Source: Rhodococcus tukisamuensis NBRC 100609 (GTDB lineage: Bacteria; Actinomycetota; Actinomycetes; Mycobacteriales; Mycobacteriaceae). From it: a stretch of 64,000 nt of DNA. The stretch is taken from the NCBI RefSeq assembly GCF_001894985.1, contig NZ_BCXG01000001.1, positions 62,001 through 126,000 on the forward strand. The letters are read 5' to 3'. The notes under the pieces are model-generated. The model did not search any database. It saw only the letters and a program-made list of their open reading frames with translations, and was not told the DNA's origin. A program made the position numbers and the translations under genes. Shown one piece after another: positions 1 through 64,000 of the stretch. The first letter of the stretch is position 1, and the number at the start of each line of letters is the position of its first letter.

Positions 1-117
1 CTGCCCGACGGAAGGATCGTGACCTCCGACCGGTTCGTGGTCGCGATCTGCATGTGCCGGCGCAGCGGAATCTATCCCCTCTGCGACACCAGTCACCGGC
101 GCTGCCGGCCCCACTGA
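1..117 (+). CDS. CDGSH-type [2Fe-2S] protein, C-terminal fragment
   Basis: Only the last 38 codons and the stop are in the window; the start lies upstream. The frame reads C-x-C-x2-S-x3-P-x-C-D-x-S-H (tgc at 49, 55 and 82, cac at 94), the signature of CDGSH domains, in which three Cys and one His hold a [2Fe-2S] cluster. The Gly of CDGSH is Thr here (CDTSH). The gene converges on the iron-containing redox enzyme that follows; these two families are often neighbours in actinobacteria, suggesting a shared redox role. The specific partner or reaction cannot be told from this fragment. Confidence 0.8.
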   Translation: MPDGRIVTSDRFVVAICMCRRSGIYPLCDTSHRRCRPH

Positions 118-152
118 GCCGTGCCTCACCGAGCCGTTCAGTGCATCTCCGC

Positions 153-1166
153 TCAGCGCATCAGGTGATTGTCCGACCGGTGTGGACCGCTCACGGGAAG
201 CAGGGTGCTGGCACCGCGTTGCCACTTCTGCATCAGATATGCGGCCAACCGGTCCTCGAGCAACTCGGTGGCCTGAACGCCGAACACCACGTCGGCAGCC
301 AGTTCGGGCTCGCTTTCGAGGAGCGCGCCGACGACGTCGTCGCGCAGGACCTGTTCGTGCACGGCATCGGCCTCGACATGCTCAGTGTAGAAACGGATGC
401 ACTCCTCCGGGGCCTGCATTCGCTCGAGCGCGGCGACCAACCGACCGGCGCTGGGCGGTGTGGTGATCTCGACCGCGGCGAAGTGCCCGACCAGCGCCCC
501 GCGCAGGGCCCGGTGCAGCCCGTACAGCGACATCAGATTGACGATCGCCAGCGTCTCCGGGGGGACCTCGTCGAGATAGCCGAGATAGCGGTGGTCGAGT
601 TCGGCGGCCCGGAGCAGGTCCTCGAAGAGAGTGGCATGCATCCGTTCGGGCCGCCCGGCGCCGAACTCGTCGTACTCGACCGCGACAAACGCGCACTTCG
701 CGCGGCCCTCCAGTCGAGGGATGGCCCAGGCCTGCGGATCGGCCTCCTTGAGCTGATAGATCGATCGATGTACGAAATACTCCCGCATCTGGTCCCACGT
801 GCCCTCCTCCAGGAGGTAGCGCGAGACACCCGCACCGCCGGGCGGCTCGGTGGCGGCGGCGTCCAGTGCCGTCTCGGCGTCCGCACCGCCTGCCACCTCG
901 TCGCGAACACGCGCCAGGAAGAGGCGCTCCATTTCTCCGCGCAGCCGGATCAGGTCGGGATCCCATTCCCACTCGGGGTCGACCCCGGCGAAACCCCGGT
1001 AGTGGATTTCGTAGCAGACCTGCAGTGCGAGTTGAAGATCCCCGCCGAGAGGGTGGGCGTGGCCGACGGCGGGTGGCAGGCGAGTCGACGCGCTCCGGTC
1101 GCCGGAGAGCGCGGTGACAATCGCGCACGATATCGGCCCTCGCGGCATGGGTAGCGTCGCAGACAT
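153..1166 (-). CDS. Iron-containing redox enzyme family protein (haem-oxygenase-like fold)
   Basis: A 337-residue predicted soluble protein. It resembles the actinobacterial iron-containing redox enzyme family, a helical haem-oxygenase-like fold that usually holds a non-haem iron site. The Glu/His-rich segment near residues 250-275 (EHVEADAVHEQV) fits the metal-ligand helix of that fold, as do the acidic and His residues around YFVHRSIYQLKEADP. I chose the Met at 1166 (MSATLPMPRGP), which matches the usual family N-terminus; an in-frame Met at 1205 adds 13 unlikely residues. No substrate can be assigned. It converges with the CDGSH gene and may share a redox role with it (inference). Confidence 0.75.
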   Translation of the reverse strand: MSATLPMPRGPISCAIVTALSGDRSASTRLPPAVGHAHPLGGDLQLALQVCYEIHYRGFAGVDPEWEWDPDLIRLRGEMERLFLARVRDEVAGGADAETALDAAATEPPGGAGVSRYLLEEGTWDQMREYFVHRSIYQLKEADPQAWAIPRLEGRAKCAFVAVEYDEFGAGRPERMHATLFEDLLRAAELDHRYLGYLDEVPPETLAIVNLMSLYGLHRALRGALVGHFAAVEITTPPSAGRLVAALERMQAPEECIRFYTEHVEADAVHEQVLRDDVVGALLESEPELAADVVFGVQATELLEDRLAAYLMQKWQRGASTLLPVSGPHRSDNHLMR

Positions 1167-1270
1167 GGCTCGGGGATACCACGGGCGGGCGAGACGAAAC
1201 CTCATCTGGCGGCAGGCAGGTCCTTGCCTAAGGCGATGTGACCTCCGAGCGCGCCACGACGCGTACCCGG

Positions 1271-1360
1271 TCAGCGCGATCTCCTTGGAATCGCCCTGCC
1301 GGCGCAGGTCCTCGTAGAGCTCCTGTCCTTGAGATGTGGATCGGATCCCTTGCGAGGCAT
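1271..1360 (-). pseudogene. Frameshifted relic of a small DUF7218/Rho-termination-factor-like protein
   Basis: A good ribosome site (GAAGGAGGAC) precedes an ATG at 1360. The frame begins MPRKGSDPHLKD and is then thrown out of frame; one shift restores ELYEDLRRQGDSKE, which resembles the start of a small actinobacterial family (MPKK...LKDPELYEKLRREGNSKEKAARI). After GDSKE the similarity ends and the intact family C-terminus is absent. As written the ORF gives only 29 residues. Family resemblance is from memory, so this could be an unrelated short ORF, but the ribosome site plus two-frame match favour a decayed gene. Confidence 0.4.
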
Positions 1361-1487
1361 GGCGGTCCTCCTTCGGTCGAGACGGATTGGGTGGTGTGGT
1401 CCCCGTGTGCCCAACCTCGCGCGGCGGTACACATCGTCAGCGACTCGCGTTCGTGGCGCTTGCCCCCGACGCATTGAAGGGTCGACG

Positions 1488-1513
1488 GGTTTGTTGAAGG
1501 TAGGCGCCGGGTA
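1488..1513 (+). promoter_or_regulatory. Sigma-B/F-type stress promoter of csbD
   Basis: GGTTT at 1488-1492, 16 bp, then GGGTA at 1509-1513. This matches the GTTT-N15-17-GGGTA consensus of SigB/SigF-family promoters in actinobacteria. It lies 42 bp before the csbD start, and CsbD proteins are typical general-stress products. Confidence 0.65.
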
Positions 1514-1555
1514 CTCCCGAGGAGCACGAAACGGACAACCAGGAGGTGCATTCCC

Positions 1556-1798
1556 ATGGCAGACAACAAGTCCGGACCGGCCGAAGGCGTCAAGGGCGTC
1601 GTCGAAGGGGTGAAGGGCAAGGCGAAGGAGGCGGTCGGGGCCGTGACTGGCAACGACAAGCTGACCCGAGAGGGGCAGGCCCAGCAGGACAAGGCCGATG
1701 CTCAGCGTGACGTCGCGGAGAAGGAGGCGGCTGCAGAGAAGGCCCGCGCCGAGGCCGCAGCTCAGGAAACCCGTCAGCGCTCCGAACAGGACAGGTAG
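1556..1798 (+). CDS. CsbD family stress-response protein
   Basis: An 80-residue, very hydrophilic protein rich in Ala, Glu, Lys and Gln without a signal peptide. The N-terminal half (SGPAEGVKGVVEGVKGKAKEAVGAVTGNDKLTREGQAQQ) is the CsbD-like motif; the C-terminal half is a charged helix likely to be disordered or coiled. CsbD was first known as a sigma-B-controlled protein in Bacillus and its biochemical role is unknown. A strong ribosome site (AGGAGGT) sits 8 bases before ATG 1556. It stands alone behind the sigma-B-like promoter, so it is probably induced by general stress. Confidence 0.85.
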   Translation: MADNKSGPAEGVKGVVEGVKGKAKEAVGAVTGNDKLTREGQAQQDKADAQRDVAEKEAAAEKARAEAAAQETRQRSEQDR

Positions 1799-1884
1799 TC
1801 CGGACCGCGAGCACGCATCGGCAGGGGGACGGTCCCGTGGAGAACGATCCGACGGACACAGCCAGGACGATCAGCCTGTGAGCT

Positions 1885-2508
1885 TCAGTCAGGCTCGCCG
1901 CGATGATCTTCGATCAGCAACTGCGCCATGCGCTGTGCGCGGCGAGCCGCTGCCGTGTCTCCCTCGACCGCGGCGATGATCGATCCCTTCATCAGAATGT
2001 GCCAGGAGCGGGCAAAACCCTCGGGGTCCGTCAGCCCGGCGCGCTCTGCCCGTCCGCTGACGATGCTGCGAATGGTGGCCAGGTGCGCGATACATGCCTG
2101 GCCGGCGGCGCTGTCGGGGCCCAGTTCGAGCAGGATGCTGATGAACGAACACCCGTCGAATCGGTCGGCATCGCCGAACAGGTCGTCGAAGACATCGAAG
2201 ATGGCCAGAAGCTGTTCCTCCGGAGTGCCGCCGCGTACCCGAGACTCCTCCTCCACGAGCGCGAAGGTCCACTCCGCCTCGCGCTGCTCCAGGAAGGCGA
2301 GCACCAGATCATTCTTGGTTCGGAAGTGTTGGTAGAGAGTGGCTTTGGCGACACCGGACGCGGAAACGATCTCGTTGACCCCGACATCCCGCACGCCTCG
2401 CCGGGAGAACAGGCGGTACGCCGTGGCGAGGATGCGGTCGCGGGCACCGCCGACCTCCCTGCGGGCACCGCCGACCTCCCTGACAGCCGGTGCCGACGGT
2501 CCAGTCAT
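1885..2508 (-). CDS. TetR family transcriptional regulator
   Basis: A 207-residue repressor. The N-terminal HTH is at about residues 25-70 (RILATAYRLFSRRGVRDVGVNEIVSASGVAKATLYQHFRTKNDL, here in two pieces: helix pair then recognition helix AKATLYQHF). The rest is a helical ligand-binding domain. I chose the Met at 2508 because the upstream in-frame codons look non-coding. The N-terminus carries a 7-residue duplication (REVGGAR twice) from a perfect 21-bp tandem repeat. No neighbour is co-directional, so its target is unknown; autoregulation is the default expectation. Confidence 0.85.
   Translation of the reverse strand: MTGPSAPAVREVGGARREVGGARDRILATAYRLFSRRGVRDVGVNEIVSASGVAKATLYQHFRTKNDLVLAFLEQREAEWTFALVEEESRVRGGTPEEQLLAIFDVFDDLFGDADRFDGCSFISILLELGPDSAAGQACIAHLATIRSIVSGRAERAGLTDPEGFARSWHILMKGSIIAAVEGDTAAARRAQRMAQLLIEDHRGEPD
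2440..2481. repeat. Perfect 21-bp tandem duplication inside a TetR gene
   Basis: Two identical 21-bp units, 2440-2460 and 2461-2481, add seven in-frame residues (REVGGAR) just before the HTH of the TetR protein. Being an exact multiple of three, the repeat keeps the frame; it could vary in copy number by slippage. Confidence 0.9.
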
Positions 2509-2771
2509 CCCTCCACGGTACCCGGATTTCGCGGTGTACAGACCGGTCTGGCAGTGGTAGAAAGAAGAGGTGGAGCACCACCAAGGTGCGCAGTCTTGAA
2601 TGTCGTGCGCAGTTTTGAATGTCACGGCGCACGTTCGCGCAGTTCGCGCCCCGCACTTCCGATGTCCGCTCCCCGGTCAGTTCGATCCCTGGTCAGGGAT
2701 CGTGAACGCAATGCCCGACGGGCATGGCGTCCCGTGGACTGAAACTGAGACATGACCAACGGAGGTCCGTC

Positions 2772-3239
2772 GTGGCCGCATCCCGGACGCTCCACTACAC
2801 ACTTGCGGTTCCGCACACCGACCGTCCGATGTACCGGCCGCCGGATTGCGGCTCTGGGTGCTCTCTCGCCACCGTCGTCACCGTCTACGGGGATCTCGAC
2901 GCGTCGACCCTTCCAGAATTCTGTCGGGTGCTCGACGGAGCCCTGTCGACGAGCTACCACGGTGTGGTTGTCGACCTTTCTGCGGCAGAGTTCATCAGCA
3001 TCTCGGCTGCCGGTGAGCTCGCCGGAGCGCGGAAACGGGCAGACTGTTACCACCTCGACCTGCGTCTGGTGACCTGTTCGCGGGGTGCCGAACGAACGCT
3101 GTCGGTCACCGGTGTGCGTCCGTTGTTCCGACACCACGACTCGTTGAAGTCGGCGTTGGGGGAGCGCGATCCCTCGGCGAAAGTCACTCGGCGAACGAAC
3201 ATCTCGGGGCGCACGCAGACGCTGCCGTTCGCCGTGTAG
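2772..3239 (+). CDS. STAS domain protein (anti-sigma factor antagonist-like)
   Basis: A 155-residue protein with one STAS domain at about residues 30-125. It shows the beta strand VVTVYGDLDASTLPEF, then GVVVDLSAAEFISISAAGELAGA, the usual D-L-S/T-x-x-x-F-I-S/D stretch around the phosphorylatable Ser, and LRLVTCSRGAERTLSVTG. STAS antagonists bind anti-sigma kinases and release stress sigma factors. Start chosen at GTG 2772, five bases after a GGAGGT ribosome site; an in-frame ATG at 2724 lacks one. No anti-sigma or sigma gene is adjacent. Together with the sigma-B-like csbD promoter nearby this hints at stress control, but that link is inference. Confidence 0.7.
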   Translation: MAASRTLHYTLAVPHTDRPMYRPPDCGSGCSLATVVTVYGDLDASTLPEFCRVLDGALSTSYHGVVVDLSAAEFISISAAGELAGARKRADCYHLDLRLVTCSRGAERTLSVTGVRPLFRHHDSLKSALGERDPSAKVTRRTNISGRTQTLPFAV

Positions 3240-3271
3240 CTTCCCCTCCGACCGGCCCTCGCCGCACGCCC

Positions 3272-3972
3272 CTACCCTCGCATCGCCGACGCCATCCGCG
3301 CCATCGACAGCGCCTCCCCGGCCCGCGCCACCACCACCTGGCGAGACTCGTCGATGTGCCGGCGCAGGGCGTCGTGGGCGGCATCGAGGCGGCCGTCGAG
3401 CACGAGTTCGGCCAGGTGCACGTGCTCGTCGACGGTCGCCGCCATCCGGTCCGGCGTCAGGTAGTCGAACATCCGGACCGGGCGGACCTTCGCGTTGACG
3501 GCGACCAGCGCATCGGCGAGCGCCCGGTTGCCGGCCGACACCAGCAGCGCGGTGTGGAACTGCTCGTCGAGGCCGACGAACCCGGCGTCCGGCTCCGGCA
3601 TCCGGTCGCGCAGCGCGTACCACCGGTCCAGTTCGGGGCCCAGGACGTCCGGGTCGTGCCGCCGGTCGGCGTCGCCGCTGATCCGTGAGATGCCCTGCAG
3701 TTCCAGGACCGTCCGTAGTTCGTAGAGACCGGCGAGCTCGTCGAGCCGCGGCCGGTACGGGAACAGTCCGCCCTCGTCGCGCTGGATCAGCCCGTCGGCG
3801 AGCAGCCGGGCCAGCGCCTCGCGGACCGGGGTCCGGGACACGCCGTACTGGCCGGCCAGGCGTTCCTCGCCGAGCCGTTCACCGGGGGTGATCAGGCCGC
3901 ACATCAGGTCCGACCGCAGGGACAGGTAGACGTGATCGCTGAGGGACCCGGATTCGGGTCGTCGGGTGCCCA

Positions 3973-3973
<1 letters not shown>
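3272..3973 (-). CDS. GntR family regulator, FadR/FCD subfamily
   Basis: A 233-residue regulator. Residues 10-75 form the GntR winged HTH (LRSDLMCGLITPGERLGEERLAGQ, then GVSRTPVREALARLLADGLI), and residues 85-220 the FCD effector domain with the Asp/His metal-type ligands (DEQFHTALL, VDEHVHLAE, RRHIDESRQ). Its ATG overlaps the urtE stop by one base (TGATG), so it is translationally coupled to the urea transporter operon as its last gene. FCD regulators sense carboxylates, so it may regulate or report on use of the transported compound; that is inference. It converges with the STAS gene. Confidence 0.85.
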
Positions 3974-4669
<696 letters not shown>

Positions 4670-4686
<17 letters not shown>

Positions 4687-5512
4687 CGTCTGTCTCCTCG
4701 GTCGTGGTGTCGGCCGCCGCGGCGGTGCCCAGGTAGACCTCCTGGACGCGGGGGTCGGCCTGCACCTGTTCGACGGTGCCCTCGCTCAGCACCCGGCCAC
4801 CGTGCAGCACGGTGACCGAGGTGGCGAAGGCCCGCATGAAGTCCATGTCGTGTTCGACCACCACCACGGTGCGTTCACCGCCGATGCGCCGCAACAGGTT
4901 TCCGGTCTCCTCGCGCTCCTCGTGGCTCATCCCGGCGACCGGCTCGTCGAGCAGCAGCACGTCGCAGTTCTGCACCAGCAGCATGCCGATCTCGAGCCAC
5001 TGCTTCTGCCCGTGCGCCAGGATTCCGGCCTGGGTGTCACGCAGCGCCGCGAGACCGGTGGTCTCGAGGGCCTCGTCGATCCGCGGTTCGACCGTCCGGC
5101 GGCGGCGCAGCATGGTCAGGGCCCCGCGGCCGGCACCGGCGGCGATGTCGAGGTTCTGCAGGACCGTGAGCTCCTCGAAGACGCTGGCGGTCTGGAAGGT
5201 CCGACCCACGCCGAGCCGCGCGATCTGGTGAACCTTCTTTCCCACCAGTTCGATTCCGGACTTGGTGACCGATCCGCCAGCCGGCACCAGGCCGGTGATG
5301 GCGTCGACCAGGGTGGTCTTCCCGGCACCGTTGGGGCCGATCAGGAAGCGCAGGTCACCCTGCAGCAGCGTCAGGTCCACCCCGTCGACCGCCGTGAACC
5401 CGTCGAAGCTCACCCGCAGGTCGCGCACCTCGAGGTATTGGCTGGACATGCCCGCGTTGCCGCCGAATGCGGGCGCCGGACCCGTCGTTGCGGTGGTCGT
5501 CGTGTCGGTCAT
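4670..5512 (-). CDS. urtD: Urea ABC transporter ATP-binding protein UrtD
   Basis: A 280-residue LivG-type ATPase. After a short Thr-rich N-terminus, Walker A is GPNGAGKTT, the signature is the UrtD-type LAHGQKQWLEIGM (in place of LSGGQ) and Walker B is VLLLDEPVAGMSHEE, with H-loop VVVEHDMDFMRAF. These variants distinguish UrtD from amino-acid LivG proteins. The start Met at 5512 overlaps the urtC stop as ATGA; a much longer open frame upstream is not coding. Second-last of the transporter genes; operon order is urtA-B-C-D-E-gntR. Confidence 0.9.
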
Positions 5513-6609
5513 CGAGCGAACTCCATTTCCGTCTCCACGGCGGGCGCCGCCGCCGTCGGTGTGTCGGCGGACCTGCGCCTGCGGCGCAGCGCGAAAAGTC
5601 CCGCCACCCCGGCCGGGAAGAAGCCGACCACCACGATGAACAACAGGCCCTGGGCGTAGACCCAGCCGGACGGGAACGTCTCGGAGAACGCGCTCTGCGC
5701 CCAGGCCACCCCGATCGCGCCGAGCACCGGCCCCAGCAGGGTGGCCCGGCCGCCGATCGCGACGCCGATCAGGAAGGCGATCGACGGCACGATGCCCACG
5801 TCGGCGGGGGAGATGATGCCCACGATCGGCACGAACAGCGCGCCCGCGATGCCGGCGAAGAAGGCCGCGGTCACGTACGCGACGAGCTTGACGTTCGCCG
5901 GGTCGTAACCCAGGAACCGGACCCGCTCCTCCTGGTCGCGGACCGCCACGAGCAGTTCCCCGTAGCGGCTGTTCATCAGCTGGCGGGTCACGGCGACCAC
6001 CGCGAGCAGCACGCCGGCCGCGATGAAGAACAGCATCCGCTTGTTCGCGGGGTCGGCCAGGCTGAAGCCGAAGAATGTCCGGAACCTGTTGAGTCCGTTG
6101 CTGCCGCCGGTGCTCTGCTGGCCGATGAGCGCAATGGCGAAGGCCGCGGCCAGGGCCTGGCTGAGGATCGCGAAGTACGCCCCCTTTACCCGGCGCTTGA
6201 AGACACCGAGACCGAGCACGAAGGCCACCAGGGCGGGCAGCAGCAGGATCGCCAGGATCGTCACCGCCGGGGACGCGAACGGCGCCCAGTAGCCCGGCAG
6301 CGTCCGGATCCCCGCGATCTGCATGAAGTCCGGGACCTCGGAACCCTTGAGTTCGGCGTCGGCGATCTTCAGGTGCATGGCCATCGCATACGCGCCGATG
6401 CCGAAGAACACGCCCTGGCCGAGGGTCAGCATGCCGCCACGTCCCCAGGCCAGGCCGATGCCGACCGCGACGATGGCAAAGCACAGGAACTTGGCCAGCA
6501 GGCTGAGCCGGAAGTCGCTGAGGACGGCGGGTGCGAGGCCGAACAGCGCGGTGGCGGCCAGCGCGAAGCCCGCCCAGGTGCGGCGTGGGCCGCGGGTCAG
6601 GATGCTCAT
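5509..6609 (-). CDS. urtC: Urea ABC transporter permease UrtC
   Basis: A 366-residue inner-membrane permease of the LivM type with about ten hydrophobic segments. The family motifs GLAWGRGGMLTLGQGVFFGIGAYAMAMHL (split here by residues 55-83) and the cytoplasmic EAA-like loop AVRDQEERVRFLGYDPANVKL are present. It forms the membrane channel with UrtB. ATG 6609 overlaps the urtB stop as ATGA and its own stop overlaps urtD in the same way, so translation is tightly coupled. The Arg-rich C-terminus (RRRRRS) is cytoplasmic. Confidence 0.9.
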   Translation of the reverse strand: MSILTRGPRRTWAGFALAATALFGLAPAVLSDFRLSLLAKFLCFAIVAVGIGLAWGRGGMLTLGQGVFFGIGAYAMAMHLKIADAELKGSEVPDFMQIAGIRTLPGYWAPFASPAVTILAILLLPALVAFVLGLGVFKRRVKGAYFAILSQALAAAFAIALIGQQSTGGSNGLNRFRTFFGFSLADPANKRMLFFIAAGVLLAVVAVTRQLMNSRYGELLVAVRDQEERVRFLGYDPANVKLVAYVTAAFFAGIAGALFVPIVGIISPADVGIVPSIAFLIGVAIGGRATLLGPVLGAIGVAWAQSAFSETFPSGWVYAQGLLFIVVVGFFPAGVAGLFALRRRRRSADTPTAAAPAVETEMEFAR

Positions 6610-7490
6610 GCGAGGCTCCTCGTCTTGACTGCGAACAGTCCTTGCGGACGGACCTGGAGGAACACGACGATGACCACGAAGACGATGACCTTGGCGATCG
6701 ACGCGGTGGTCGAGTACTCGACGAAGGAGTTCAGCAGGCCCAGGGCGAAGGCCGCGATCACGGCGCCCTTGAGCTGTCCCAGCCCGCCGACCACCACCAC
6801 CAGGAAGGCGTCGATCAGGTAGGACTGCCCGAGGGTCGGGCTGGTCGACCCGATCAGGGTGAGCGCGACGCCGGCAACACCCGCCAGGCCCGAACCGATG
6901 AAGAACGTGGTGACATCGGTTCGGCGGCTGGAGATCCCGCTGGTCTCGGCCAGGTCGCGGTTCTGCACCACCGCACGGATGCGGCGACCCATGGGTGAGC
7001 GTTTGAGCGCCACCGACAGGGCCGCCACCGCGGCGATCGCCAGGACGAGAATGAAGATTCGAGTCCTCGGCACCACCGCGCCGAGGATCTCGACGCCGCC
7101 GGACAGCCAGCCCGGCGCGACGACGTTGACCGCGGGGGCGCCGAAGATGTCGCGGGCCAACTGCTGGAGCACCAGGCCCACGCCGAAGGTGACCAGCAGG
7201 GTGTCGAGTGGCCGGTGGTACATGCGGCGCACCAGCGTCATCTCCAGTGCGACGCCGAGCGCGCCGCCGACCAGGAAGCCCACCACCAGGGAGATGAGCA
7301 GCGATCCGGTGGAGCTGGAGATCACCTGCTGGACCACGTAGGCGGTGTACGAGCCGGCCATGATGAACTCGCCGTGGGCCATGTTGATCACGCCCATCTG
7401 ACCGAAGGTCAGCGACAGCCCGAGTGCGGCCAGCAGCAGGATCGAGCCGATGCTCAGACCGGTGAACAGCTGTCCGACAACGACGTCCAT
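6606..7490 (-). CDS. urtB: Urea ABC transporter permease UrtB
   Basis: A 294-residue LivH-type membrane permease with about eight hydrophobic segments. It begins MDVVVGQLFTGLSIGSILLL and carries GLSLTFGQMGVINMAHGEF, the UrtB/LivH motif, and the loop VQNRDLAETSGISSRRTD. It pairs with UrtC. A 39-bp gap separates it from urtA, and a ribosome site (AGGAGGAC) precedes the ATG. Some UrtB proteins have a long N-terminal extension; this one does not. Confidence 0.9.
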   Translation of the reverse strand: MDVVVGQLFTGLSIGSILLLAALGLSLTFGQMGVINMAHGEFIMAGSYTAYVVQQVISSSTGSLLISLVVGFLVGGALGVALEMTLVRRMYHRPLDTLLVTFGVGLVLQQLARDIFGAPAVNVVAPGWLSGGVEILGAVVPRTRIFILVLAIAAVAALSVALKRSPMGRRIRAVVQNRDLAETSGISSRRTDVTTFFIGSGLAGVAGVALTLIGSTSPTLGQSYLIDAFLVVVVGGLGQLKGAVIAAFALGLLNSFVEYSTTASIAKVIVFVVIVVFLQVRPQGLFAVKTRSLA

Positions 7491-7529
7491 TGACGTCCTC
7501 CTGAAGGTGGTGGGGGTGTGGTCGTCGGG

Positions 7530-8783
7530 TCAGCCGCCGAGGCCGGAGGCCCAGGGGTAGGAGGTCAGGTACGGGTCGGGCTGGACCGGGGAGCCGGAGT
7601 CCCACACCGTGTAGATCAGCCCGTCGGGCCGCACCTCACCGATCCGGGCGGTCTTGGTGACGTGGTGGTTCGAGCCGTCGATGGTGACCAGGCCCTCGGG
7701 GGCGTCGAAGGTGACTCCGTCGGCGTGGTCCTGAATGTCATTGGTGGCGAACGAGTTCGCCTTCTCCACGGTGTTCTTCCAGAGGTAGACGGAGGTGTAG
7801 GCCGCCTCCATCGGGTCGGAGGTGGGCTTGGCCGCGCCGTACTTTGCCTGGTAGGCGTCGACGAAGGCCTTGTTCGCGGGCGAGTCCACGGTCTCGTAGT
7901 AGTTCCACGCGGTGAGCTGGCCCGCGATGTTCTGCGCACCGATGCCGCCGACCTCTTCCTCGGCGATCGAGACCGAGACCACCGGCATGTCGGCGGGCTC
8001 GAGTCCGACGTTGGCGTACTCGCGGAAGAATGCGACGTTCGAATCGCCGTTGAGGGTGTTGAACACGGCGTCGGCGTCCGCGGCGCGGACCTTGTTGACG
8101 ATGGTGGAGAAGTCGGTGGACCCGAGCGGGGTGTAGTCCTCGCCCTTGATCTCGATGCCGTTGGCCTCCGCGTACGCCTTGATGATCCGGTTCGCGGTCT
8201 GCGGGAACACGTAGTCGCTGCCCACCAGGTAGAGGGACTTGACGCCCTTCTGCTTCAGGTAGTCCAGCGCCGGCACGATCTGTTGGTTGGTGGTGGCCCC
8301 GGTGTAGAAGATGTTCTTCGAGTCCTCGAGGCCCTCGTACTGGACGGGGTAGTACAGCAGGGAGTTCCGGTCCTCGAAGACCGGCAGCATCGCCTTGCGG
8401 CTGGAGGAGGTCCAGCCGCCGAAAACGGCTGCGACACAGTCGCTGCTGATCAGCTTCTCGGCCTTCTCCGCGAACACCGTCGGTTCGGAGGCGCCATCCT
8501 CGGAGACCACCTGGATCTTCTTGCCCAGCACCCCGCCCGCGTTGTTGATCTGCTCGACCGCGAGCGCGATCGAGTCCCGCACGGTGACCTCGCTGATGGC
8601 CATGGTGCCCGAGAGGGAGTTGAGCGAGCCGATCTTTACGGTGTCGCCGGAGGTGTCGACGCAGGACGGGGCGGTGGCGGCGGACGCCGTGTCGGAGGCC
8701 TTACTGCCGCAGCCGGTCAGCACCAGGCCGACGGCAGCGAGCGCGGCGGGGGCGGCGAGGGTCCGCTTCGAGAAGGTGCGCAT
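7530..8783 (-). CDS. urtA: Urea ABC transporter substrate-binding lipoprotein UrtA
   Basis: A 417-residue periplasmic-type binding protein. A signal peptide ends in the lipobox VLTGC, so it is a lipoprotein on the outer face of the membrane. The mature part is a Peripla_BP_5 fold: VKIGSLNSLSGTMAISEVTVRDSIALAVEQIN, FGGWTSSSRKAMLPVFE and LLYYPVQYEG, motifs shared by UrtA and the amide-binding FmdD/AmiC group. It is the first gene of the operon and should deliver urea or a short amide to UrtBC. No urease or amidase is in the window. Confidence 0.88.
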   Translation of the reverse strand: MRTFSKRTLAAPAALAAVGLVLTGCGSKASDTASAATAPSCVDTSGDTVKIGSLNSLSGTMAISEVTVRDSIALAVEQINNAGGVLGKKIQVVSEDGASEPTVFAEKAEKLISSDCVAAVFGGWTSSSRKAMLPVFEDRNSLLYYPVQYEGLEDSKNIFYTGATTNQQIVPALDYLKQKGVKSLYLVGSDYVFPQTANRIIKAYAEANGIEIKGEDYTPLGSTDFSTIVNKVRAADADAVFNTLNGDSNVAFFREYANVGLEPADMPVVSVSIAEEEVGGIGAQNIAGQLTAWNYYETVDSPANKAFVDAYQAKYGAAKPTSDPMEAAYTSVYLWKNTVEKANSFATNDIQDHADGVTFDAPEGLVTIDGSNHHVTKTARIGEVRPDGLIYTVWDSGSPVQPDPYLTSYPWASGLGG

Positions 8784-8953
8784 GTACAGGCCTTTCGGTC
8801 GAGGGACTGATTCGTGGAGGGATGGTCGTGGCAGCGGTGATTCGCGGAAGAGCGCTGGCGAGCCCGGTGACGGCAGCGGTTGTATACGCGGCGTGTGTAC
8901 CGGGCTGTATTCGAGGACAGTAGGCGGAAGTTGTTGCGGCTGAATGTCTGTCG

Positions 8954-8969
8954 GTGACGAGTTGGTGAC
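8954..8969 (+). promoter_or_regulatory. Possible GlnR box upstream of urtA
   Basis: GTGAC-N6-GTGAC with the AC-N9-AC spacing described for GlnR, the nitrogen regulator of actinobacteria. It lies about 170 bp upstream of urtA, an expected nitrogen-responsive operon. The sequence is short and could occur by chance. Confidence 0.35.
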
Positions 8970-9146
8970 CGTGATTGCATCCGTGTGAACAAGACTTCAC
9001 CGGGCGTCCGCGGCGGGGCGGCGTTGTCCGCGTCATGAAGGTCGAACCGAGTCGCCGACCTCGCAGCCGGGATCGGGTGTGCGCCACGGATCCACGGGAT
9101 TTGCGGCCTCCGGTGGCGGTGGCTCGTGTACGCTCCCAAACGATCA

Positions 9147-9160
9147 AGCAAGCGTTCGAT
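9147..9160. promoter_or_regulatory. KstR2-like operator upstream of the TetR gene
   Basis: AGCAAGCGTTCGAT fits the KstR2 motif AnCAAGnnCTTGnT with two mismatches and lies 70 bp before the TetR start. It resembles the perfect operator at 10128-10145, so the TetR protein probably also represses itself. Confidence 0.45.
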
Positions 9161-9230
9161 CGGCGGCGTCGGACGGAACGGTGTCGCTTGGCGAGACGTC
9201 CGACCGTGGCGGCGCCACGAGGGGGACCCG

Positions 9231-9986
9231 ATGAGCACCGCCCGCCGCGACGAGATTCTCCTTCACGCCGCGCAGCTGTTCTGCGAGCGGGGGGTCGCCG
9301 GCACCACCGTCCGCGACATCGCCGATGCGGTCGGCATCCTGTCCGGGAGCCTCTACCACTACTTCGGTTCCAAGGACGCGATCGCCCTCGAGATCGTGGT
9401 GACCTTCCTCGACGACCTCAACGAGCGTTACGAGGCGACGACCGACCCCGCGCTGTCCGCGCGGGAGCGGCTCTCGCAGATGGTCGCGCAGTCGTTCGCG
9501 GCCGCGGCCGACCACCCGTTCGCCACCGAGATCTACCAGAACGAGGGCTGGCTGTCCGCGCAGCCCGCCGAGAGCCGGATCGCCACCTCGGTCGCCCGCG
9601 CCCACGACTTCTGGCGGTCGGCAATCGGTCTCGGTGTGGCCGAGGGGGAGTTGCGCGACGACATCGACCCCGAGCACTTCCATCGGATGATCCGCGAGTC
9701 GGTCTGGTCGACGGTGCGGTTGTCCCGTCCGACCCTGCGGGAGTCGGCCGAGCAGTTGCGTCACGAGCTCATCACCGTGTTCCTGGACGGGTTTGCCAGC
9801 CCGGGCGCCGCCCGGCCGGCGGCCGGGCCGCGCCGCCCCGTCGCGCCCGTGGCGGCGGACGTCGGGAGTGCCGACCGGGCCGTTGCCGGTGCGGACGCCG
9901 GTGCGGACGATCTCGCGGAGCTGAGGCGCGACCTGCGTGAGCTCAAGGACGCCGTGCGCGCGCTCCAGCGCGGCCGCGAGGGCTGA
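9231..9986 (+). CDS. TetR family regulator, KstR2-like
   Basis: A 251-residue repressor. The HTH at residues 5-55 has ILLHAAQLFCERG, then TTVRDIADAVGILSGSLYHYFGSKD; the GILSGSLYHxFxSK recognition helix is that of KstR2, the acyl-CoA-responsive repressor of late sterol-ring catabolism. Residues 70-195 are the ligand domain. Beyond about residue 195 it has a Pro/Ala linker and a charged helix (DLAELRRDLRELKDAVRAL) not usual in KstR2, perhaps a coiled coil. Start chosen at ATG 9231 behind GAGGGGGA; an earlier in-frame start would bury the operator. Two matching operators suggest it controls itself and the ABC/ligase operon downstream. Confidence 0.8.
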   Translation: MSTARRDEILLHAAQLFCERGVAGTTVRDIADAVGILSGSLYHYFGSKDAIALEIVVTFLDDLNERYEATTDPALSARERLSQMVAQSFAAAADHPFATEIYQNEGWLSAQPAESRIATSVARAHDFWRSAIGLGVAEGELRDDIDPEHFHRMIRESVWSTVRLSRPTLRESAEQLRHELITVFLDGFASPGAARPAAGPRRPVAPVAADVGSADRAVAGADAGADDLAELRRDLRELKDAVRALQRGREG

Positions 9987-10080
9987 CCCGGGGCCCACCC
10001 TCCCCTGCCCGGCGGCCCGGACTCTGCCCCGGCCGTCGGGGTCCCGATCGGTCGGCGCGTGGCGGCCGGTTTACCCGCCT

Positions 10081-10145
10081 TTGACTTTCCCGTGTGACCC
10101 ACGGCATACTCGCCCTGGCCAAGCGTCCAATCAAGCGCTTGATTG
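10081..10145 (+). promoter_or_regulatory. Promoter and perfect KstR2-type operator of the ABC/ligase operon
   Basis: TTGACT at 10081-10086 and CATACT at 10105-10110 form a plausible -35/-10 pair with an 18-bp spacer. Just downstream, CAATCAAGCGCTTGATTG (10128-10145) is a perfect 18-bp palindrome that contains an exact match to AnCAAGnnCTTGnT. Placed at or just after the expected transcription start, 46 bp before the first gene, it would act as a repressor site for the upstream TetR. Confidence 0.65.
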
Positions 10146-10190
10146 ATTCGCCAAACTGGTGAAGGTTCGTGGCGACGACAGGAGTCGACT

Positions 10191-11375
10191 GTGAGAATCG
10201 GAAAGGCCGCGCCGCTACTGGTGGCCGCGGCCCTGGGGTTGACGGGCTGCGCGTCGGTGACCGTGATGTCGCCGGAGACGATCGTTATCGGGCTCGACGA
10301 GGACTCGACGGGGCCGGGCGCGTCGTACAGCACCATCGCGGGGCAGACCGTCCGGATCGCGGTCGACCTGCTCAACGAGCAGGGCGGAATCGACGGCAAG
10401 CGCATCGAGCTCGTCGTGGAGAACGACGAGAGCAGTCCGACCAAGACCCCGTCGATCATCCGCAAACTCGTCGACCAGGGCGCGAGCGCGGTGCTGCTCG
10501 CCACCGGCAGCGGTTCGGTGCTGCAGGCGAAGTCGGTGCTCACGCAGTCGCAGATCCCCGCCATCGCGCCGGTGGTGCTCAGCGACGCCTTCGCTTCGGC
10601 GCCTGGCAACGACTACTCGTTCATGATCCCGAACTCCCTCAAGCAGTACGCCGAGGTGTACTGCGGGGCGTTCGAGAAGCTCGGCTACCGGACGCTCGGC
10701 ATCCTCGGCGACGCCAGTGCCTCCATCGACGGCATCATCAAGACGCTGCGGCCGGCGCTGGAGAAGTGCGCGACCGTGACCACGGTGGAGAAGGCCCCGG
10801 TCGACGCCGCCGACCTGACCGCGCAGGCCTCCCGGGTGGTCGGGACCGTCCCCGACGCCATCCTGGTGGCCAGCATCGGCGGCCACTTCGAGATCCTCGC
10901 GCACAACACCCTCGCGAAGATCGCCCCGGACACCCAGCGCTTCTCGCTCGCCTCGATCGGCAACCAGCCCAAGTCGTGGGCGCTGGCCGACCCCGGCGCG
11001 CTCGACGGCATGGTCTACATGGGCAGCCTCAGTTCGGGCAACCCGCGCACGGCTGCGCTCACCGAGAAGCTGCGCGCGGTCAAGGGCCCCGACTACGTGC
11101 TCACCGCCTACGACGCCCAGGCGTACGACGCGGTGATGATGTTGGCCCGAGCCATCGAGATCGCCGGCGACCACACCGACCGCGTCAAGGTGCGCGACGG
11201 CCTGCGGCAGGTATCGGGCCTGCCCGCGTCCTTCGGCCAGGACCGGCTGACCCTGTCGTTCAGTCCCGGCGACCACCTGGCGCCGGACAGCCTGTGCGGC
11301 CTGGTCCTGGTCGACTTCGGTCCGGACAACCAGCCCAGTGGCCCCTGGGATTCCTACCAACCGCCGTGCAGCTGA
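10191..11375 (+). CDS. ABC transporter substrate-binding lipoprotein (branched-chain amino-acid type)
   Basis: A 394-residue protein with a signal peptide and lipobox LTGC, then a Peripla_BP_6-like fold (ETIVIGLDEDSTGPGASYSTIAGQTVRIAVDLLNE in part; GGIDGKRIELVVENDESSPTK; LVDQGASAVLLATGSG). It captures the substrate outside the cell for the two permeases that follow. Start chosen at GTG 10191 behind AGGAG; the in-frame TTG at 10143 lies inside the operator. The neighbouring acyl-CoA ligase and KstR2-like control suggest an organic acid rather than an amino acid, which is inference. Confidence 0.82.
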   Translation: MRIGKAAPLLVAAALGLTGCASVTVMSPETIVIGLDEDSTGPGASYSTIAGQTVRIAVDLLNEQGGIDGKRIELVVENDESSPTKTPSIIRKLVDQGASAVLLATGSGSVLQAKSVLTQSQIPAIAPVVLSDAFASAPGNDYSFMIPNSLKQYAEVYCGAFEKLGYRTLGILGDASASIDGIIKTLRPALEKCATVTTVEKAPVDAADLTAQASRVVGTVPDAILVASIGGHFEILAHNTLAKIAPDTQRFSLASIGNQPKSWALADPGALDGMVYMGSLSSGNPRTAALTEKLRAVKGPDYVLTAYDAQAYDAVMMLARAIEIAGDHTDRVKVRDGLRQVSGLPASFGQDRLTLSFSPGDHLAPDSLCGLVLVDFGPDNQPSGPWDSYQPPCS

Positions 11376-11390
11376 CGAAGGAGTCCCCGG

Positions 11391-12266
11391 ATGACTGACG
11401 TACAACTCTGGCTCGCCGCCGTCGAGATCGGCGCCTTCTTCTCTCTGATCGCCCTGGGCATGTACCTGGTCGTGGTGGGAGCGGACTTCTTCAACTTCGC
11501 CATGGGGCCGTATGCGATGGCCGCGGCCATGGCCTGCAGCGCCGTCGTGGTCAATTACGGTGTGCCGCTGTGGCTTGCGCTCGTGCTCGGTGTGGCCGTG
11601 GGCGTCGTGCTGTCGGTGGCGACGGACCTGCTCGTGGTCCAGCAGGTCCAGAAGCGCTCCGGCCGGGGAGAACTCCCGGCACTGGTCGCGGTGACCGCGG
11701 TGCTGTTCGCGGTGCAGCAGCTCTCCGGCACGATCTTCGGGCGCACCCCGCTGCCCGGCCAGAAGCTCCTCGACGCCGAGCCGTTCACCGTCGCCGGCGC
11801 CACCGTCGACACCGCCTCCGTCACCCTGATCGGGGGCACGCTGCTGGTGTTCGCGGTGGTGGGGATCTGGCTGCAGACCTCGCAGACCGGTCGCCTGCTC
11901 CGCGCGGTCGGCGACAACCCGGACGCGGCGCGGGTGCTCGGGCTGCCGGTGGCCCGGATCCGTCTGGTGGCGTTCACGGCCGCGGGCGTCATCGCCGCCG
12001 TCGCGGGACTGCTGTTCGCGCCCAAGGCCGGCGTGCAGTTCACCAGTGGGCTCTCCTGGACCCTGACCGCCTTCCTGGCGCTGGTGATCGGCGGTACCGG
12101 CCGGAGCTGGGCGCCGCTGATCGGCGGCATGCTGCTCGGGTTCGTCCAGGTCTTCGCCCCGTTCTACTTCGGTGCGAGCGCGGCGCAGACGGCGATTCTC
12201 GTTCTCGCGCTGGTCTTTTTCGCCTTCCGGCCGGAGGGCGTGTTCTCGAGGAAGGTGCGCGTCTGA
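11391..12266 (+). CDS. Branched-chain-type ABC transporter permease (LivH family)
   Basis: A 291-residue membrane protein with about eight hydrophobic segments and the LivH architecture (ALGMYLVVVGADFFNFAMGPYAMAAA at the N-terminus in place of the usual GLxLIFGxxGxxNFAHG, and the loop VGDNPDAARVLGLPVARIRLVAF). With the LivM-type partner it forms the import channel. Its ATG lies 15 bp after the binding-protein stop, and its stop overlaps the next ATG by one base (TGATG). The diverged N-terminal motif separates it from true amino-acid LivH. Confidence 0.85.
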   Translation: MTDVQLWLAAVEIGAFFSLIALGMYLVVVGADFFNFAMGPYAMAAAMACSAVVVNYGVPLWLALVLGVAVGVVLSVATDLLVVQQVQKRSGRGELPALVAVTAVLFAVQQLSGTIFGRTPLPGQKLLDAEPFTVAGATVDTASVTLIGGTLLVFAVVGIWLQTSQTGRLLRAVGDNPDAARVLGLPVARIRLVAFTAAGVIAAVAGLLFAPKAGVQFTSGLSWTLTAFLALVIGGTGRSWAPLIGGMLLGFVQVFAPFYFGASAAQTAILVLALVFFAFRPEGVFSRKVRV

Positions 12267-13321
12267 TGACCGTCACAACACGTTGGTCCGGCACCGGACG
12301 CAGGTCCGGCCGGACCGGTACTCCCGCCGCCGCCGCGCCGCGTCGCGGGCGGAGGGCCCTGACCGGCATCGCGGTCGAGACCGCGATCACCCTCACCGTG
12401 GTGGCCGTCGTGCTGGCCTGGATGGGGCCGAGCCTCTACCGGCAGGACCTGGTGTTCCTCGCCGCCACCTACTCCCTGATCGCCCTCGGCATGTACATCC
12501 CGTTCGTGATGGCGGGGTCCCTGTCGATGGCCTACAGCGCGTACGCCGCCATCGGCGCCTACGGGGTGGCACTGATCTCGGTGCGCACGGGGCTGTCGAT
12601 GTGGTGGGGCTGGATCCTCGGTGCGCTGGTCGCGGCGGTGGTCGCGGTGGTGCTGAGCCTGGCCACCCAGAAGCTGTCCGGCTTCTACCTCGCCGCCGTG
12701 ACCCTGCTGTTCGGCATGGCCTTCGAGCACTGGCTGATCGACGGGCCCGCCTTCACCGGTGGCTCCGCCGGCATCTCCGGCGTCGAGGCCGTCACGATCT
12801 TCGGCTGGCAGCCGCCGCGGTACGCCCTCGTCGTCCTGGCCATCTTGTTCGTCTGCCTGGTCGCGGTGGTGGTCGACCGGCTGCGCAAGTCGGTGTGGGG
12901 GTTGACGTTGCGCGCCTCGCGGGACAACAAGAACCTGGCCCGCTCCTCGGGCGTCAACCCGGCGCACCTGACGGTCGTCGCGCTCGCGGTCGGCGCCGCC
13001 ATCGCGTCCACCGGCGGGTCGCTGTTCACGGTGTCCGTGCAGGCCGTCACGCCCGAGACCTTCACCCTGAGCATCGTCTTCCTGGCCATCTTCATGCCGA
13101 TCATCGGCGGGCGGAACTCGGCCTGGGGCGCCCCACTGGGCGCGGTGATCGTGGTGGTCGTGACCCTGAACATGCCCGGCTACCAGGGCAGCGGCGAACT
13201 GCTGCTGGCACTCGCGGTGCTGGTGATCCTGATCGCGGCCCCGGGCGGGGTCATCGGCTGGGCCGCGTCGGCACTGACGCGGCTGGTACCGCGGTCGAAC
13301 AACGGAAGGGAACAGCTGTGA
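12266..13321 (+). CDS. Branched-chain-type ABC transporter permease (LivM family)
   Basis: A 351-residue membrane protein with a basic 35-residue N-terminal tail and about ten hydrophobic segments. It shows LIALGMYIPFVMAGSLSMAYSAYAAIGAYG, the LivM-type core motif (residues about 70-100), and the coupling loop LRASRDNKNLARSSGVNPAHLTV. It is coupled to the LivH-type gene by a one-base overlap and to the ATPase by GTGA. Partner of the preceding permease. Confidence 0.85.
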   Translation: MTVTTRWSGTGRRSGRTGTPAAAAPRRGRRALTGIAVETAITLTVVAVVLAWMGPSLYRQDLVFLAATYSLIALGMYIPFVMAGSLSMAYSAYAAIGAYGVALISVRTGLSMWWGWILGALVAAVVAVVLSLATQKLSGFYLAAVTLLFGMAFEHWLIDGPAFTGGSAGISGVEAVTIFGWQPPRYALVVLAILFVCLVAVVVDRLRKSVWGLTLRASRDNKNLARSSGVNPAHLTVVALAVGAAIASTGGSLFTVSVQAVTPETFTLSIVFLAIFMPIIGGRNSAWGAPLGAVIVVVVTLNMPGYQGSGELLLALAVLVILIAAPGGVIGWAASALTRLVPRSNNGREQL

Positions 13322-14121
13322 GCGAGAGTATCGGGACGTCGCTGCTCGAGGAGACCGCGCTGCTCGAGATTCGGGGACTGACCAAGTCCTACGGCGGACT
13401 TCGTGCGGTCGACGACGTCTCCTTCACCGTCGCGCCGGGCGAGGTGATCGGCCTGGTCGGACCCAACGGCGCCGGCAAGACCACCCTGGTCGACTGCATC
13501 TTCGGCACCCAGCAGGCCGACGCGGGCACCGTGCGACTGTCCGGGCGCGCGCTGACCGGCGGCAGCGACCGGCGCGCCCGCCAGGGACTCTCGCGCACCT
13601 TCCAGCACCCGCAGTTGGCGCTGGAGCTGAGCGCGGTGGAGAACATCGTGCCCGGCATCTACGGGCACCGGATGCGCTCGCCGCTGCACTCGCTGTGGTG
13701 GGCGCTCAAGGGGCCGTTCGAGGACCCGTCCGTCGCGGACCGGCGGGCGCGCGCCGTCGCGGCCGAGTACTCGATCACCGACACCACCAGCAACTGCGGC
13801 GACCTGAGCCTGGGTGGGCAGCGGCTGGTGGAGGTGGCGCGGGCGATGGCGACCGACCCGCAGGTGCTGCTGCTCGACGAGCCGTTCGCCGGTGCCGACC
13901 ACAACGGCATCGTGGCAATCGCCGGGGCGGTCCGTCAGATCCAGCAGCAGGGACGCGGGGTGGTCCTGGTCGACCACAACGTCGACCTCATCGCCGAGCT
14001 CGCCACCACCGTGGTCCTGCTCAACTTCGGTGCGGTCGCATTCCACGGCAGTCCCGCGGAATGCCTGGCGAGCGACGCCATGCGTGAGGTGTACTTCGGT
14101 GCGGGAGAGGAAAACACATGA
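13318..14121 (+). CDS. ABC transporter ATP-binding protein (LivG family)
   Basis: A 267-residue ATPase. Walker A is GPNGAGKTT, the signature is a degenerate LSLGGQRLVEVARA, Walker B is VLLLDEPFAGADHNG, and the H-loop is VVLVDHNVDLIAEL. The LivG-specific helical insert after TFQHPQL is present. Start is GTG 13318, overlapping the permease stop as GTGA. The altered signature (extra Leu between LS and GGQ) is unusual but ATPase residues are intact. Confidence 0.85.
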   Translation: MSESIGTSLLEETALLEIRGLTKSYGGLRAVDDVSFTVAPGEVIGLVGPNGAGKTTLVDCIFGTQQADAGTVRLSGRALTGGSDRRARQGLSRTFQHPQLALELSAVENIVPGIYGHRMRSPLHSLWWALKGPFEDPSVADRRARAVAAEYSITDTTSNCGDLSLGGQRLVEVARAMATDPQVLLLDEPFAGADHNGIVAIAGAVRQIQQQGRGVVLVDHNVDLIAELATTVVLLNFGAVAFHGSPAECLASDAMREVYFGAGEENT

Positions 14122-14831
14122 CAACGCTGGAGGTGCGCGACATCTGCGTGCGCTACGGCTCGGCGGTGGCGGTGCACGGCGCCACGTTCACGGCCCCGTC
14201 CGGCACCGTCACCGCGGTGGTCGGCCCCAACGGTGCGGGCAAGACGAGCCTGTTCGGGGCGGTCTACGGCTCCACCCGCGCCACCGGCTCGGTCACCGTC
14301 GACGGTCGGCGGGTGGACAACCTGCCCGCGGCCCGTCGGGTGCGGGAGGGCTTCGCCTACGTGCCGCAGGGCCGGCAGCTGTTCATGAAGATGTCGGTGC
14401 TCGAGAACCTGAGGGTGGGCGCGGACCTGCTCGGACTGGGCAAGGACTCCGTCGACTCCGCCCTCGACCGGTTCCCGGTGCTGCGTGAGCGCGCGCAGTC
14501 GTACGCGGGCGTGCTCAGCGGCGGCGAGCAGCAGATGCTCGTGCTCGGCCGGGCGCTGCTGGCGACGCCGAAGGTGCTGCTGCTCGACGAGATGACGACC
14601 GGCCTCGCACCGAAGATCGTGGGACAACTGCGGACCCTGGTCACGGACCTCGCGGCGGAGGGCGTGACCGTCCTGATCGCGGAGCCGTCGCTCGCCGCGC
14701 TGGGGCCGATCGCCGCGCGCGGCTACGTGATGCAGCGGGGAGAGCTGATCGTCGCCTGCGACGACCCCGCCGAACTGGACACCGCATACAAACAGTCGAT
14801 GGGCGTCGTCGACGCCGCGAGGGGGAACTGA
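14118..14831 (+). CDS. ABC transporter ATP-binding protein (LivF family)
   Basis: A 237-residue ATPase with Walker A GPNGAGKTS, Q-loop YVPQGRQLFMKMSVLENL, signature LSGGEQQMLVLGRAL and Walker B VLLLDEMTTGLAPKI (DEM in place of the usual DEP). It forms a dimer with the LivG-type subunit. ATG 14118 overlaps the preceding stop as ATGA. Only four bases separate its stop from the acyl-CoA ligase, so all six genes form one operon. Confidence 0.85.
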   Translation: MTTLEVRDICVRYGSAVAVHGATFTAPSGTVTAVVGPNGAGKTSLFGAVYGSTRATGSVTVDGRRVDNLPAARRVREGFAYVPQGRQLFMKMSVLENLRVGADLLGLGKDSVDSALDRFPVLRERAQSYAGVLSGGEQQMLVLGRALLATPKVLLLDEMTTGLAPKIVGQLRTLVTDLAAEGVTVLIAEPSLAALGPIAARGYVMQRGELIVACDDPAELDTAYKQSMGVVDAARGN

Positions 14832-14835
14832 CCTG

Positions 14836-16482
14836 ATGGACCAGCAGACGACCACCGGTATCGAGGTCGGTGAGTTCGCGTCCGCCCCGGAGAAATTCCT
14901 GGGTGTGAGCATCAGTGAGATGGTGCGGCACTGGGCGTTGACCACCCCCGACGCGGTGGCATTCGTCAGCCCCGGCACGCGCGTGACGTGGGCCGAGTAC
15001 GACGCTGCGGCGGACCGCGTCGCGTCGGCGTTGGCGGTACTTCCGGACGAGCACGCGCCGGTGGCGCTGTACCTGCCGGACACCATGGTCTTCCACGCGG
15101 CGCTGTGCGGCGCCTACCGGGCCGGGCGCATCGCGGTCGGGATCGGATCGCGTTCGGGCATCAAGGAACTCGCTCACCTGATGGGCCGGGCGGGTTGCCG
15201 GACGCTGATCACCACCGGCACCCTGCGGGGTCAGGACAACGCCGGACTGGTCGACGAGTTGTCCACTCGGGCAGGCATTCCCGACAACGTCGTGTTCCTC
15301 GACGAGCGCGGCGGCGTGGACGTGCAGGTGGCCGACGGGCCCGGCGCGCGGCGCAAGGTGCAGGTGACCGAGCGCCGGTTCGCCGCCACCAGTCCACAGT
15401 TCTCCATCTCCGACGTCTCGATGCTCAACTCCACCTCCGGCACCACCGGACTGCCGAAATTGGTCACCCAGACCGAGGAGCGCTGGATCGCCTTCTCCCG
15501 GGTGGCGGCCGCGGCCGGCCGGATCGGCCGCAGCGACGTGTTCTTCGGGGCCGTGCCGGCGCCCTTCGGCTTCGGGCTGTGGACCTCGCACTTCCTGCCC
15601 GCGCTGCTCGGCGCCCCCAACGTGGTGATCGAACGCTTCCACGTCGACACGATGATCGACCTGCTGGTCAGCGAGCGGGTGACGGTGCTCAACTGCGTCA
15701 GCACCCAGTTCAAGATGCTGCTGCGCTCCGAGCACGGGCGCACCGCGGATCTCGGTGCGCTGCGGGCGATGTTCACCGGCGGCGAGGCGGTGCCGTACTC
15801 CGAGGCGCTCGCGTTCGAGGAGCGCACCGGGGCCGCGGTGCTGCAGTTCTACGGATCCAACGAGACCGGGGCGGTGAGCGTCACCACGGTCGACGACGAC
15901 CCCGATACCCGGCTGCGTACCTGCGGGCACGTCATCGACAACATGCAGGTGCGGGTGTTCGACGATGCCGGCGCCGAGGTTCACGGAGACCAGCGCCGCG
16001 GCCAGCCCGGCGTCAACGGCCCGCTGATGTGCCACGGCTACTGGGACGACGACGACGCCAACCGGGAGCTCTACACCGACGACGGCTGGATGCTGCTCGG
16101 CGACATCGTCGAGATCGACCGGGAAAACCGGGTGCGGGTGGTCGGGCGCAAGGCGGACATCATCATTCGGGGTGGCAAGAACATCTCCGCCGTGGAGGTG
16201 GAGGAGTTCGTGCGCGCCCACCCGGCCGTGGTGCTGGTCTCCGTCGTCGGCGTCGAGGACGAGCTGTTCGGGGAGAAGGTCTGCGCGGTCGTGGTCACCG
16301 AGGACGGCTCGGACCTGCCGACCGCGGAGCTGACCGGCTGGCTCACCGCGAACGGCGTCACCCGCGAGTACATCCCCGAGCACGTCGTCACCGTGGACCA
16401 GCTGCCGATGGCCCCCGGCGGCAAGGTCGCCAAGGGCGAGGTGAAGTCGCTGGCCGCCGCCCGGGTCATGGCGACCGCGTAG
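14836..16482 (+). CDS. AMP-forming acyl-CoA ligase / synthetase
   Basis: A 548-residue ANL-superfamily enzyme. The AMP-binding motif is NSTSGTTGLPK (about residue 195), the A5 motif YGSNETG, the A7 motif DGWMLLGDIVEID, the hinge GRKADIIIRGGKNISAVEVEE and the C-terminal catalytic Lys lies in PGGKVAKGEVK. It should adenylate a carboxylic acid and transfer it to CoA. As the last gene of the importer operon it probably activates the imported substrate. KstR2-type control resembles that of fadD3, which activates a steroid-ring propanoate in mycobacteria, but this protein is not clearly FadD3; the substrate is open. Confidence 0.85.
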   Translation: MDQQTTTGIEVGEFASAPEKFLGVSISEMVRHWALTTPDAVAFVSPGTRVTWAEYDAAADRVASALAVLPDEHAPVALYLPDTMVFHAALCGAYRAGRIAVGIGSRSGIKELAHLMGRAGCRTLITTGTLRGQDNAGLVDELSTRAGIPDNVVFLDERGGVDVQVADGPGARRKVQVTERRFAATSPQFSISDVSMLNSTSGTTGLPKLVTQTEERWIAFSRVAAAAGRIGRSDVFFGAVPAPFGFGLWTSHFLPALLGAPNVVIERFHVDTMIDLLVSERVTVLNCVSTQFKMLLRSEHGRTADLGALRAMFTGGEAVPYSEALAFEERTGAAVLQFYGSNETGAVSVTTVDDDPDTRLRTCGHVIDNMQVRVFDDAGAEVHGDQRRGQPGVNGPLMCHGYWDDDDANRELYTDDGWMLLGDIVEIDRENRVRVVGRKADIIIRGGKNISAVEVEEFVRAHPAVVLVSVVGVEDELFGEKVCAVVVTEDGSDLPTAELTGWLTANGVTREYIPEHVVTVDQLPMAPGGKVAKGEVKSLAAARVMATA

Positions 16483-16508
16483 CCCGACGCGGGCGGGGGT
16501 GACGCGGC

Positions 16509-17921
16509 TCAGTGGATCAGGTACGGCGAGACCGAGCTGCGGTGCTCGTTGATGTCGATGTCCTTGCCGAGCGGTGGGAAGGCGCGCTGCGGGCAGTTGG
16601 TCCGCTCGCAGACGCGGCAGCCGGCGCCGATCGGGGTGGCGATCTCTCGGTTGTCGAGGTCCAAGGCGTCCCCGTAGACGCTGCGGCCGGCGTGCCGCAG
16701 CTCGCAGCCGAGGCCGATGGCGAAGGTCTTGCCCGGCTGGCCGTACCGCACCGCGCGGCGCTCGACGGTGCGGGCCACCCACAGGTAGCTGCGGCCGTCC
16801 GGCATCTGCGCGATCTGGGTCATGATCTTGCCCGGGTACGCGAACGACTCGTAGACGTTCCACAGCGGGCAGGTGCCGCCGCTGGACGAGAAGTGGAAAC
16901 CGGTGGCGGACTGGCGTTTCGACATGTTTCCGGCACGGTCGACGCGGACGAAGGAGAACGGGATGCCGCGCTGCTTGGGCCGCTGCATCGTCGAGAGACG
17001 GTGGCAGATGGTCTCGTAACTCTGCGAGAAGAACGCGGAGAGCCGTTCGATGTCGTAGCGGAACTCCTCGGCCACGTCGTGGAACTGGCCGTACGGCAGC
17101 ACGGTGGCCGCGGCGAAGTAGTTGGCCAGGCCGAGCCTCGCCAGCGAGCGTGACGCGTCGGAGGTGAAGCTGCCCTCGTCGACGAGCTTGTCCAGCAGGT
17201 CGCCGCACTCGAGGAAGGCGAGCTCGGCCGCGAACTTGAACACCCGCTGACCGCCCGAGAGGTGCGGGGAGATCTCCAGGACCCGGCCGACGGGGTCGTA
17301 CCGGTGCAGGACACCCTCGCCGAGGTCGATGCGCTGGACGATCTGCACGTCGTGCACGGTCTCGAGACGGCGGGCGATCTCGCCCGCCACGTCGCCGCGG
17401 TGGAAGCGCATCCGCGCGGTGAGGTCCTCGGCGGCGGTGTCGAGCTCGTGCAGGTAGTTCTGACGCTGGTAGAAGTAGTCCCGCACCTCCTCGTGCGGCA
17501 TGGTGATCGAGCCGCTGCCGCTGCCGTCGCTGTACCGGTCCTCGGTGGCGGCGGCCAACTGCATCGTGGTGTTCCGGTACCGGCGGTGCATGTTGACCAT
17601 CGCCTTGGCCAGGCTCGGGTGTGCGGAGACCATCGCGGCGATCTCGTGGGCGTCGGCCTCGATGCCCATCTCCTGGTCGAGCGCGACCTCCCGCAGCTCG
17701 GCGATCAGGCGGGTGTCGTCCTGCGAGGAGAAGAAGCTGGTGTCGACGCCGAACACCTCGGTGATGCGCAGCAGCACCGGCACCGTCAGCGGGCGCACGT
17801 CGTGCTCGATCTGGTTCAGGTAGCTCGCCGAGATCTCCAGGGTCTGGGCGAGCGCGGCCTGGCTCATCCCACGTTCGCCGCGCAGTTGTCTCAGTCGCGC
17901 TCCCACGAAGGTCTTGGCCAT
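16509..17921 (-). CDS. ramB: Glyoxylate-pathway regulator RamB (XRE/ScfR family)
   Basis: A 470-residue regulator. Residues 8-62 are an XRE helix-turn-helix (LRQLRGERGMSQAALAQTLEIS, then ASYLNQIEHDVRPLT); the remainder is the short-chain fatty acyl regulator domain, ending in a conserved Cys-rich motif (CRVCERTNCPQRAFPP). RamB represses acetate and glyoxylate-cycle genes including aceA in Corynebacterium and Mycobacterium; placement 1.9 kb from aceA matches the mycobacterial order. A TAGCCT box ends six bases before ATG 17921 with no ribosome site, which suggests a leaderless mRNA. It converges with the acyl-CoA ligase. Confidence 0.9.
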   Translation of the reverse strand: MAKTFVGARLRQLRGERGMSQAALAQTLEISASYLNQIEHDVRPLTVPVLLRITEVFGVDTSFFSSQDDTRLIAELREVALDQEMGIEADAHEIAAMVSAHPSLAKAMVNMHRRYRNTTMQLAAATEDRYSDGSGSGSITMPHEEVRDYFYQRQNYLHELDTAAEDLTARMRFHRGDVAGEIARRLETVHDVQIVQRIDLGEGVLHRYDPVGRVLEISPHLSGGQRVFKFAAELAFLECGDLLDKLVDEGSFTSDASRSLARLGLANYFAAATVLPYGQFHDVAEEFRYDIERLSAFFSQSYETICHRLSTMQRPKQRGIPFSFVRVDRAGNMSKRQSATGFHFSSSGGTCPLWNVYESFAYPGKIMTQIAQMPDGRSYLWVARTVERRAVRYGQPGKTFAIGLGCELRHAGRSVYGDALDLDNREIATPIGAGCRVCERTNCPQRAFPPLGKDIDINEHRSSVSPYLIH

Positions 17922-17952
17922 TTCACCAGGCTACGAGGGGTTCGAAGGCTTG

Positions 17953-17968
17953 GCAACCTATGGTTTGC
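17953..17968. promoter_or_regulatory. Possible RamB autoregulatory site
   Basis: GGCAACC TAT GGTTTGC is an imperfect inverted repeat about 32 bp upstream of the ramB start and contains TTTGC(A), the core reported for RamB sites. It sits near the expected -35 of the leaderless ramB promoter, and also upstream of the divergent lipase. Confidence 0.3.
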
Positions 17969-18034
17969 AGAATTAGCGGCGCGTGCCGCGGGCGGCTCCT
18001 ACGCTGGTGTCAGGTACAGCGAGGGGCGGCCGAG

Positions 18035-19336
18035 ATGGTCATCTCGAGGCGCCGGGTCCGCACCCCACGGGTCCGGCGACGCCGGGCGAACGGCGGGTCC
18101 GTTCGCTCGATGACCGCGGCGGCCGGGGCGGCGTTGCTGGTGTGCGCGCTGCTGGTGCCCGGCGCGGTCGCGGACCCGGATCCCGGCCCGCCGCCGCCGC
18201 GGCACGACGCCGCCGCGGTGGCCGCGACGCCGCTCGGCGACCGGTGGTTCGACCCGCCGCCCGGCTTCGGGTCCGCGGCCGCCGGCGCCGTCCTGCACAC
18301 CCGCCCGGTGGTGGTGTCGCCCCTCCCCGCCCCTGCCGTCTCCACCCAGCTCCTGGTCCGTTCCACCGACGCGAAGGGCCGGCCGGTGCCGGTCGCGACC
18401 ACCGTCATCGTGCCGTCCGCGCCGTGGTCCGGGGCGGGGCCGAGGCCGGTGCTGGCCTACAACATGGCCATCGACTCGCTCGGACAGGCCTGTGCGCCGT
18501 CCTGGACGCTCACCCATGGTGGCACGCTGGAAATTGTTGCCGTGCAGTACTTCCTGTCCCGAGGTGACGCAGTCGTGGTAACCGACCACGAGGGGCCGAG
18601 GCAGGCATACGCGGCGGGCCGGATGGCCGGTCACGCGGTGCTGGACGCGCTGCGCGGCGCCGTGCGCACGCCGGCGCTCGGACTGGTGACCGACGCGCCG
18701 ATCGCGATCGCCGGGTACTCGGGCGGCGCCATCGCCAGCGGCTGGGCGGCGGAGCTGGCGCCGACCTATGCGCCCGAGCTGAACATCGTCGGTGCGGCGT
18801 TCGGCGGCACCCCCGCCGACTACCGGATCCTGCTGGAGTCGATGAACGGGAAGAACCTGGCGTCCGGGGTGCTGCTGGGGGCGACGCTCGGGGTGGCCAG
18901 GGAGTACCCGGAACTGCTGTCCCTGTTCAACGAGAACGGCTGGCGTCTCGCCGAGGCCGCCCGGGACTTCTGCCTGCCCGCGCTGGGAGCCGCCGGAGCC
19001 CTGCTGCCGGTCCCGGTGCAGGCGCTGTCCGACGTCCCGCACGTCGTCGACACCCCGATTGCGCGGGAGGTATTGGCGGCGAACCGGTTGGGTGGGGCGG
19101 CGCCGACCGCCCCGGTGTTCCTCTACCAGGGGCAGCAGGACGTCTGGATTCCGCGGGAGAGCTCGGAGCACCTCTACGACGACTGGTGCGCGCGCGGTGC
19201 CAGGGTGCGACTCGAGGAGTACCAGGGCGAGCACCAGACGGTCGCACTGTCCGGTGCGCCGGTGGCCGCCGCGTGGCTCGACGCCCGACTCGCGGGTGTC
19301 CCGGTCGCGCCCGGTTGCAGCGCTCTCGGCAGGTGA
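18035..19336 (+). CDS. Secreted lipase (LIP family, PF03583 type)
   Basis: A 433-residue alpha/beta hydrolase. An Arg-rich N-terminus and hydrophobic segment (AAAGAALLVCALLVPGAVADPD) form a signal peptide. The nucleophile elbow is GYSGGAIAS, the acid residue lies in QQDVWIPRESS and the His in QGEHQT, as in secretory lipases of the LIP family that release fatty acids from triacylglycerols. Start chosen at ATG 18035 behind GAGGGGCGG. It is divergent from ramB and upstream of aceA: fatty acids it frees would feed the glyoxylate shunt, a plausible but unproven link. Confidence 0.82.
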   Translation: MVISRRRVRTPRVRRRRANGGSVRSMTAAAGAALLVCALLVPGAVADPDPGPPPPRHDAAAVAATPLGDRWFDPPPGFGSAAAGAVLHTRPVVVSPLPAPAVSTQLLVRSTDAKGRPVPVATTVIVPSAPWSGAGPRPVLAYNMAIDSLGQACAPSWTLTHGGTLEIVAVQYFLSRGDAVVVTDHEGPRQAYAAGRMAGHAVLDALRGAVRTPALGLVTDAPIAIAGYSGGAIASGWAAELAPTYAPELNIVGAAFGGTPADYRILLESMNGKNLASGVLLGATLGVAREYPELLSLFNENGWRLAEAARDFCLPALGAAGALLPVPVQALSDVPHVVDTPIAREVLAANRLGGAAPTAPVFLYQGQQDVWIPRESSEHLYDDWCARGARVRLEEYQGEHQTVALSGAPVAAAWLDARLAGVPVAPGCSALGR

Positions 19337-19359
19337 GCGGCCCGGCGGGCCGCTTCACC
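19332..19359 (+). terminator. Stem-loop at the lipase stop codon
   Basis: GGTGA-GCGGCCC, a three-base loop, then GGGCCGC-t-TCACC: a 12-bp stem with one bulge that includes the lipase stop codon. No U-tract follows, as is common for GC-rich actinobacterial terminators. Confidence 0.5.
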
Positions 19360-19390
19360 GGATCACACACCTTTTCACCGGATCACACAC
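19354..19390. repeat. 17-bp direct repeat upstream of aceA
   Basis: TTCACCGGATCACACAC occurs at 19354-19370 and again at 19374-19390, a 20-bp period of about two helical turns. Such phasing suits a regulator that binds two adjacent sites on one DNA face, but no known motif matches. Confidence 0.85.
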
Positions 19391-19497
19391 TGAATGCACG
19401 CCCAACGGGTGTGTGAAACGGGCAAAAGGGGTGTGCGGGTCATCGACTCAGTCAGAACCCCGCCGCGGCCGGACCGGCTCGTCGGCCCGCCCGCTTC

Positions 19498-19513
19498 CGT
19501 GATTGCGATCACA
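19498..19513. promoter_or_regulatory. GlxR/CRP-type cAMP-receptor site upstream of aceA
   Basis: CGTGATTGCGATCACA matches TGTGA-N6-TCACA with one difference at the first base. GlxR/CRP proteins control aceA and other acetate genes in related actinobacteria. The site is 320 bp before the aceA start. Confidence 0.65.
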
Positions 19514-19659
19514 GCCGGCCCGGCCGAGGTGCCAGATTCCGCACAGCGGCCGCCGCTTCGTGTGAATCGACGCCCCCGTCTCGCCACCGCCGCTGCCTGC
19601 CGGTTTCCCCTACTTGCCGGTAACTTTCCGGCCGACGGGGCCGCTGAAACCCGTGCCAG

Positions 19660-19716
19660 AACTTAGCTAAGTTAGCAACGGGGGGTGGAAACCTAGCTAA
19701 TATTGGCATTAGCAAC
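19660..19716. promoter_or_regulatory. Repeated TAGCTAA / TTAGCAAC elements in the aceA promoter
   Basis: AACTTAGCTAAGTT (19660-19673) is a perfect 14-bp palindrome. TTAGCAAC follows at 19672-19679 and again at 19709-19716, and CCTAGCTAA lies between them. The same TTAGCA core appears inverted before the XRE gene at 35150-35179. RamB or the second XRE regulator are candidates for binding. Confidence 0.5.
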
Positions 19717-19832
19717 AGGTAGACGGCGGTTTTTGGTTGTGCCACTCTCGGTAAGTACACCAGAAGGGCCTGGCAAGGATGTGAAGCAGTACATCCGTAC
19801 CGGACCAGCAGATACAAGAGAGTGGAGCCTCG

Positions 19833-21122
19833 ATGTCGACCACCGGCACCCCGAAGACCGCAGCTGAGATCCAGCAGGATTGGGACACCAATCCTCGCTG
19901 GAAGGGCGTCACCCGTAACTACACGGCCGAGCAGGTCGTCAAGCTCCAGGGCACCGTCGTGGAGGAGGCCACCCTCGCTCGCCGTGGCTCGGAGATCCTG
20001 TGGGACCTCGTGAACAACGAGGACTACATCAACTCCCTCGGTGCCCTCACCGGCAACCAGGCCGTGCAGCAGGTGCGCGCCGGCCTCAAGGCCATCTACC
20101 TCTCCGGCTGGCAGGTCGCCGGCGACGCGAACCTCTCGGGTCACACCTACCCGGACCAGAGCCTCTACCCGGCCAACTCGGTGCCGCAGGTCGTCCGTCG
20201 CATCAACAACGCGTTGCTGCGCGCCGACGAGATCGCCAAGGTCGAGGGTGACACCTCGGTCGAGAACTGGCTCGCCCCGATCGTCGCGGACGGCGAGGCC
20301 GGCTTCGGCGGCGCGCTGAACGTCTACGAGCTGCAGAAGGCCATGATCGCGGCCGGCGTCGCCGGTTCGCACTGGGAGGACCAGCTCGCGTCGGAGAAGA
20401 AGTGCGGCCACCTCGGTGGCAAGGTGCTCATCCCGACCCAGCAGCACATCCGCACCCTGACCTCCGCGCGTCTCGCGGCCGACGTCGCGGACGTCCCGAC
20501 GGTCGTCATCGCGCGTACCGATGCCGAGGCCGCCACCCTGATCACCTCCGACGTGGACGAGCGCGACCGCCCGTTCCTCGACGGCACCCGCACGGCCGAG
20601 GGCTTCTACGGCATCAAGAACGGCATCGAGCCCTGCATCGCTCGCGCCAAGGCCTACGCGCCGTACTCCGACCTCATCTGGATGGAGACCGGCGTGCCGG
20701 ACCTCGAGGTCGCCAAGAAGTTCGCCGAGGCCGTCCGCAGCGAGTTCCCGGACCAGCTGCTGGCCTACAACTGCTCCCCGTCCTTCAACTGGAAGCAGCA
20801 CCTGGACGACGCGACCATCGCGAAGTTCCAGAAGGAGCTCGGCGCGATGGGCTTCAAGTTCCAGTTCATCACCCTGGCCGGCTTCCACTCGCTCAACTAC
20901 GGCATGTTCGACCTGGCGCACGGCTACGCCCGCGAGGGCATGACCGCCTTCGTCGACCTGCAGGAGCGCGAGTTCAAGGCCGCCGAGGAGCGTGGCTTCA
21001 CCGCCATCAAGCACCAGCGTGAGGTCGGCGCCGGCTACTTCGACAGCATCGCCACCACGGTCGACCCGAACACCTCCACGGCGGCGCTGAAGGGCTCCAC
21101 CGAAGAGGGCCAGTTCCACTAA
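19833..21122 (+). CDS. aceA: Isocitrate lyase
   Basis: A 429-residue TIM-barrel enzyme that splits isocitrate into glyoxylate and succinate, the first step of the glyoxylate shunt, in the cytoplasm. The catalytic signature [11 protein letters not shown] has the active Cys at residue 191, the same position as in M. tuberculosis Icl1. Other active-site segments are intact ([23 protein letters not shown] near the N-terminus in part; [19 protein letters not shown]). Length matches the short prokaryotic Icl1 class. A GGAG ribosome site precedes ATG 19833. Likely regulated by RamB and GlxR from the upstream sites; a strong hairpin follows. Confidence 0.96.
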
Positions 21123-21160
21123 GAGCTGAGCCGCCTCTCCGAGATCTCAACGCACTGGTC

Positions 21161-21192
21161 GGGCGGTCCGCAATTCGCGTTGCGGACCGCCC
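21161..21192 (+). terminator. aceA terminator hairpin
   Basis: GGGCGGTCCGCAA (21161-21173), loop of six, then TTGCGGACCGCCC (21180-21192): a perfect 13-bp stem starting 38 bp after the aceA stop and 100 bp before fadB2. Confidence 0.75.
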
Positions 21193-21291
21193 GTGCCGGA
21201 GTCCGAGGCTTTTGGAAGTACCCGGCGAGTTACCCATGTGCTCGCCAAATCTTTTGTCACCGAAGCGCAGTCAAGGTTGAGGAGATACGAC

Positions 21292-22188
21292 GTGACCAGC
21301 GAAAAGATTCAGCGCGTCGGCGTGATCGGCGCCGGGATCATGGGTTCCGGAATCGCCGAGGTGTGCGCCCGCGCCCATGTCGACGTTCTGGTGTTCGAGC
21401 AGACCCGCGAGCTCGCAGCCGCCGGCCGTTCACGCATCCTGCGCTCGCTCGACCGTGGCGTGAGCAGCGGCAAGATCACCGAGCGTGAGCGTGAGCAGGC
21501 CGCCTGGCGCCTGCGCTTCACCTCCGATCTCGGCGACTTCGCGGACCGACAGCTCGTCGTGGAGGCCGTCCTCGAGGACGAGAAGATCAAGAGTGAGATC
21601 TTCGCCGAACTCGACTCCATCGTCACGGACCCGAACGCTGTGCTGGCGTCCAACACGTCGTCGATCCCGATCATGAAGCTCGGCATCACCACCAAGCGTC
21701 CCGAGCGCGTCATCGGCATGCACTTCTTCAACCCGGTTCCGGTCCTGCCGCTCGTCGAGTTGGTGACGACGCTCAAGACCAGCGCCGCCGTCGCCGAGCG
21801 CGCGGAGGCCTTTGCCAGCGACATCCTCGGCAAGCAGGTCGTCCGGTCGGCCGACCGTTCGGGCTTCGTCGTCAACGCGCTGCTGGTTCCGTACCTGCTC
21901 TCCGCGATCCGCATGGTGGAGTCCGGTTTCGCCACCAAGGAAGACATCGACAAGGCGACGGTCCTCGGCCTCGCGCACCCGATGGGTCCGCTCGCGCTGA
22001 CCGACCTGGTGGGCCTGGACACCGTCAAGTCCATCGCCGACTCGATGTACGAGGAGTTCAAGGAACCGCTCTACTCGGCGCCCCCGCTGCTCCTGCGCAT
22101 GGTCGAGGCCGGACTGACCGGAAAGAAGTCGGGTGCCGGCTTCTACGAGTACGGCGAGAACGGCCGCGCCAGCAAGCAAGCCAGCTAG
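21292..22188 (+). CDS. fadB2: 3-hydroxybutyryl-CoA dehydrogenase FadB2
   Basis: A 298-residue NAD(P)-dependent 3-hydroxyacyl-CoA dehydrogenase. The Rossmann motif GVIGAGIMGSGIAEVCA is at residues 8-24; the catalytic His lies in GMHFFNPVPVLPLVELV, preceded by SNTSSIPI, and the C-terminal dimer domain follows (LGLAHPMGPLALTDLVGLD). It interconverts acetoacetyl-CoA and 3-hydroxybutyryl-CoA. Start chosen at GTG 21292 eight bases after GAGGAG; an in-frame ATG at 21193 would overlap the aceA terminator arm. The aceA-fadB2 order is conserved in mycobacteria and suits fatty-acid and acetate growth. Confidence 0.92.
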   Translation: MTSEKIQRVGVIGAGIMGSGIAEVCARAHVDVLVFEQTRELAAAGRSRILRSLDRGVSSGKITEREREQAAWRLRFTSDLGDFADRQLVVEAVLEDEKIKSEIFAELDSIVTDPNAVLASNTSSIPIMKLGITTKRPERVIGMHFFNPVPVLPLVELVTTLKTSAAVAERAEAFASDILGKQVVRSADRSGFVVNALLVPYLLSAIRMVESGFATKEDIDKATVLGLAHPMGPLALTDLVGLDTVKSIADSMYEEFKEPLYSAPPLLLRMVEAGLTGKKSGAGFYEYGENGRASKQAS

Positions 22189-22215
22189 CCAGAGACACAC
22201 ACTGGTATGCGCCCC

Positions 22216-22266
22216 GCGCCCGTGCGCCTTTTCACAGCTGTGACAGTGAAAATGGTGCACGGGCGC
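22216..22266. other. Long two-part stem-loop between fadB2 and the MetE-like gene
   Basis: GCGCCCGTGC (22216-22225) pairs perfectly with GCACGGGCGC (22257-22266); inside, TTTTCAC (22229-22235) pairs with GTGAAAA (22246-22252). The apex holds TCACAGCTGTGA, a 12-bp palindrome (22232-22243). It starts 28 bp after the fadB2 stop, so a terminator is likely, but the two helices and the nested palindrome could also be a regulatory leader for the next gene. Confidence 0.6.
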
Positions 22267-22345
22267 GCAGCGCATCACGGGCAGTGACATTTCGGCGGCA
22301 GTGAACATCTAGACGGCAGCGACACATCACGGAGAGGTCGACACG

Positions 22346-24640
22346 ATGACCAGCAGCGCAGCCACCTACGGCTCCAGCATCCTGGGCTACCCGCGGATCG
22401 GACCCCGACGCGAACTCAAGCGCGCACTCGAGGCGTACTGGCATGGCAAGAGCACCCAGGCGGAGCTCGTCGCGGTCGGCCGCGAGCTGCAGGAGCAGAC
22501 CTGGAGCGAGCTCGCCGCGACCGGCCTGACGCAGGTGCCCGGCAACACGTTCTCCTACTACGACCACGTCCTCGACAACGCGATGCTCTTCGGGGCGGTG
22601 CCGACCCGGTTCGCGCCGCTGCAGGGCGAGCTCGACGAGCTGGACTTCTACTTCACCATGGCCCGCGGCCGGCCCGACTTCCCGCCGCTCGAGCTGGTCC
22701 GGTACATCGACACGAACTACTACTACCGTCAGCCCGAGCTGGACGAGGGCACCGAGTTCTCGCTGCACTCCGACGCCCTGATGGACGAGTTCGCGCGGGC
22801 CAAGGCGCGCGGCATCGAACTGCGTCCCGTCGTGCTCGGCCCGGTCTCGCTGCTGCTTCTCTCCAAGGTCGGTCCTGGTGCGGCGGAAGGGTTCTCGACC
22901 CTCGACCTGCTCGAGCCGCTGCTGGTGCAGTACGAGGCGCTGTTCGAGAAGCTCGCCAAGGCCGGCGCCACCTGCATCCAGCTCGACGAGCCGGCGTTCA
23001 CCCAGGACCGCACCGCCGACGAGCTGGACGCCCTGCGGCGCGCCTACGCGACGCTCTCGCATGCGCCGCTGCGCCCGCGGATCCTGGTCACCGGCCCGTA
23101 CGGCAACCTCGGCGAGGCCCTGCCGATCCTGGCTGCCACCCAGGTCGAGGCGCTCGGTCTCGACCTGGTCTACGGCAAGGTCGGCCCAGAGGAACTGGCG
23201 AAGATCCCCGGGCTCAAGCGCAAGCGCATCTACGCCGGCGTCGTCAACGGCCGCAACGTCTGGCGCAGCGACAACGTCAGCAAGCTGACCTATCTCGCGG
23301 CCCTCAAGGACGTGATCCCGGACCTGGTCGTCTCCACGTCCTGCTCGCTGATGCACGTCCCGTACGACGTGCTGGCCGAGTGGGACCTCGCCGGCGACGT
23401 CGCGGACCGGCTGGCCTTCGCGAAGCAGAAGGTCGGCGAGGTGGTCTCGCTGGCCAAGGCGCTCAGCGAGGGGCCGTCGGAGCGCTGGCGCAAGAAGCCG
23501 ACGTCGGTGCACTTCAAGCAGAAGCACGAGGTGCGCCAGCGGGTCAACAACATCAAGGACTCGGACCGGGTCCGTGCGCCGTACGAGGAGCGTCGGGTCG
23601 CGCAGCAGCAGCGGCTGAACCTGCCGAAGGTGCCCGCGACCACGCTCGGTTCGTTCCCGCAGACCGACGCGGCCCGCACCGCGCGGTACGAACTCGTCGA
23701 GGGCCGGCTCGGCCGGGACGAGTACGTCAAGCGCATCCAGGACGAGATCGAGCGGACGATCCGGCTGCAGGAGGACATCGGCCTCGACGTCCTGGTGCAC
23801 GGTGAGCACGAGCGCAACGACATGATCCAGTACTTCGCCGAGCTGATGGACGGATTCGCGTTCACGCACAACGGCTGGGTGCAGGCCTACGGCAGCCGCT
23901 GTGTGCGTCCGCCGATCCTGTTCGGCGACGTGCTCCGGCGCGGACCGATGACCGTCGAGTGGGCCACTTACGCGCAGTCGCTCACCGACAAGCCGGTCAA
24001 GGGCATGCTCACCGGCCCGGTCACCATGCTGGCCCGCTCGTTCGTCCGGCAGGACCAGCCGTTGCACGAGACGGCCGACCAGCTGGCGCTGGCGATCCGA
24101 GACGAGGTCGCGGACCTCGAGGCCGCCGGCATTGCGATCATCCAGGTCGACGAGCCGGCGATCCGTGAGCTGCTGCCACTGCGGGCGGGTGGGCGGACCG
24201 AGTACCTGGGCTGGGCCGTCGACGCCTTCCGGCTGGCGACCGGTGGCGCCAAGCCGGAGACGCAGATCCACACCCACCTGGCCTACACCAGTCAGGCCTC
24301 GGTGGTCGATGCCATCGAGCGGATGGACTGCGACGTCACCGCGATCGTGGCGACCCGTTCGATCTCCTGGGTGCTCGAGGCCATCAAGGAGCGCAAGCTC
24401 ACCCACGGTGTGGGACCCGGTGTGTACGAGAGCCGCTCGGCGCGGATCCCGGACATCGACGAGCTCGACGAGTTGCTCAGCGAGGCAGCGAAGTCGGTGG
24501 AGCTGGACCGGCTCTGGGCGAACCCGGACGGTGGTCTCAAGACCCGGCACTACTGGCAGCTCGAGCCGGCGCTGCGCAACATGGTGGCGGCGGCCCGGCG
24601 GCTGCGTCGCCGGGACGAGCTGGCGAGCAGCGCGTCATAG
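22346..24640 (+). CDS. MetE paralogue (cobalamin-independent methionine synthase family) lacking zinc ligands
   Basis: A 764-residue protein, full MetE length, with both MetE barrels: N-terminal GYPRIGPRRELKRALEAYW and C-terminal LGSFPQT, HGEHERNDMIQYF, KGMLTGPVTM and IIQVDEPAIRE. Key catalytic residues of the C-terminal site are replaced. HTHMCY of true MetE is HTHLAY (Ala 646 for the zinc Cys), IETSRS is IVATRS (Val 668 for the zinc Glu), NPDCGLKTR is NPDGGLKTR (Gly 729 for the zinc Cys), and YDIHSP is YESRSA (Arg 697 for the catalytic His). Only one zinc ligand (His 644) remains. Folate-side motifs are kept. It is therefore unlikely to methylate homocysteine by the known zinc mechanism. 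It is a lone gene followed by a strong terminator. Confidence 0.88.
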   Translation: MTSSAATYGSSILGYPRIGPRRELKRALEAYWHGKSTQAELVAVGRELQEQTWSELAATGLTQVPGNTFSYYDHVLDNAMLFGAVPTRFAPLQGELDELDFYFTMARGRPDFPPLELVRYIDTNYYYRQPELDEGTEFSLHSDALMDEFARAKARGIELRPVVLGPVSLLLLSKVGPGAAEGFSTLDLLEPLLVQYEALFEKLAKAGATCIQLDEPAFTQDRTADELDALRRAYATLSHAPLRPRILVTGPYGNLGEALPILAATQVEALGLDLVYGKVGPEELAKIPGLKRKRIYAGVVNGRNVWRSDNVSKLTYLAALKDVIPDLVVSTSCSLMHVPYDVLAEWDLAGDVADRLAFAKQKVGEVVSLAKALSEGPSERWRKKPTSVHFKQKHEVRQRVNNIKDSDRVRAPYEERRVAQQQRLNLPKVPATTLGSFPQTDAARTARYELVEGRLGRDEYVKRIQDEIERTIRLQEDIGLDVLVHGEHERNDMIQYFAELMDGFAFTHNGWVQAYGSRCVRPPILFGDVLRRGPMTVEWATYAQSLTDKPVKGMLTGPVTMLARSFVRQDQPLHETADQLALAIRDEVADLEAAGIAIIQVDEPAIRELLPLRAGGRTEYLGWAVDAFRLATGGAKPETQIHTHLAYTSQASVVDAIERMDCDVTAIVATRSISWVLEAIKERKLTHGVGPGVYESRSARIPDIDELDELLSEAAKSVELDRLWANPDGGLKTRHYWQLEPALRNMVAAARRLRRRDELASSAS

Positions 24641-24664
24641 GCGGACGCGCCGGTAGGTAGAGAA

Positions 24665-24710
24665 ACGCGGAGGGGCCCGGACCGAGTGATCGGTCCGGGC
24701 CCCTCCGCGT
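24665..24710. terminator. Bidirectional terminator with a perfect 20-bp stem
   Basis: The arms 24665-24684 and 24691-24710 are perfect complements around the loop AGTGAT. It sits between the convergent MetE-like and GH5 genes and can serve both. Confidence 0.9.
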
Positions 24711-24735
24711 CGTACGGGGTGGGGTTTGCGAGCCG

Positions 24736-26253
24736 CTACGCGCCGGAGCTGCCCGCGCTGCCGGAGGATCCGGCCGAGCCCGAGTCTCCGTCGCCGGCGG
24801 GCAGTTCTGCGCCGGCGGAGCCGGGACGGTTGACCTTGACGGTGACGGGGCCGGTCCCGCTGGCTTGGACGGTGACCAGACGGGCACCCGGCGCCGAGGT
24901 GATCGTGCCGCCTTCCGCCGCGGCCACGTAGCCGTCGGGGTAGTGCAGGTCGGAGACGTAGATCTCGGTGGGCTTGGTCGAGGACTTCGGGGTGTACCGG
25001 TAGATGAAGTCGCCGTTGTCGGCGTTGAACTTCATCTTCCCGGGAGTGCCCGCGGTGGCCTGCGGGTAGGTGCGCACCAGCTGCGGGCCGATCGCTCCGA
25101 GGAACGGGTCGGTGCCGCCGCCGGGGCCGAAGATGCTGCTGTAGTGCCAGTACTGCCAGCCGACGAAGCGTTCGTCGGCGCGCTTGAGGGTGTTGGCCAG
25201 CACGGTCGGGTCGCCGTCACCGAACTCGGTCACCACGGTGGGGATGTCGGCGCGCTCGGTGACCGCGTCGATGTTGGCCCAGGTGTTGCCCTGCGTAGTG
25301 GTGCACAAGGCCTTCAGCCCCTCCGGCAGGCCCAGGTAGATCGCGAGCTGGCTGGGAATGCAGTAGTCGTGCGGGGCGAAGACGATGTTCGGGTCGGTGA
25401 TGGGCGGGGTCTTCGGCGGGTTGGCCAGGTTGGACGGCATCAGCTGGTTCCAGGTGACGTTCGGTTCCCAGTAGACCGGGACCGCCGGGTCGGCGGCGCG
25501 GACCGCGTCGGTGAGCTTCTGCATCGCCGCCTGGTACTTCCGGTCGAAGTCCGGGCAGCCGCCAGGGAAGCAGGTGAGGAAGGGTGAGCCGGGCCACGGC
25601 TCGTTCATCAGCTCGATGCCCATCACGCCGGGCTTGCCCCTCACCTCGGTGGCGAGCGCGGCGAGCGCGTCGCCGAGGTAGTCGAGGGCGCCGTGGGTGT
25701 TGTTCCAGACCTCGTCCCAGCCCCTGTTCATGCTGGGCATCAGGTTGTAGAGCGGGAAGCCGGGGTTCGGCTCGCCTGCGGTGGGCCGGGCCTCGATCGC
25801 CCAGGCGGGAAAGCCGTTGCCGGTCCAGGGCTTCGAGAGCCCGTCCTGGTGGTTGTCGAGCAGGACCTGGATGCCGCGGGCGGCGAGCACGTCGACGGTG
25901 TCGGCGACCCGGCCGAGGTAGGCGTCGTCGATCTGGCCCCGCTCCGGCATGATCGCGTCGAACGAGACCCCGAGACGGACGGTGTTGAACCCGTGCTGGG
26001 CGAGCAGGTCGGCATCCTGAGGCGTGACCGTGAGACCGTCGCCGGCATTGAGGTACGGCGCCTCCTTGTCGACGTTGTTGACGCCGTGCAGCAGGACGGT
26101 GCGGCCGAACTCGTCGACCAGCGCGCTGCCCTGGGAGTGGAGTTTGCCCGCGGGCGCCGGGGCGAGGCCCTGGGCGCCGGCGACGAGCGGCGCCGCGGAC
26201 ATGAGGCCGCCGATCACCGCGGTTGCGATTCCTAGCGAAAGTAGCCTGCGCAT
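24736..26253 (-). CDS. Secreted glycoside hydrolase family 5, endoglycoceramidase-like
   Basis: A 505-residue secreted enzyme. Residues 1-28 form a signal peptide (Arg pair, hydrophobic core, cleavage near VAGAQG). The GH5 barrel has the acid/base Glu in GIELMNEPWPG and the nucleophile Glu in VVTEFGDGD, with LLDNHQDGLS and FAPHDYC also conserved. The C-terminal beta domain (PTEIYVSDLHYPDGYVA...VTVKVNRPG) is that of rhodococcal endoglycoceramidases, which cut glycans from glycosphingolipids. It ends in a Ser/Gly tail. A good ribosome site (GAGGAGACAG) precedes the ATG. Exact glycolipid specificity cannot be told. Confidence 0.8.
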   Translation of the reverse strand: MRRLLSLGIATAVIGGLMSAAPLVAGAQGLAPAPAGKLHSQGSALVDEFGRTVLLHGVNNVDKEAPYLNAGDGLTVTPQDADLLAQHGFNTVRLGVSFDAIMPERGQIDDAYLGRVADTVDVLAARGIQVLLDNHQDGLSKPWTGNGFPAWAIEARPTAGEPNPGFPLYNLMPSMNRGWDEVWNNTHGALDYLGDALAALATEVRGKPGVMGIELMNEPWPGSPFLTCFPGGCPDFDRKYQAAMQKLTDAVRAADPAVPVYWEPNVTWNQLMPSNLANPPKTPPITDPNIVFAPHDYCIPSQLAIYLGLPEGLKALCTTTQGNTWANIDAVTERADIPTVVTEFGDGDPTVLANTLKRADERFVGWQYWHYSSIFGPGGGTDPFLGAIGPQLVRTYPQATAGTPGKMKFNADNGDFIYRYTPKSSTKPTEIYVSDLHYPDGYVAAAEGGTITSAPGARLVTVQASGTGPVTVKVNRPGSAGAELPAGDGDSGSAGSSGSAGSSGA

Positions 26254-26354
26254 CTGTCTCCTCGGGTTCGGCCAGTGGAGGGCATCGGGTTACGGTCGAC
26301 GAAGTTGGACGGTTGTCTAGTTCGCGACAGCGTAGCTGGCAAATTGTGTGATGC

Positions 26355-26402
26355 AAATCTCATTGATCACGTGTTGAGATTTTGATCACAACTAATTAGT
26401 TG
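26355..26402. promoter_or_regulatory. Nested palindromes in the GH5/alcohol dehydrogenase divergent promoter
   Basis: AAATCTCA (26355-26362) and TGAGATTT (26375-26382) form an inverted repeat with a 12-bp spacer; TGATCAC occurs at 26364 and 26383; and CAACTAATTAGTTG (26389-26402) is a perfect 14-bp palindrome. The region is markedly AT-rich relative to its surroundings, and lies 100-150 bp from the GH5 start and 43 bp from the dehydrogenase start. Confidence 0.55.
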
Positions 26403-26445
26403 CGCGATTGTGCGGCCGGCCCGGTCGAGGGGTAGGTATTTACCC

Positions 26446-27486
26446 ATGCTTACTGCTTCCGCCTACGCGGCGACCTCGGCCGATGCGCCGCTCGAGAAGA
26501 CCGCCGCGGAGCGTCGTGACCTCGGCCCGCTCGACGTGCTCATCGAGATCAAGTACGCCGGCATCTGCCACTCCGACATCCATACCGCGCGCAATGAGTG
26601 GGGCGGCACGCACTATCCCGTCGTGCCGGGGCATGAGATCGCCGGGATCGTGGCGGCCGTCGGAGACGAGGTGACCAGGCACGACGTCGGTGACCGCGTC
26701 GGGGTGGGTTGTTTTGTGGACTCCTGCGGCACCTGCGAGGCGTGTGTCTCGGGCGACGAGCAGTACTGCGTCTCGCGGGTGGTCCAGACCTACAACTCCC
26801 GGACCCCGGACGGCGAGTACACGATGGGCGGCTACTCCTCCCACATCGTCGTCACCGAGTCTTTCGTGCTGTCCGTGCCGGACAGCCTGGCCCTCGACGT
26901 CGCGGCGCCGCTGTTGTGCGCGGGAATCACGCTCTACTCGCCGCTGCGCCACTGGGGCGCCGGTCCCGGCAAACGTGTCGCGATCATCGGGATGGGCGGA
27001 CTGGGGCACGTCGGGGTCAAGATCGCACACGCGCTCGGCGCCGAGGTGACGGTGCTCAGTCAGACGCTGAGCAAGCAGGACGACGGGCTGAGGTTCGGGG
27101 CCAGTCACTACTACGCGACGAGCGACCCGGCGACGTTCAAGGAGCTCCGCTCGCGGTTCGACCTGATCCTCAACACCGTGTCGGTGAACCTCGACATGGA
27201 CGCCTACATGTCACTGCTCGCAGTCAACGGTGCACTCGTCGAGCTCGGGTTGCCGGAGAAGCCGATCGAGGTGCGCGGATTCTCGCTGGCGGCCAACCGG
27301 CGCAGCCTGGCCGGGTCGATGGTCGGTGGGATCGCGCAGACCCAGGAGATGCTGGACTTCTGTGCCGCCCACGGGATCGGTGCGGAGATCGAGGTGATCG
27401 CCGCGGACCAGATCAACGAGGCCTTCGACCGGGTGGTGCGCAGCGACGTGCGCTACCGCTTCGTGATCGACACCGCGACGCTCTAG
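26446..27486 (+). CDS. Zinc-dependent NAD(P) alcohol dehydrogenase (cinnamyl-alcohol dehydrogenase family)
   Basis: A 346-residue medium-chain dehydrogenase. The catalytic zinc ligands are in AGICHSDIH and GHEIAG; the structural zinc site is [15 protein letters not shown]; the cofactor motif is [13 protein letters not shown]. The [28 protein letters not shown] loop (here [21 protein letters not shown]) is typical of the CAD/YahK/AdhC group that reduces aldehydes with NADPH. Start at ATG 26446; upstream in-frame codons lie in the AT-rich promoter. A single gene followed 83 bp later by the DJ-1-like gene. Substrate unknown. Confidence 0.88.
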
Positions 27487-27569
27487 GCCCCCGGACTCCG
27501 GGCTGCTGCCCCTGGTCGCGGGTGCGTCGGTCGGGCCATACTGGGTCAGGCGTTGCGAAGGAGTCGGGG

Positions 27570-28133
27570 ATGACCAGGCAACTCGAAGGCCGCCGCGTGG
27601 CGGTACTGGCCGTGGACGGTGTGGAGCAGGACGAACTCGAGGAGCCGCGCCGCGCGGTGGAGTACGCGGGCGGGACCACCGAACTGCTCTCCGTCGGGCC
27701 GGGTGACATCCAGGCGTATCGCGCGGACGTGATCACCGCGGACCGGTTCCCGGTGGACGCGCTGGTCTCGCGGTCGAGTGTCGACGACTACGACGGGCTG
27801 ATCCTGCCCGGCGGAATGCTGAACGCCGACAGGCTTCGGCTCGACGAGCATGCGATGGCGTTCGTCCGGCATTTCATGCGCGTCGGCAAGGCGGTTGCCG
27901 CGATCGGTCACGCCCCGTGGCTGCTGATCCAGGCGGGTGCGGTCGAGGGGCGCACCCTCACCGGTTCGCCGAGTCTGCGGGTGGACGTCGTCAACGCCGG
28001 CGGCCACTACGTCGACGAGGCGGTGGTGGTGGACCGGAGCCTGGTGACCAGCCGCGGCACCGCGGACCTGCATCACTTCTGTGCCGCCACGGTCGGCAAG
28101 CTGACCCAGCATCCCCAGCCTGCCGGCGCCTGA
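27570..28133 (+). CDS. DJ-1/PfpI family protein without the nucleophilic cysteine
   Basis: A 187-residue protein of the DJ-1/PfpI fold: VAVLAVDGVEQDELEEPRRAVEYAGGTTELLS, YDGLILPGGMLNAD and VAAIGHAPWLLIQAG. In family members the nucleophile elbow reads A-I-C-H-G-P-W; here it is AIGHAPW with Gly 113 in place of Cys. The early Glu (in DGVEQDE) that normally lowers the Cys pKa is still present. Loss of the Cys should remove the protease, glyoxalase or deglycase-type chemistry claimed for this family. The C-terminus (QHPQPAGA) runs into the 26-bp repeat. Confidence 0.8.
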   Translation: MTRQLEGRRVAVLAVDGVEQDELEEPRRAVEYAGGTTELLSVGPGDIQAYRADVITADRFPVDALVSRSSVDDYDGLILPGGMLNADRLRLDEHAMAFVRHFMRVGKAVAAIGHAPWLLIQAGAVEGRTLTGSPSLRVDVVNAGGHYVDEAVVVDRSLVTSRGTADLHHFCAATVGKLTQHPQPAGA

Positions 28134-28204
28134 GGCAACCCCAGCCTGCCGGCGCGTGAGGCAACCCCAGCCTGCCGGCGCCTGAGGCAACCCCAGCCTG
28201 CCGG
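28113..28204. repeat. Four tandem copies of a 26-bp repeat across a stop codon
   Basis: The unit begins CCAGCCTGCCGGCGCC and starts at 28115, 28141, 28167 and 28193 (the last copy cut short). Copies 1 and 3 are identical; copy 2 has one change. The first copy encodes the last residues and stop of the DJ-1-like protein; the others are intergenic. Direct abutting units without spacers exclude a CRISPR array. Confidence 0.95.
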
Positions 28205-28281
28205 GGCTCGAGCCCTGTCGAATCGTGGGAGCCGGGCGTACCGTCGAGTTGACCACAGGTCCGTCAGGTGAGGGGTCAACG

Positions 28282-28503
28282 ATGAAACTGAACTTGTTCG
28301 CATCCTGGATGGGCTTCACGCTCACCCTGATCGCAGTGGCGGCCGCCGGGTCGTTCATCGTTGCGGCCGGGTCCGGGTACGGCGGTTGGGCGATCATGGC
28401 GGGGGTGGTCTGCCTGGTCGCGATCGGCACCGCCATCGGTGTGGTCGGCGGCACCATCCATCACGACCACAGACTGCACCTGGAGACGCCGCACTTCCCC
28501 TGA
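28282..28503 (+). CDS. Small two-helix membrane protein
   Basis: A 73-residue protein not recognised from any family. Two hydrophobic segments at about residues 12-35 and 40-62 (WMGFTLTLIAVAAAGSFIVAA and WAIMAGVVCLVAIGTAIGVVG, each in part) are likely membrane helices, followed by a His-rich tail (IHHDHRLHLETPHF). GTGAGGGG precedes ATG 28282. It is a single gene between the repeat array and the convergent ppk2. The His-rich tail could bind metal, but that is speculation. Confidence 0.65.
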   Translation: MKLNLFASWMGFTLTLIAVAAAGSFIVAAGSGYGGWAIMAGVVCLVAIGTAIGVVGGTIHHDHRLHLETPHFP

Positions 28504-28534
28504 CCGTGCACGCCCACGGATCCGGGGCGGTGGC

Positions 28535-29398
28535 TCAGGACTGCGCCAGTCGCGCCTTCTCCACCTCGATGTCGAAGTTGGCGGGCGGCCAGTCCAGGTC
28601 GAGCCGCTCGAGTGCGTCGATGAGCAGTTCGGTGACCGCGAGCCGGCTGTACCACTTGCGGTCGCACGGCACCACGTGCCACGGCGCGTAGTCGGTCGAG
28701 GTGCGGTCCAGCATGGCCTGGTAGGCCTCCTGGTACTTCGGCCAGTACCCGCGTTCGGTGACGTCGCCGGGGTTGTACTTCCAGTGCTTGTCGGGGCGGT
28801 CCAGCCGTTCGGCGAGGCGCTCCTTCTGCTCGTCGAGCGAGACGAACATCGCCACCTTCACCAGCGTGGTGCCGGCGTCGACGAGTTCGCGTTCGAAGTG
28901 GTTGATCTCGTCGTAGCGGGGTTCCCACTCCGCCGGCGGCACCAGGTTGTGCACCCGCACCACCAGGACGTCCTCGTAGTGGGACCGGTCGAAGACTCCG
29001 ATCTGGCCGTTCCGGGGGAGTGCCTTGCGGATTCGCCACAGGTAGTGGTGCCGCTTCTCCTCCGCCGTCGGCACCCCGAACGAGGCGTGGTCGACGCCCT
29101 GCGGGTCGACGTGGCCGATCACGTGCCGGACCATTCCGCCCTTGCCCGCGGTGTCCATGCCCTGCAGCACCAGGAGTACTGACCGGTGCTCGTGCTCGGA
29201 CCGGCCGTTGGCGTACAACTTCTCCTGCAGCGACGACAGGTAGGCGCCGCGTTCCTCGAGGAGCTTCTCGCCCAGTTCCTTGTCGCCGACGAACCCCGGC
29301 GTGCCCCTGGTGTCGACCCCGGACACCCGGGTGTCCGGGGTGACTCGGACCGCCTCGACGGCGGGGACGTCCCAGCCCTGACTGGAGTTCTTGGCCAT
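28535..29398 (-). CDS. ppk2: Polyphosphate kinase 2 family protein
   Basis: A 287-residue PPK2-class enzyme that moves phosphate between polyphosphate and nucleotides in the cytoplasm. Walker A is LQGMDTAGKGGMVRH, Walker B is VFDRSHYEDVLVVRVH and the lid region reads HWKYNPGDVTERGYWPKY. This set fits the PPK2 class I/III enzymes, which phosphorylate nucleoside mono- or diphosphates; class cannot be fixed by eye. It is a single gene that converges with the small membrane protein and diverges from the monooxygenase. Confidence 0.88.
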   Translation of the reverse strand: MAKNSSQGWDVPAVEAVRVTPDTRVSGVDTRGTPGFVGDKELGEKLLEERGAYLSSLQEKLYANGRSEHEHRSVLLVLQGMDTAGKGGMVRHVIGHVDPQGVDHASFGVPTAEEKRHHYLWRIRKALPRNGQIGVFDRSHYEDVLVVRVHNLVPPAEWEPRYDEINHFERELVDAGTTLVKVAMFVSLDEQKERLAERLDRPDKHWKYNPGDVTERGYWPKYQEAYQAMLDRTSTDYAPWHVVPCDRKWYSRLAVTELLIDALERLDLDWPPANFDIEVEKARLAQS

Positions 29399-29599
29399 GG
29401 GTTCAGGGTGTCATGTCCGCCGGGATTCGCATCGAAACCAGGCCGGGCGAGTCCGGCTAGTGTTGACAGTGCAGGTGGGCTGCCCCGCACACGATGCCTG
29501 TTCCGTCACGTTTCGGACGCCGGGGTGGTCGGCCCGTGGCGGTTGCGTGGGAGCGGGCATGCGAGTGGAGAATGACGACGACGTGGTCGGGGGTGCCCG

Positions 29600-31147
29600 G
29601 TGAGTGCGTCGGCCCAGTCCGCCGAGGTCGGCAACGGTCGGCGGGTGCATCGGACCCGGGTGCTGATCATCGGGACCGGGTTCTCCGGGCTCGGCATGGC
29701 CATCCAGCTGGTCAAATCGGGCCGACGCGACTTCGTGGTGCTGGAGAAGGCCGACGAGGTCGGCGGCACCTGGCGCGAGAACACCTACCCGGGCTGCGCC
29801 TGCGACGTGCCCTCGCACATGTACTCGTTCTCGTTCGAGCCGAATCCGGACTGGTCGCAGATGTGGTCCGGACAGCCGGAGATCCTCCGGTACCTGCGGG
29901 CGCTGGCCGACAAGTACGACCTGTACCGCAACATCCACTTCGGCCGTACGAGCACCGGCGGGCGGTGGGACGAGGCGGAGACCCGTTGGCATGTCCGCAC
30001 CACCGACGGCACCGAGTACATCGCGCAGTTCCTGGTGTCCGGGATCGGTGCGTTGCACATCCCGAGCCTCCCGGCGCTGCCCGGTGCGGAGACCTTTCGT
30101 GGGACCGCCTTCCACTCGGCGCGGTGGAATCACGACTACGACCTGACCGGCAGGCGGGTCGCCGTGATCGGCACCGGCGCCAGCGCCGTGCAGATCGTGC
30201 CGGAGATTGTCGGCAAGGTCGAACAGCTGCAGCTCTACCAGCGCACGCCGGCCTGGGTGGTGCCCCGTAAGAACTTCGACGTGGATCCGCGGCTGCGCCG
30301 GGCCTTTCGTCGGATCCCCCTGCTGCGCAGGATCTTCCGCCTGGGTATCTACTGGACGTCCGAGGCGTTGGCGCTCGGGCTCAACGGGCACTCGAATCTG
30401 CTGGCGCCGCTCGAGCGGGTCGCCAAGCGCAACATCGCCAGGTCGATCGACGACCCCGGCCTGCGACGTCGGCTGACGCCCGACTACCGGATCGGCTGCA
30501 AGCGAATTGTCGGGTCCGACGACTACTACCCGGCACTGGCCCGGCCGAATGCCGAAGTCGTGACCGACCGGATCGAGCGGGTCACCGCGACCGGCATCGT
30601 CACGGCGGACGGCACCGAGCGTGAGGTGGACGCGATCATCTATGCCACCGGGTTTCACGTGACGGATGGATTCGGCAGTGTCAACCTGGTGGGCGTCGGC
30701 GGCCGCGAACTTCTCGCGCGGTGGAACGAGGACGGCATCGCGACGCACCTGGGCATCACCGCGGCGGGCTATCCCAACGCCTTCTTCCTGCTGGGGCCGA
30801 ACACCGGGCTCGGCCACAACTCCGTGGTGTTCATGATCGAGCAACAGATCCGCTACGCGCTGGACGCGATGCGCCTGGTCAATGACAGTGGGGCAGAGGG
30901 GATCTCGGTGCGCCCTGGGGTGCAGGATCGGTTCAATGTCGACATCCAGCGCAAACTGTCGAAGGGGGTGTGGACGAACGGCGGTTGTGTCAGTTGGTAT
31001 CTGGACGTGAAGGGTGTCAACCGGACCATCTGGCCGGGGTTCACGTGGCAGTACTGGCTACGCACCCGCACGGTCGACCCGGCGGATTTCGACCTGATCG
31101 GTGGCCGCGCAGCCTCCCCGGTCGACGCTGTCGGCGCGAGGTCGTGA
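29600..31147 (+). CDS. Flavin-containing monooxygenase, Baeyer-Villiger type
   Basis: A 515-residue FAD/NADPH enzyme. The FAD motif is IIGTGFSGLGMAIQL, the NADPH motif VIGTGASAVQIVPEI, and the Baeyer-Villiger fingerprint FxGxxxHxxxW is FRGTAFHSARW. EVGGTWRENTYPGCACDVPSHMYSFSF is likewise typical of actinobacterial BVMOs (seen in two parts). It should insert oxygen into ketones; EthA-like and other paralogues are common in mycolata. Start GTG 29600. Two TetR genes follow in the same direction, and a DUF4873 gene (a domain often fused to such monooxygenases) lies 1.4 kb on, so these may act together. Confidence 0.88.
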   Translation: MSASAQSAEVGNGRRVHRTRVLIIGTGFSGLGMAIQLVKSGRRDFVVLEKADEVGGTWRENTYPGCACDVPSHMYSFSFEPNPDWSQMWSGQPEILRYLRALADKYDLYRNIHFGRTSTGGRWDEAETRWHVRTTDGTEYIAQFLVSGIGALHIPSLPALPGAETFRGTAFHSARWNHDYDLTGRRVAVIGTGASAVQIVPEIVGKVEQLQLYQRTPAWVVPRKNFDVDPRLRRAFRRIPLLRRIFRLGIYWTSEALALGLNGHSNLLAPLERVAKRNIARSIDDPGLRRRLTPDYRIGCKRIVGSDDYYPALARPNAEVVTDRIERVTATGIVTADGTEREVDAIIYATGFHVTDGFGSVNLVGVGGRELLARWNEDGIATHLGITAAGYPNAFFLLGPNTGLGHNSVVFMIEQQIRYALDAMRLVNDSGAEGISVRPGVQDRFNVDIQRKLSKGVWTNGGCVSWYLDVKGVNRTIWPGFTWQYWLRTRTVDPADFDLIGGRAASPVDAVGARS

Positions 31148-31247
31148 AGTGTCGAAGCCGATGCCTCTTGTTAAAGTCCTTTTGCCACATACTTACTCGA
31201 CCGTGGCATGGAATGGGAGTTGAGTTGCCGCGACGCCGACCGGGCTG

Positions 31248-31949
31248 GTGCAGGTGACCGCGCTCGAGGAGCGCGCGCCGGGGCGGCGCGGCCGTCCGCC
31301 GCAGGCGGGCCTGGCCGCGGCCCGTCGCGAGCAGATCCTCTCGTCGGCCGCGCAGTCGTTCGCCGAACGCGGTTACGAGGCCACCACCGCGGCCCACCTG
31401 GCGGCGCGGGCCGGGGTCGGCCTGGGCACCGTGTACCGCTACTTCGACAGCAAGCGGGAGATTCTCGACCACGTGATGGACCGGTGCCTCCGTGAACTGG
31501 TGGACATGGTCGACGGACAGGCGCTGCTGTTGCCCGTCGACTCGGTCGACTGCCTGGTCGAGCGGATCTGCGGGTTCTGCAACCGACTCTTCGGGGTGCT
31601 CGAGGACTCGCCGCACCTGCTCCGGTTGGTCCTGGTCGAGGCCAATGCGGTCAAGGGCCACGGGAGTCGACGGTGGGTGCGCGGTGAGCAGGAGTTGGCC
31701 CGACTGGTGGCCGTTGCGCTCGACGACGGTGTGGCCCGCGGCTGGCTGCGGTCGGACCTCGACGCCGACGCGGTGTCGCGGGCGATCCTAGGCCTGCTCT
31801 GGCCCGCGCTGTTGCGGGGCCTGCGGTGCGGCCCCCGCGGCGCGGATCGGACGCGTCAGAACGAGGCGATCGTCGCGATGGTCTCGTTCGGGCTTCGCGG
31901 CCAGGGCGCCGTTCCGGGGTCGGTGCACGCCGCGGGGTCCGCGCGGTGA
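31248..31949 (+). CDS. TetR family regulator (first of a coupled pair)
   Basis: A 233-residue regulator. The HTH (REQILSSAAQSFAERGYEATT, then AARAGVGLGTVYRYFDSKREIL) is at residues 25-75 after an Arg/Gly-rich tail; the C-terminal domain is helical. It starts at GTG 31248 or possibly GTG 31254. It follows the monooxygenase by 100 bp and overlaps the next TetR gene as GTGA, so the two are translated together. Likely targets are the monooxygenase or its own pair, an inference from position. Confidence 0.82.
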   Translation: MQVTALEERAPGRRGRPPQAGLAAARREQILSSAAQSFAERGYEATTAAHLAARAGVGLGTVYRYFDSKREILDHVMDRCLRELVDMVDGQALLLPVDSVDCLVERICGFCNRLFGVLEDSPHLLRLVLVEANAVKGHGSRRWVRGEQELARLVAVALDDGVARGWLRSDLDADAVSRAILGLLWPALLRGLRCGPRGADRTRQNEAIVAMVSFGLRGQGAVPGSVHAAGSAR

Positions 31950-32551
31950 CCGGCCCGGTGCGCCGCGACCAACTGGTGCGCACGGCGTCCGACCTGTTTG
32001 TCTCGTGCGGCTACGCGAACTGCTCGGTGGCCGACATCGTCGAGGTCGTGGGGCTGGCGCACGGCACCTTCTACAACTACTTCGACGGCAAACGTGAGGT
32101 CTTCGACGCCGTGATCGACCGTGGACTCGAGCTGATCCGGGAGCGGATCGTCGAGGACCGACTGCGCGAGGCCCGCACATTGGACGAGTTCTTCGACGTG
32201 TTCCGGGCGGTGGCGGACCGCCTGCACGCGCTGGTCGAGCACGAGTCGGCGCTGGTGCGTTTCGTGGTGTTCGAGGCACCCGCCGTGGCCCCGGCGGTGA
32301 TGGATCGACTGCTCGCGCTGCTGGCACAGTTCGGTGAACTCGCCGCGGACGCATTCGCCGAGGTGGTGCGCAGCGGAGACCTGCGGGCCGGCCTGGACTA
32401 CGCGGTGGCCGGCGAGGCGATGGCGGCCACGTTGCTGCTCGCGGCGACCGGGTCGCTCGACGAGGACGGCCGCTCGGGCCACGACCTCACCCAGCCGCTG
32501 GTCGACTTCTTGCGGTCCGGGATCGCGGCGGTGCCGGTCGGACACATCTAG
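31946..32551 (+). CDS. TetR family regulator (second of a coupled pair)
   Basis: A 201-residue regulator with an HTH at residues 8-55 (LVRTASDLFVSCGYANCSVADIVEV, here in part, then GLAHGTFYNYFDGKREVF). Start GTG 31946 overlaps the stop of the preceding TetR (GTGA). It is not a close copy of the first one: the ligand domain differs. Its stop shares CTAG with the stop of the convergent DUF4873 gene. Two coupled TetR proteins could form a heterodimer or separate sensors. Confidence 0.82.
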   Translation: MTGPVRRDQLVRTASDLFVSCGYANCSVADIVEVVGLAHGTFYNYFDGKREVFDAVIDRGLELIRERIVEDRLREARTLDEFFDVFRAVADRLHALVEHESALVRFVVFEAPAVAPAVMDRLLALLAQFGELAADAFAEVVRSGDLRAGLDYAVAGEAMAATLLLAATGSLDEDGRSGHDLTQPLVDFLRSGIAAVPVGHI

Positions 32552-32913
32552 TCGCCGGGTTCGCCCAGCCGGTCCTCGGACAGCGCAGTGAAGGGGCGTC
32601 CGGAGACCGCCTCGACCAGGTGGCTGCCCCACAGGTCGACGGCCGTGACTCGCGCGACGCCGACGCCCTGGGGTGTCTCGATCTCCAGTTCGGCGCCGGG
32701 GCACGGCGAGTCGGCAGGGCCGAGTGCGTCGGTCAGCCCACGGACCCGACCCTGCCAGAGGTAACGGCCGCTGATCGGCTCGAAGTGCCCGGACAGCTGG
32801 ACGTCCAGTGTGAGGGCGGGGCGATGGCCGACTGTGACCAGCGCCCGTCCGGAGTAGCCGTCGGGCCGGTTGTGTTCCGCGCCGGTGCCGGCGTCCGCCT
32901 CGCTCACCCCCAC
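32548..32913 (-). CDS. DUF4873 domain protein
   Basis: A 121-residue protein with the DUF4873 pattern: DGYSGRALVTVGHRP, then VQLSGHFEPISGRYLWQGRV and VARVTAVDLWGSHLVEA. It is a small beta-rich domain, often found fused to or beside flavin monooxygenases and steroid or lipid enzymes in mycobacteria and rhodococci; biochemical function is unknown. Its stop overlaps the TetR stop within CTAG. The nearby Baeyer-Villiger enzyme is a possible partner. Confidence 0.75.
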   Translation of the reverse strand: MGVSEADAGTGAEHNRPDGYSGRALVTVGHRPALTLDVQLSGHFEPISGRYLWQGRVRGLTDALGPADSPCPGAELEIETPQGVGVARVTAVDLWGSHLVEAVSGRPFTALSEDRLGEPGD

Positions 32914-32955
32914 AGGGTATCTGTTACAGCGAGTTACACGAGGGTGGAGGGGAGG

Positions 32956-33756
32956 TCAGCGGTCCTCGGCGGCGTCGGGCACCAGCGGGTGCGGGATGGT
33001 CTTGAACCGGGCCGGCGACCCGGCGACGGCGGCGATTCCAGTGACCCCGCCCCAGGTCATCATGGTCAGGTAGTCGATGAGGTCCTCGGCGGTCATCGAC
33101 TTGTTGGAGATCCACCAGTGGGTGGCCAACTGGACCGCCCCGACGATCCCGTAGGCCCACGGCACGGCGCCGCCCGAGTCCATCTCCATCAGCCGCAACC
33201 GCTCGCCCAGCACGGCGGAGAGCAGTTCGGCGATCATCCGTTCCGACTCGGCGACCACGTCGCGGTTGGGGCCGGCGCTGTTCGCCATCACGTAGAGGTA
33301 CACCTCGGGGTCCGAGGCCACCGTCTCCACGTAGGCGGTGATCGCCACGCGGGTCAGTTCGTACTCGTCCATGTCGCCGCCGATGGCCGCGTACATCCGG
33401 GGCGCCAGGATCGTCTCGACGTACCGCATCATGGTCGCGCTGGTCAGGTCGTTCTTGTCGTTGAAGTACCGGTACAGCACGGTCTTGGAGACGCCGATCT
33501 CCGAGGCGATGTCGTCCATGCCGATGTCCCGGCCACGGGCGCGGATCGCGGCGATGGTCCCGTCGACGAGTTCCTCGCGCCGCGCGATCTTGTGGTTGCG
33601 CCACCGGCGCTTGCGGCCGTCAGGCTTGTCTGTCGTGGCGTCCGTCGTCGTGGCATCCGTGGCCATCCCGTCGTCCCCGGGATCGGCCTGCGTGGCCTCG
33701 GCGTGGCCGGGGTCCTCTGTTGTCGGCGCTGTCTTCTTCGGCACTGGGTTTGCCAC
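32956..33756 (-). CDS. TetR family regulator (Rv0472c-like)
   Basis: A 266-residue regulator with a Thr/Asp/Pro-rich N-terminal tail of about 55 residues, then an HTH (ELVDGTIAAIRARGRDIGMDDIASEIGVSKTVLYRYFNDKNDLT, two segments). The ligand domain includes WWISNKSMTAEDLIDYLTMMTWGG. It corresponds by position (divergent from DUF445) and by sequence style to Rv0472c. Start is GTG 33756; ATG codons within the tail are alternatives. Divergent from the DUF445 gene across 116 bp. Confidence 0.82.
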   Translation of the reverse strand: MANPVPKKTAPTTEDPGHAEATQADPGDDGMATDATTTDATTDKPDGRKRRWRNHKIARREELVDGTIAAIRARGRDIGMDDIASEIGVSKTVLYRYFNDKNDLTSATMMRYVETILAPRMYAAIGGDMDEYELTRVAITAYVETVASDPEVYLYVMANSAGPNRDVVAESERMIAELLSAVLGERLRLMEMDSGGAVPWAYGIVGAVQLATHWWISNKSMTAEDLIDYLTMMTWGGVTGIAAVAGSPARFKTIPHPLVPDAAEDR

Positions 33757-33872
33757 ATCCGTTCAGATTCGATCTTCCGACCAGCTTAGAGGTGTGTTTT
33801 CCGTGTGGGCCTGCGTCCCCCGTGGTGTCGCGGAGAAATCCCGCCGGCGCCGGGATTCGGCACAATGGCGAC

Positions 33873-35138
33873 GTGACGCAAACGACGGTGACGGACGACC
33901 TCGCCAAACGACGCGACCTTCGCCGTATGAAGCTGCTCGCGACCTCGTTTCTGGTGTTCGCCAGTGTGGTCTACCTGTTCTGCCGCTGGCAGGAGACGCG
34001 TGGCGCCGGCGAGTGGGTCGGCTATGTGCGCGCGGCCTCGGAGGCGGGCATGGTCGGTGCGCTCGCCGACTGGTTCGCCGTGACCGCGCTCTTCCGGCAC
34101 CCGCTGGGCCTGCCGATCCCGCACACCGCGATCATCCGGAAGAAGAAGGACCAGCTCGGCACGAGCCTGAGCAGCTTCGTCGGGGAGAACTTCCTGGCCC
34201 CCGACGTGGTGTCGGAGAAGGTGCGGGCGGCGCAGATCCCCGTGCGCGTCGGGACCTGGATGGCAGAACCCGCGCACGCCGCCCGGGTCGCGGCCGAGAC
34301 GGCGACGATCCTGCGCGGCTTCGTCAGCGTCCTCCGCGACGAGGACGTCCAGCAGATCATCGACCACACCATCGTGCGGCGGCTCGCCGAGCCGGCGTGG
34401 GGGCCGCCGATCGGGAAGGTCCTCGCCGAGCTGATCCGGGAGAACCGGCAGCTGCCCCTGCTCGACCTGCTCGCCGAGCGGGCCCACCAGTGGGCGCTGG
34501 CAAGCCAGCCCACGATCGACCGGGTGATCGACCGGGACAGCCCGTCCTGGTCGCCGAAGTTCGTCGACGCCATGCTCGGCGAGAAGATCTACCGCGAACT
34601 CGTCGAGTTCACCTGGAAGGTCCGGTCCAACCCCGAGCACGAGGTCCGCCAGGCGGCAAACCGGTTCCTGGTCGACTTCGCGGATGACCTGCAGCACGAC
34701 CCCGCCACCATGGCGAAGGCGGAGAAGGTCAAGGCCGAGATCATGGGCCGGGAGGAGGTGACCAGTGCCGCGGAGGCGGCGTGGAAGGTCGCCAAGCGGA
34801 TGATCCTGGAGTCGGTGGACGACCCGGAGAGCGCGCTGCGCGCGAAGACCCGCGACACCGTGATGCGGCTGGGGGAGCGGCTGCGCGACGAGCCGGACCT
34901 CGCCGCCAAGGTGGAAGGCTGGCTGGACAGCGGGGCGCGTTACGTCAGCGCCAACTACACCGCCGAGATCACCGGCATCATCACCGACACGGTGGCCCGG
35001 TGGGATGCGGACGAGGCCAGTCGCAAGATCGAGCTGCAGGTGGGACGCGACCTGCAGTTCATCCGGATCAACGGCACCGTGGTCGGCGCCCTCGCCGGAC
35101 TGGGGATCTACGCGCTCTCGCAGCTGATGTTTGCCTGA
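33873..35138 (+). CDS. DUF445 family membrane protein
   Basis: A 421-residue DUF445 protein. It has an N-terminal membrane helix (LLATSFLVFASVVYLFC), the family motif EAGMVGALADWFAVTALFRHPLGLPIPHTAIIRKKKDQLG (seen across residues 45-85), a long amphipathic helical middle and a C-terminal membrane helix (NGTVVGALAGLGIYALSQLMF). Function is unknown; it is conserved in mycolata beside hbhA (Rv0473). Start is GTG 33873, six bases after a CACAAT box and without a ribosome site, so the mRNA may be leaderless. Confidence 0.85.
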   Translation: MTQTTVTDDLAKRRDLRRMKLLATSFLVFASVVYLFCRWQETRGAGEWVGYVRAASEAGMVGALADWFAVTALFRHPLGLPIPHTAIIRKKKDQLGTSLSSFVGENFLAPDVVSEKVRAAQIPVRVGTWMAEPAHAARVAAETATILRGFVSVLRDEDVQQIIDHTIVRRLAEPAWGPPIGKVLAELIRENRQLPLLDLLAERAHQWALASQPTIDRVIDRDSPSWSPKFVDAMLGEKIYRELVEFTWKVRSNPEHEVRQAANRFLVDFADDLQHDPATMAKAEKVKAEIMGREEVTSAAEAAWKVAKRMILESVDDPESALRAKTRDTVMRLGERLRDEPDLAAKVEGWLDSGARYVSANYTAEITGIITDTVARWDADEASRKIELQVGRDLQFIRINGTVVGALAGLGIYALSQLMFA

Positions 35139-35149
35139 TCGACACCGAC

Positions 35150-35193
35150 TGCTAACAAGAGTGCTTGCAATAGTTAGCACCCTCCCGTAGCGT
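35150..35193 (+). promoter_or_regulatory. XRE/hbhA operon promoter with embedded inverted repeat
   Basis: TGCTAAC (35150-35156) and GTTAGCA (35173-35179) form a perfect inverted repeat, with an inner CAAG/CTTG pair. The -35 TTGCAA (35165-35170) lies between the arms, and a -10 TAGCGT (35188-35193) follows at 17 bp. A protein on the repeat would block RNA polymerase; the downstream XRE protein is the obvious candidate. Confidence 0.6.
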
Positions 35194-35221
35194 GGATTCC
35201 ACCCACCAGTCAGGGAGTGCG

Positions 35222-35659
35222 ATGACCGACGAGCCCAAACCGAACGGCGACAGTGCCGGAGACGTGGCGGCGCGGGTGGTCAGCTCGGCGGCGCAGGACA
35301 TCGGCAGCTTCATCAAGTCGCAGCGCGAGGCCGCCCAGGTCTCGCTGCGTCAGCTGTCGAAGTTGGCCGGCGTGAGCAATCCCTACCTGAGCCAGATCGA
35401 ACGTGGGTTGCGCAAGCCCTCGGCCGAGGTGCTCGGCCAGATCGCGAAGGGCCTCCGGATGTCGTCGGAGGTGCTGTACATGCAGGCCGGATTTCTCGAA
35501 CAGCGCGCGGCCAGTCCGGTGCGCGACGCCCTGCTCACCGACGTGGCCATCACGGAACGTCAGAAGCAGGTGCTCCTCGAGATCTACGAGTCGTTCTGTC
35601 GTGAGAACAACCCCCGTCTCGATTCCTCATCCGTTGAACAGGAGAACACCAATGACTGA
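35222..35659 (+). CDS. XRE family regulator (Rv0474-like)
   Basis: A 145-residue cytoplasmic protein. The HTH at residues 30-85 reads FIKSQREAAQVSLRQLSKLAGVS, then NPYLSQIERGLRKPSAEVLGQIAKGL; the remainder is helical. Start ATG 35222 has GGGAG upstream. Its last eight bases overlap the hbhA start, so it is translated with hbhA, as in mycobacteria (Rv0474-Rv0475). It probably regulates this operon through the inverted repeat in the promoter. Confidence 0.88.
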   Translation: MTDEPKPNGDSAGDVAARVVSSAAQDIGSFIKSQREAAQVSLRQLSKLAGVSNPYLSQIERGLRKPSAEVLGQIAKGLRMSSEVLYMQAGFLEQRAASPVRDALLTDVAITERQKQVLLEIYESFCRENNPRLDSSSVEQENTND

Positions 35660-36560
35660 CCTCAGCTTCGACAGCGTGAAGACCCCCCTGTACGCCGCCG
35701 TCGGCGCGGGCGACCTGGTCGTCCAGGCCGTCGCGGACGTCGTCGCCCAGGTGCGCCAGCGTGCCGACGAGGGTGTCGACGCCAGTGCCACCGTGGACGG
35801 TGCCCGTGAGCGCTTCGCCAGCCTCGCCGACGACCTCAACGAGGGTGTCGAGGCGCTGCGCGAGCGCCTCGCCGGACTGCCGTCCGAGCTGCCCGAGGAG
35901 CTCGCCGAGCTGCGCGAGAAGTTCACCGCCGAGGAGCTGCGCAAGGTCGCCGAGGCGTACCTGAAGGTCGCGTCCGACATCTACACCTCGCTCGCCGAGC
36001 GCGGCGAGGAGACCGTCGAGCGGCTGCGCAACCAGCCGGCCGTCGAAGAGGGCATCGAGCGCGCCGAGTCCGTGCTCGGCGACGCCGCCACCCTGACCGA
36101 GGAGGCCCTCGGCACCGTGGCCCGCCAGACCCGCGCCGTCGGCGAGCAGGCCGCCAAGCTCGCCGGTCGCGCCGCCGAGAAGATCAGCGACGTCGCGGAC
36201 GAGGTCAGCGACGCCGTGTCCGACGCGGGCGAGAACGTCGCGAGCCGCTTCGTCGGTGCCGGCGAGAAGGCGGAGTCGACCACCGAGTCCGCCGCCAGCA
36301 AGGTGAGCGCCGCCGCCAAGGCCGCCCCGGCCAAGGTTGCCGCGGCCGCCAAGCCTGCTGCCGCCGCCAAGCCCGCCGCCGCGGAGCCGGCCGCTGCCAA
36401 GCCCGCCGCCACGAAGCCGGCCGCTGCCAAGCCGGCCGCCACGAAGCCCGCCGCCGCGAAGCCGGCCGCTGCGGCGGTTGCCAAGCCCACGGCCGCGGCC
36501 GTCGCCGCCTCCAAGGCTCCGGCCAAGAAGGCTCCGGCCAAGAAGGCGACCGACGCGTAG
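35652..36560 (+). CDS. hbhA: Heparin-binding haemagglutinin-like protein HbhA
   Basis: A 302-residue protein. The first 200 residues form an amphipathic, coiled-coil helix rich in Ala, Glu and Arg (TDLSFDSVKTPLYAAVGAGDLVVQ at the start), as in mycobacterial HbhA. The C-terminal third is a Lys/Ala/Pro tract (AKPAA and TKPAA units, then KAPAKKAPAKKATDA), the heparin-binding, methylatable tail. There is no signal peptide, as in the family. It is longer than the roughly 200-residue M. tuberculosis protein. In rhodococci, homologues also coat lipid droplets or bind DNA, so its main role here is open. Confidence 0.85.
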   Translation: MTDLSFDSVKTPLYAAVGAGDLVVQAVADVVAQVRQRADEGVDASATVDGARERFASLADDLNEGVEALRERLAGLPSELPEELAELREKFTAEELRKVAEAYLKVASDIYTSLAERGEETVERLRNQPAVEEGIERAESVLGDAATLTEEALGTVARQTRAVGEQAAKLAGRAAEKISDVADEVSDAVSDAGENVASRFVGAGEKAESTTESAASKVSAAAKAAPAKVAAAAKPAAAAKPAAAEPAAAKPAATKPAAAKPAATKPAAAKPAAAAVAKPTAAAVAASKAPAKKAPAKKATDA

Positions 36561-36595
36561 TCGTCGACTCTCAGGTCCGGCCCCGCCGGACCCGC

Positions 36596-36630
36596 CGAGA
36601 CCCCCGTGCACACGCTGCGCGGGGGTCTCG
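36596..36630 (+). terminator. hbhA terminator hairpin
   Basis: CGAGACCCCCG (36596-36606), loop of 13, then CGGGGGTCTCG (36620-36630): a perfect 11-bp stem 36 bp after the hbhA stop and just before the next promoter. Confidence 0.75.
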
Positions 36631-36647
36631 CCCGTAGAATGGGTGTC

Positions 36648-36938
36648 GTGTACACCGTTTACGGCCTCCAGGGCATCATCATGCTCGCGCTCCAGCTGAT
36701 CGCGCTCGGCGCCGGAGTCTTCGCGGTCTTCCATGCGCTTCGTCAGCGGACCGACGCCTTCACCGCGGTGGAGAAGCTCAGCAAGCCGATCTGGCTGGGC
36801 ATCCTCGTCGCCTCGCTGCTGGTGCTGCTGCTGCCGCTCGGCATGTTCATCTGGGTGATCGCAGTCGTCGCGATCTGCGTCTACCTCGTCGACGTCCGTC
36901 CGCGGGTGGACGAGATCCAGCGCGGTCCCCGCTGGTAG
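36648..36938 (+). CDS. DUF2516 family membrane protein (Rv0476-like)
   Basis: A 96-residue protein with three hydrophobic segments (GIIMLALQLIALGAGVFAVF, WLGILVASLLVLLLPLGMF and VIAVVAICVYLVDV, each in part), likely membrane helices, and a polar C-terminus. Conserved after hbhA in mycolata; function unknown. A TAGAAT box (36635-36640) lies seven bases before GTG 36648 and no ribosome site is seen, pointing to a leaderless start; ATG 36639 is the alternative and adds three residues. Confidence 0.8.
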   Translation: MYTVYGLQGIIMLALQLIALGAGVFAVFHALRQRTDAFTAVEKLSKPIWLGILVASLLVLLLPLGMFIWVIAVVAICVYLVDVRPRVDEIQRGPRW

Positions 36939-36985
36939 ACCGCGGTCGTCGCCGCTCCGAAAAATAAATGCGAACTTGAGTCACA

Positions 36986-37007
36986 GACACCATTGACAGG
37001 GGGTGTC
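36986..37007 (+). promoter_or_regulatory. Possible promoter/operator of the AurF-like gene
   Basis: TTGACA at 36993-36998 is flanked by an inverted repeat GACACC (36986-36991) / GGTGTC (37002-37007), 70 bp before the AurF-like start. No convincing -10 follows, so it may be only an operator. Confidence 0.3.
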
Positions 37008-37077
37008 GTCGCGTCGCATGGTGGAGGCAGGTAGTAGGCGCTGCTGCGTCCTACGGGACCTCCAACGAGGAGCGGCA

Positions 37078-38016
37078 ATGTCGACAGTCCACGACCACGA
37101 GGTGTCCTCGGGACGGCCAGGATCGCGGCGGCCCCGGGCCGGAGATCGTCAGGAGACGGCGAGCAGGCTGCTCGCGTCGGCGGCGCGCAAGTCCTACGAC
37201 CCGCTGGTCGAGGTGGACTGGGCGGCGCCCGTGCCGGAGGACCTCTACGGCATGACCCCAGAGTGGTGCAGCCTCTACGGCACGGACCTCTGGGAGACGA
37301 TGACGCAGCAGCAACGCGTCACCCTCACCAGGCACGAGGCCGCGAGCGTGGCGGGCACCGGAATCTGGTTCGAGATGATCCTCATGCAGATGCTGCTGCG
37401 CGACATCTACCTGCACGACCCGGCGACGCCGCACGTGCAGTTCGCGCTCACCGAGATCGCGGACGAGTGTCGGCACTCCACCATGTTCGCCCGGTCCGCA
37501 CAGCGCTTCGGCGTCCCGTCGTACCAGCCGAAGAACTGGATCCGTCAGTCCGCGAGGCTGTTCAAGGCCACCGCGTCCGGTTCGCTCGCCTACGGCGGGA
37601 CATTGTTCGCCGAGGAGATCCTCGACATGATGCAGCGCGACTTCATGAAGGACGAGCGGGTGCAGCCGATCACCCGGACGGTCAGTCGGATCCATGTCCT
37701 CGAAGAGGCGCGGCACATCAAGTTCGCCCGGGAGGAGACCCTGCGCCGCTCCGCGCACATCTCCCGGTACACGAGGGCGCGCATCCGTCTGCTGCTCGGC
37801 ATAACCGCGTACTTCGTGGTCACCAGCCTGGTCAACCCCAAGGTCTACGTCGCCGCGGGGCTCGACCCCCGGCAGGCCCGGGCCGCGGTCAAGGCGAACC
37901 GCCACTACCACGACAAGATCCGCGAGGGCAGCGCCAAGACCGTCGAGTTCCTCTCCGCGGCAGGGCTGGTCGGCGGCCCGTCGACCCTGTTGCTGCGGCG
38001 CGCGCACATCATCTGA
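37078..38016 (+). CDS. AurF-like diiron oxygenase
   Basis: A 312-residue, mostly helical protein of the AurF family of non-haem diiron N-oxygenases. Carboxylate and His ligands are visible: RHEAASVAGTGIWFEM, LTEIADECRHSTMF, FAEEILDMMQRD and HVLEEARHIKFAREE, the E-x2-H and E-x6-H pattern expected of two irons. AurF oxidises arylamines, but mycobacterial relatives have unknown substrates and may act on lipids. ATG 37078 has GAGGAG upstream. Single gene followed 76 bp later by a co-directional hydrolase. Confidence 0.8.
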   Translation: MSTVHDHEVSSGRPGSRRPRAGDRQETASRLLASAARKSYDPLVEVDWAAPVPEDLYGMTPEWCSLYGTDLWETMTQQQRVTLTRHEAASVAGTGIWFEMILMQMLLRDIYLHDPATPHVQFALTEIADECRHSTMFARSAQRFGVPSYQPKNWIRQSARLFKATASGSLAYGGTLFAEEILDMMQRDFMKDERVQPITRTVSRIHVLEEARHIKFAREETLRRSAHISRYTRARIRLLLGITAYFVVTSLVNPKVYVAAGLDPRQARAAVKANRHYHDKIREGSAKTVEFLSAAGLVGGPSTLLLRRAHII

Positions 38017-38092
38017 CCGCGACCCGGGTCGGCCCGGGTTCCACCCGGCGGTTCACACGAGTAGTTCACCCACAGCACACGGAGGTAGACAG

Positions 38093-39139
38093 GTGGCGGC
38101 ACAGTCACGTGGCACGGCGCGACGGATCCTCGTCGGCGTCGCGGCCGGAGCGGCGCTGATCGGCGCGGGCGCGGCATGGCGTTCGCGGCGCTCCGCCGCG
38201 TCGCGAGTTGTCCGGGCGGAGGCGAACCCCTATCTCGGCGATCCGGTCGCAGTACCGGAGGTGTTCGAGGTGACCTCGGCGGACGGCACCTCGATCAACG
38301 TGCACGCCTACGGGGACCCGTCGGCGCAGCCGATCGTGCTCAGTCACGGCTGGACGTGCTCGACGGTGTTCTGGCATCCGCAGGTGAACGCGCTGGCCGG
38401 GGACTTCCGGGTGATCACATACGACCAGCGCGGCCATGGCCGCAGCGCGCGCGGCGTGCATCCGCTGACCGTCGACGTACTGGCCGACGACCTGTCCGCC
38501 GTGCTGGCGGCGACGGTGCCCGCCGGCCGCAAGGCGGTGTTGGTGGGCCACAGCATGGGGGGTATGAGCATCAACGCCTGGGCGGCCCGGTACCCGGAGC
38601 AGGTGGGGGAGCGGGTCGGCGCGGTGATGCTGGCCAGCACCGCCACCGACCATCTCGTCGACGAGTCCACGCTGGTCCCGCTGCTGCGCCGGCTCAAGAC
38701 GGTCCCGGACCCGGTCGGCCGCGCAATCCTCGGGTCCACCGTGCCGATGGCCCGGCCGCTGGCCGGTACCGTCGCCACCCGGCGGATGATCCAGTACGCG
38801 GCGCTGGCGCCCGGGTCGACGGCCGACGAGGTCGAGTTCTGCACCCGCATCGTCGCCGAGTGTTCCGGCCGCACCCGGGGCGGGTGGGGCGCGGCCATGC
38901 ACGGGCTCGACCTCCGGGTCGGGCTGGCCAACCTGACCGTGCCCACGACGGTGCTCGTCGGCACCGCGGACCGGCTCACTCCGCCGGGGCACTCGGTGCG
39001 GATCGCAGACGCCCTCGACAGCCTCGGTCACCTCGAGCGGCTGATCCGGTTGCCCGGCATCGGTCACATGGCCACGGTCGAGGCCCCGGACGAGGTGAAC
39101 GCGGAGATCCGTCGGCTGGCAACGCGTATCACTGCCTGA
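38093..39139 (+). CDS. Alpha/beta hydrolase
   Basis: A 348-residue protein. Residues 10-28 are a hydrophobic segment (ILVGVAAGAALIGAGAA), a membrane anchor or signal. The hydrolase fold follows: LSHGWTCSTVFW (oxyanion region), VTYDQRGHGRS-type strand (ITYDQRGHGRSA), the nucleophile elbow VGHSMGGMSI, the Asp in VLVGTADRLTPP and the His in LPGIGHMATVEAP. Substrate unknown. GTG 38093 has GGAGGT upstream. The position after a diiron oxygenase suggests the two may act on one lipid-like substrate, which is inference. Confidence 0.82.
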   Translation: MAAQSRGTARRILVGVAAGAALIGAGAAWRSRRSAASRVVRAEANPYLGDPVAVPEVFEVTSADGTSINVHAYGDPSAQPIVLSHGWTCSTVFWHPQVNALAGDFRVITYDQRGHGRSARGVHPLTVDVLADDLSAVLAATVPAGRKAVLVGHSMGGMSINAWAARYPEQVGERVGAVMLASTATDHLVDESTLVPLLRRLKTVPDPVGRAILGSTVPMARPLAGTVATRRMIQYAALAPGSTADEVEFCTRIVAECSGRTRGGWGAAMHGLDLRVGLANLTVPTTVLVGTADRLTPPGHSVRIADALDSLGHLERLIRLPGIGHMATVEAPDEVNAEIRRLATRITA

Positions 39140-39170
39140 ACGCCCGTTCGGCCCGTCGCCCGTCCGACTT

Positions 39171-39208
39171 CGCCACCCGTGTGAACGGAACCGTTCACAC
39201 GGGTGGCG
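39171..39208. terminator. Bidirectional terminator, perfect 18-bp stem
   Basis: The arms 39171-39188 and 39191-39208 are perfect complements with only AA between them, so in DNA this is a 38-bp near-perfect palindrome. It separates the convergent hydrolase and purU genes and ends 10 bp from purU. Confidence 0.85.
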
Positions 39209-39217
39209 CTGTTCGGT

Positions 39218-40108
39218 TCAGCTGAAGACGACGGTCTTGCGGCCGTGCACGAGGATCCGGTCCTCGAGGTGCCAGCGCAGCCCGCGCGAGAGCACCAGCT
39301 TCTCGATGTCGCGTCCCTGCCGGACCATGTCCCGGACCTCGTCGGAGTGGTCCACCCGGATCACGTCCTGCTCGATGATCGGCCCGGCGTCCAGTTCGGC
39401 GGTCACGTAGTGGCAGGTCGCGCCGATCAGCTTGACGCCGCGGGCGAAGGCCTGGTGGTACGGGCGCGCGCCGACAAACGACGGCAGGAAGCTGTGGTGG
39501 ATGTTGATGGCGCGGCCGGCCCAGTGCGCGCACAGTTCCTCCGGCAGTACCTGCATGAACCGGGCCAGCACGACGGCGTGCGGGTCGTGGGCGTCGACGA
39601 GTTCACGGACCCGGTCGAAGGCGGGGCCGCGCTCGGCCGGGTCCTTCGGGAACGGCACGTGGTGGAAGGTCAACCCGTGTGCCTCGACGACCTCGGCCAG
39701 GTCGGGATGGTTGCCGATGACGGCGCAGATGTCGGCGGGCAGCTCGCCGCCGGCCGCCCGGCCGAGCAGGTCGTGCAGGCAGTGCCCCTCCTTGCTCACC
39801 AGCAGCACCACCCGCTTGCGTTCGCCCGAGTCCTGAAGCGTCCATTCGGTTTCCGGACCCAACTCGGCGGCCACCGCCCGGAACCGTTCGCGCAGCTCGT
39901 CGACGCCGATCTCCAGCGACGACGCCCGGACGGCCTGCCGGGTGAAGAACCAGCCGGTGTCGGGGTCTGCGTGGTAGGCCGCCTCGACGATGGAACCGCC
40001 GACCTCGGCGAGGAACGTCGAGATGCGGGCGACGATGCCGGTGCGGTCCGGCGTGCCGAGGGTGAGGACGTAGCGACGGTCGTCGTCGGGGGCAGCGGGG
40101 CTACTCAT
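39218..40108 (-). CDS. purU: Formyltetrahydrofolate deformylase
   Basis: A 296-residue enzyme that hydrolyses 10-formyl-THF to THF and formate, supplying formate for purine synthesis and balancing one-carbon units. An N-terminal ACT domain (YVLTLGTPDRTGIVARISTFL) precedes the formyl-transferase-type domain with ICAVIGNHPDL, LARFMQVLPEELC, NIHHSFLPSFVGARPYHQA and GATCHYVTAELDAGPIIEQD, including the catalytic Asn, His and Asp. Length fits the family. Single gene; the next gene upstream is a methyltransferase. Confidence 0.93.
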   Translation of the reverse strand: MSSPAAPDDDRRYVLTLGTPDRTGIVARISTFLAEVGGSIVEAAYHADPDTGWFFTRQAVRASSLEIGVDELRERFRAVAAELGPETEWTLQDSGERKRVVLLVSKEGHCLHDLLGRAAGGELPADICAVIGNHPDLAEVVEAHGLTFHHVPFPKDPAERGPAFDRVRELVDAHDPHAVVLARFMQVLPEELCAHWAGRAINIHHSFLPSFVGARPYHQAFARGVKLIGATCHYVTAELDAGPIIEQDVIRVDHSDEVRDMVRQGRDIEKLVLSRGLRWHLEDRILVHGRKTVVFS

Positions 40109-40184
40109 GCGCCCAGTCTCTCAGGTGCGCTGTCGGCAGGGGGACGCGATTCACTCATGGCGGAACGGTACGGCCGCGGACCTG

Positions 40185-41009
40185 TCAGCGGTCGAGAACG
40201 GCGGTGCCGATCAGGGTGGTGGCGTCGATCGTCTCGACGTCCCGCTCGGTGAGCAGCGCCAGCAGGTCGAGCCGGACCTTCTCGACGACGGCGTCGTCGC
40301 AGCCGAGCAGTGGCGCGCGCAGTGCGCCGCCGAGGACCAGGTCCCAGACCAACTGGGGTGTCGCGGGCAGCAGGTTGGACAGCTCGGTGACCTCGACGGT
40401 GTGTGCGCCGAATCCGGTCAGCCAGTCGGTCAGGGCGTCGGCGGTGTCGAACCGGGACAGCGGCGACGGGTCGGCCCCGCTCGGCGCGGCCCCGGGCAGG
40501 TGCCGGGCCAGCACATCGGTGTACGCCCGCCTGAGGTCCGTGAGGGCGCCGCGCCGCCACACCGTGACGCCGACCTTGCCGCCCGGGCGCAGCAACTGGA
40601 CGAGCCGGTTCACCGACTGGTCCACGTGGGGGAGGAAGAACACCCCGTACGAGCAGGCCAGGGCGTCGTAGCCGGCGTCGGGCACGGTGCTCGGCGGCTC
40701 CCACTCGGTGGCGTCGGCGCGGACGAAGTCGAGGTTGTGCAGGGCCCGGTCCGAGGCCACCAGCCGGCCCTCCTCGAGCAGGTCGTCGGCGAGGTCGACG
40801 GCGTGCACCAGCCCGTCCGGACCGACGGCCGCGGCGGCGGGCAGCGCCGAGGCGCCGGCGCCGCTGCACACGTCCAGCACGGCGTCGCCGGGGCGCAGCC
40901 GCAGCTGGGCGATCAGCGACTGACCGGCCGGGCCCCAGATCTGCGGGGTGAGGCGGGTGAATTCACGGATGCCGGCGTTGAACACTGCCGCCAGCTGCTC
41001 GGCGCTCAT
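40185..41009 (-). CDS. Class I SAM-dependent methyltransferase
   Basis: A 274-residue methyltransferase with motif I VLDVCSGAGASALPAA, the acidic end of strand 2 (VHAVDLADDLLE), LDFVRADATEWEPP and a post-II segment LLRPGGKVGVTVW. The layout resembles the UbiE/Methyltransf_11 group; substrate unknown. A TACCGT box (41016-41021) ends six bases before ATG 41009 without a ribosome site, so the start may be leaderless. Same direction as purU and the GNAT gene but not tightly coupled. Confidence 0.82.
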   Translation of the reverse strand: MSAEQLAAVFNAGIREFTRLTPQIWGPAGQSLIAQLRLRPGDAVLDVCSGAGASALPAAAAVGPDGLVHAVDLADDLLEEGRLVASDRALHNLDFVRADATEWEPPSTVPDAGYDALACSYGVFFLPHVDQSVNRLVQLLRPGGKVGVTVWRRGALTDLRRAYTDVLARHLPGAAPSGADPSPLSRFDTADALTDWLTGFGAHTVEVTELSNLLPATPQLVWDLVLGGALRAPLLGCDDAVVEKVRLDLLALLTERDVETIDATTLIGTAVLDR

Positions 41010-41036
41010 GCTGCCACGGTAGTCGCGGCCGGGTCG

Positions 41037-41555
41037 TCAGTCCTCGTAGAACGCGGGGGCGTACCGGAACTCGCCGGTCATGTCGGGCGTGTATGCGTCG
41101 AGGGTGCGTACCTGGAAGTGCGAGACCCAGTCCGGGACGCCGGGGTCGATGTACAGCGTCGAACCGGGGACGAAGCCGAACTTCGGGTAGTAGTCCAGGT
41201 GGCCGACCAGCGCGACCAGCGGCTCGCCGAGTGCGTCGGCGGCGCCGAGGCTCGCATGCATCAACGCGGCGCCGACGCCGTCGCGCTGATGCGCGGGCAG
41301 CACCCCGATCGGGCCGAGCGCCAGGACCGGCCGTCCGGCGAGGGTGGCCCGGGTCAGGCAGATGTGTCCGAGGACCGCGCCGTCGACGTCGGCGACCAGG
41401 GACAGCGCCGGCAACCAGGCGTCCGAGGCGCGTAGTGCGGAGACCAGGTGGGCCTCCATCGGTTCGCCGCCGTCCGGTGCCTGGTCGGCGAAGGCCGCCC
41501 GGTGAACCGCCGCGATCGCGGCGACGTCGGACGGGTGCTCGCGTCGGATCAGCAT
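41037..41555 (-). CDS. GNAT family N-acetyltransferase
   Basis: A 172-residue acetyl-CoA-dependent transferase with GLGHICLTRATL (here VLGHICLTRA), the acetyl-CoA loop LGPIGVLPAHQRDGVGAALM (Q/R-x-x-G-x-A type) and VALVGHLDYYPKFGFVPG. These are features of the YhbS-like GNAT group. Start chosen at ATG 41555 (MLIRREHPSDVAAIAAVH); twelve extra residues from 41591 look non-coding. Substrate unknown. Divergent from deoC across 98 bp. Confidence 0.82.
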   Translation of the reverse strand: MLIRREHPSDVAAIAAVHRAAFADQAPDGGEPMEAHLVSALRASDAWLPALSLVADVDGAVLGHICLTRATLAGRPVLALGPIGVLPAHQRDGVGAALMHASLGAADALGEPLVALVGHLDYYPKFGFVPGSTLYIDPGVPDWVSHFQVRTLDAYTPDMTGEFRYAPAFYED

Positions 41556-41653
41556 GGGACCATGGTGTCGGCTCCGGAGTGCCCGGCGCAACCGGTTTGC
41601 GGCGACGCGCGAGGTGACGCGGACGGGTTCGGTGCTGTGCCAAGCTCTTCGGT

Positions 41654-42319
41654 ATGTCTGCAGCCCTCACCCGCGCCCGCGTCGCCGCGATGGTCGATCA
41701 CACCCTGCTAAAGCCGGAGGCGACCGCGGCCGACGTCGCCGGGCTGATCGCGGAGGGGCGCGAGCTGGGGGTGTACTCGGTGTGCGTGTCGCCGTCGATG
41801 CTGCCGGTGCGCGCCGAGGGCCTGCACGTGGCCGCGGTCGCGGGGTTCCCGTCGGGCAAGCACCACTCGCTGGTCAAGGCGGCCGAGGCGCGGCTCGCCG
41901 TGCAGCAGGGTGCGCACGAGATCGACATGGTGATCGACATCGGCGCGGCCGCGGCCGGCGACTACAACGCGGTCCTCGCGGACATCCTCACGGTGCGCGA
42001 GGGCATCGACGACGCGACGGTGCTCAAGGTGATCCTCGAGACCGCCGCGCTGACCGACGAGGCGATCGTCGAGTGCTGCCGGTCGGCCGAGCGCGCGGGG
42101 GCCCACTTCGTGAAGACCTCCACCGGTTTCCATCCAGCGGGCGGGGCGTCGGTGGCGGCGGTCCGGCTGATGGCCGAGACGGTCGGCGGCAGGCTCGGGG
42201 TCAAGGCCAGCGGCGGCATCCGGGACGCGGAGACCGCGCGGGCCATGATCGAGGCCGGCGCCACCCGGCTCGGCCTGTCCGGGACCCGCGCGGTGCTGGA
42301 CGGGTTTCCCGCGGCCTGA
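41654..42319 (+). CDS. deoC: Deoxyribose-phosphate aldolase
   Basis: A 221-residue class I aldolase that splits 2-deoxyribose 5-phosphate into glyceraldehyde 3-phosphate and acetaldehyde in nucleoside breakdown. Visible motifs are [30 protein letters not shown], the Schiff-base Lys in HFVKTSTGF and the second Lys in [10 protein letters not shown]. Length is typical. It is a single gene in the conserved Rv0478 position, followed by a strong shared terminator. Confidence 0.95.
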
Positions 42320-42321
42320 CG

Positions 42322-42359
42322 CACCGGCCCGCGCGGCCTCGGGGCGGCGCGGGCCGGTG
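42322..42359. terminator. Terminator between deoC and the DUF2993 gene
   Basis: CACCGGCCCGCGC (42322-42334), loop of 12, then GCGCGGGCCGGTG (42347-42359): a perfect 13-bp stem between convergent genes. Confidence 0.75.
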
Positions 42360-42391
42360 AGCCGCGGAAGTCCGGGTCCGCGCGCCTCGTT

Positions 42392-43165
42392 CTAGGTGAG
42401 CAGCGAGCAGCTGCTCGGCGCCTGAGCGCTCGCGTCGCCCTTCGGCATGGTGTACGCGCCGCCGGCCAGCGACATCTGCAGGCCGCTGTCGGTGACGGTC
42501 AGCGAGTCCGGGGTCATCCCGAGCGGGTAGATCTGCAGGCTGCTGGTCAGGACGTCGACGATGCCACTGACCAGGTCGGTGGGGATCCCGAGTCCGAGCA
42601 GCTCGGCGCCCACGGTCTCCACATTCACGGCGCCCGCGTCGACCTGCGGCTTGACGGTCAGCTCGGCCAGGCCCAGGACCTGGAACTGCAGGGTCCCAGC
42701 GGCCGCGTCGGAGGCGACGTCGGTGACCAGGTTGCCGAAGGGCTGGGCCTGGATGGTGGCCAGGATGCCGGCGGTGGACCAGTCGATGTCGGCGGTGGAG
42801 CTGCCGATGCTGCCGCCTGAGGTGTCGGTGGCGGTCAGGTCGACGTCGTTGACCCGTGCGGTGACGTCCATGTCCTGGGCCGGTCCGAAGCTGGAGCCGG
42901 CGCTGCTGATCGTGATGTACGGGACCTTCTTGTCGATCGCCTGCAGCAGCATCGGCTTGGCGCTGAGCCCGACGTCGACCTGGGAGCCCAGTTCACTCTG
43001 GAACTGGTCCGCCATGCACTGCTTCACGTTGTGCCGAATGTAGAACTCGGCGCCGACCAGCGCCGCGACCAGTGCGACGATCACGACGAGGGCGATCGTC
43101 AGGGCCATGTTTCGCTTCGGGCCCGACGTCGGGGGACGGTACTGGGCGTTCGCGGTGGTCGTCAT
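42392..43165 (-). CDS. DUF2993 (LmeA-like) membrane-anchored protein
   Basis: A 257-residue protein with a short cytoplasmic tail, a membrane helix (NMALTIALVVIVALVAALVGAEF, residues about 20-42, in part) and an extracytoplasmic DUF2993 domain (VKQCMADQFQSELGSQVDVGLSAKPMLLQAI). This family includes the mycobacterial lipomannan-elongation factor LmeA, which binds phosphoinositides; whether this member does is unknown. Start chosen at ATG 43165. It ends in CSLLT. Its locus position fits Rv0479c. Confidence 0.8.
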   Translation of the reverse strand: MTTTANAQYRPPTSGPKRNMALTIALVVIVALVAALVGAEFYIRHNVKQCMADQFQSELGSQVDVGLSAKPMLLQAIDKKVPYITISSAGSSFGPAQDMDVTARVNDVDLTATDTSGGSIGSSTADIDWSTAGILATIQAQPFGNLVTDVASDAAAGTLQFQVLGLAELTVKPQVDAGAVNVETVGAELLGLGIPTDLVSGIVDVLTSSLQIYPLGMTPDSLTVTDSGLQMSLAGGAYTMPKGDASAQAPSSCSLLT

Positions 43166-43252
43166 GGCAGGGATTCTTCCCGAAAAATCTGTGTGGGCTC
43201 TGAGAACACGCCCCGAATTCGACGAGCCGAGCCCCACAGGATGTGACGTGGA

Positions 43253-43273
43253 ACACAGTTGGACGTACTGTGT
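43253..43273 (+). promoter_or_regulatory. Inverted repeat over the -10 box of the AbiEi-like gene
   Basis: ACACAGT (43253-43259) N7 ACTGTGT (43267-43273) is a perfect inverted repeat. It overlaps TACTGT (43266-43271), a -10 box seven bases before ATG 43279. A dimer binding here would shut off the gene, as AbiEi-type antitoxins do to their own operons. Confidence 0.55.
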
Positions 43274-43278
43274 CGAAC

Positions 43279-43878
43279 ATGGACGACCGAGCGCATCGGC
43301 ATCACCGGCAACAGGACCGCGATCTCTACGCGCAGGCCCGGGAGCAGGACGGCTACTTCACGGCCGCACAGGCGCGGGCCGTCGGGTTCTCACGGGCCGA
43401 CATCGGGGCCGCGATCGTCGCCGGGTCGTGGGTGCCGGTGGAACCGGGCCTGTACCGGTTGACGCAGTGGCGTTCGACCGATCTGGAGGAGGTGGCCCGC
43501 TGCTGCGTGTGGTTCGACGACGCGGTGGTCTCGCACCAGAGCGCGGCCGAACTGCACGGACTCGGCAGCCTGCACCCGCAGTTCCTGCACGTCACGGCGC
43601 CCACCGAGATCTACCACCGGATGGACCGGGTAGCCGTGCACCGCAGCACCCTCGGTGCCGACGACTGCGAGCACACCGGCGGCTTCCGGATCACCACCCC
43701 GCTGCGGACGGTGCTCGACCTCGCCGAGGGCGGCGTGTCGCAGTGGGTCCTCGACGAGGTGGTCGGCGACGCATTTGCCATCGGCAGGCTCCGACGGAGC
43801 GACCTCGAGGCCGCGATGGCCGGTCGTTCGGAGCGCGTCGAGCAGCGGATCGGCCGGGCGCTCGCCGCGACCTCCTGA
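43279..43878 (+). CDS. AbiEi-like antitoxin-domain protein (orphan)
   Basis: A 199-residue protein. The N-terminal winged-HTH (DGYFTAAQARAVGFSRADIGAAIVAGSWVPVEPGLYRL, residues about 22-60) is the AbiEi antitoxin domain of type IV toxin-antitoxin systems; the rest is the usual endonuclease-like C-terminal region (VSHQSAAELHGLG, TPLRTVLDLAEGGV). No AbiEii nucleotidyltransferase toxin gene lies beside it: neighbours are a DUF2993 gene and a methyltransferase. Many actinobacteria hold such solitary copies. ATG 43279 follows a TACTGT box by seven bases with no ribosome site. Confidence 0.72.
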   Translation: MDDRAHRHHRQQDRDLYAQAREQDGYFTAAQARAVGFSRADIGAAIVAGSWVPVEPGLYRLTQWRSTDLEEVARCCVWFDDAVVSHQSAAELHGLGSLHPQFLHVTAPTEIYHRMDRVAVHRSTLGADDCEHTGGFRITTPLRTVLDLAEGGVSQWVLDEVVGDAFAIGRLRRSDLEAAMAGRSERVEQRIGRALAATS

Positions 43879-43928
43879 CCGGTACCGCGACCACTCGTCC
43901 GCAACCGCGCGCCGCCGGGTCAGCCAGG

Positions 43929-44723
43929 TCAGCCGCGTGGCGCGACCAGCGACCACGGCACGGTGAGCACGCAGTCCCGCATTCGCCGCCTCGGCACCGC
44001 CACGGGCAGGCCCTGCCCGCGCATCGACTCCAGCGCCACCCGCCAGCGCACCCGAGGCCCGAACGGGGCGTGCGGTGCCGCGTTCGCCCACGCCCGGTCC
44101 GCGGCGACCAGCAGGTCGTGGATGCCCTCGCCCGGGACGTTGCGGTGGATCAGCGCCTTCGGCAACCGTTCGGCAACGTCGCTGGGGCGTTCGACGTCGA
44201 AGGGGTCCCAGGCCAGCGTCAGCGTCAACGGGCGGTGCGCATCGAGCAGCACCCAGGCGCAGCGTCTGCCCAGTTCGTCGCAGGTGCCGTCGACCAGCAA
44301 ACCGCCGGGGGCCAGCCCGGACTGCAGCTTCGACCAGGCGCCGGAAACGGCCTCCTCCGGGTACTGGCGCAGCACGTTGAACGAGCGGACCAGGGTCGGG
44401 CGCAGACCGGCGAGTTCGAATCCGCCGCGCGCGAAGCTGACCCCGTCGCGGCTCTCGACCACCCGGTCCGGGTCGATCTCCAGGCCGACGACGCGAAGGT
44501 CGGCGCGGACCGTGCGCAGCCGCGACGCCAGCTCGAAGGTGGTGTCCGGCCGGGCCCCGTAACCGAGGTCGACGACCAGCGGGTCCGCGGCCTCGCGCAG
44601 TGCGCGGGCCACCTCGTGGCGGTGCCTCAGCCAGCGGTCGCTGCGCCGGAGTCGGTTGATCCCGGTGGTACCGCGGGTGATGACGCCGTCCGGTTTGGGC
44701 CGGCTGGACGCGGCGCGGGGCAT
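43929..44723 (-). CDS. SAM-dependent methyltransferase-like protein
   Basis: A 264-residue protein with a Rossmann-type motif PLVVDLGYGARPDTTFELASRL, strand 2 ending in VVGLEIDPDRV and a later SGAWSKLQSGLAPGGLLVDGTCDE, which fits a class I methyltransferase. It is predicted cytoplasmic. Substrate unknown. It sits directly downstream of the three DUF2505 genes on the same strand, with 45 bp between the nearest DUF2505 stop and its start, so it may belong to that group. Confidence 0.72.
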   Translation of the reverse strand: MPRAASSRPKPDGVITRGTTGINRLRRSDRWLRHRHEVARALREAADPLVVDLGYGARPDTTFELASRLRTVRADLRVVGLEIDPDRVVESRDGVSFARGGFELAGLRPTLVRSFNVLRQYPEEAVSGAWSKLQSGLAPGGLLVDGTCDELGRRCAWVLLDAHRPLTLTLAWDPFDVERPSDVAERLPKALIHRNVPGEGIHDLLVAADRAWANAAPHAPFGPRVRWRVALESMRGQGLPVAVPRRRMRDCVLTVPWSLVAPRG

Positions 44724-44768
44724 AGGTCTACCGCTTGGGGGTCTGCTGTTTGGGGTCTGCTGCCGGAT

Positions 44769-45269
44769 CTACTGCTTGGCGAGCCAGTCGGCGGTGACCT
44801 GGGCCTCGGTGCGGAACAGGTCGACGAGGTTGACCAGCATCACCTGTTCGAGCTTGCCGCCGACGAACGGGATGAACACCTTGGCCTCGGAGGAGGTGCG
44901 CAGGGTGCAACCGGTGTCGGTGCTGAACAGCGACATCGTGCCGGTGAGGCTGCCCGGGCCCGCGGGGATGGACGCGTGGTAGGTGCCGGTGACCGGCTCC
45001 CCGAAGGGGCTGTAGTGCTCCTTGCGGGTGATCACCATGTCCTTCTTCATCACGGTCTGCGCGATGTCGGGCAGACTGTCGCGCGGGATGATGTGGTGCA
45101 GCACCAGGTCGATGCCGTCGTCGCCGATCTCGAGGCTCTCGACGCGGTTGTCCGAGTACTTGCGCAGTTCCTCGATGCGCGCCTCCCAGTAGTCCCGGTT
45201 GGTCAGCGCGGCGTACACCTGCTCCGTGGAGTGGGTGTAGCGGGCGGAGTAGTCGATGCGACGAGCCAT
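44769..45269 (-). CDS. DUF2505 family protein (paralogue 1)
   Basis: A 166-residue DUF2505 protein: MARRIDYSARYTHSTEQVYAALTNRDYWEARIEEL, a mid-segment of strands (VITRKEHYSPFGEPVTGTYHA) and the C-terminal FVGGKLEQVMLVNLVDLFRTEAQVTADWL. The pattern suggests a START/SRPBCC-like lipid-binding fold. Function unknown. A TACCCT box (45277-45282) stands seven bases before ATG 45269; no ribosome site, likely leaderless. It is the most diverged of three tandem paralogues. Confidence 0.8.
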   Translation of the reverse strand: MARRIDYSARYTHSTEQVYAALTNRDYWEARIEELRKYSDNRVESLEIGDDGIDLVLHHIIPRDSLPDIAQTVMKKDMVITRKEHYSPFGEPVTGTYHASIPAGPGSLTGTMSLFSTDTGCTLRTSSEAKVFIPFVGGKLEQVMLVNLVDLFRTEAQVTADWLAKQ

Positions 45270-45299
45270 GACGGGCAGGGTACCGGCTCGGCCTCGAAG

Positions 45300-45335
45300 G
45301 CAGGTACACCCGCCCGGCCGTGCGGGTGTACCTGC
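45300..45335 (-). terminator. Terminator of DUF2505 paralogue 2
   Basis: The arms GCAGGTACACCCGC (45300-45313) and GCGGGTGTACCTGC (45322-45335) pair perfectly over 14 bp around an eight-base loop, 18 bp after the stop of the minus-strand gene. Confidence 0.8.
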
Positions 45336-45352
45336 GGTTGACGGTTGCTCGG

Positions 45353-45856
45353 TCAGGCGTTGGCCGCGGCCCACTCCTCGACGACTTCCTGGTCGCGTCC
45401 GAGGATCCCGAGGATCTGCTCGGCGACCATGCCCTCGATGGTGCCGCCGATCAGCTTGATGCTGACCTCGACCTCGCCCTCGACGGTCAGCGTGCAGCCG
45501 TCCGCGGACCCGGTGAGCACTGCGGTGCCGCCCACCGTCACAGGCATGCCGGTGGTCACCGCAGTGAAGGTGCCGTCGGCGCGGCCGTCGGTCAGCGGGC
45601 CCCACACCTCGCCGCGGACGATGGACAGGTCGCCCTTGATGACCTTGCTGACCATGCTGGGCAGCTTGTCCTTGTCGATCTCCTGGGCGATGCCCACGTC
45701 GATGGTGCCGTCGCCTGCGGTGAGGTGATCGACCTTCAGGCCGTTCTCGGCGCCCTGCTCGACGCGGTGAAGCCAGAAGTTCTCGTCGGTGAGCGTCCGG
45801 TGGACGGTCTCGACGGGCAGAGAGTAGGTGGTGGTCAATTCGATTTTGCGCGACAT
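45353..45856 (-). CDS. DUF2505 family protein (paralogue 2)
   Basis: A 167-residue DUF2505 protein beginning [35 protein letters not shown], with [40 protein letters not shown] in the middle and [32 protein letters not shown] at the C-terminus. It aligns end to end with paralogue 3. A TAGCCT box (45864-45869) ends seven bases before the ATG, so the mRNA is probably leaderless. A perfect 14-bp terminator follows. Function unknown; a lipid-binding SRPBCC fold is the best guess. Confidence 0.8.
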
Positions 45857-45937
45857 TGCACGGAGGCTACCCGGTCGCGCCGACGGGCGGTCGCGGTGTG
45901 CCGCATACCTTGTCGCGGGTTCCGAGACGATTCGTTC

Positions 45938-46441
45938 TCAGGTGTGCGAGGAAAGCCACCCGGCGGTGAAACGGTCCTCGTTCTCGAGCAGTTCGGTGAC
46001 CTGCTCGGCGATGACCGACTCGATCTTTCCGCCGATCAGGGGCATCTTCACCTCGACCTGCCCGTCGAGCCCGACCGTCGACCCGTCGCCGTCGGTGGAC
46101 AGGGTCAGCGTGCCGGACAGCGCAGCCGGGACGCCGTCGACACGTGCCGTGAAGGTGCCGGTGGCGCGGCCGCCGGCGAGCGGACCCCAGGTCTCGGTCC
46201 GGGTTATCACCAGGTCGCCGGGTCGGACCGTCGTGACGATCGACGGCAGGTGCTCGGCGGGGATCGCCTGGGTCAGCTCCACGTCTACCGTGCCGTCGCC
46301 CACGGTCAGGTGGCCGAAGCTGGCACCGTCGCCACCGACCTCGACGAGGCGGGCACGCCAGTACTGCTCGCCGGTGAGTGCCCGGTGGACCTGGTCCACG
46401 GACTGGCGGTACGAGCACGAATGCAGGATGCGGCGGGCCAT
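45938..46441 (-). CDS. DUF2505 family protein (paralogue 3)
   Basis: A 167-residue DUF2505 protein: [75 protein letters not shown] and [33 protein letters not shown]. The Met at 46441 is preferred over 46450 because it matches MARRI of paralogue 1 and follows a TAGCGT box (46449-46454) by seven bases, a leaderless arrangement. Its start is only 25 bp from the divergent murB start. M. tuberculosis has one such gene here (Rv0481c) by my recollection; three are present in this window. Confidence 0.82.
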
Positions 46442-46466
46442 GCCCGGCACGCTACCGTTTCACCCC
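46442..46466. promoter_or_regulatory. 25-bp divergent leaderless promoter between DUF2505-3 and murB
   Basis: On the minus strand TAGCGT (46449-46454) lies seven bases before the DUF2505 start; on the plus strand TACCGT (46453-46458) lies eight bases before murB GTG 46467. The two -10 boxes share two base pairs, so polymerase can hardly occupy both at once. The -35 regions would fall inside the opposite coding sequences. Confidence 0.6.
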
Positions 46467-47555
46467 GTGCAGGCATTACAGGACATGGCGACGGAATTCG
46501 GTGCCGAACTCGAGACGGACGTGCCGCTGTCGCGGTTCACCACGCTGCGGCTGGGTGGTCCGGCGCGCGCGATGCTCACCTGCCGCAGCACCGACACGCT
46601 GGTCGCGGTGGTGCGTGCCCTCGACGCGTCGGGCACCCCGGTGCTGATCCTCGGCGGTGGCTCGAACCTGCTGATCGCCGACGAGGGGGTGGACGCGGTG
46701 GTGGTGCGGGTGGCCAACGCGGCCACCCGGCTCGGCGCCGACCACGTGTACGCCGAGGCGGGCGCGGTGTGGGACGACGTGGTCGCCGAGGCGGTCGGCG
46801 CGGGACTCGGCGGTCTCGAGTGCCTGTCCGGGATCCCCGGGTCCGCGGGTGCGACGCCGGTGCAGAACGTCGGCGCGTACGGCGTCGAGGTCGGGTCGCT
46901 GCTGCGCCGGGTCCAGCTGCTGGACCGGGCCACCGGTGAGGTGCGCTGGGTGAGCCCCGACGAACTCGGCCTCGGTTACCGGACCAGCGTCCTCAAGCAC
47001 TCGGACGCCGCGTTGGTGCTCGCGGTGGAGTTCGCCGCCCGGCCCGACGGGCTGAGCGAGCCGCTGCGCTACCGCGAGCTGGCGACCGCACTGGGCGCCG
47101 ACGAGGGCGAACGCCGACCGGCCACGAAGGTCCGCGAGGTGGTCCTCGGGTTGCGGGCGGGCAAGGGCATGGTTCTCGACGTCGCCGACCACGACACCTG
47201 GAGCGCCGGCTCGTTCTTCACCAACCCGGTGGTCCCGGCCGACCGGCTGGCGCCGGTGCTGGCGGCGATCGAGGCCCGGGTCGGCGACGGGGTGCGGATA
47301 CCTCAGTTCCCGGGCGACGGCGGGACCAAGCTGTCGGCGGGTTGGCTCATCGAACGGGCCGGCTACGGCAAGGGCTACCCCGGGGGGGACGCGGCGGCGC
47401 GGCTGTCGACCAAGCACACATTGGCCCTGACCAACCGCGGCGGCGCGTCCACGCAGGACCTGCTGGCCCTCGCCCGAGATGTCCGGGACGGGGTGCAGGA
47501 CGCGTTCGGGGTGCGGCTCGAACCGGAGCCGGTGGCGGTGGGCTGCACGGTCTGA
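46467..47555 (+). CDS. murB: UDP-N-acetylenolpyruvoylglucosamine reductase
   Basis: A 362-residue FAD enzyme of peptidoglycan precursor synthesis; it reduces UDP-GlcNAc-enolpyruvate to UDP-MurNAc with NADPH. The FAD domain shows [33 protein letters not shown] and [24 protein letters not shown]; the C-terminal domain has [12 protein letters not shown], the catalytic Ser in [11 protein letters not shown] and [20 protein letters not shown]. It is a type I MurB. GTG 46467 is taken as start because of the TACCGT box eight bases upstream; ATG 46485 is the alternative. Confidence 0.93.
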
Positions 47556-47614
47556 GCCGGGAGCGGGAGTTCGGTCCGGCTGGGCACTCCGCGGTCGCAG
47601 GTACCGTGGATTTC

Positions 47615-48871
47615 GTGCGCAACCTGGGTATTTGGACAAGTCGGACCCGCAAGGGTCCGTTGATCGTGCTGCTGCTGGCGGCTGTCGTCGCGCTGCTGGC
47701 GGGATGCACGATCGGGGGCGACGGCTCCGGCACCTCGAATCCGGCCGCGGCGCCGCCGCCGGTCGCGGAGGTGACGCAGGCACCCGCGGCGGACGCGCAG
47801 GACGTGAGTCCGACGGCCCCGGTCTCGGTGACCGTCGCCCGCGGCACCCTGGCGGACGTCGCGCTGGTCAACGCCGCAGGCACGCCGGTACAGGGCGCGC
47901 TGACACCGGACCGGACCGCATTCCACACCACCGAACCGCTCGGTTACGGCGCGGCCTACACGTGGTCCGGCACCGCCACCGGGACCGACGGCAAGGTGGT
48001 GCCCGTGCAGGGCACCTTCCGGACCGTCGCCCCGGCGTCCACCACCTCGGCGAACATCAACATCGGGGACGGCCAGGAGGTGGGCATCGCGGCGCCGATC
48101 GTCCTCAAGTTCAGCGACCACGTCGCGGACAAGGCCGCGGTGGAGAAGGCTCTCACCGTCACCACCAACCCCCCGACCCCCGGCGCCTGGGCCTGGCTGC
48201 CGGACGACAACGGCTCCCGCGTGCATTGGCGCCCGCAGAACTACTGGGCGCCCGGCACCACCGTGACAATGGTTGCCAAGCTGTACGGCGTCGACTACGG
48301 CGAGGGTGCGTACGGCGCCGACGACCTCAGCGCGGACTTCACGATCGGCCGCAGCCAGATCGTGAAGGCCGACGCCCCGAGCCACCGGATGCAGGTGGTC
48401 CGCGACGGTGCGACGGTGATGGACATCCCGGTCAGCTACGGCGAGGGCGACGAGGACCGCAACGTGACCCGAAGCGGGATCCACATGGTGACCGAGAAGT
48501 ACGAGGACTTTCTGATGTCGAATCCGCCGTTCTACGAGAACGTCCGCGAGCACTGGGCGGTGCGGATCTCCAACAACGGCGAGTTCATCCACGCCAACCC
48601 GCAGACCACGGGCGTGCAGGGCTCGGCGAACGTCACCAACGGCTGCATCAACCTCTCCCTGTCCGACGCGCAGGCCTACTTCGGCACCGCCATGTACGGC
48701 GACCCGGTGGAGGTGACCGGTACCCGTATCGACCTGTCCGCCGCGGACGGCGACATCTACGACTGGGCGATCGACTGGTCGACCTGGCAGTCGATGTCGG
48801 CGTTGCCCGCGGGTGGTGCGGCCGCCGCGGCTGCTCCCGCCGTCGCACCCACGACGGCTCCGATCAGCTGA
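47615..48871 (+). CDS. L,D-transpeptidase lipoprotein (LprQ/LdtE-like)
   Basis: A 418-residue cell-wall enzyme. A signal sequence ends in the lipobox LLAGC. Two Ig-like domains follow ([16 protein letters not shown]...; [14 protein letters not shown]...), then the YkuD catalytic domain with [24 protein letters not shown], which has the His and catalytic Cys of L,D-transpeptidases that make 3-3 peptidoglycan cross-links. The C-terminal [16 protein letters not shown] motif is that of mycobacterial LprQ (Rv0483). GTG 47615 lies seven bases after TACCGT (leaderless); GTG 47606 is an alternative. Adjacent to murB as in mycobacteria. Confidence 0.9.
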
Positions 48872-48876
48872 CCCGG

Positions 48877-48896
48877 CCGCCCGACCGGCCGGGCGG
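48877..48896 (+). terminator. Possible terminator after the L,D-transpeptidase
   Basis: CCGCCCG (48877-48883), loop ACCGGC, CGGGCGG (48890-48896): a 7-bp GC stem six bases after the stop. Confidence 0.5.
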
Positions 48897-48973
48897 AACC
48901 GAGCGGGGTTGCCTCACGTCAAGGCAGATGAGGGGTCGAAGCTGCGGTCCCGTCGCGGCTGCGGAGGGGACGC

Positions 48974-49426
48974 GTGACGACGTCGGCTCCGCAAGGGGAA
49001 GTGCGGGCCCGTAGCGAGGCGTTGCGGGGCGGATCGACGACATTCGGGGACCTGCACCGGCGCACGGACCGGTTGGCCCGGGCGCAGGCCGACCGCGACC
49101 GCCTCGCCACCGGCGCGCAGGTGTCCGGGTCGGTCGAGGGGTTCGTCGATGGTGCGGTGTCCGGCGGGGTGGGCCGGTTCGGGTCCGAGTTGCCGCTGGG
49201 CAGGATCGCCGCCGAGGCGGGCGTGGGCGCGGCCGGCTCCGCCTCGAGCGCCGTGGTCGCGGGAGACGGGCTGTTCTGGCAGGACGTCACCTCGGGCAGG
49301 GTCGAAGGCGCGATCGGCGGCACCCACGACAGCATCGACGCGGCCCGTCGCGGTGAGGGTCGACCGAGGTGTGACGGCCGAGTCACCGTGCCCGCTGGAT
49401 CGGCTCGCCGGAACGTGGAACCGTGA
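48974..49426 (+). CDS. Hypothetical protein upstream of the PPE-like gene
   Basis: A 150-residue protein I do not recognise. The N-terminal 45 residues are charged and helical (RARSEALRGGSTTFGDLHRRTDRLARAQADRD, in part); residues 47-110 are Gly/Ala-rich with spaced small residues (GAQVSGSVEGFVDGAVSGGVG), like a glycine zipper; the last 25 residues are Arg-rich. No signal peptide. GTG 48974 has GGAGGGG eight bases upstream, which supports translation. It precedes the PPE-like/EspG pair by 213 bp and may belong to that secretion unit, but could also be a degenerate gene. Confidence 0.45.
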   Translation: MTTSAPQGEVRARSEALRGGSTTFGDLHRRTDRLARAQADRDRLATGAQVSGSVEGFVDGAVSGGVGRFGSELPLGRIAAEAGVGAAGSASSAVVAGDGLFWQDVTSGRVEGAIGGTHDSIDAARRGEGRPRCDGRVTVPAGSARRNVEP

Positions 49427-49563
49427 CGGACCGGTCCGCGTCTATCCATGGTGAGCCGTCTCAACAGAGTCTGAGTGGGAGTGGTCGTGTGCGTACGGGG
49501 GAGCGGACGTGGGGAAGCGTCCGCGGCGCGTCGACACCCGCTCGGGTTCGGTGACGGTGGCCG

Positions 49564-49596
49564 GTGAGGCAGCTGCGCAGGGGGCAGCTGCCTCAC
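49564..49596 (+). other. Perfect hairpin in the leader of the PPE-like gene
   Basis: GTGAGGCAGCTG (49564-49575) and CAGCTGCCTCAC (49585-49596) form a perfect 12-bp stem with a nine-base loop, 43 bp before the ATG of the PPE-like gene. It could end upstream transcription or shape the 5' leader. Confidence 0.6.
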
Positions 49597-49639
49597 GGGG
49601 GCTCGGAGAGATCTCGGTCCGTGACGAGGGGGATTTGAA

Positions 49640-51226
49640 ATGTCGTTGCCCAGCCTGGAGGACCTGACCAGTTCGCTCGAGAAGCTGGCGTCGCGCGCCG
49701 TCGACGACCTGACCGCGCTGACCCGCGACCCCGGCAACTGGATCGTCGACGTGGTGTCGGGTTTCGATCTCGACGAGCGCAGCCGGGTCCGTGCCGAGCA
49801 GGCGGCGGGCAACTCGGCACGGTCCGACCTGTACGGCCTGCAGGACGATCTCCGCTCCCGGTTCGCGGGAACCTACGACCCGCCGTCCCTCTCCGCCACC
49901 GAGAGCTTCGACTCGATGTCGCACGAGCAGATCAGGGACGCGGTGGACGCGATGGACGCGGAACCCGTCCGCGCCGGCGCCGAGGGCTGGGCAAGGATCG
50001 GTGCTGCGCTCGCCGACGGTCTCACCGGATTCCAGCAGGCCATCGAGCGTGAGATCGCAGACGGCTGGGGCGGAGTCGCCGCGGCGGCCGCGTCCGCGGC
50101 CACCGAGAACTACGGGTCCGCATCGGCGGAGTTGGCCCGGGCCGGAAGGCTGGTCGGGACCAAGATCGAGGAGGCCTCGACCGGGATTGCCCAGGTGAAG
50201 GCCACCATGCCCGCGGTGCAGGGCACGGGGTTGCTGGAGCAGGTGTTCGACGCGGTCGTGCCGTCGGCCGGGATGCTGAAGAACGTGGTGCACGGCTCCG
50301 ACGAGGCACGTCAACAGGCGATTCAGATCATGAAGACCGTCTACACCCCGGTCATGCAGCAGGCCGACGCCAACGTCCCCGTCCTCCCGCGGCCGCTCGA
50401 CCCGACGGCACGTCCGCCGGTGCCGCACCGACGAGCGGCCGACCCGGCCGACCCGGCCGACCCGGCCGACCCGGCCGCCGACCCCGCCGACGGCGGCCGG
50501 CTGGACGGCGGCCGCATCGGCACTTCTCCGGGTGCGCCGGCGTCGGGGGATCCGTCGCAGCAGCGGCTCGGGAGCGAGGCGCCGACCGGCAGCGAGGACG
50601 ACGGTCCGGCCGGCCGGACCGACCCTGGCGACTGGACGGACTCGACCGGCCGGACCGCGGACGGTGACCCGTCGGTGCCGGGCGCCGACGGCGACGAGGA
50701 CCCGAATTCGATTGTCTCGGAGACTGATCCGTCCTCGGCGTGGACCGCGCCGGCGACCGCGGGCGCGGCCGACGCTGCGGGCGGCGGGTACGGGGTGGGC
50801 GGTGAACCCAGCCCCGGACCCGGACCCGGCCCCGGACCCGGCCCCGGGACCGGGACAGGGGTCGGGACCCCGTACCCGTCGGGAGGGGGTGCCGGCGGGG
50901 GCGCCCCGGCGGGCGGCGCGGGACCCGGTGGGTATTTCCGCGGGCTGGGCGGCGGGCAGGGCTCGCCGGGTGGGGTCGGTGGTGCGCCGGGTTCGCCCGG
51001 CGGCACCGGCCCGGCCGCGGGCGGGGCCGTCGGTGGATCGGCTGCGGGGGTGGGACGCCCGGGTGCGGCGGGTGCGGCGGGTGGCGGCATGATGCCCGGC
51101 GGCGCCCGTGCCCACGGTGAGGACGACCGGGAGCACAAGACCCCGGGCTACCTCGTCAACGTGGACAACGGCAACGAACTGGTCGGCAGGCTCCCGCTGG
51201 TCGCGCCGTCGGTCATCGGCGAATGA
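49640..51226 (+). CDS. PPE-like type VII secretion substrate
   Basis: A 528-residue protein. Residues 1-200 are helical and resemble PPE/WXG-type ESX substrates, with the W-G turn in EIADGWGGVAAAAASAA and helix FDSMSHEQIRDAVDAMDA. Residues 255-500 are a low-complexity linker: repeated ADP units (from about 50440), then a Gly-Pro run (50808-50860) and Gly-rich sequence. The C-terminus (GYLVNVDNGNELVGRLPLVAPSVI) is ordered and conserved-looking. No Sec signal is present, as expected for ESX export. AGGGGG precedes ATG 49640. Its stop overlaps the espG start as ATGA, a classic substrate-chaperone pair. Confidence 0.75.
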   Translation: MSLPSLEDLTSSLEKLASRAVDDLTALTRDPGNWIVDVVSGFDLDERSRVRAEQAAGNSARSDLYGLQDDLRSRFAGTYDPPSLSATESFDSMSHEQIRDAVDAMDAEPVRAGAEGWARIGAALADGLTGFQQAIEREIADGWGGVAAAAASAATENYGSASAELARAGRLVGTKIEEASTGIAQVKATMPAVQGTGLLEQVFDAVVPSAGMLKNVVHGSDEARQQAIQIMKTVYTPVMQQADANVPVLPRPLDPTARPPVPHRRAADPADPADPADPAADPADGGRLDGGRIGTSPGAPASGDPSQQRLGSEAPTGSEDDGPAGRTDPGDWTDSTGRTADGDPSVPGADGDEDPNSIVSETDPSSAWTAPATAGAADAAGGGYGVGGEPSPGPGPGPGPGPGTGTGVGTPYPSGGGAGGGAPAGGAGPGGYFRGLGGGQGSPGGVGGAPGSPGGTGPAAGGAVGGSAAGVGRPGAAGAAGGGMMPGGARAHGEDDREHKTPGYLVNVDNGNELVGRLPLVAPSVIGE

Positions 51227-51987
51227 GCCAGGGGCCATGGCGGCTGACCGCACTCGAGTTCGCGGTGTTGTGGGAGCGACTCGGCCGGGACCGGTTGCCG
51301 TACCCGTTCGGGTTCCGGGGCACCGCCGAGACGGACGCGCAGTTCCGCACCCAGTGCGCCGACGCCGCGCGGCGGGTGCTGGCCCAGGTCGACGCGCCGA
51401 TGTACGAGGCGCTCGCCGCGCTCGCCGAGCCCGCCGTGCGGATCGAACTGTGCGGCCTCCACCGAGTCGGCCCCGGCAGCTCGATGGTCAGGGTGCATGC
51501 CGGAATCCGTCATGCCCGCGCCACGGTCGCGGTCCAACAACCGGGCGCCGACCTGTACACGGGTGCCGACGTGGTGCTGACCGCGGTGGCGCCGGCGGAG
51601 GTGGGAGCGGCCCTGGCCCAGGCGATCCCGCAGGTCGAGGCCGGGCGAGGTCGCGGGGTGTCGGTACCGCGGTCGACCGTTCCCGGGGCCTCCGTCATGC
51701 GGCCCGCGGGTCGCAGACGGGCGAGCGAGCAGCGGGACGAGTTCTTCGCCCGCCCGCGGACCGGTTTCGGTGAGGTCGGTGTCGTCGCGGGTCCGGCGTA
51801 CGACAGCACGCCCCGCGGCGAGGACCGGGGCTTCCACTGGGTCGACTTCGCCGGGGACGGGCGCTATCTGGTGCGGGGCGCGGGGACCGTCCACGCGCGG
51901 CCCGCCGACGGGGCGGACATCGCGTCGCAGGTGCAGCGGCTCGTCGCCGAGGCCGACACGACGCGGGCGGTCCAGCTGCCACACTGA
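51223..51987 (+). CDS. EspG-family ESX secretion chaperone
   Basis: A 254-residue protein with the EspG pattern: WRLTALEFAVLWERLGRDRLPYPF at the N-terminus, a central beta sheet (VRIELCGLHRV...SMVRVHAGIRHARATVAVQQPG) and the late HWVDFAGDGRYLVRGAGTVHARPADG strand. EspG proteins bind the tip of PPE substrates in the cytosol and guide them to a type VII secretion system. It is translationally coupled to the PPE-like gene. No EccB-E, EsxA/B or mycosin gene is in the window, so the secretion machine must be elsewhere. Confidence 0.8.
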   Translation: MSQGPWRLTALEFAVLWERLGRDRLPYPFGFRGTAETDAQFRTQCADAARRVLAQVDAPMYEALAALAEPAVRIELCGLHRVGPGSSMVRVHAGIRHARATVAVQQPGADLYTGADVVLTAVAPAEVGAALAQAIPQVEAGRGRGVSVPRSTVPGASVMRPAGRRRASEQRDEFFARPRTGFGEVGVVAGPAYDSTPRGEDRGFHWVDFAGDGRYLVRGAGTVHARPADGADIASQVQRLVAEADTTRAVQLPH

Positions 51988-51992
51988 ACGGC

Positions 51993-52673
51993 GTGTATCG
52001 GGAGCGGGCGTCGAGGATCTCCGGGGCGGTGCTGTGGACCAGCGAGTCCGTGGCCGACGCCGAGCACCGGATCCTGCCCGACGGCAGCATGGACGTGATC
52101 TGGCTCGGTGGCCGGCTGGTGGTGGCCGGACCCGACACCATCGCGCACATGTCGACGCCGGCGGAGACCGCGCGCATCGTGGGGCTTCGGTTCGCCCCCG
52201 GCCAGGGGCCGGCGGCGCTTGGTGCGCCCGCCGACGGGCTGGTGAACACGCGGGTCCCGCTCGCCGAGTTGTGGAATCCCGTACGGGTCCGGCGGTGGGA
52301 ATCGAGGCTGTCCGGATCGCCCGCGCCCGGCCGACTGCTCGAGCAGCTGGCCGGGGAACGGCTCGACGAGGCCGCCCCGGACCTCCGGCTGCTGGCGACG
52401 GCGACCGGGCTGCTGCGGGCGGGCGCCCCCGTCGCGTCGGTCGGCGCCCGGGTGGGACTGAGCGAACGGCAACTGCACCGCCGGTCCGTGCGGGCCTACG
52501 GCTACGGGCCGAAGACCCTGAGTCGGATCCTGCGGTTCGGGCGTGCGGTGGAGATGGTGCGCGCGGGGACGTCCCCGGCCGCGGTGGCCGCGCGGCTGGC
52601 ATACGCCGACCAGGCCCACCTCGCCCGCGAGGTGAGGCAACTGGCCGGCGTCCCACTGGGCGCGCTCGGCTGA
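51993..52673 (+). CDS. AraC family regulator
   Basis: A 226-residue regulator. The C-terminal HTH pair is at about residues 130-220 (VASVGARVGLSERQLHRRSVRAYGYGPKTLSRILRF, in part, then AAVAARLAYADQAHLAREVRQLAGVPLG), the AraC signature. The N-terminal part (DAEHRILPDGSMDVIWLGGRLVVAGPDT) resembles DUF6597-type sensor domains of small AraC proteins. GTG 51993 starts six bases after the espG stop, so it may be read from the same message. Target unknown. Confidence 0.82.
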   Translation: MYRERASRISGAVLWTSESVADAEHRILPDGSMDVIWLGGRLVVAGPDTIAHMSTPAETARIVGLRFAPGQGPAALGAPADGLVNTRVPLAELWNPVRVRRWESRLSGSPAPGRLLEQLAGERLDEAAPDLRLLATATGLLRAGAPVASVGARVGLSERQLHRRSVRAYGYGPKTLSRILRFGRAVEMVRAGTSPAAVAARLAYADQAHLAREVRQLAGVPLGALG

Positions 52674-52710
52674 ACCGGACGGACCGGACTGGTCTGGCCG
52701 GCCCACGGGG

Positions 52711-53103
52711 TCAGGTCAGGGTGGCGAACAGGTCCACGGAGTTGCCGTCGGGGTCGTGGACGGTGGCGTACCGCTGCCCCCAGAATGCGTCCCAGGGGGC
52801 CAGCTTCCCCTCGTACCCGGCGGCGACCAGTCCGGCGTAGCAGGAGTCGACCTCTGTGGGGTCGGCGCAGGCGAACGCCATGCTCAGGCGCTGGCCGCCG
52901 GACCCCGGCGTCCAGTCCGGGTCGAAGGACCGGATGGTGGCCTCGGTGTCCCAGGCCACCCGCAGCCCCTGCGGCAGGACCGCCTCCACGTGCGGTTCGG
53001 TGTCCGCGGCGGCGGGCAGGTCGAAGCCCAGTCGCCGGTAGAAGGCCAGCGAGCGAGCCATGTCGGCGACAACGATTCCCACGAGATCAAGGCGAGGTGT
53101 CAT
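52711..53103 (-). CDS. VOC family (glyoxalase/bleomycin-resistance-like) protein
   Basis: A 130-residue single-domain VOC protein: LVGIVVADMARSLAFYRRLGFDLP at the start and YATVHDPDGNSVDLFATL at the end, with the expected His/Glu-type metal positions only partly kept. Members bind metals or act as immunity-type ligand binders; function cannot be told. A TAGGGT box (53110-53115) lies six bases before the ATG, so the start is probably leaderless. It converges with the AraC gene. Confidence 0.8.
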   Translation of the reverse strand: MTPRLDLVGIVVADMARSLAFYRRLGFDLPAAADTEPHVEAVLPQGLRVAWDTEATIRSFDPDWTPGSGGQRLSMAFACADPTEVDSCYAGLVAAGYEGKLAPWDAFWGQRYATVHDPDGNSVDLFATLT

Positions 53104-53120
53104 GGGTTCACCCTAGGAAG

Positions 53121-53162
53121 CGCGGGTCCCGTCCGTCTTGTACAAATCGGACGGGTCCCGCG
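53121..53162 (-). terminator. Terminator after the DUF2804 gene
   Basis: Arms 53121-53135 and 53148-53162 pair over 15 bp with one mismatch around a 12-base loop, 34 bp downstream of the DUF2804 stop and just upstream of the VOC start. Confidence 0.75.
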
Positions 53163-53195
53163 CGCCGACCCCGGTCCCACCCGCCGGCCGCCGTG

Positions 53196-54251
53196 TCACC
53201 AGCGGTTCTTCACCTGCTCCGCGAACCCCAGCAGGTCCCGGACGGCGAGGCGGCTGCCGTCGTCGAGTACCACGTGGCCCGAGTACCGGCCGAACACCTG
53301 GTGCTGAATCGAGCGGAGCGCGACCAGGTCCGTCGCGGCGGCGCGGTCGAGGATCGGCTCGAAGGTCATCTCGAACCGGCCGTCGTTGCTGGTGAAGGTC
53401 CACGGCGCGGCGTCGAACGGGCCCGGCGGCCGGCCGGAGGTGCCGTCGGGCAGGTGGAAGGTGACCTCGTCGAGTTTGTGCGCGCGACCGTCGACGAAGA
53501 CCATGTTCTCGGTGCCGGCCGAGGTGTCGCCGAAGCCGTGGCCGATGTTGAACCCGAACGGCCTGCCGTCGAGGGTGCCCGACGCAGAACCCCAGTACCA
53601 GGTGTTGTCGTAGGTCCACACGCCGCGGCCCCAGTCGAAGACGCCGAATGCGCTCGCCGGGTCGAACGCGAACGACTCGCCGCCGACCACCACCTCACCG
53701 CGCGCGGGCAGGCAGTTGATCTTCTGGTTGTAATAGAAGGCCTTGGGGGCCTTGGGGAACGGTGTGGCGACCACCATCCGGTCCATCTCCGGCTGGTCGA
53801 GCAGCAGCTCGCCGCGCAGGCCGCGGCCACCGTCGAATCCCGGGTGGTCGACGGTGAGCAGTCGGCCGCCGTCGGTGTGCCGGAACTCGATCCGCAGCTC
53901 ACGTCCCCGCCCCGCCCGTCGGGAGACCAGCACGTCGCCGGCGTCGGCGCTGGCCGGCAGGCCCATCGAACCCATCGGGAACGGCAGCATGACGTTCTCG
54001 GTCACCTCGGTGCGCGCGGTGAGGTCCAGCCAGGACACCCCGAGCAGTCCCATGTAGCCGTTGTCCGCCACCGTCAGCGCGAGCCCGACCTCCTCGGTGA
54101 GCACGCAGTAGTAGTCCCACTCCTTGACCCGGAGCCGGGACGCGGCGACGGCGGCGCGGTCGTAGCGTCGCAGTTCCGCTGTGGCCCAGCCGGGCTCGGC
54201 CAGGCGACCGTGCCCGTCGAGCAGGTCGCCGGGGGTCAGGCGGTGGCGCAT
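53196..54251 (-). CDS. DUF2804 family protein
   Basis: A 351-residue predicted cytoplasmic protein of the DUF2804 family, a beta-rich fold with resemblance to lipocalin-like AttH proteins. Recognisable segments are RVKEWDYYCVLTEEVGLALTVADNGYMGLLG, INCLPARGEVVVGGESFAFDP, FGVFDWGRGVWTYDNTWYWGSASG and GFNIGHGFGDTSAGTENMVF. Function unknown. Its ATG overlaps the SDR stop by one base (TGATG), so it is translated with the SDR, and the pair may act on one hydrophobic substrate. Confidence 0.82.
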   Translation of the reverse strand: MRHRLTPGDLLDGHGRLAEPGWATAELRRYDRAAVAASRLRVKEWDYYCVLTEEVGLALTVADNGYMGLLGVSWLDLTARTEVTENVMLPFPMGSMGLPASADAGDVLVSRRAGRGRELRIEFRHTDGGRLLTVDHPGFDGGRGLRGELLLDQPEMDRMVVATPFPKAPKAFYYNQKINCLPARGEVVVGGESFAFDPASAFGVFDWGRGVWTYDNTWYWGSASGTLDGRPFGFNIGHGFGDTSAGTENMVFVDGRAHKLDEVTFHLPDGTSGRPPGPFDAAPWTFTSNDGRFEMTFEPILDRAAATDLVALRSIQHQVFGRYSGHVVLDDGSRLAVRDLLGFAEQVKNRW

Positions 54252-55000
54252 CAGTCCTGCTTGCGGGCGAACCGGCCCGGGCTCGCCTGGTCGCGGGGCT
54301 TGATGATGATCTGGTCGAGGTTCACGTGCGAGGGCCGTGACGCGACGAAACCGATCACCTCCGCGACGTCGGCGGCCACCAGCGGGCTGATGCCCTCGTA
54401 CACCTTGGCCGCGCGCTCCTCGTCGCCGTCGAAGCGCACCAGGGAGAACTCGGTCTCCACCGCGCCCGGCGCGATCTCGGTGAGCCGGACGGGCTGCCCG
54501 AGCAGTTCGCCGCGCAGGGTCCGGTGCAGCACGGCCTGCGCGTGCTTGGCGCTGGTGTAGCCCGAGCCGTTGTCGTAGGCCTCGAACGCGGCCACCGAGG
54601 TGATGGTGACGATCAGGCCGTTGCCCGAATCGATCAGCTTGGGCAGCAGGGCCTTGGTCACCCGCAACGTGCCGAGGACGTTGGTCTCCCACATCCAGCG
54701 CCAGTCGTCCAGGTCGGCCTCCATCACGGTTGCCAGGCCCTTGGCCCCGCCGGCGTTGTTCACCAGCACGTCCACCCTCGGCAGCACCGCGGCGAACGCG
54801 TCCACCGAATCCTCGTCGGTGACGTCGAGTTCGAGCGCGGTGCCGCCGATGTCGCGGGCCAGGTGCTCGAGGCGGTCCAGGCGGCGGGCGCCGACCACCA
54901 CGTGGAACCCCTGCGCGGCGAGGGTTCGTGCGGTGGCCTCCCCGATGCCGGAGCTCGCTCCGGTGACGACGGCAACATGTTCATCAGGCGAGATGGTCAT
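54251..55000 (-). CDS. Short-chain dehydrogenase/reductase (Rv0484c-like)
   Basis: A 249-residue SDR. The cofactor motif is VVTGASSGIGEATA, with NNAG at VLVNNAGGAKGL, the catalytic Ser in TITSVAAFEA, and Tyr/Lys in YTSAKHAQ. GARRLDRLEHLA after strand 2 favours NADP. The sequence is of the YdfG/serine-dehydrogenase-like class, as the corresponding mycobacterial gene Rv0484c. TAGGCT (55007-55012) ends six bases before the ATG, so the start is probably leaderless. Upstream gene of a two-gene unit with DUF2804. Confidence 0.88.
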   Translation of the reverse strand: MTISPDEHVAVVTGASSGIGEATARTLAAQGFHVVVGARRLDRLEHLARDIGGTALELDVTDEDSVDAFAAVLPRVDVLVNNAGGAKGLATVMEADLDDWRWMWETNVLGTLRVTKALLPKLIDSGNGLIVTITSVAAFEAYDNGSGYTSAKHAQAVLHRTLRGELLGQPVRLTEIAPGAVETEFSLVRFDGDEERAAKVYEGISPLVAADVAEVIGFVASRPSHVNLDQIIIKPRDQASPGRFARKQD

Positions 55001-55056
55001 GGCCTCAGCCTAGGCGCAGACGCCCCGGCCCGGCAGCAGGGTTGAGTGCCGGAAAG

Positions 55057-55091
55057 GGTCTGTCCCCGGCCGATCTGGCCGGGGACAGACC
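55057..55091 (-). terminator. Terminator of the Ig-repeat protein gene
   Basis: GGTCTGTCCCCGGCC (55057-55071), loop GATCT, GGCCGGGGACAGACC (55077-55091): a perfect 15-bp stem 18 bp after the stop. Confidence 0.85.
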
Positions 55092-55109
55092 TTCACGGCG
55101 AGCTGGCTG

Positions 55110-56285
55110 TCAGTTGCTGGAGCCGAATCCGCCGAGGCTGCCGAGACTGCCGGTTCCGCCTTCGTCGGCGGGTGCGACGGTCACCGATTCCTGGACGGAG
55201 GATGCGGTGACGGTGCCGTTGCCCGAGTACTCGGCGGTGATCGTGCTCTGCCCCGCTGCCGCCGGGGTCCACTCGGTGGTGGCGGTGCCGTCGGCCCCGA
55301 CCTGCGCGGTGCCGATGACGATGTCGCCGTCCTTGAAGGTCACGGTGCCACCTGCTCCGGCCGGGGTCACCGTGACCGTGATGGTGGAGGCGCGGCCGAC
55401 CTGGGCATCGGTGACCGGGGCCAGGGCGATCGTGGAGGGGGTGTTCCGCGCGGCGACCTGCACCGTGACCGTCGAGGACTGGGACGCCGCGGCGAACCCG
55501 GTGCCGACGAAGTGCGCGGTGACGGCGCGGCTGCCCGCGGTGGCGGGGGTCCAGGCGAGGGTCGCCCTTCCGCTGCCGTCGAGCGCGGCCTGGCCGACCT
55601 TGGTTCCGGCGTCGCGGAATTCGACGGTGTTGCCCGCCTCGCCGCCGGTGACGGTGGCGGTCAGGGTGCTCGGCACGCCGACGCGGGCACCGGTGACGGC
55701 GGCGAGGGCGGTGGCGGTGCCGGTCTTGCTCATGGTGATGGACGGGCCCCGGAGGGAGTTGGTGCCGCCCAGTGATCCGCCGTACTCCATGCCGGTGAGC
55801 AGGGCGGTGTCACGGGCGCAGTTCTTGCCCGCCGTGTAACTGACGCTGAAGACCGGGGTCTGGACGAAGCCGGGGCGATTCTGGATGACCCAGTCGGTGA
55901 CGCCCCAGGCGCCGCGGACGTAGCCTCTCCCGTTGCCCTCGTCGACGACGACCTCGGGGTTGGCGACAGGCTGGGCCGCGCCGTTGCCGGTCATCTTCGC
56001 CGAGCCGGGGATGTAGGTCAGGCAGGACGGGTGACGGTCCTTGACGTTGTAGATGAACTCGTCCACCCAGCTGGTCCGGTCGAACTTCGTTGTCACGGTA
56101 ACCGTTTCGCCGACCGCAGGAGTGGTGTTGCTGACTGTCCGGGTGAAACGGGCAGCTCCTTCGTCCCAGGTGACCGAGCCCGAGGCGGCGCCGGCGATGC
56201 CGGTGCCGAGGAGGGCGAGTGCTCCGACCGCGAGGGTGGTGGCCGCGCCGGCGGCGATGCCGCGTGTCATCGCATCTTTTGTCAT
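55110..56285 (-). CDS. Secreted protein with bacterial Ig-like repeats
   Basis: A 391-residue exported protein. The signal peptide (RGIAAGAATTLAVGALALLGTGIAGAASG, residues about 8-36, in part) ends near AGAASG. Residues 40-180 form an uncharacterised beta domain with a Cys pair (HPSCLTY and GKNCARD). Two Ig-like repeats follow, each ending with a VEFRDAGTKVG/VTFKDGDIVIG strand and a W-T-P-A-A/T-A-G motif. The tail is Gly/Ser-rich (GSLGSLGGFGSSN). No LPXTG anchor. An AAGGAG site precedes ATG 56285. Probably a surface or adhesive protein; function unknown. Similar proteins are common in rhodococci and gordoniae. Confidence 0.78.
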   Translation of the reverse strand: MTKDAMTRGIAAGAATTLAVGALALLGTGIAGAASGSVTWDEGAARFTRTVSNTTPAVGETVTVTTKFDRTSWVDEFIYNVKDRHPSCLTYIPGSAKMTGNGAAQPVANPEVVVDEGNGRGYVRGAWGVTDWVIQNRPGFVQTPVFSVSYTAGKNCARDTALLTGMEYGGSLGGTNSLRGPSITMSKTGTATALAAVTGARVGVPSTLTATVTGGEAGNTVEFRDAGTKVGQAALDGSGRATLAWTPATAGSRAVTAHFVGTGFAAASQSSTVTVQVAARNTPSTIALAPVTDAQVGRASTITVTVTPAGAGGTVTFKDGDIVIGTAQVGADGTATTEWTPAAAGQSTITAEYSGNGTVTASSVQESVTVAPADEGGTGSLGSLGGFGSSN

Positions 56286-57009
56286 GGTGCTCCTTGTTCG
56301 CTGTGGTGCGACCGTCGACATCGAGGCCGCAGGGTGAACCCGGCGGTCGCAGGGTCGCCGGAGTTGACGAACCAACAGGTGCTGCCCGAGTTCCACCTGT
56401 AACTCGCCACCTGTGGCGCGGCGACAAACCGCGACCGAACAGCGCCGGGCCGATGCATGTCGACTGTGCACCAGCCCGGATCCGTCAATTGGGGGACTGC
56501 AGCAACTTCGCCTTCGCCGCGGAGCGGCCGTCCTCGATGGTGTCGAGGGCCGAGGTCTACGGCAGACAGCGCGGGCCCATTCTCTCGGTATCTGTTGTGG
56601 GAGAATGGGTCCGCGGATCTGTGAGGTTCTGTTGTGTGCGTTAGTACTATCACGCAGACCCCGGACTGCGGACGCGGAATTCGAAAATTCGGCGGCCCGC
56701 TGTGCGGGGGCCGCCGAGCGCCGAAACATGTTTGGCGAAAATGGTATTCGAATGCCGGTCGGCCGGTGTTCGGATCAGCTCACACGCAGGTTCTATGACT
56801 ATGTATTCACCAGCCGACTGCCCCGGCCGAAGGCGCGCCGCCACGCCAGTGCCGCAAGGTCGCCAGCTCTCGCGGTCGCGGGCCGCATCGGATGCCGATG
56901 TGGCACAGACCGTTACGTGTGAGGTGGTCAATCCATGTGCACAGTTCTCCGAGGACGGCCTTCGGCCGGGCCACCTGAGACGTGGCCTCGGGTCAGGCGC
57001 CACGGCCGC
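56286..57009. other. 724-bp intergenic region
   Basis: No supported gene; the open frames lack ribosome sites and family resemblance. It holds the leader of the Ig-repeat gene, three CACCTGT/ACAGGTG elements (56375, 56394, 56408), an inverted repeat at 56576-56609, and GC-rich hairpins near 56690-56715 and 56957-56985 that may end sulfatase transcription. Base use around 56640-56820 is less GC-rich than its surroundings. Confidence 0.5.
56576..56609. repeat. Inverted repeat in the 56.3-57.0 kb gap
   Basis: CCCATTCTC (56576-56584) and GAGAATGGG (56601-56609) are perfect complements with a 16-bp spacer, about 290 bp upstream of the Ig-repeat gene. It could be an operator or terminator. Confidence 0.6.
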
Positions 57010-59322
57010 CTAGTCGGCGGCGTACTCGGCCTCGAGCTCGATCTGCGCCACGGCGACTCCCGGCACCCGTACGGCGCCCGGCGTGTAGGTGACCGCATGC
57101 AGCTCGCCGGTGTATCGGAACGGCCCGCGACGCCGGCGCAGATCCCACGAGACCGGGCCGCGGGCGTCCACCCCCACCGAGATGCCGGTCCAGGGGGCCA
57201 TGCCGACCAGCTGTACCTGGTCGGGCAGCTTCGCGGCGGGAGCGCCATCGACCCGGAGTTCGAAGTCCCAGCGCAGGCCGGGGCGCACGCTCGCGGACAC
57301 CTCGATCCGGCGGGCGCCTGTCGGCAACGGCCCGGCGTCGACATGGAGGTAGCGGCCGTAGGCGTTGAAGCCGAACACCAGGTGCCCGTCCTCGATGTAG
57401 AGCAGGTAGCCGCCCTGGACGTCGCCGTGTGCCACCAGGACGCCCTCGCCCTGGGCGTAGCCGGATCCGCCCAGGTCCACACCGATCTCGAAGTCGCGGA
57501 ACGCGATCAGCTTCGAGGACCGGTAACGCTCCAGGGTGGGTGTGCCCGCGAGGATCCGGACCGGCCGCGACAGCTTCTCCTCCGCGGGCCGGCGGACGGC
57601 GAGGGCGTTCCCGGTGGCCAGGGGGAAGACGGTGTTCGCCCATGCCGCGTCGTCCCACGCCCGCGCCAGTTCGCGCACCTTCTCCGGGTACCGGTCGGCG
57701 ACGTCGCGCAGTTCGGTGGGGTCCTCGCGCACGTCGAACAGCTGCCAACGGGGCGCGTCCACGTCGGTCTCGGGGCGGTGCGCGAGCAGCTTCCAACCGT
57801 CCCGGTAGTAGCCGCGGTTGCCGGTCATCTCGGTGTACTGCTCGGTGTGGGCGGACTCCGCGGTCGCGTCGAGCAGCAGCGCGGTCGCGTCCACGCCGTC
57901 GAACGTCTTGGCGGGCAGTCCGTTCCGTGTGCCGGGTGGCTGAATTCCGGCCAGCGCGAGCAGGGTGGGGGCGAGGTCGGTGACGTAGGTGAACTGATTG
58001 CGGACACCGTTGTCCTCCTGCGTCTTTCGGAGACCGGCCGGCCAGGACAGGACGAACGGCACCCGGATGCCACCCGCGAAGGACTGGCCCTTGTAGAACC
58101 GGAACGGGGTGTTGGACGCCTGTCCCCAGCCGCGCGGGTAGTGCACTCCCAGCGCGGCGGTGCCGATCAGGTCCTCGTCGTGCGGCACGTCGCCGACCCA
58201 GTCCGGGCCCCCTACACGGGCGAACTGCGCGAAGTAGCTGCGGGTGCCCTCCGGTCCGCCCTCCGCGGTGCCGCCGTTGTCGGAGGTGAACACCACGATG
58301 GTGTTGTCCAGTTCGCCCAGTTCGGCGACGGTGTCCAGGACCCGGCCGACGCTCTGGTCGACGCTGTCGACCATCGCCGCGTACACCTCCATGTATCGGG
58401 CGTACCGGCGCTGTTCCTGCGGCGTGAGCGAGTCCCATTCGGGTACATCGAATCCCGGCTCGCTGTTGCGGGGCGCCTGCTCGGTGCCGGCCGGGAACAG
58501 ACCCTGCTCGAGCTGGGCGGCGAACCTGCGTTCGCGCATCACGTCCCAGCCCTGCGCGTACTTCCCGCGGTACTTGTCGATGTCCTCGTCCTTGGCCTGC
58601 AGGGGGCCGTGCATCGCCACGTGCGCGAAGTACAGGAAGAACGGCTTGTCCTGATCGTGCGCCCGCAGTTCCTCGAGGTACCCGACGGCCTTGTCGGTGA
58701 GGTCATCTGTGAGGTAGTAGTTTTCGGGGTACTCCTCGACGTCGACCACCGAGTTGTCCGAGACAAGCTGGTTCGGGTGGAAGAAGGAGTTCAGGCCCTC
58801 CAGGGACCCGTAGTAGCGGTCGAATCCGCGTTGGGTGGGCCAGGAGTCGCGGACGGCACCCGGACGGAGGTTGGCGTCGCGCACCAGGTGCCACTTGCCC
58901 ACGCCGTAGGTGGCGTAGCCGCCCTTCCTCAGGATCTCCGGCAGCGTGAGCACGTCCTCGGCGAGCTCGAGGCGCAGGCCCGGGAAACCGGGATCCGCGT
59001 TGGCGACGAAGCCGTATCCCGCACGATGTGGGTTGATGCCGGTGAGCAGCGCCGCGCGCGACGGCGAGCAGAGCGGCGTGGTGTGGTAGTTGGTGAGCCG
59101 CACGCCGGAGGCGGCGAGCCGGTCGAGGTTGGGGGTGTCGATCTCCGAACCGAACGGCCCGATGTCGCTGAACCCCATGTCGTCGACCAGCACCACGACG
59201 ATGTTCGGCGAACCCGGCGCGGCCGTCGGAGCGGTCGTCCAGGCGGGGGTCGAGTCGTCGGTGGTCCTGCCGATGTGGCCGGCGAAACCGTCGTAGCCCC
59301 TGGCGTGCGGCGGCAGCGTCAT
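57010..59322 (-). CDS. Type I arylsulfatase family protein
   Basis: A 770-residue sulfatase. The metal-binding start NIVVVLVDDMGFSDIGPFG and the signature PLCSPSRAALLTG are present; the Cys of C-x-P-S-R becomes formylglycine, the catalytic residue. GVGKWHL, HVAMHGPLQ and FTSDNGGT supply further active-site residues. The C-terminal 200 residues are an extra beta-rich domain. No signal peptide is seen, so it is likely cytoplasmic and releases sulfate from imported sulfate esters. Its ATG overlaps the dioxygenase stop by one base. A very long open frame that extends upstream of ATG 59322 is not coding. Confidence 0.88.
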   Translation of the reverse strand: MTLPPHARGYDGFAGHIGRTTDDSTPAWTTAPTAAPGSPNIVVVLVDDMGFSDIGPFGSEIDTPNLDRLAASGVRLTNYHTTPLCSPSRAALLTGINPHRAGYGFVANADPGFPGLRLELAEDVLTLPEILRKGGYATYGVGKWHLVRDANLRPGAVRDSWPTQRGFDRYYGSLEGLNSFFHPNQLVSDNSVVDVEEYPENYYLTDDLTDKAVGYLEELRAHDQDKPFFLYFAHVAMHGPLQAKDEDIDKYRGKYAQGWDVMRERRFAAQLEQGLFPAGTEQAPRNSEPGFDVPEWDSLTPQEQRRYARYMEVYAAMVDSVDQSVGRVLDTVAELGELDNTIVVFTSDNGGTAEGGPEGTRSYFAQFARVGGPDWVGDVPHDEDLIGTAALGVHYPRGWGQASNTPFRFYKGQSFAGGIRVPFVLSWPAGLRKTQEDNGVRNQFTYVTDLAPTLLALAGIQPPGTRNGLPAKTFDGVDATALLLDATAESAHTEQYTEMTGNRGYYRDGWKLLAHRPETDVDAPRWQLFDVREDPTELRDVADRYPEKVRELARAWDDAAWANTVFPLATGNALAVRRPAEEKLSRPVRILAGTPTLERYRSSKLIAFRDFEIGVDLGGSGYAQGEGVLVAHGDVQGGYLLYIEDGHLVFGFNAYGRYLHVDAGPLPTGARRIEVSASVRPGLRWDFELRVDGAPAAKLPDQVQLVGMAPWTGISVGVDARGPVSWDLRRRRGPFRYTGELHAVTYTPGAVRVPGVAVAQIELEAEYAAD

Positions 59323-60278
59323 CAGCTCGCGGCCCGGACCGGCTCGTCGATGGGGGAGTAGTGCGACGCGTCGCCCGCGACGACGCGGCTGCGCTCGCCG
59401 CGGATGCTGACGGGGACGTCGCCGGCCAGGGTGACCCGGCCGAGGCGTCGCCGCTGGCCGTCGTAGTCGTCGACGGCGTAGTGCTGGGTGGCGCGGTTGT
59501 CCCAGATGGCGACGTCGCCGTCCTCCCAGTTCCAGCGGGTGGTGTGCTCGAGCTTGGTCACCCGCGCCTGCAGCAGGTTGAGCAGGGCGTGCGACTCGTT
59601 GGTGCCCAGGCCGACGAAGCCCTTGACGAAGTGGCCCAGCAGCAGTGCACGCTCCCCGGTCTCGGGGTGCACCCGCACCACGGGGTGCTCGGTCTCGTAG
59701 TACGTGGACTGGAACTCCTTGCGGTACTCCTCGGAGTTGGCGTCGAGGTGGGCGGCACTGGTGGCCGCGTAGTCGTAGACGTTGGTGTGGGTGGCCCACA
59801 GGTTCTCCACCAGCGTCTTGAGCGGGTCGGGCAGCGTGGCGTAGGCGGCCACCGTCGACGCCCAGGTGGTGGAGCCGCCGTAGCTGGGCAGCACCTCCGC
59901 ACGCAGGATCGACGCCTTGGGGATCCGGTCGACGAAGCTGACGTCGGTGTGCCAGCTGTTGGCCCGGCCGTACTCGGAGTCGATGGGCAGGATGCGCTCC
60001 CCGCGCGAGGTGACGGTGGGGTGTGCGGTGGTGGGCTCGCCGAGCAGCTGCGCGAACGCGTACTGGCCGGCGTCGTCGAGCTGGTGCTGGCCGCGGAAGA
60101 AGATCACCTTGTGCTCGAGCAGGGCCTGACGGATCAGGCCTACGGTCGCCGGGTCGAGCTCGGCGCCGAGGGTGACGCCGTCGATGCGGGCGCCGATGTG
60201 CGAGCCGAGACGGACCACCGCGGGTGCGGCGTCTGTGACGGTTGCGTCGGCCCGGTCGGTAGCGAAATCGATGGACAT
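59322..60278 (-). CDS. TauD/TfdA family dioxygenase (alkylsulfatase-like)
   Basis: A 318-residue Fe(II)/2-oxoglutarate dioxygenase. The H-x-D pair is in [12 protein letters not shown], the distal His in [12 protein letters not shown] and the 2-oxoglutarate Arg just after in QRRRLGRV. The [10 protein letters not shown] context is closer, from memory, to AtsK-type alkylsulfatases than to taurine dioxygenase; either reaction frees sulfur (sulfate or sulfite) from an organic compound. Start at ATG 60278 behind GAAAGG. First gene of the unit with the sulfatase, divergent from the leader ORF and ROK gene. Confidence 0.85.
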
Positions 60279-60386
60279 GGAAGGCCTTTCGTCGAAGTCG
60301 TGCCGAATCTGACGGGACCGAGATTTCCACCGGCGGTGCTGCGGGCCAAGGGTTTCCGTCACCGTGATCGCAAGGCCGCCACGGTA

Positions 60387-60422
60387 TGTCCGATTGGACA
60401 AATGCCCGGGAGGTGCTAGTTT
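60387..60422 (+). promoter_or_regulatory. Promoter and operator of the leader ORF / ROK / importer unit
   Basis: -35 TTGGAC (60394-60399), 17-bp spacer, -10 TAGTTT (60417-60422), then seven bases to the leader ATG. TGTCC-GATT-GGACA (60387-60400) is an inverted repeat that overlaps the -35, so a bound regulator would compete with polymerase. The ROK protein is a candidate. Confidence 0.65.
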
Positions 60423-60429
60423 TCTGCCC

Positions 60430-60543
60430 ATGTCTTCCGGCCGGCTCACCGCCCTGCGGGTCACCTACGTGACCTCCGCGCTGGGCTCCCGCCTGCCCCT
60501 GGCGCGCGAACTCTGTTGTTCGCCTCGCGGTCTCTCTCGCTAA
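60430..60543 (+). CDS. Leaderless leader peptide with a Cys-Cys tract
   Basis: A 37-codon ORF (ATG 60430, TAA 60541) that is too short for most gene calls. It starts [14 protein letters not shown] and ends [12 protein letters not shown]. The start codon sits exactly at the expected transcription start, with no ribosome site. Leaderless short ORFs ending in Cys runs act in mycobacteria as cysteine-responsive attenuators in front of sulfur genes: ribosome stalling at Cys codons when cysteine is short changes downstream expression. The flanking sulfatase and dioxygenase make sulfur control likely. Expression is not shown. Confidence 0.6.
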
Positions 60544-60695
60544 CTCGCGCTGCTTCCTCCCACACGTCGACGTTTCGCCTCGCCATGGCCCTTCTGGCCG
60601 TGTCGCCGGGTGACGTCTCGACGTCTCTGCAGGTCAGCGCGCTTCCATCCGCCGTGTAGGTCTGTCCCGCCAGGGACGAAGCGCAAGGAAACCAC

Positions 60696-62060
60696 GTGCT
60701 CACCTCTGCTGTGCCGGCCTCGGCCGGCCGGACCAGGTCACCCCTGAGTCCCTCCAACCGTCCCAGTCCCGCGAACCACTTCAGTCCCTCGAGTCATCCC
60801 GGTCCCTCGAATCGGCCCCGTGCCTTCGGCGCGCCGAACCGTCCGTCCTCCAGGGGCCACGTCCAGATCGTCCCGCCCGACCTCCGGGTCGTCGACACCC
60901 CGGTCGCCGCGGTGCTCCGCGTCGCCTGCGAGCGTGGACCCATCGCCCGAGACGCGGCGGCGAAGGCCACCGGCCTGAGTGTCGCCACGGTGAACCGCCA
61001 GGTCACCGCGCTGCTCGGGGATGGACTGCTGCGCGAGCGCGCCGATCTCACCGCGTCCGGCGCGGTGGGCAGGCCCCGGGTCCCGTTCGAGGTCAACCAC
61101 GAGCCCTACCTCACCGTCGGCATCCACATCGGTGCGGTGGTCACCGGCATTGTCGCCGTCGACCTCCGCGGCAGAGTGCTTGGCGCGGTGGAGATCCCGA
61201 CTCCGGCGACCGACCAGGCCGCGGCCCTGGCGCAGATCGCGCGGAGCGCGAGGCAGTTCGCCTCGCGCTGGCACCGTCGGCGGGCGCTGTGGGTGGGGGT
61301 GGCCATCGGCGGGCGGGTCGACGCCGCCACCGGCCGCGCGGACCACCCGCGGCTCGGCTGGCGGGAGGCTCCCGTCGGCGAGATCGTCGGGGAGGGTCTC
61401 GGACTCCCGGTCTCGGTCGCCGCCCACGTCGAGGCGATGGCGGCCTCGGAACTGTTGCTCGCCTCGCAGCGTCCGGGTGCCGCGGGCACCGCCGGGACCA
61501 GCCTGTACTTCTACGCCCGGGAGACCGCCGGGGTCGCGGTCACCATCGACGGGCGAGTGCACACGCCGTCGAGCGGTCCCGGCTCGATCGTGCACCTGCC
61601 CACCGGCTCCTCGGCGCGTTGCTCCTGCGGAGCCCTCGGATGCCTCGAGGCCACCGTCAGCGACCGTGCGGTGATCACGGCCGCGACGGCTGCAGGAATC
61701 CTCTCCGGCACTGACGAGCGGCCCTCCGTCGCGGCCGTGTACCGGGCCGCGCAGTCGGGATCGATTCCGGCACACGAACTTCTGGTGGAGCGGGCGCAGG
61801 TGCTCGGCCGGACCGTGGCCGTGCTCCGGGACCTGTTCAACCCCGACCGGGTGATCCTGGGCGGCCAGGCCTTCACCGAGTACCCGGCCGGTATCCCGCA
61901 CGTCGCGGAGGCCTTCGCCCAGGCCTCGACGCTGGCGCGCAAGGACATCCGGATCACCGGATTCGGCAACCGCGTCCAGGAGCACGCCGCCGCCGTCGTC
62001 TCGCTCAGCTCCCTCTACTCCGATCCGCTCACCTCCATTCGAAGGGCAACCTCCCGATGA
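60696..62060 (+). CDS. ROK family transcriptional regulator (Rv0485-like)
   Basis: A 454-residue protein. A Pro/Ser-rich tail of about 55 residues is followed by a winged HTH (VACERGPIARDAAAKATGLSVATVNRQVTALLGDGLL) and the sugar-kinase-like ROK domain (LTVGIHIGAVVTGIVAVDLRG), with the zinc motif CSCGALGCLEA and GGQAFTEYPAG. It lacks obvious kinase function. By position after the SDR it corresponds to Rv0485. Start GTG 60696 has AAGGAA upstream. The stop overlaps the importer gene (ATGA), so it is co-translated with it and probably regulates it. Confidence 0.85.
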   Translation: MLTSAVPASAGRTRSPLSPSNRPSPANHFSPSSHPGPSNRPRAFGAPNRPSSRGHVQIVPPDLRVVDTPVAAVLRVACERGPIARDAAAKATGLSVATVNRQVTALLGDGLLRERADLTASGAVGRPRVPFEVNHEPYLTVGIHIGAVVTGIVAVDLRGRVLGAVEIPTPATDQAAALAQIARSARQFASRWHRRRALWVGVAIGGRVDAATGRADHPRLGWREAPVGEIVGEGLGLPVSVAAHVEAMAASELLLASQRPGAAGTAGTSLYFYARETAGVAVTIDGRVHTPSSGPGSIVHLPTGSSARCSCGALGCLEATVSDRAVITAATAAGILSGTDERPSVAAVYRAAQSGSIPAHELLVERAQVLGRTVAVLRDLFNPDRVILGGQAFTEYPAGIPHVAEAFAQASTLARKDIRITGFGNRVQEHAAAVVSLSSLYSDPLTSIRRATSR

Positions 62061-63655
62061 GCTCCTCCTCTGTCACCAGCCTCGACCGCCGGACGTTCTT
62101 CCGGGGCGCCGGACTGACCGCCGCGGCGATTCTCGGGACCGGGCTGCTGGGTGCGTGCTCCTCGGCGGTGCAGGCCCAGAAGTCCGGGCCGGACGGGGCG
62201 TCGGGCACTCCGGTGCGCGGCGGCACCCTGAAGACCGGCATCACCGCCGACGTCATCCCGGCGACCTTCCTGACCAACACCGCCGGGTCCACCACGGTGA
62301 TCGGCCTGGCCTACGACAGCCTCGTCCGGTACCCGCACGACAAGGTGGAACCCACACCGCGACTGGCGAAGTCGTGGGCCCTGGCCCCGGACGGCCGGTC
62401 GTTGACGCTTGACCTGCGCGACGACGTCACCTTCCACAGCGGCCGGCCGTTCACCTCCAAGGACGCGGAGTTCTCGATCCGCACCTACGCGGACCCGAAG
62501 TGGACCGCGCAGTTGCGGAGCACGGCGGCGGCCGTCACCGGGTTCGACACCAGCGACCCGCACCGGTTGGTGCTCACCTTCGCGCATCCGCTCGGCAACA
62601 TCTTCGACCTGCTCGACACGGTCCCGATCCTCGACAGTGAGTCGATCGACAAGCTCACCGCCGGTGAGGCGTTCGTCGGGACCGGGCCGTTCAAGCTGGT
62701 CTCCCGGACCCCCAACAGCTCGCTGACCTTCGAGCGCAACGAGCGGTACTGGATCCCGGAGCGGCCGTACCTGGACCGCGTGGAGGTGTCGATCATCCCG
62801 GACGCGCAGGCGCTGCTGAGCTCGCTGCGGTCCGGTCAGGTCTCCCTGGTCAGCGGGCTGAGCTACCGGGACAACGAGGTGCTCGGCAACACCTCCGGCT
62901 TCCAGTCGATCGCGCTGGACGGCGCCGAGCTGCAGGTGTACGTCGGCACCAATGTCACCCATCCGGCGCTGGCCGACGTGCGGGTGCGCCAGGCGATCGC
63001 GTACGCGCTGGACCGGGACCGCATCATTGCCGAGGTGTTCCGGGGCTCCGGCTACCCGGTGAACCTGCCGTGGCCGAAGACCTCGCCCGCCTACGACGAG
63101 GCGCGGAACCGGACCTTCGGCCTCGACCCGGCCCGGGCCCGCTCGATCCTCGCCGACGCCGGCGTGGCCGTGCCGACGCTGCCCCTGACGTACCAGGCCG
63201 GGAACCCCTTCTTCGAGGCGTCCGCGCAGATCGTGCAGGCCAACCTCGCGACCGTCGGGATCGAGGTCAAGTTGGACCCGCAGGAGGGCGCGACCTTCGT
63301 GAAGTCGCTGATCGGCGCGCAGTTGCCGGGGCTGTGGCTGACCTTCCACTCGTGGGCGCAGTACGTGCCGTCGACGCTGAACGTCAGCGCCTATCCCTTC
63401 AACGCGCTCAAGAACTCCTCACACTTCGAGAGCCCGGCGTACATCGCCGCCGCCGACGCGGCGTGGCAGGTCACCGACGGCACCGGCGCGGAGGCGGTGG
63501 CCCGGTACCGGGCGGTGAGCGACCAGCTCCTCGAGAGCCTGTTCCTGATCGAGATCGGCGTGGTCCTGAATGAACTGGGCGCCGCGCAGCAGGTGCGCGG
63601 CGTCGACTGGACCAAGCGTTCGGAGATCCTGCACACCGACACCTACCTGGCCTGA
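62057..63655 (+). CDS. Peptide/nickel-type ABC transporter substrate-binding lipoprotein
   Basis: A 532-residue SBP_bac_5 protein. The N-terminus has a twin-Arg motif (LDRRTFFRG), a hydrophobic segment and the lipobox LLGAC, so it is a Tat- or Sec-exported lipoprotein. The mature part has GGTLKTGITADVIP, LAYDSLVRY, WALAPDGRSLTLDLRDDVTFHSGRPF, GTGPFKLVSR and VRQAIAYALDRDRII, all typical of the OppA/DppA fold. Given its neighbours it may import a sulfur compound such as glutathione or a sulfate ester rather than plain peptides; this is inference. Confidence 0.87.
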   Translation: MSSSSVTSLDRRTFFRGAGLTAAAILGTGLLGACSSAVQAQKSGPDGASGTPVRGGTLKTGITADVIPATFLTNTAGSTTVIGLAYDSLVRYPHDKVEPTPRLAKSWALAPDGRSLTLDLRDDVTFHSGRPFTSKDAEFSIRTYADPKWTAQLRSTAAAVTGFDTSDPHRLVLTFAHPLGNIFDLLDTVPILDSESIDKLTAGEAFVGTGPFKLVSRTPNSSLTFERNERYWIPERPYLDRVEVSIIPDAQALLSSLRSGQVSLVSGLSYRDNEVLGNTSGFQSIALDGAELQVYVGTNVTHPALADVRVRQAIAYALDRDRIIAEVFRGSGYPVNLPWPKTSPAYDEARNRTFGLDPARARSILADAGVAVPTLPLTYQAGNPFFEASAQIVQANLATVGIEVKLDPQEGATFVKSLIGAQLPGLWLTFHSWAQYVPSTLNVSAYPFNALKNSSHFESPAYIAAADAAWQVTDGTGAEAVARYRAVSDQLLESLFLIEIGVVLNELGAAQQVRGVDWTKRSEILHTDTYLA

Positions 63656-63680
63656 CGGTGAAGACGAGAGGAGTCTCGCG

Positions 63681-64000
63681 ATGGTGAAGTACCTCGCGCG
63701 CCGGCTGCCGTCCGCGGTGGTGGTGCTGTTCCTGGCCTCGCTGCTGATCTTCTTCGTGCTGCGGCTGGTTCCCGGCGACCCGGCAACCAGCCTGGCCGGA
63801 CCGGATGCGAGCGCGGAATCGGTTGCCGCGATCAGACATTCGCTCGGCCTGGACCGATCGGTGCCGGCGCAGTACCTGAGCTGGATCACCGATGTGGCGA
63901 CCCTGGACCTCGGGCGGTCGTACGTGATCGGCGGCCAGATCTCGGACCTGGTCGCCGACGGGTTGGTCAACACCGTGGTGCTGGCGTCCGCCGCACTGCT
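63681..64000 (+). CDS. Peptide-type ABC transporter permease (DppB family), N-terminal part
   Basis: The first 106 residues of a DppB/OppB-type permease; the gene runs off the window. ATG 63681 has GAGAGGAG upstream and lies 25 bp after the binding-protein stop. It begins MVKYLARRLPSAVVVLFLAS, has LVPGDPATSLAGPDASAES and IRHSLGLDRSVPAQYLSW, and reaches GLVNTVVLASAA, the usual N-terminal membrane helix and DLG-x-S segment (LDLGRSY) of this family. It pairs with the preceding lipoprotein. Confidence 0.87.
   Translation, partial: MVKYLARRLPSAVVVLFLASLLIFFVLRLVPGDPATSLAGPDASAESVAAIRHSLGLDRSVPAQYLSWITDVATLDLGRSYVIGGQISDLVADGLVNTVVLASAAL

Follow-up and report, generated by a model that had tools for sequence, protein, structure and literature searches.

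The gene at positions 22346..24640 (forward strand) of the window, by which we mean the whole 64-kb stretch of DNA analysed, belongs to a family that is real, conserved and probably misnamed. By sequence, its product has the full length and double-barrel architecture of canonical MetE (EC 2.1.1.14; TIGR01371/NF003556), with which it shares the homocysteine contacts, the pterin Glu and the polyglutamate groove, but it lacks three zinc ligands, the catalytic-loop His and the pterin Trp. It differs further in lying 3' of icl-fadB2, in having no cobalamin riboswitch at the loci scanned, and in falling below the TIGR01371 cut-off. We consider it very probable that this zinc-less family is not a methionine synthase, and we lean slightly towards a neofunctionalised, metal-free acetate/ethanol enzyme that would bind an amino acid together with a folate-like tail. 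The titles, abstracts and passages that we searched, which mostly exclude subscription papers, contain no description of a zinc-less MetE family.

An intact MetE-like gene lacking three zinc ligands

The open reading frame is intact, with an ATG start and 764 codons, and Pfam places PF08267 at residues 10-323 and PF01717 at residues 430-751, so that both MetE domains are present. At E values up to 0.001 these two MetE families are the only Pfam matches, with no UroD family among them. Solved MetE chains align over residues 10-760, the best being that of Arabidopsis thaliana (1u1h, 675 bits). An opposite-strand frame at 22232-24550 is most probably no more than a shadow frame of the sort common in GC-rich DNA. 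A sequence-only reading of this stretch had described an intact 764-codon gene with both MetE barrels, and frame, domains and structure alignment agree with it; its coordinates and residue numbers are likewise correct when compared with solved MetEs and MetEs from other loci.

The zinc ligands of Thermotoga maritima MetE are His618, Cys620, Glu642 and Cys704 (PMC539065). In alignments with solved chains and with MetEs from other loci, these H-C-E-C ligands correspond to H644, A646, V668 and G729 of the window protein, and R697 takes the place of the His in the DIHSPR(I/V)P catalytic loop. To establish how general this state is, we aligned 113 zinc-less sequences jointly with 42 canonical ones from the same order, the two classes being split at 60% overall identity and not by the residues of the site; 166 loci matched, from which partial matches, duplicate rows and the two copies belonging to the window itself were dropped. 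The sole retained ligand, His644 (codon at 24275..24277, forward strand, as are all codons below), is present in 113/113 zinc-less sequences. Position 646 (24281..24283), Ala here, is variously G, T, P, A, S, N or E across the family and Cys in none of the 113; position 668 (24347..24349) is Val in 110 and Ile in three; Arg697 (24434..24436) and Gly729 (24530..24532) are invariant. Cys646, Glu668, His697 and Cys729 are thus found in 42/42 canonical MetEs vs 0/113 of the zinc-less class. The loss of three of four zinc ligands and the exchange of the catalytic His for Arg 697, as originally proposed, therefore map onto the zinc ligands and loop His of solved MetEs and extend through the family.

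Twenty-two positions are fixed differently between the two classes (at least 95% in each class), and this list holds no class-specific new Cys, His or Asp near the site, which makes zinc ligands supplied from another part of the chain unlikely; the change D695E is conservative, and W210C sits in the other barrel.

A conserved and monophyletic family

A search of public contigs turned up 201 relatives. The best 80 of them, with identities of 70-90%, come from Rhodococcus, Nocardia, Skermania, Antrihabitans, Aldersonia, Smaragdicoccus and a few metagenome-assembled genomes, one of which is labelled Mycobacteriaceae. All 80 have His644, no Cys646, Val or Ile668, Arg697 and Gly729, and the same zinc-less state recurs in 20/20 further stretches from twelve genus-level groups, down to 61.5% identity, so the homologues carry the very replacements seen in the window. 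Since the state is the same at 80/80 and 20/20 loci, sequencing error is ruled out as the cause of the zinc-site loss.

The zinc-less class is monophyletic with a support of 0.99 (FastTree, midpoint-rooted, with sampling from the same order), and of 0.98 after the addition of two more sequences (L206 and L207, discussed below). Pairwise Nei-Gojobori dN/dS against five congeners is 0.14-0.18 (0.09-0.12 for fadB2 in the same comparison) and 0.17-0.36 against seven more distant relatives; the gene is under purifying selection. The view that this genome's copy is a redundant metE undergoing recent decay would find some encouragement in the presence of MetH here and in the absence of a canonical MetE from 3/6 genomes of the genus, but the frame is intact, the same replacements are found in 113 sequences from many genera, and dN/dS to congeners is low. 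We reject decay on these grounds and give it practically no chance. The preference originally expressed for changed function over decay is well supported by monophyly, class-specific fixed residues, dN/dS and, as described below, synteny.

What decay in a MetE may look like can be seen in group g27, outside this family, where two genomes carry MetE-derived frames of about 700 residues (L206 and L207) that are 44% identical to the window protein. In these frames His644, the Cys and Glu ligands, the clamp Ser and E608 are all missing, and the sequence stops short of the final zinc Cys. On the tree the two group together (support 1.0), nested among the canonical MetEs from their own relatives and apart from the zinc-less family; neither icl nor fadB2 occurs within the few kb of flank examined. 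Zinc loss in MetE is therefore not unique to one lineage, and by sequence the g27 lineage looks like decay or a different reuse. As a candidate for real decay it differs from the window family in having lost the amino-acid clamp as well, so that the retention of this clamp in the window family stands out.

Distribution of the zinc-less class

Of 251 genomes sampled from the GTDB family, 205 match MetE with an E value of 1e-100 or lower, and by a hand count among the matches listed at least 140 of the 251 carry the zinc-less class (identity of at least 61%). Among those same matches, no MetE falls between 55% and 60% identity to the window protein, the class is absent from groups g2 (which we infer to be Mycobacterium), g58 and g81, and only one genome of g5 has it. 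In a 150-genome sample of the order, close matches (at least 72%) are all inside this family, among the matches listed. The window protein is about 47-56% identical to the full-length canonical MetEs of the order; 47 of the 52 other MetE places listed for this sample were read, and 45 of these retain every zinc ligand together with the loop His (18/20 in the second batch within those 47), the other two being the g27 frames L206 and L207. A DNA pattern around G729, encoding the peptide NPDGGLKT followed by the two bases that open an Arg codon, was found in 3/396 genomes of the phylum, each of them a member of this family, though such a pattern misses variants.

Groups g4, g5, g64 and g72 each include genomes with and without the gene, and repeated clean loss is therefore likely. 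In genomes without it, icl adjoins fadB2 in 15/17 loci (17 of 25 fadB2 loci were examined), and no remnant of the gene was seen in about 1.5 kb 3' of fadB2 at any of the 17. What lies there instead was noted in a few cases: a CMAS-type methyltransferase in 2/3 genomes of g2, and an alcohol dehydrogenase in one g4 genome that lacks the gene.

Genomic neighbourhood

The gene follows icl/aceA (isocitrate lyase, 19833..21122) and fadB2 (3-hydroxybutyryl-CoA dehydrogenase, 21193..22188), all on the forward strand. Over 100 loci (80 from the contig scan plus 20 further, with at least one genome in both sets), fadB2 lies directly 5' of the zinc-less gene in 97, on the same strand in each, and icl-fadB2 in 93; all exceptions, whether for fadB2 or icl, are contig ends, so that the order icl-fadB2-zinc-less gene has no counterexample among loci with enough flank. 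The gap between fadB2 and the gene varies from -73 to 588 nt (77 loci). A RamB-type short-chain fatty acyl-CoA regulator (HTH, M78 and ScfRs domains) is encoded on the reverse strand of the window at 16512..17921, and a gene of this type is found within the examined flank of 24/100 loci, on the opposite strand in 23 of the 24. The description of the gene as part of an acetate/fatty-acid block next to fadB2 thus applies to the whole family, with icl nearby, and is joined in the window by the RamB-type regulator. Matches to a RamB motif add nothing to this: the 8-bp core has one match with a single mismatch in 64 kb vs 1.9 expected by chance, and four exact variants of the motif, scanned upstream, gave no match.

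Between fadB2 and the gene, at 22207..22275 on the forward strand, is a hairpin (z = -5.2 for a 112-nt piece) that is terminator-like but without a T run. A strong hairpin is present here in 7/8 pieces folded (z -3.0 to -6.1); those of six related loci are of comparable strength with partly different arms, one locus (L019) has none (z +0.5), and the arm motif of the window hairpin was matched by pattern in only 5/77 loci. Because a terminator-like hairpin follows fadB2, the gene may be its own transcription unit and not co-transcribed with icl.

An altered ligand pocket

In T. maritima MetE, Ser411 contacts the homocysteine carboxylate, Glu462 and Asp577 contact the amino group, and Met468 is also among the homocysteine contacts; Trp539 stacks on the pterin ring and Glu583 recognises the pterin (PMC539065). 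The amino-acid clamp is complete in the zinc-less class: Ser436 (Tm Ser411; 23651..23653), Glu487 (Tm Glu462; 23804..23806), Asp602 (Tm Asp577; 24149..24151) and Met493 (Tm Met468) are each retained in 113/113 sequences. The polyglutamate groove is likewise kept, with R22, R518 and R521 (Tm Arg15, Arg493 and Arg496) in 113/113 and K25 (Tm Lys18) in 112/113. The pterin site is another matter. E608 (Tm Glu583) is retained in 110/113, but position 564 (24035..24037), which corresponds to Trp539 by the equal 38-residue spacing from Trp to Asp577 in the structure alignment, is Arg in 110 sequences, Gly, Phe and Leu in one each, and Trp in none; position 119 (Tm Lys104) is Arg in 98/113 and Lys in 12/113. 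The earlier claim that the folate-side motifs are kept holds, then, for the tail residues and E608 and fails for the pterin Trp and, mostly, for position 119.

Residues new to the class are also fixed: W675, E695, R697, G729 and C210 are found in 113/113 sequences. Nine of the 22 class-switch positions lie within two residues of 19 positions mapped from the literature (p = 1.4e-4), and with the mapped positions themselves removed 5/18 remain close (p = 0.02), so that clustering of class switches beyond the ligand positions is modest.

These observations can be read in more than one way. The protein could be a pseudoenzyme that binds a folate tail and an amino acid without catalysis, sensing or buffering methyl-folate or an amino acid, or regulating MetE/MetH. 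Loss of metal, loop His and pterin Trp while binding residues stay is what would be expected of a binding-only derivative, a fixed pocket fits a non-catalytic binding protein equally well, and MetH is present in each zinc-less genome tested. Against this, the fixation of new residues (R697, G729, E695 and W675) suggests a re-specified site. We regard the pseudoenzyme as rather unlikely and prefer a metal-free enzyme, for which we would put the chances at a little better than even. Uroporphyrinogen decarboxylase and other members of the UroD/MetE superfamily offer an example of an active site that is lined by arginines and free of metal on a related fold; they differ from the present protein in having a single barrel.

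For a metal-free enzyme, the pocket would bind an L-amino acid with a non-thiol, probably anionic, side chain, a proposal we make because two arginines (R564 and R697) replace the pterin stack and the zinc chemistry. The old folate groove would take a folate with a polyglutamate tail, or another ligand with a similar gamma-glutamyl tail, and metal-free chemistry would take place at the remodelled pocket. The gene order and the nearby RamB-type regulator lead us to expect that cells growing on acetate, ethanol or fatty acids would produce the protein together with isocitrate lyase and FadB2; methylation of homocysteine would then fall to MetH or to a separate MetE under riboswitch control.

Annotation and methionine supply

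The protein scores 887 bits against TIGR01371, below the cut-off of 930, and 968 bits against the NCBI equivalog NF003556, well above the cut-off of 541. A distant family member (L135) follows the same pattern, with 785 and 859 bits respectively, and the canonical MetE of a congener exceeds both cut-offs (1052 and 1083). Acceptance by NF003556 is likely the source of the metE label on the zinc-less family.

In this genome the zinc-less protein is the sole full-length MetE, accompanied by MetH and by a short PF01717 protein. The latter, a 358-aa frame (L002), is of the kind of short MetE-C-like proteins that have PF01717 only; it belongs to the same barrel family but is half the length, with no amino-terminal barrel, and by eye it retains a His-Cys motif and, further on, a Cys-Gly motif like those of a zinc site. 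Across six genomes of the genus, this one included, the zinc-less gene and MetH are present in 6/6 and canonical MetE in 3/6. The term paralogue used in the first description should therefore be handled with caution: a canonical MetE stands beside the zinc-less one in those three genomes, but this genome has MetH and no canonical full-length MetE. MetH (PF02965) was also found in 49/49 genomes chosen for having the zinc-less protein as their only listed full-length MetE, two of which are among the six of the genus. The zinc-less protein is never the sole candidate methionine synthase in the genomes tested. The presence of MetH is nonetheless weak evidence, since MetH occurs in 6/6 genomes of the genus, whether or not a canonical MetE is there too. 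A cobalamin riboswitch precedes 8/8 canonical metE loci scanned vs 0/8 loci of the zinc-less gene (window included), and no Rfam family reaches the gathering threshold anywhere in the 64-kb window.

Might the family instead be a zinc-free methionine synthase, using an Arg-stabilised thiolate or another metal and acting as a low-sulfur or zinc-sparing stand-in under B12, zinc or sulfur shortage? The retained amino-acid clamp, E608 and tail groove speak for this, as do the NF003556 score and a low Cys count in group g75 (below). The zinc ligands and loop His are gone from 113/113 sequences, however, along with the pterin-stacking Trp; TIGR01371 is missed; MetH accompanies the protein in all 49 genomes just described; and the synteny is with acetate genes, not methionine genes. 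As for a zinc-sparing paralogue of the Zur type, no Zur box with up to three mismatches to the consensus was found in the 64-kb window, and we rejected this candidate. We therefore hold a zinc-free methionine synthase to be improbable.

An induced MetE in Rhodococcus qingshengii IGTS8

In desulfurising R. qingshengii IGTS8, the level of a protein annotated as MetE (IGTS8_peg5907) on dibenzothiophene exceeds that on sulfate by a factor of 190-273; the protein ranks in the top ten by abundance within the sulfur proteome of that culture and contains 2 Cys and 7 Met (PMC8557817). Pegs 5938-5940, 31 loci away, encode a sulfatase, TauD and a ROK regulator (PMC8557817). Among the 15 genomes of group g75, the number of Cys residues is 4-5 in canonical MetEs (12/12, three genomes being without one) and 1-3 in zinc-less MetEs (15/15), the latter with 5-10 Met; the zinc-less protein of one genome, G224, contains 2 Cys and, not counting the start Met, 7 Met. 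In G224 and G374, the two genomes checked, a sulfatase-TauD-ROK cluster in the same order lies 26.6-26.7 kb from the zinc-less gene (Pfam-confirmed in G224), and the sulfatase nearest canonical metE is about 210 kb off. The intervening stretch of G224 gives 17 genes by a strict, gene-skipping finder vs 30 expected from the peg numbers. Because both the Cys/Met count and the gene order in these two g75 genomes match, there is strong reason to think that IGTS8_peg5907 is probably the orthologue of the window gene, though it was published as a working methionine synthase, with the zinc site undiscussed in the passages of the paper used here (PMC8557817).

The authors interpret the induction as sulfur sparing, or a sulfur response (PMC8557817), which would suit a zinc-free methionine synthase. 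The culture conditions bear on this. The medium contained cyanocobalamin at 0.2 mg/l (PMC8557817), and a riboswitch-controlled canonical metE should therefore have been repressed. Dibenzothiophene was diluted to 0.5 mM from an ethanolic 100 mM stock (PMC8557817), which by arithmetic from the protocol amounts to 0.5% ethanol, or about 86 mM; for the sulfate cultures the protocol names no ethanol, though the sulfur source is called the sole variable, and the main text makes no mention of isocitrate lyase (PMC8557817). Because ethanol came with dibenzothiophene and is unmentioned for sulfate, an ethanol/acetate response of an icl-linked gene is a real alternative to sulfur sparing. If the IGTS8 protein does belong to the zinc-less family, its place among the ten most abundant (PMC8557817) is also high for a regulator, which counts against the pseudoenzyme.

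A bolder form of the metal-free enzyme is that the family constitutes a new enzyme class: an arginine-based, metal-free MetE fold in the C2 metabolism of mycolic-acid bacteria, with an amino acid bound where homocysteine was once clamped and a gamma-glutamyl-tailed cofactor occupying the former folate groove. The induction in IGTS8 would then be its response, possibly to the ethanol solvent, and not a methionine-synthase switch. We put this forward tentatively, as a possibility with the balance of chances somewhat against it.

Implications

Many industrial and clinical actinobacteria carry a conserved 'metE' without the residues of known MetE chemistry, and metabolic models, essentiality calls and one proteomics reading, that of R. 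qingshengii IGTS8, may assume the wrong function for it. The tight link with isocitrate lyase makes the function of the gene testable. More broadly, a MetE fold that has shed its metal and had its pocket rebuilt is a natural experiment in the repurposing of an enzyme for a hard methyl transfer.

Lost zinc-site positions and profile models

Across the 113 aligned sequences of the family of metE*, the gene encoding the zinc-less MetE-like protein, codon 646, a canonical Cys zinc-ligand position, is variable (G, T, P, A, S, N and, once, E), and codons 697 and 729, the positions of the canonical catalytic-loop His and of the other Cys ligand, are invariant. The zinc-less class passes the cut-off (541) of the NCBIfam equivalog model NF003556; TIGR01371 told apart the three proteins scored.

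Genomic surroundings

Upstream of the isocitrate lyase gene icl, a gene for an AMP-binding acyl-CoA ligase (14836-16479, +) converges with a RamB-type regulator gene (16512-17921, -), and a secretory lipase gene (17960-19333) precedes icl. A long GC-rich hairpin (22207-22275) lies between fadB2 and metE*; hairpins of comparable strength, with partly changed arms, occur at six related loci, and none was found in the fadB2-metE* gap of the related locus L019. The immediate downstream neighbour of metE*, on the opposite strand, encodes endoglycoceramidase I (24739-26253, -; NF051847, 843 against a cut-off of 700), relatives of which were seen close to metE* only at some Rhodococcus-group loci. 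Several relatives likewise carry a polyphosphate kinase 2 gene, located here at 28538-29398 (-), close to icl-fadB2.

In a proteomics paper on R. qingshengii IGTS8, a metabolite annotated as 1-aminocyclopropane-1-carboxylate, for which no enzyme is known in the genome, is reported from the dibenzothiophene culture alone, the same culture in which a 'MetE', probably the metE* orthologue, is induced (PMC8557817).

A second zinc-less lineage

Two loci from a genus-level group outside the family of the window, L206 and L207, encode MetE-derived proteins of about 700 residues in which not only the zinc ligands are lost but also the Ser of the amino-acid clamp and the pterin-recognising Glu. In the tree they branch among the canonical MetEs of their own relatives. 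Judged from sequence, they are a second MetE-derived lineage without zinc ligands, independent of the metE* family.
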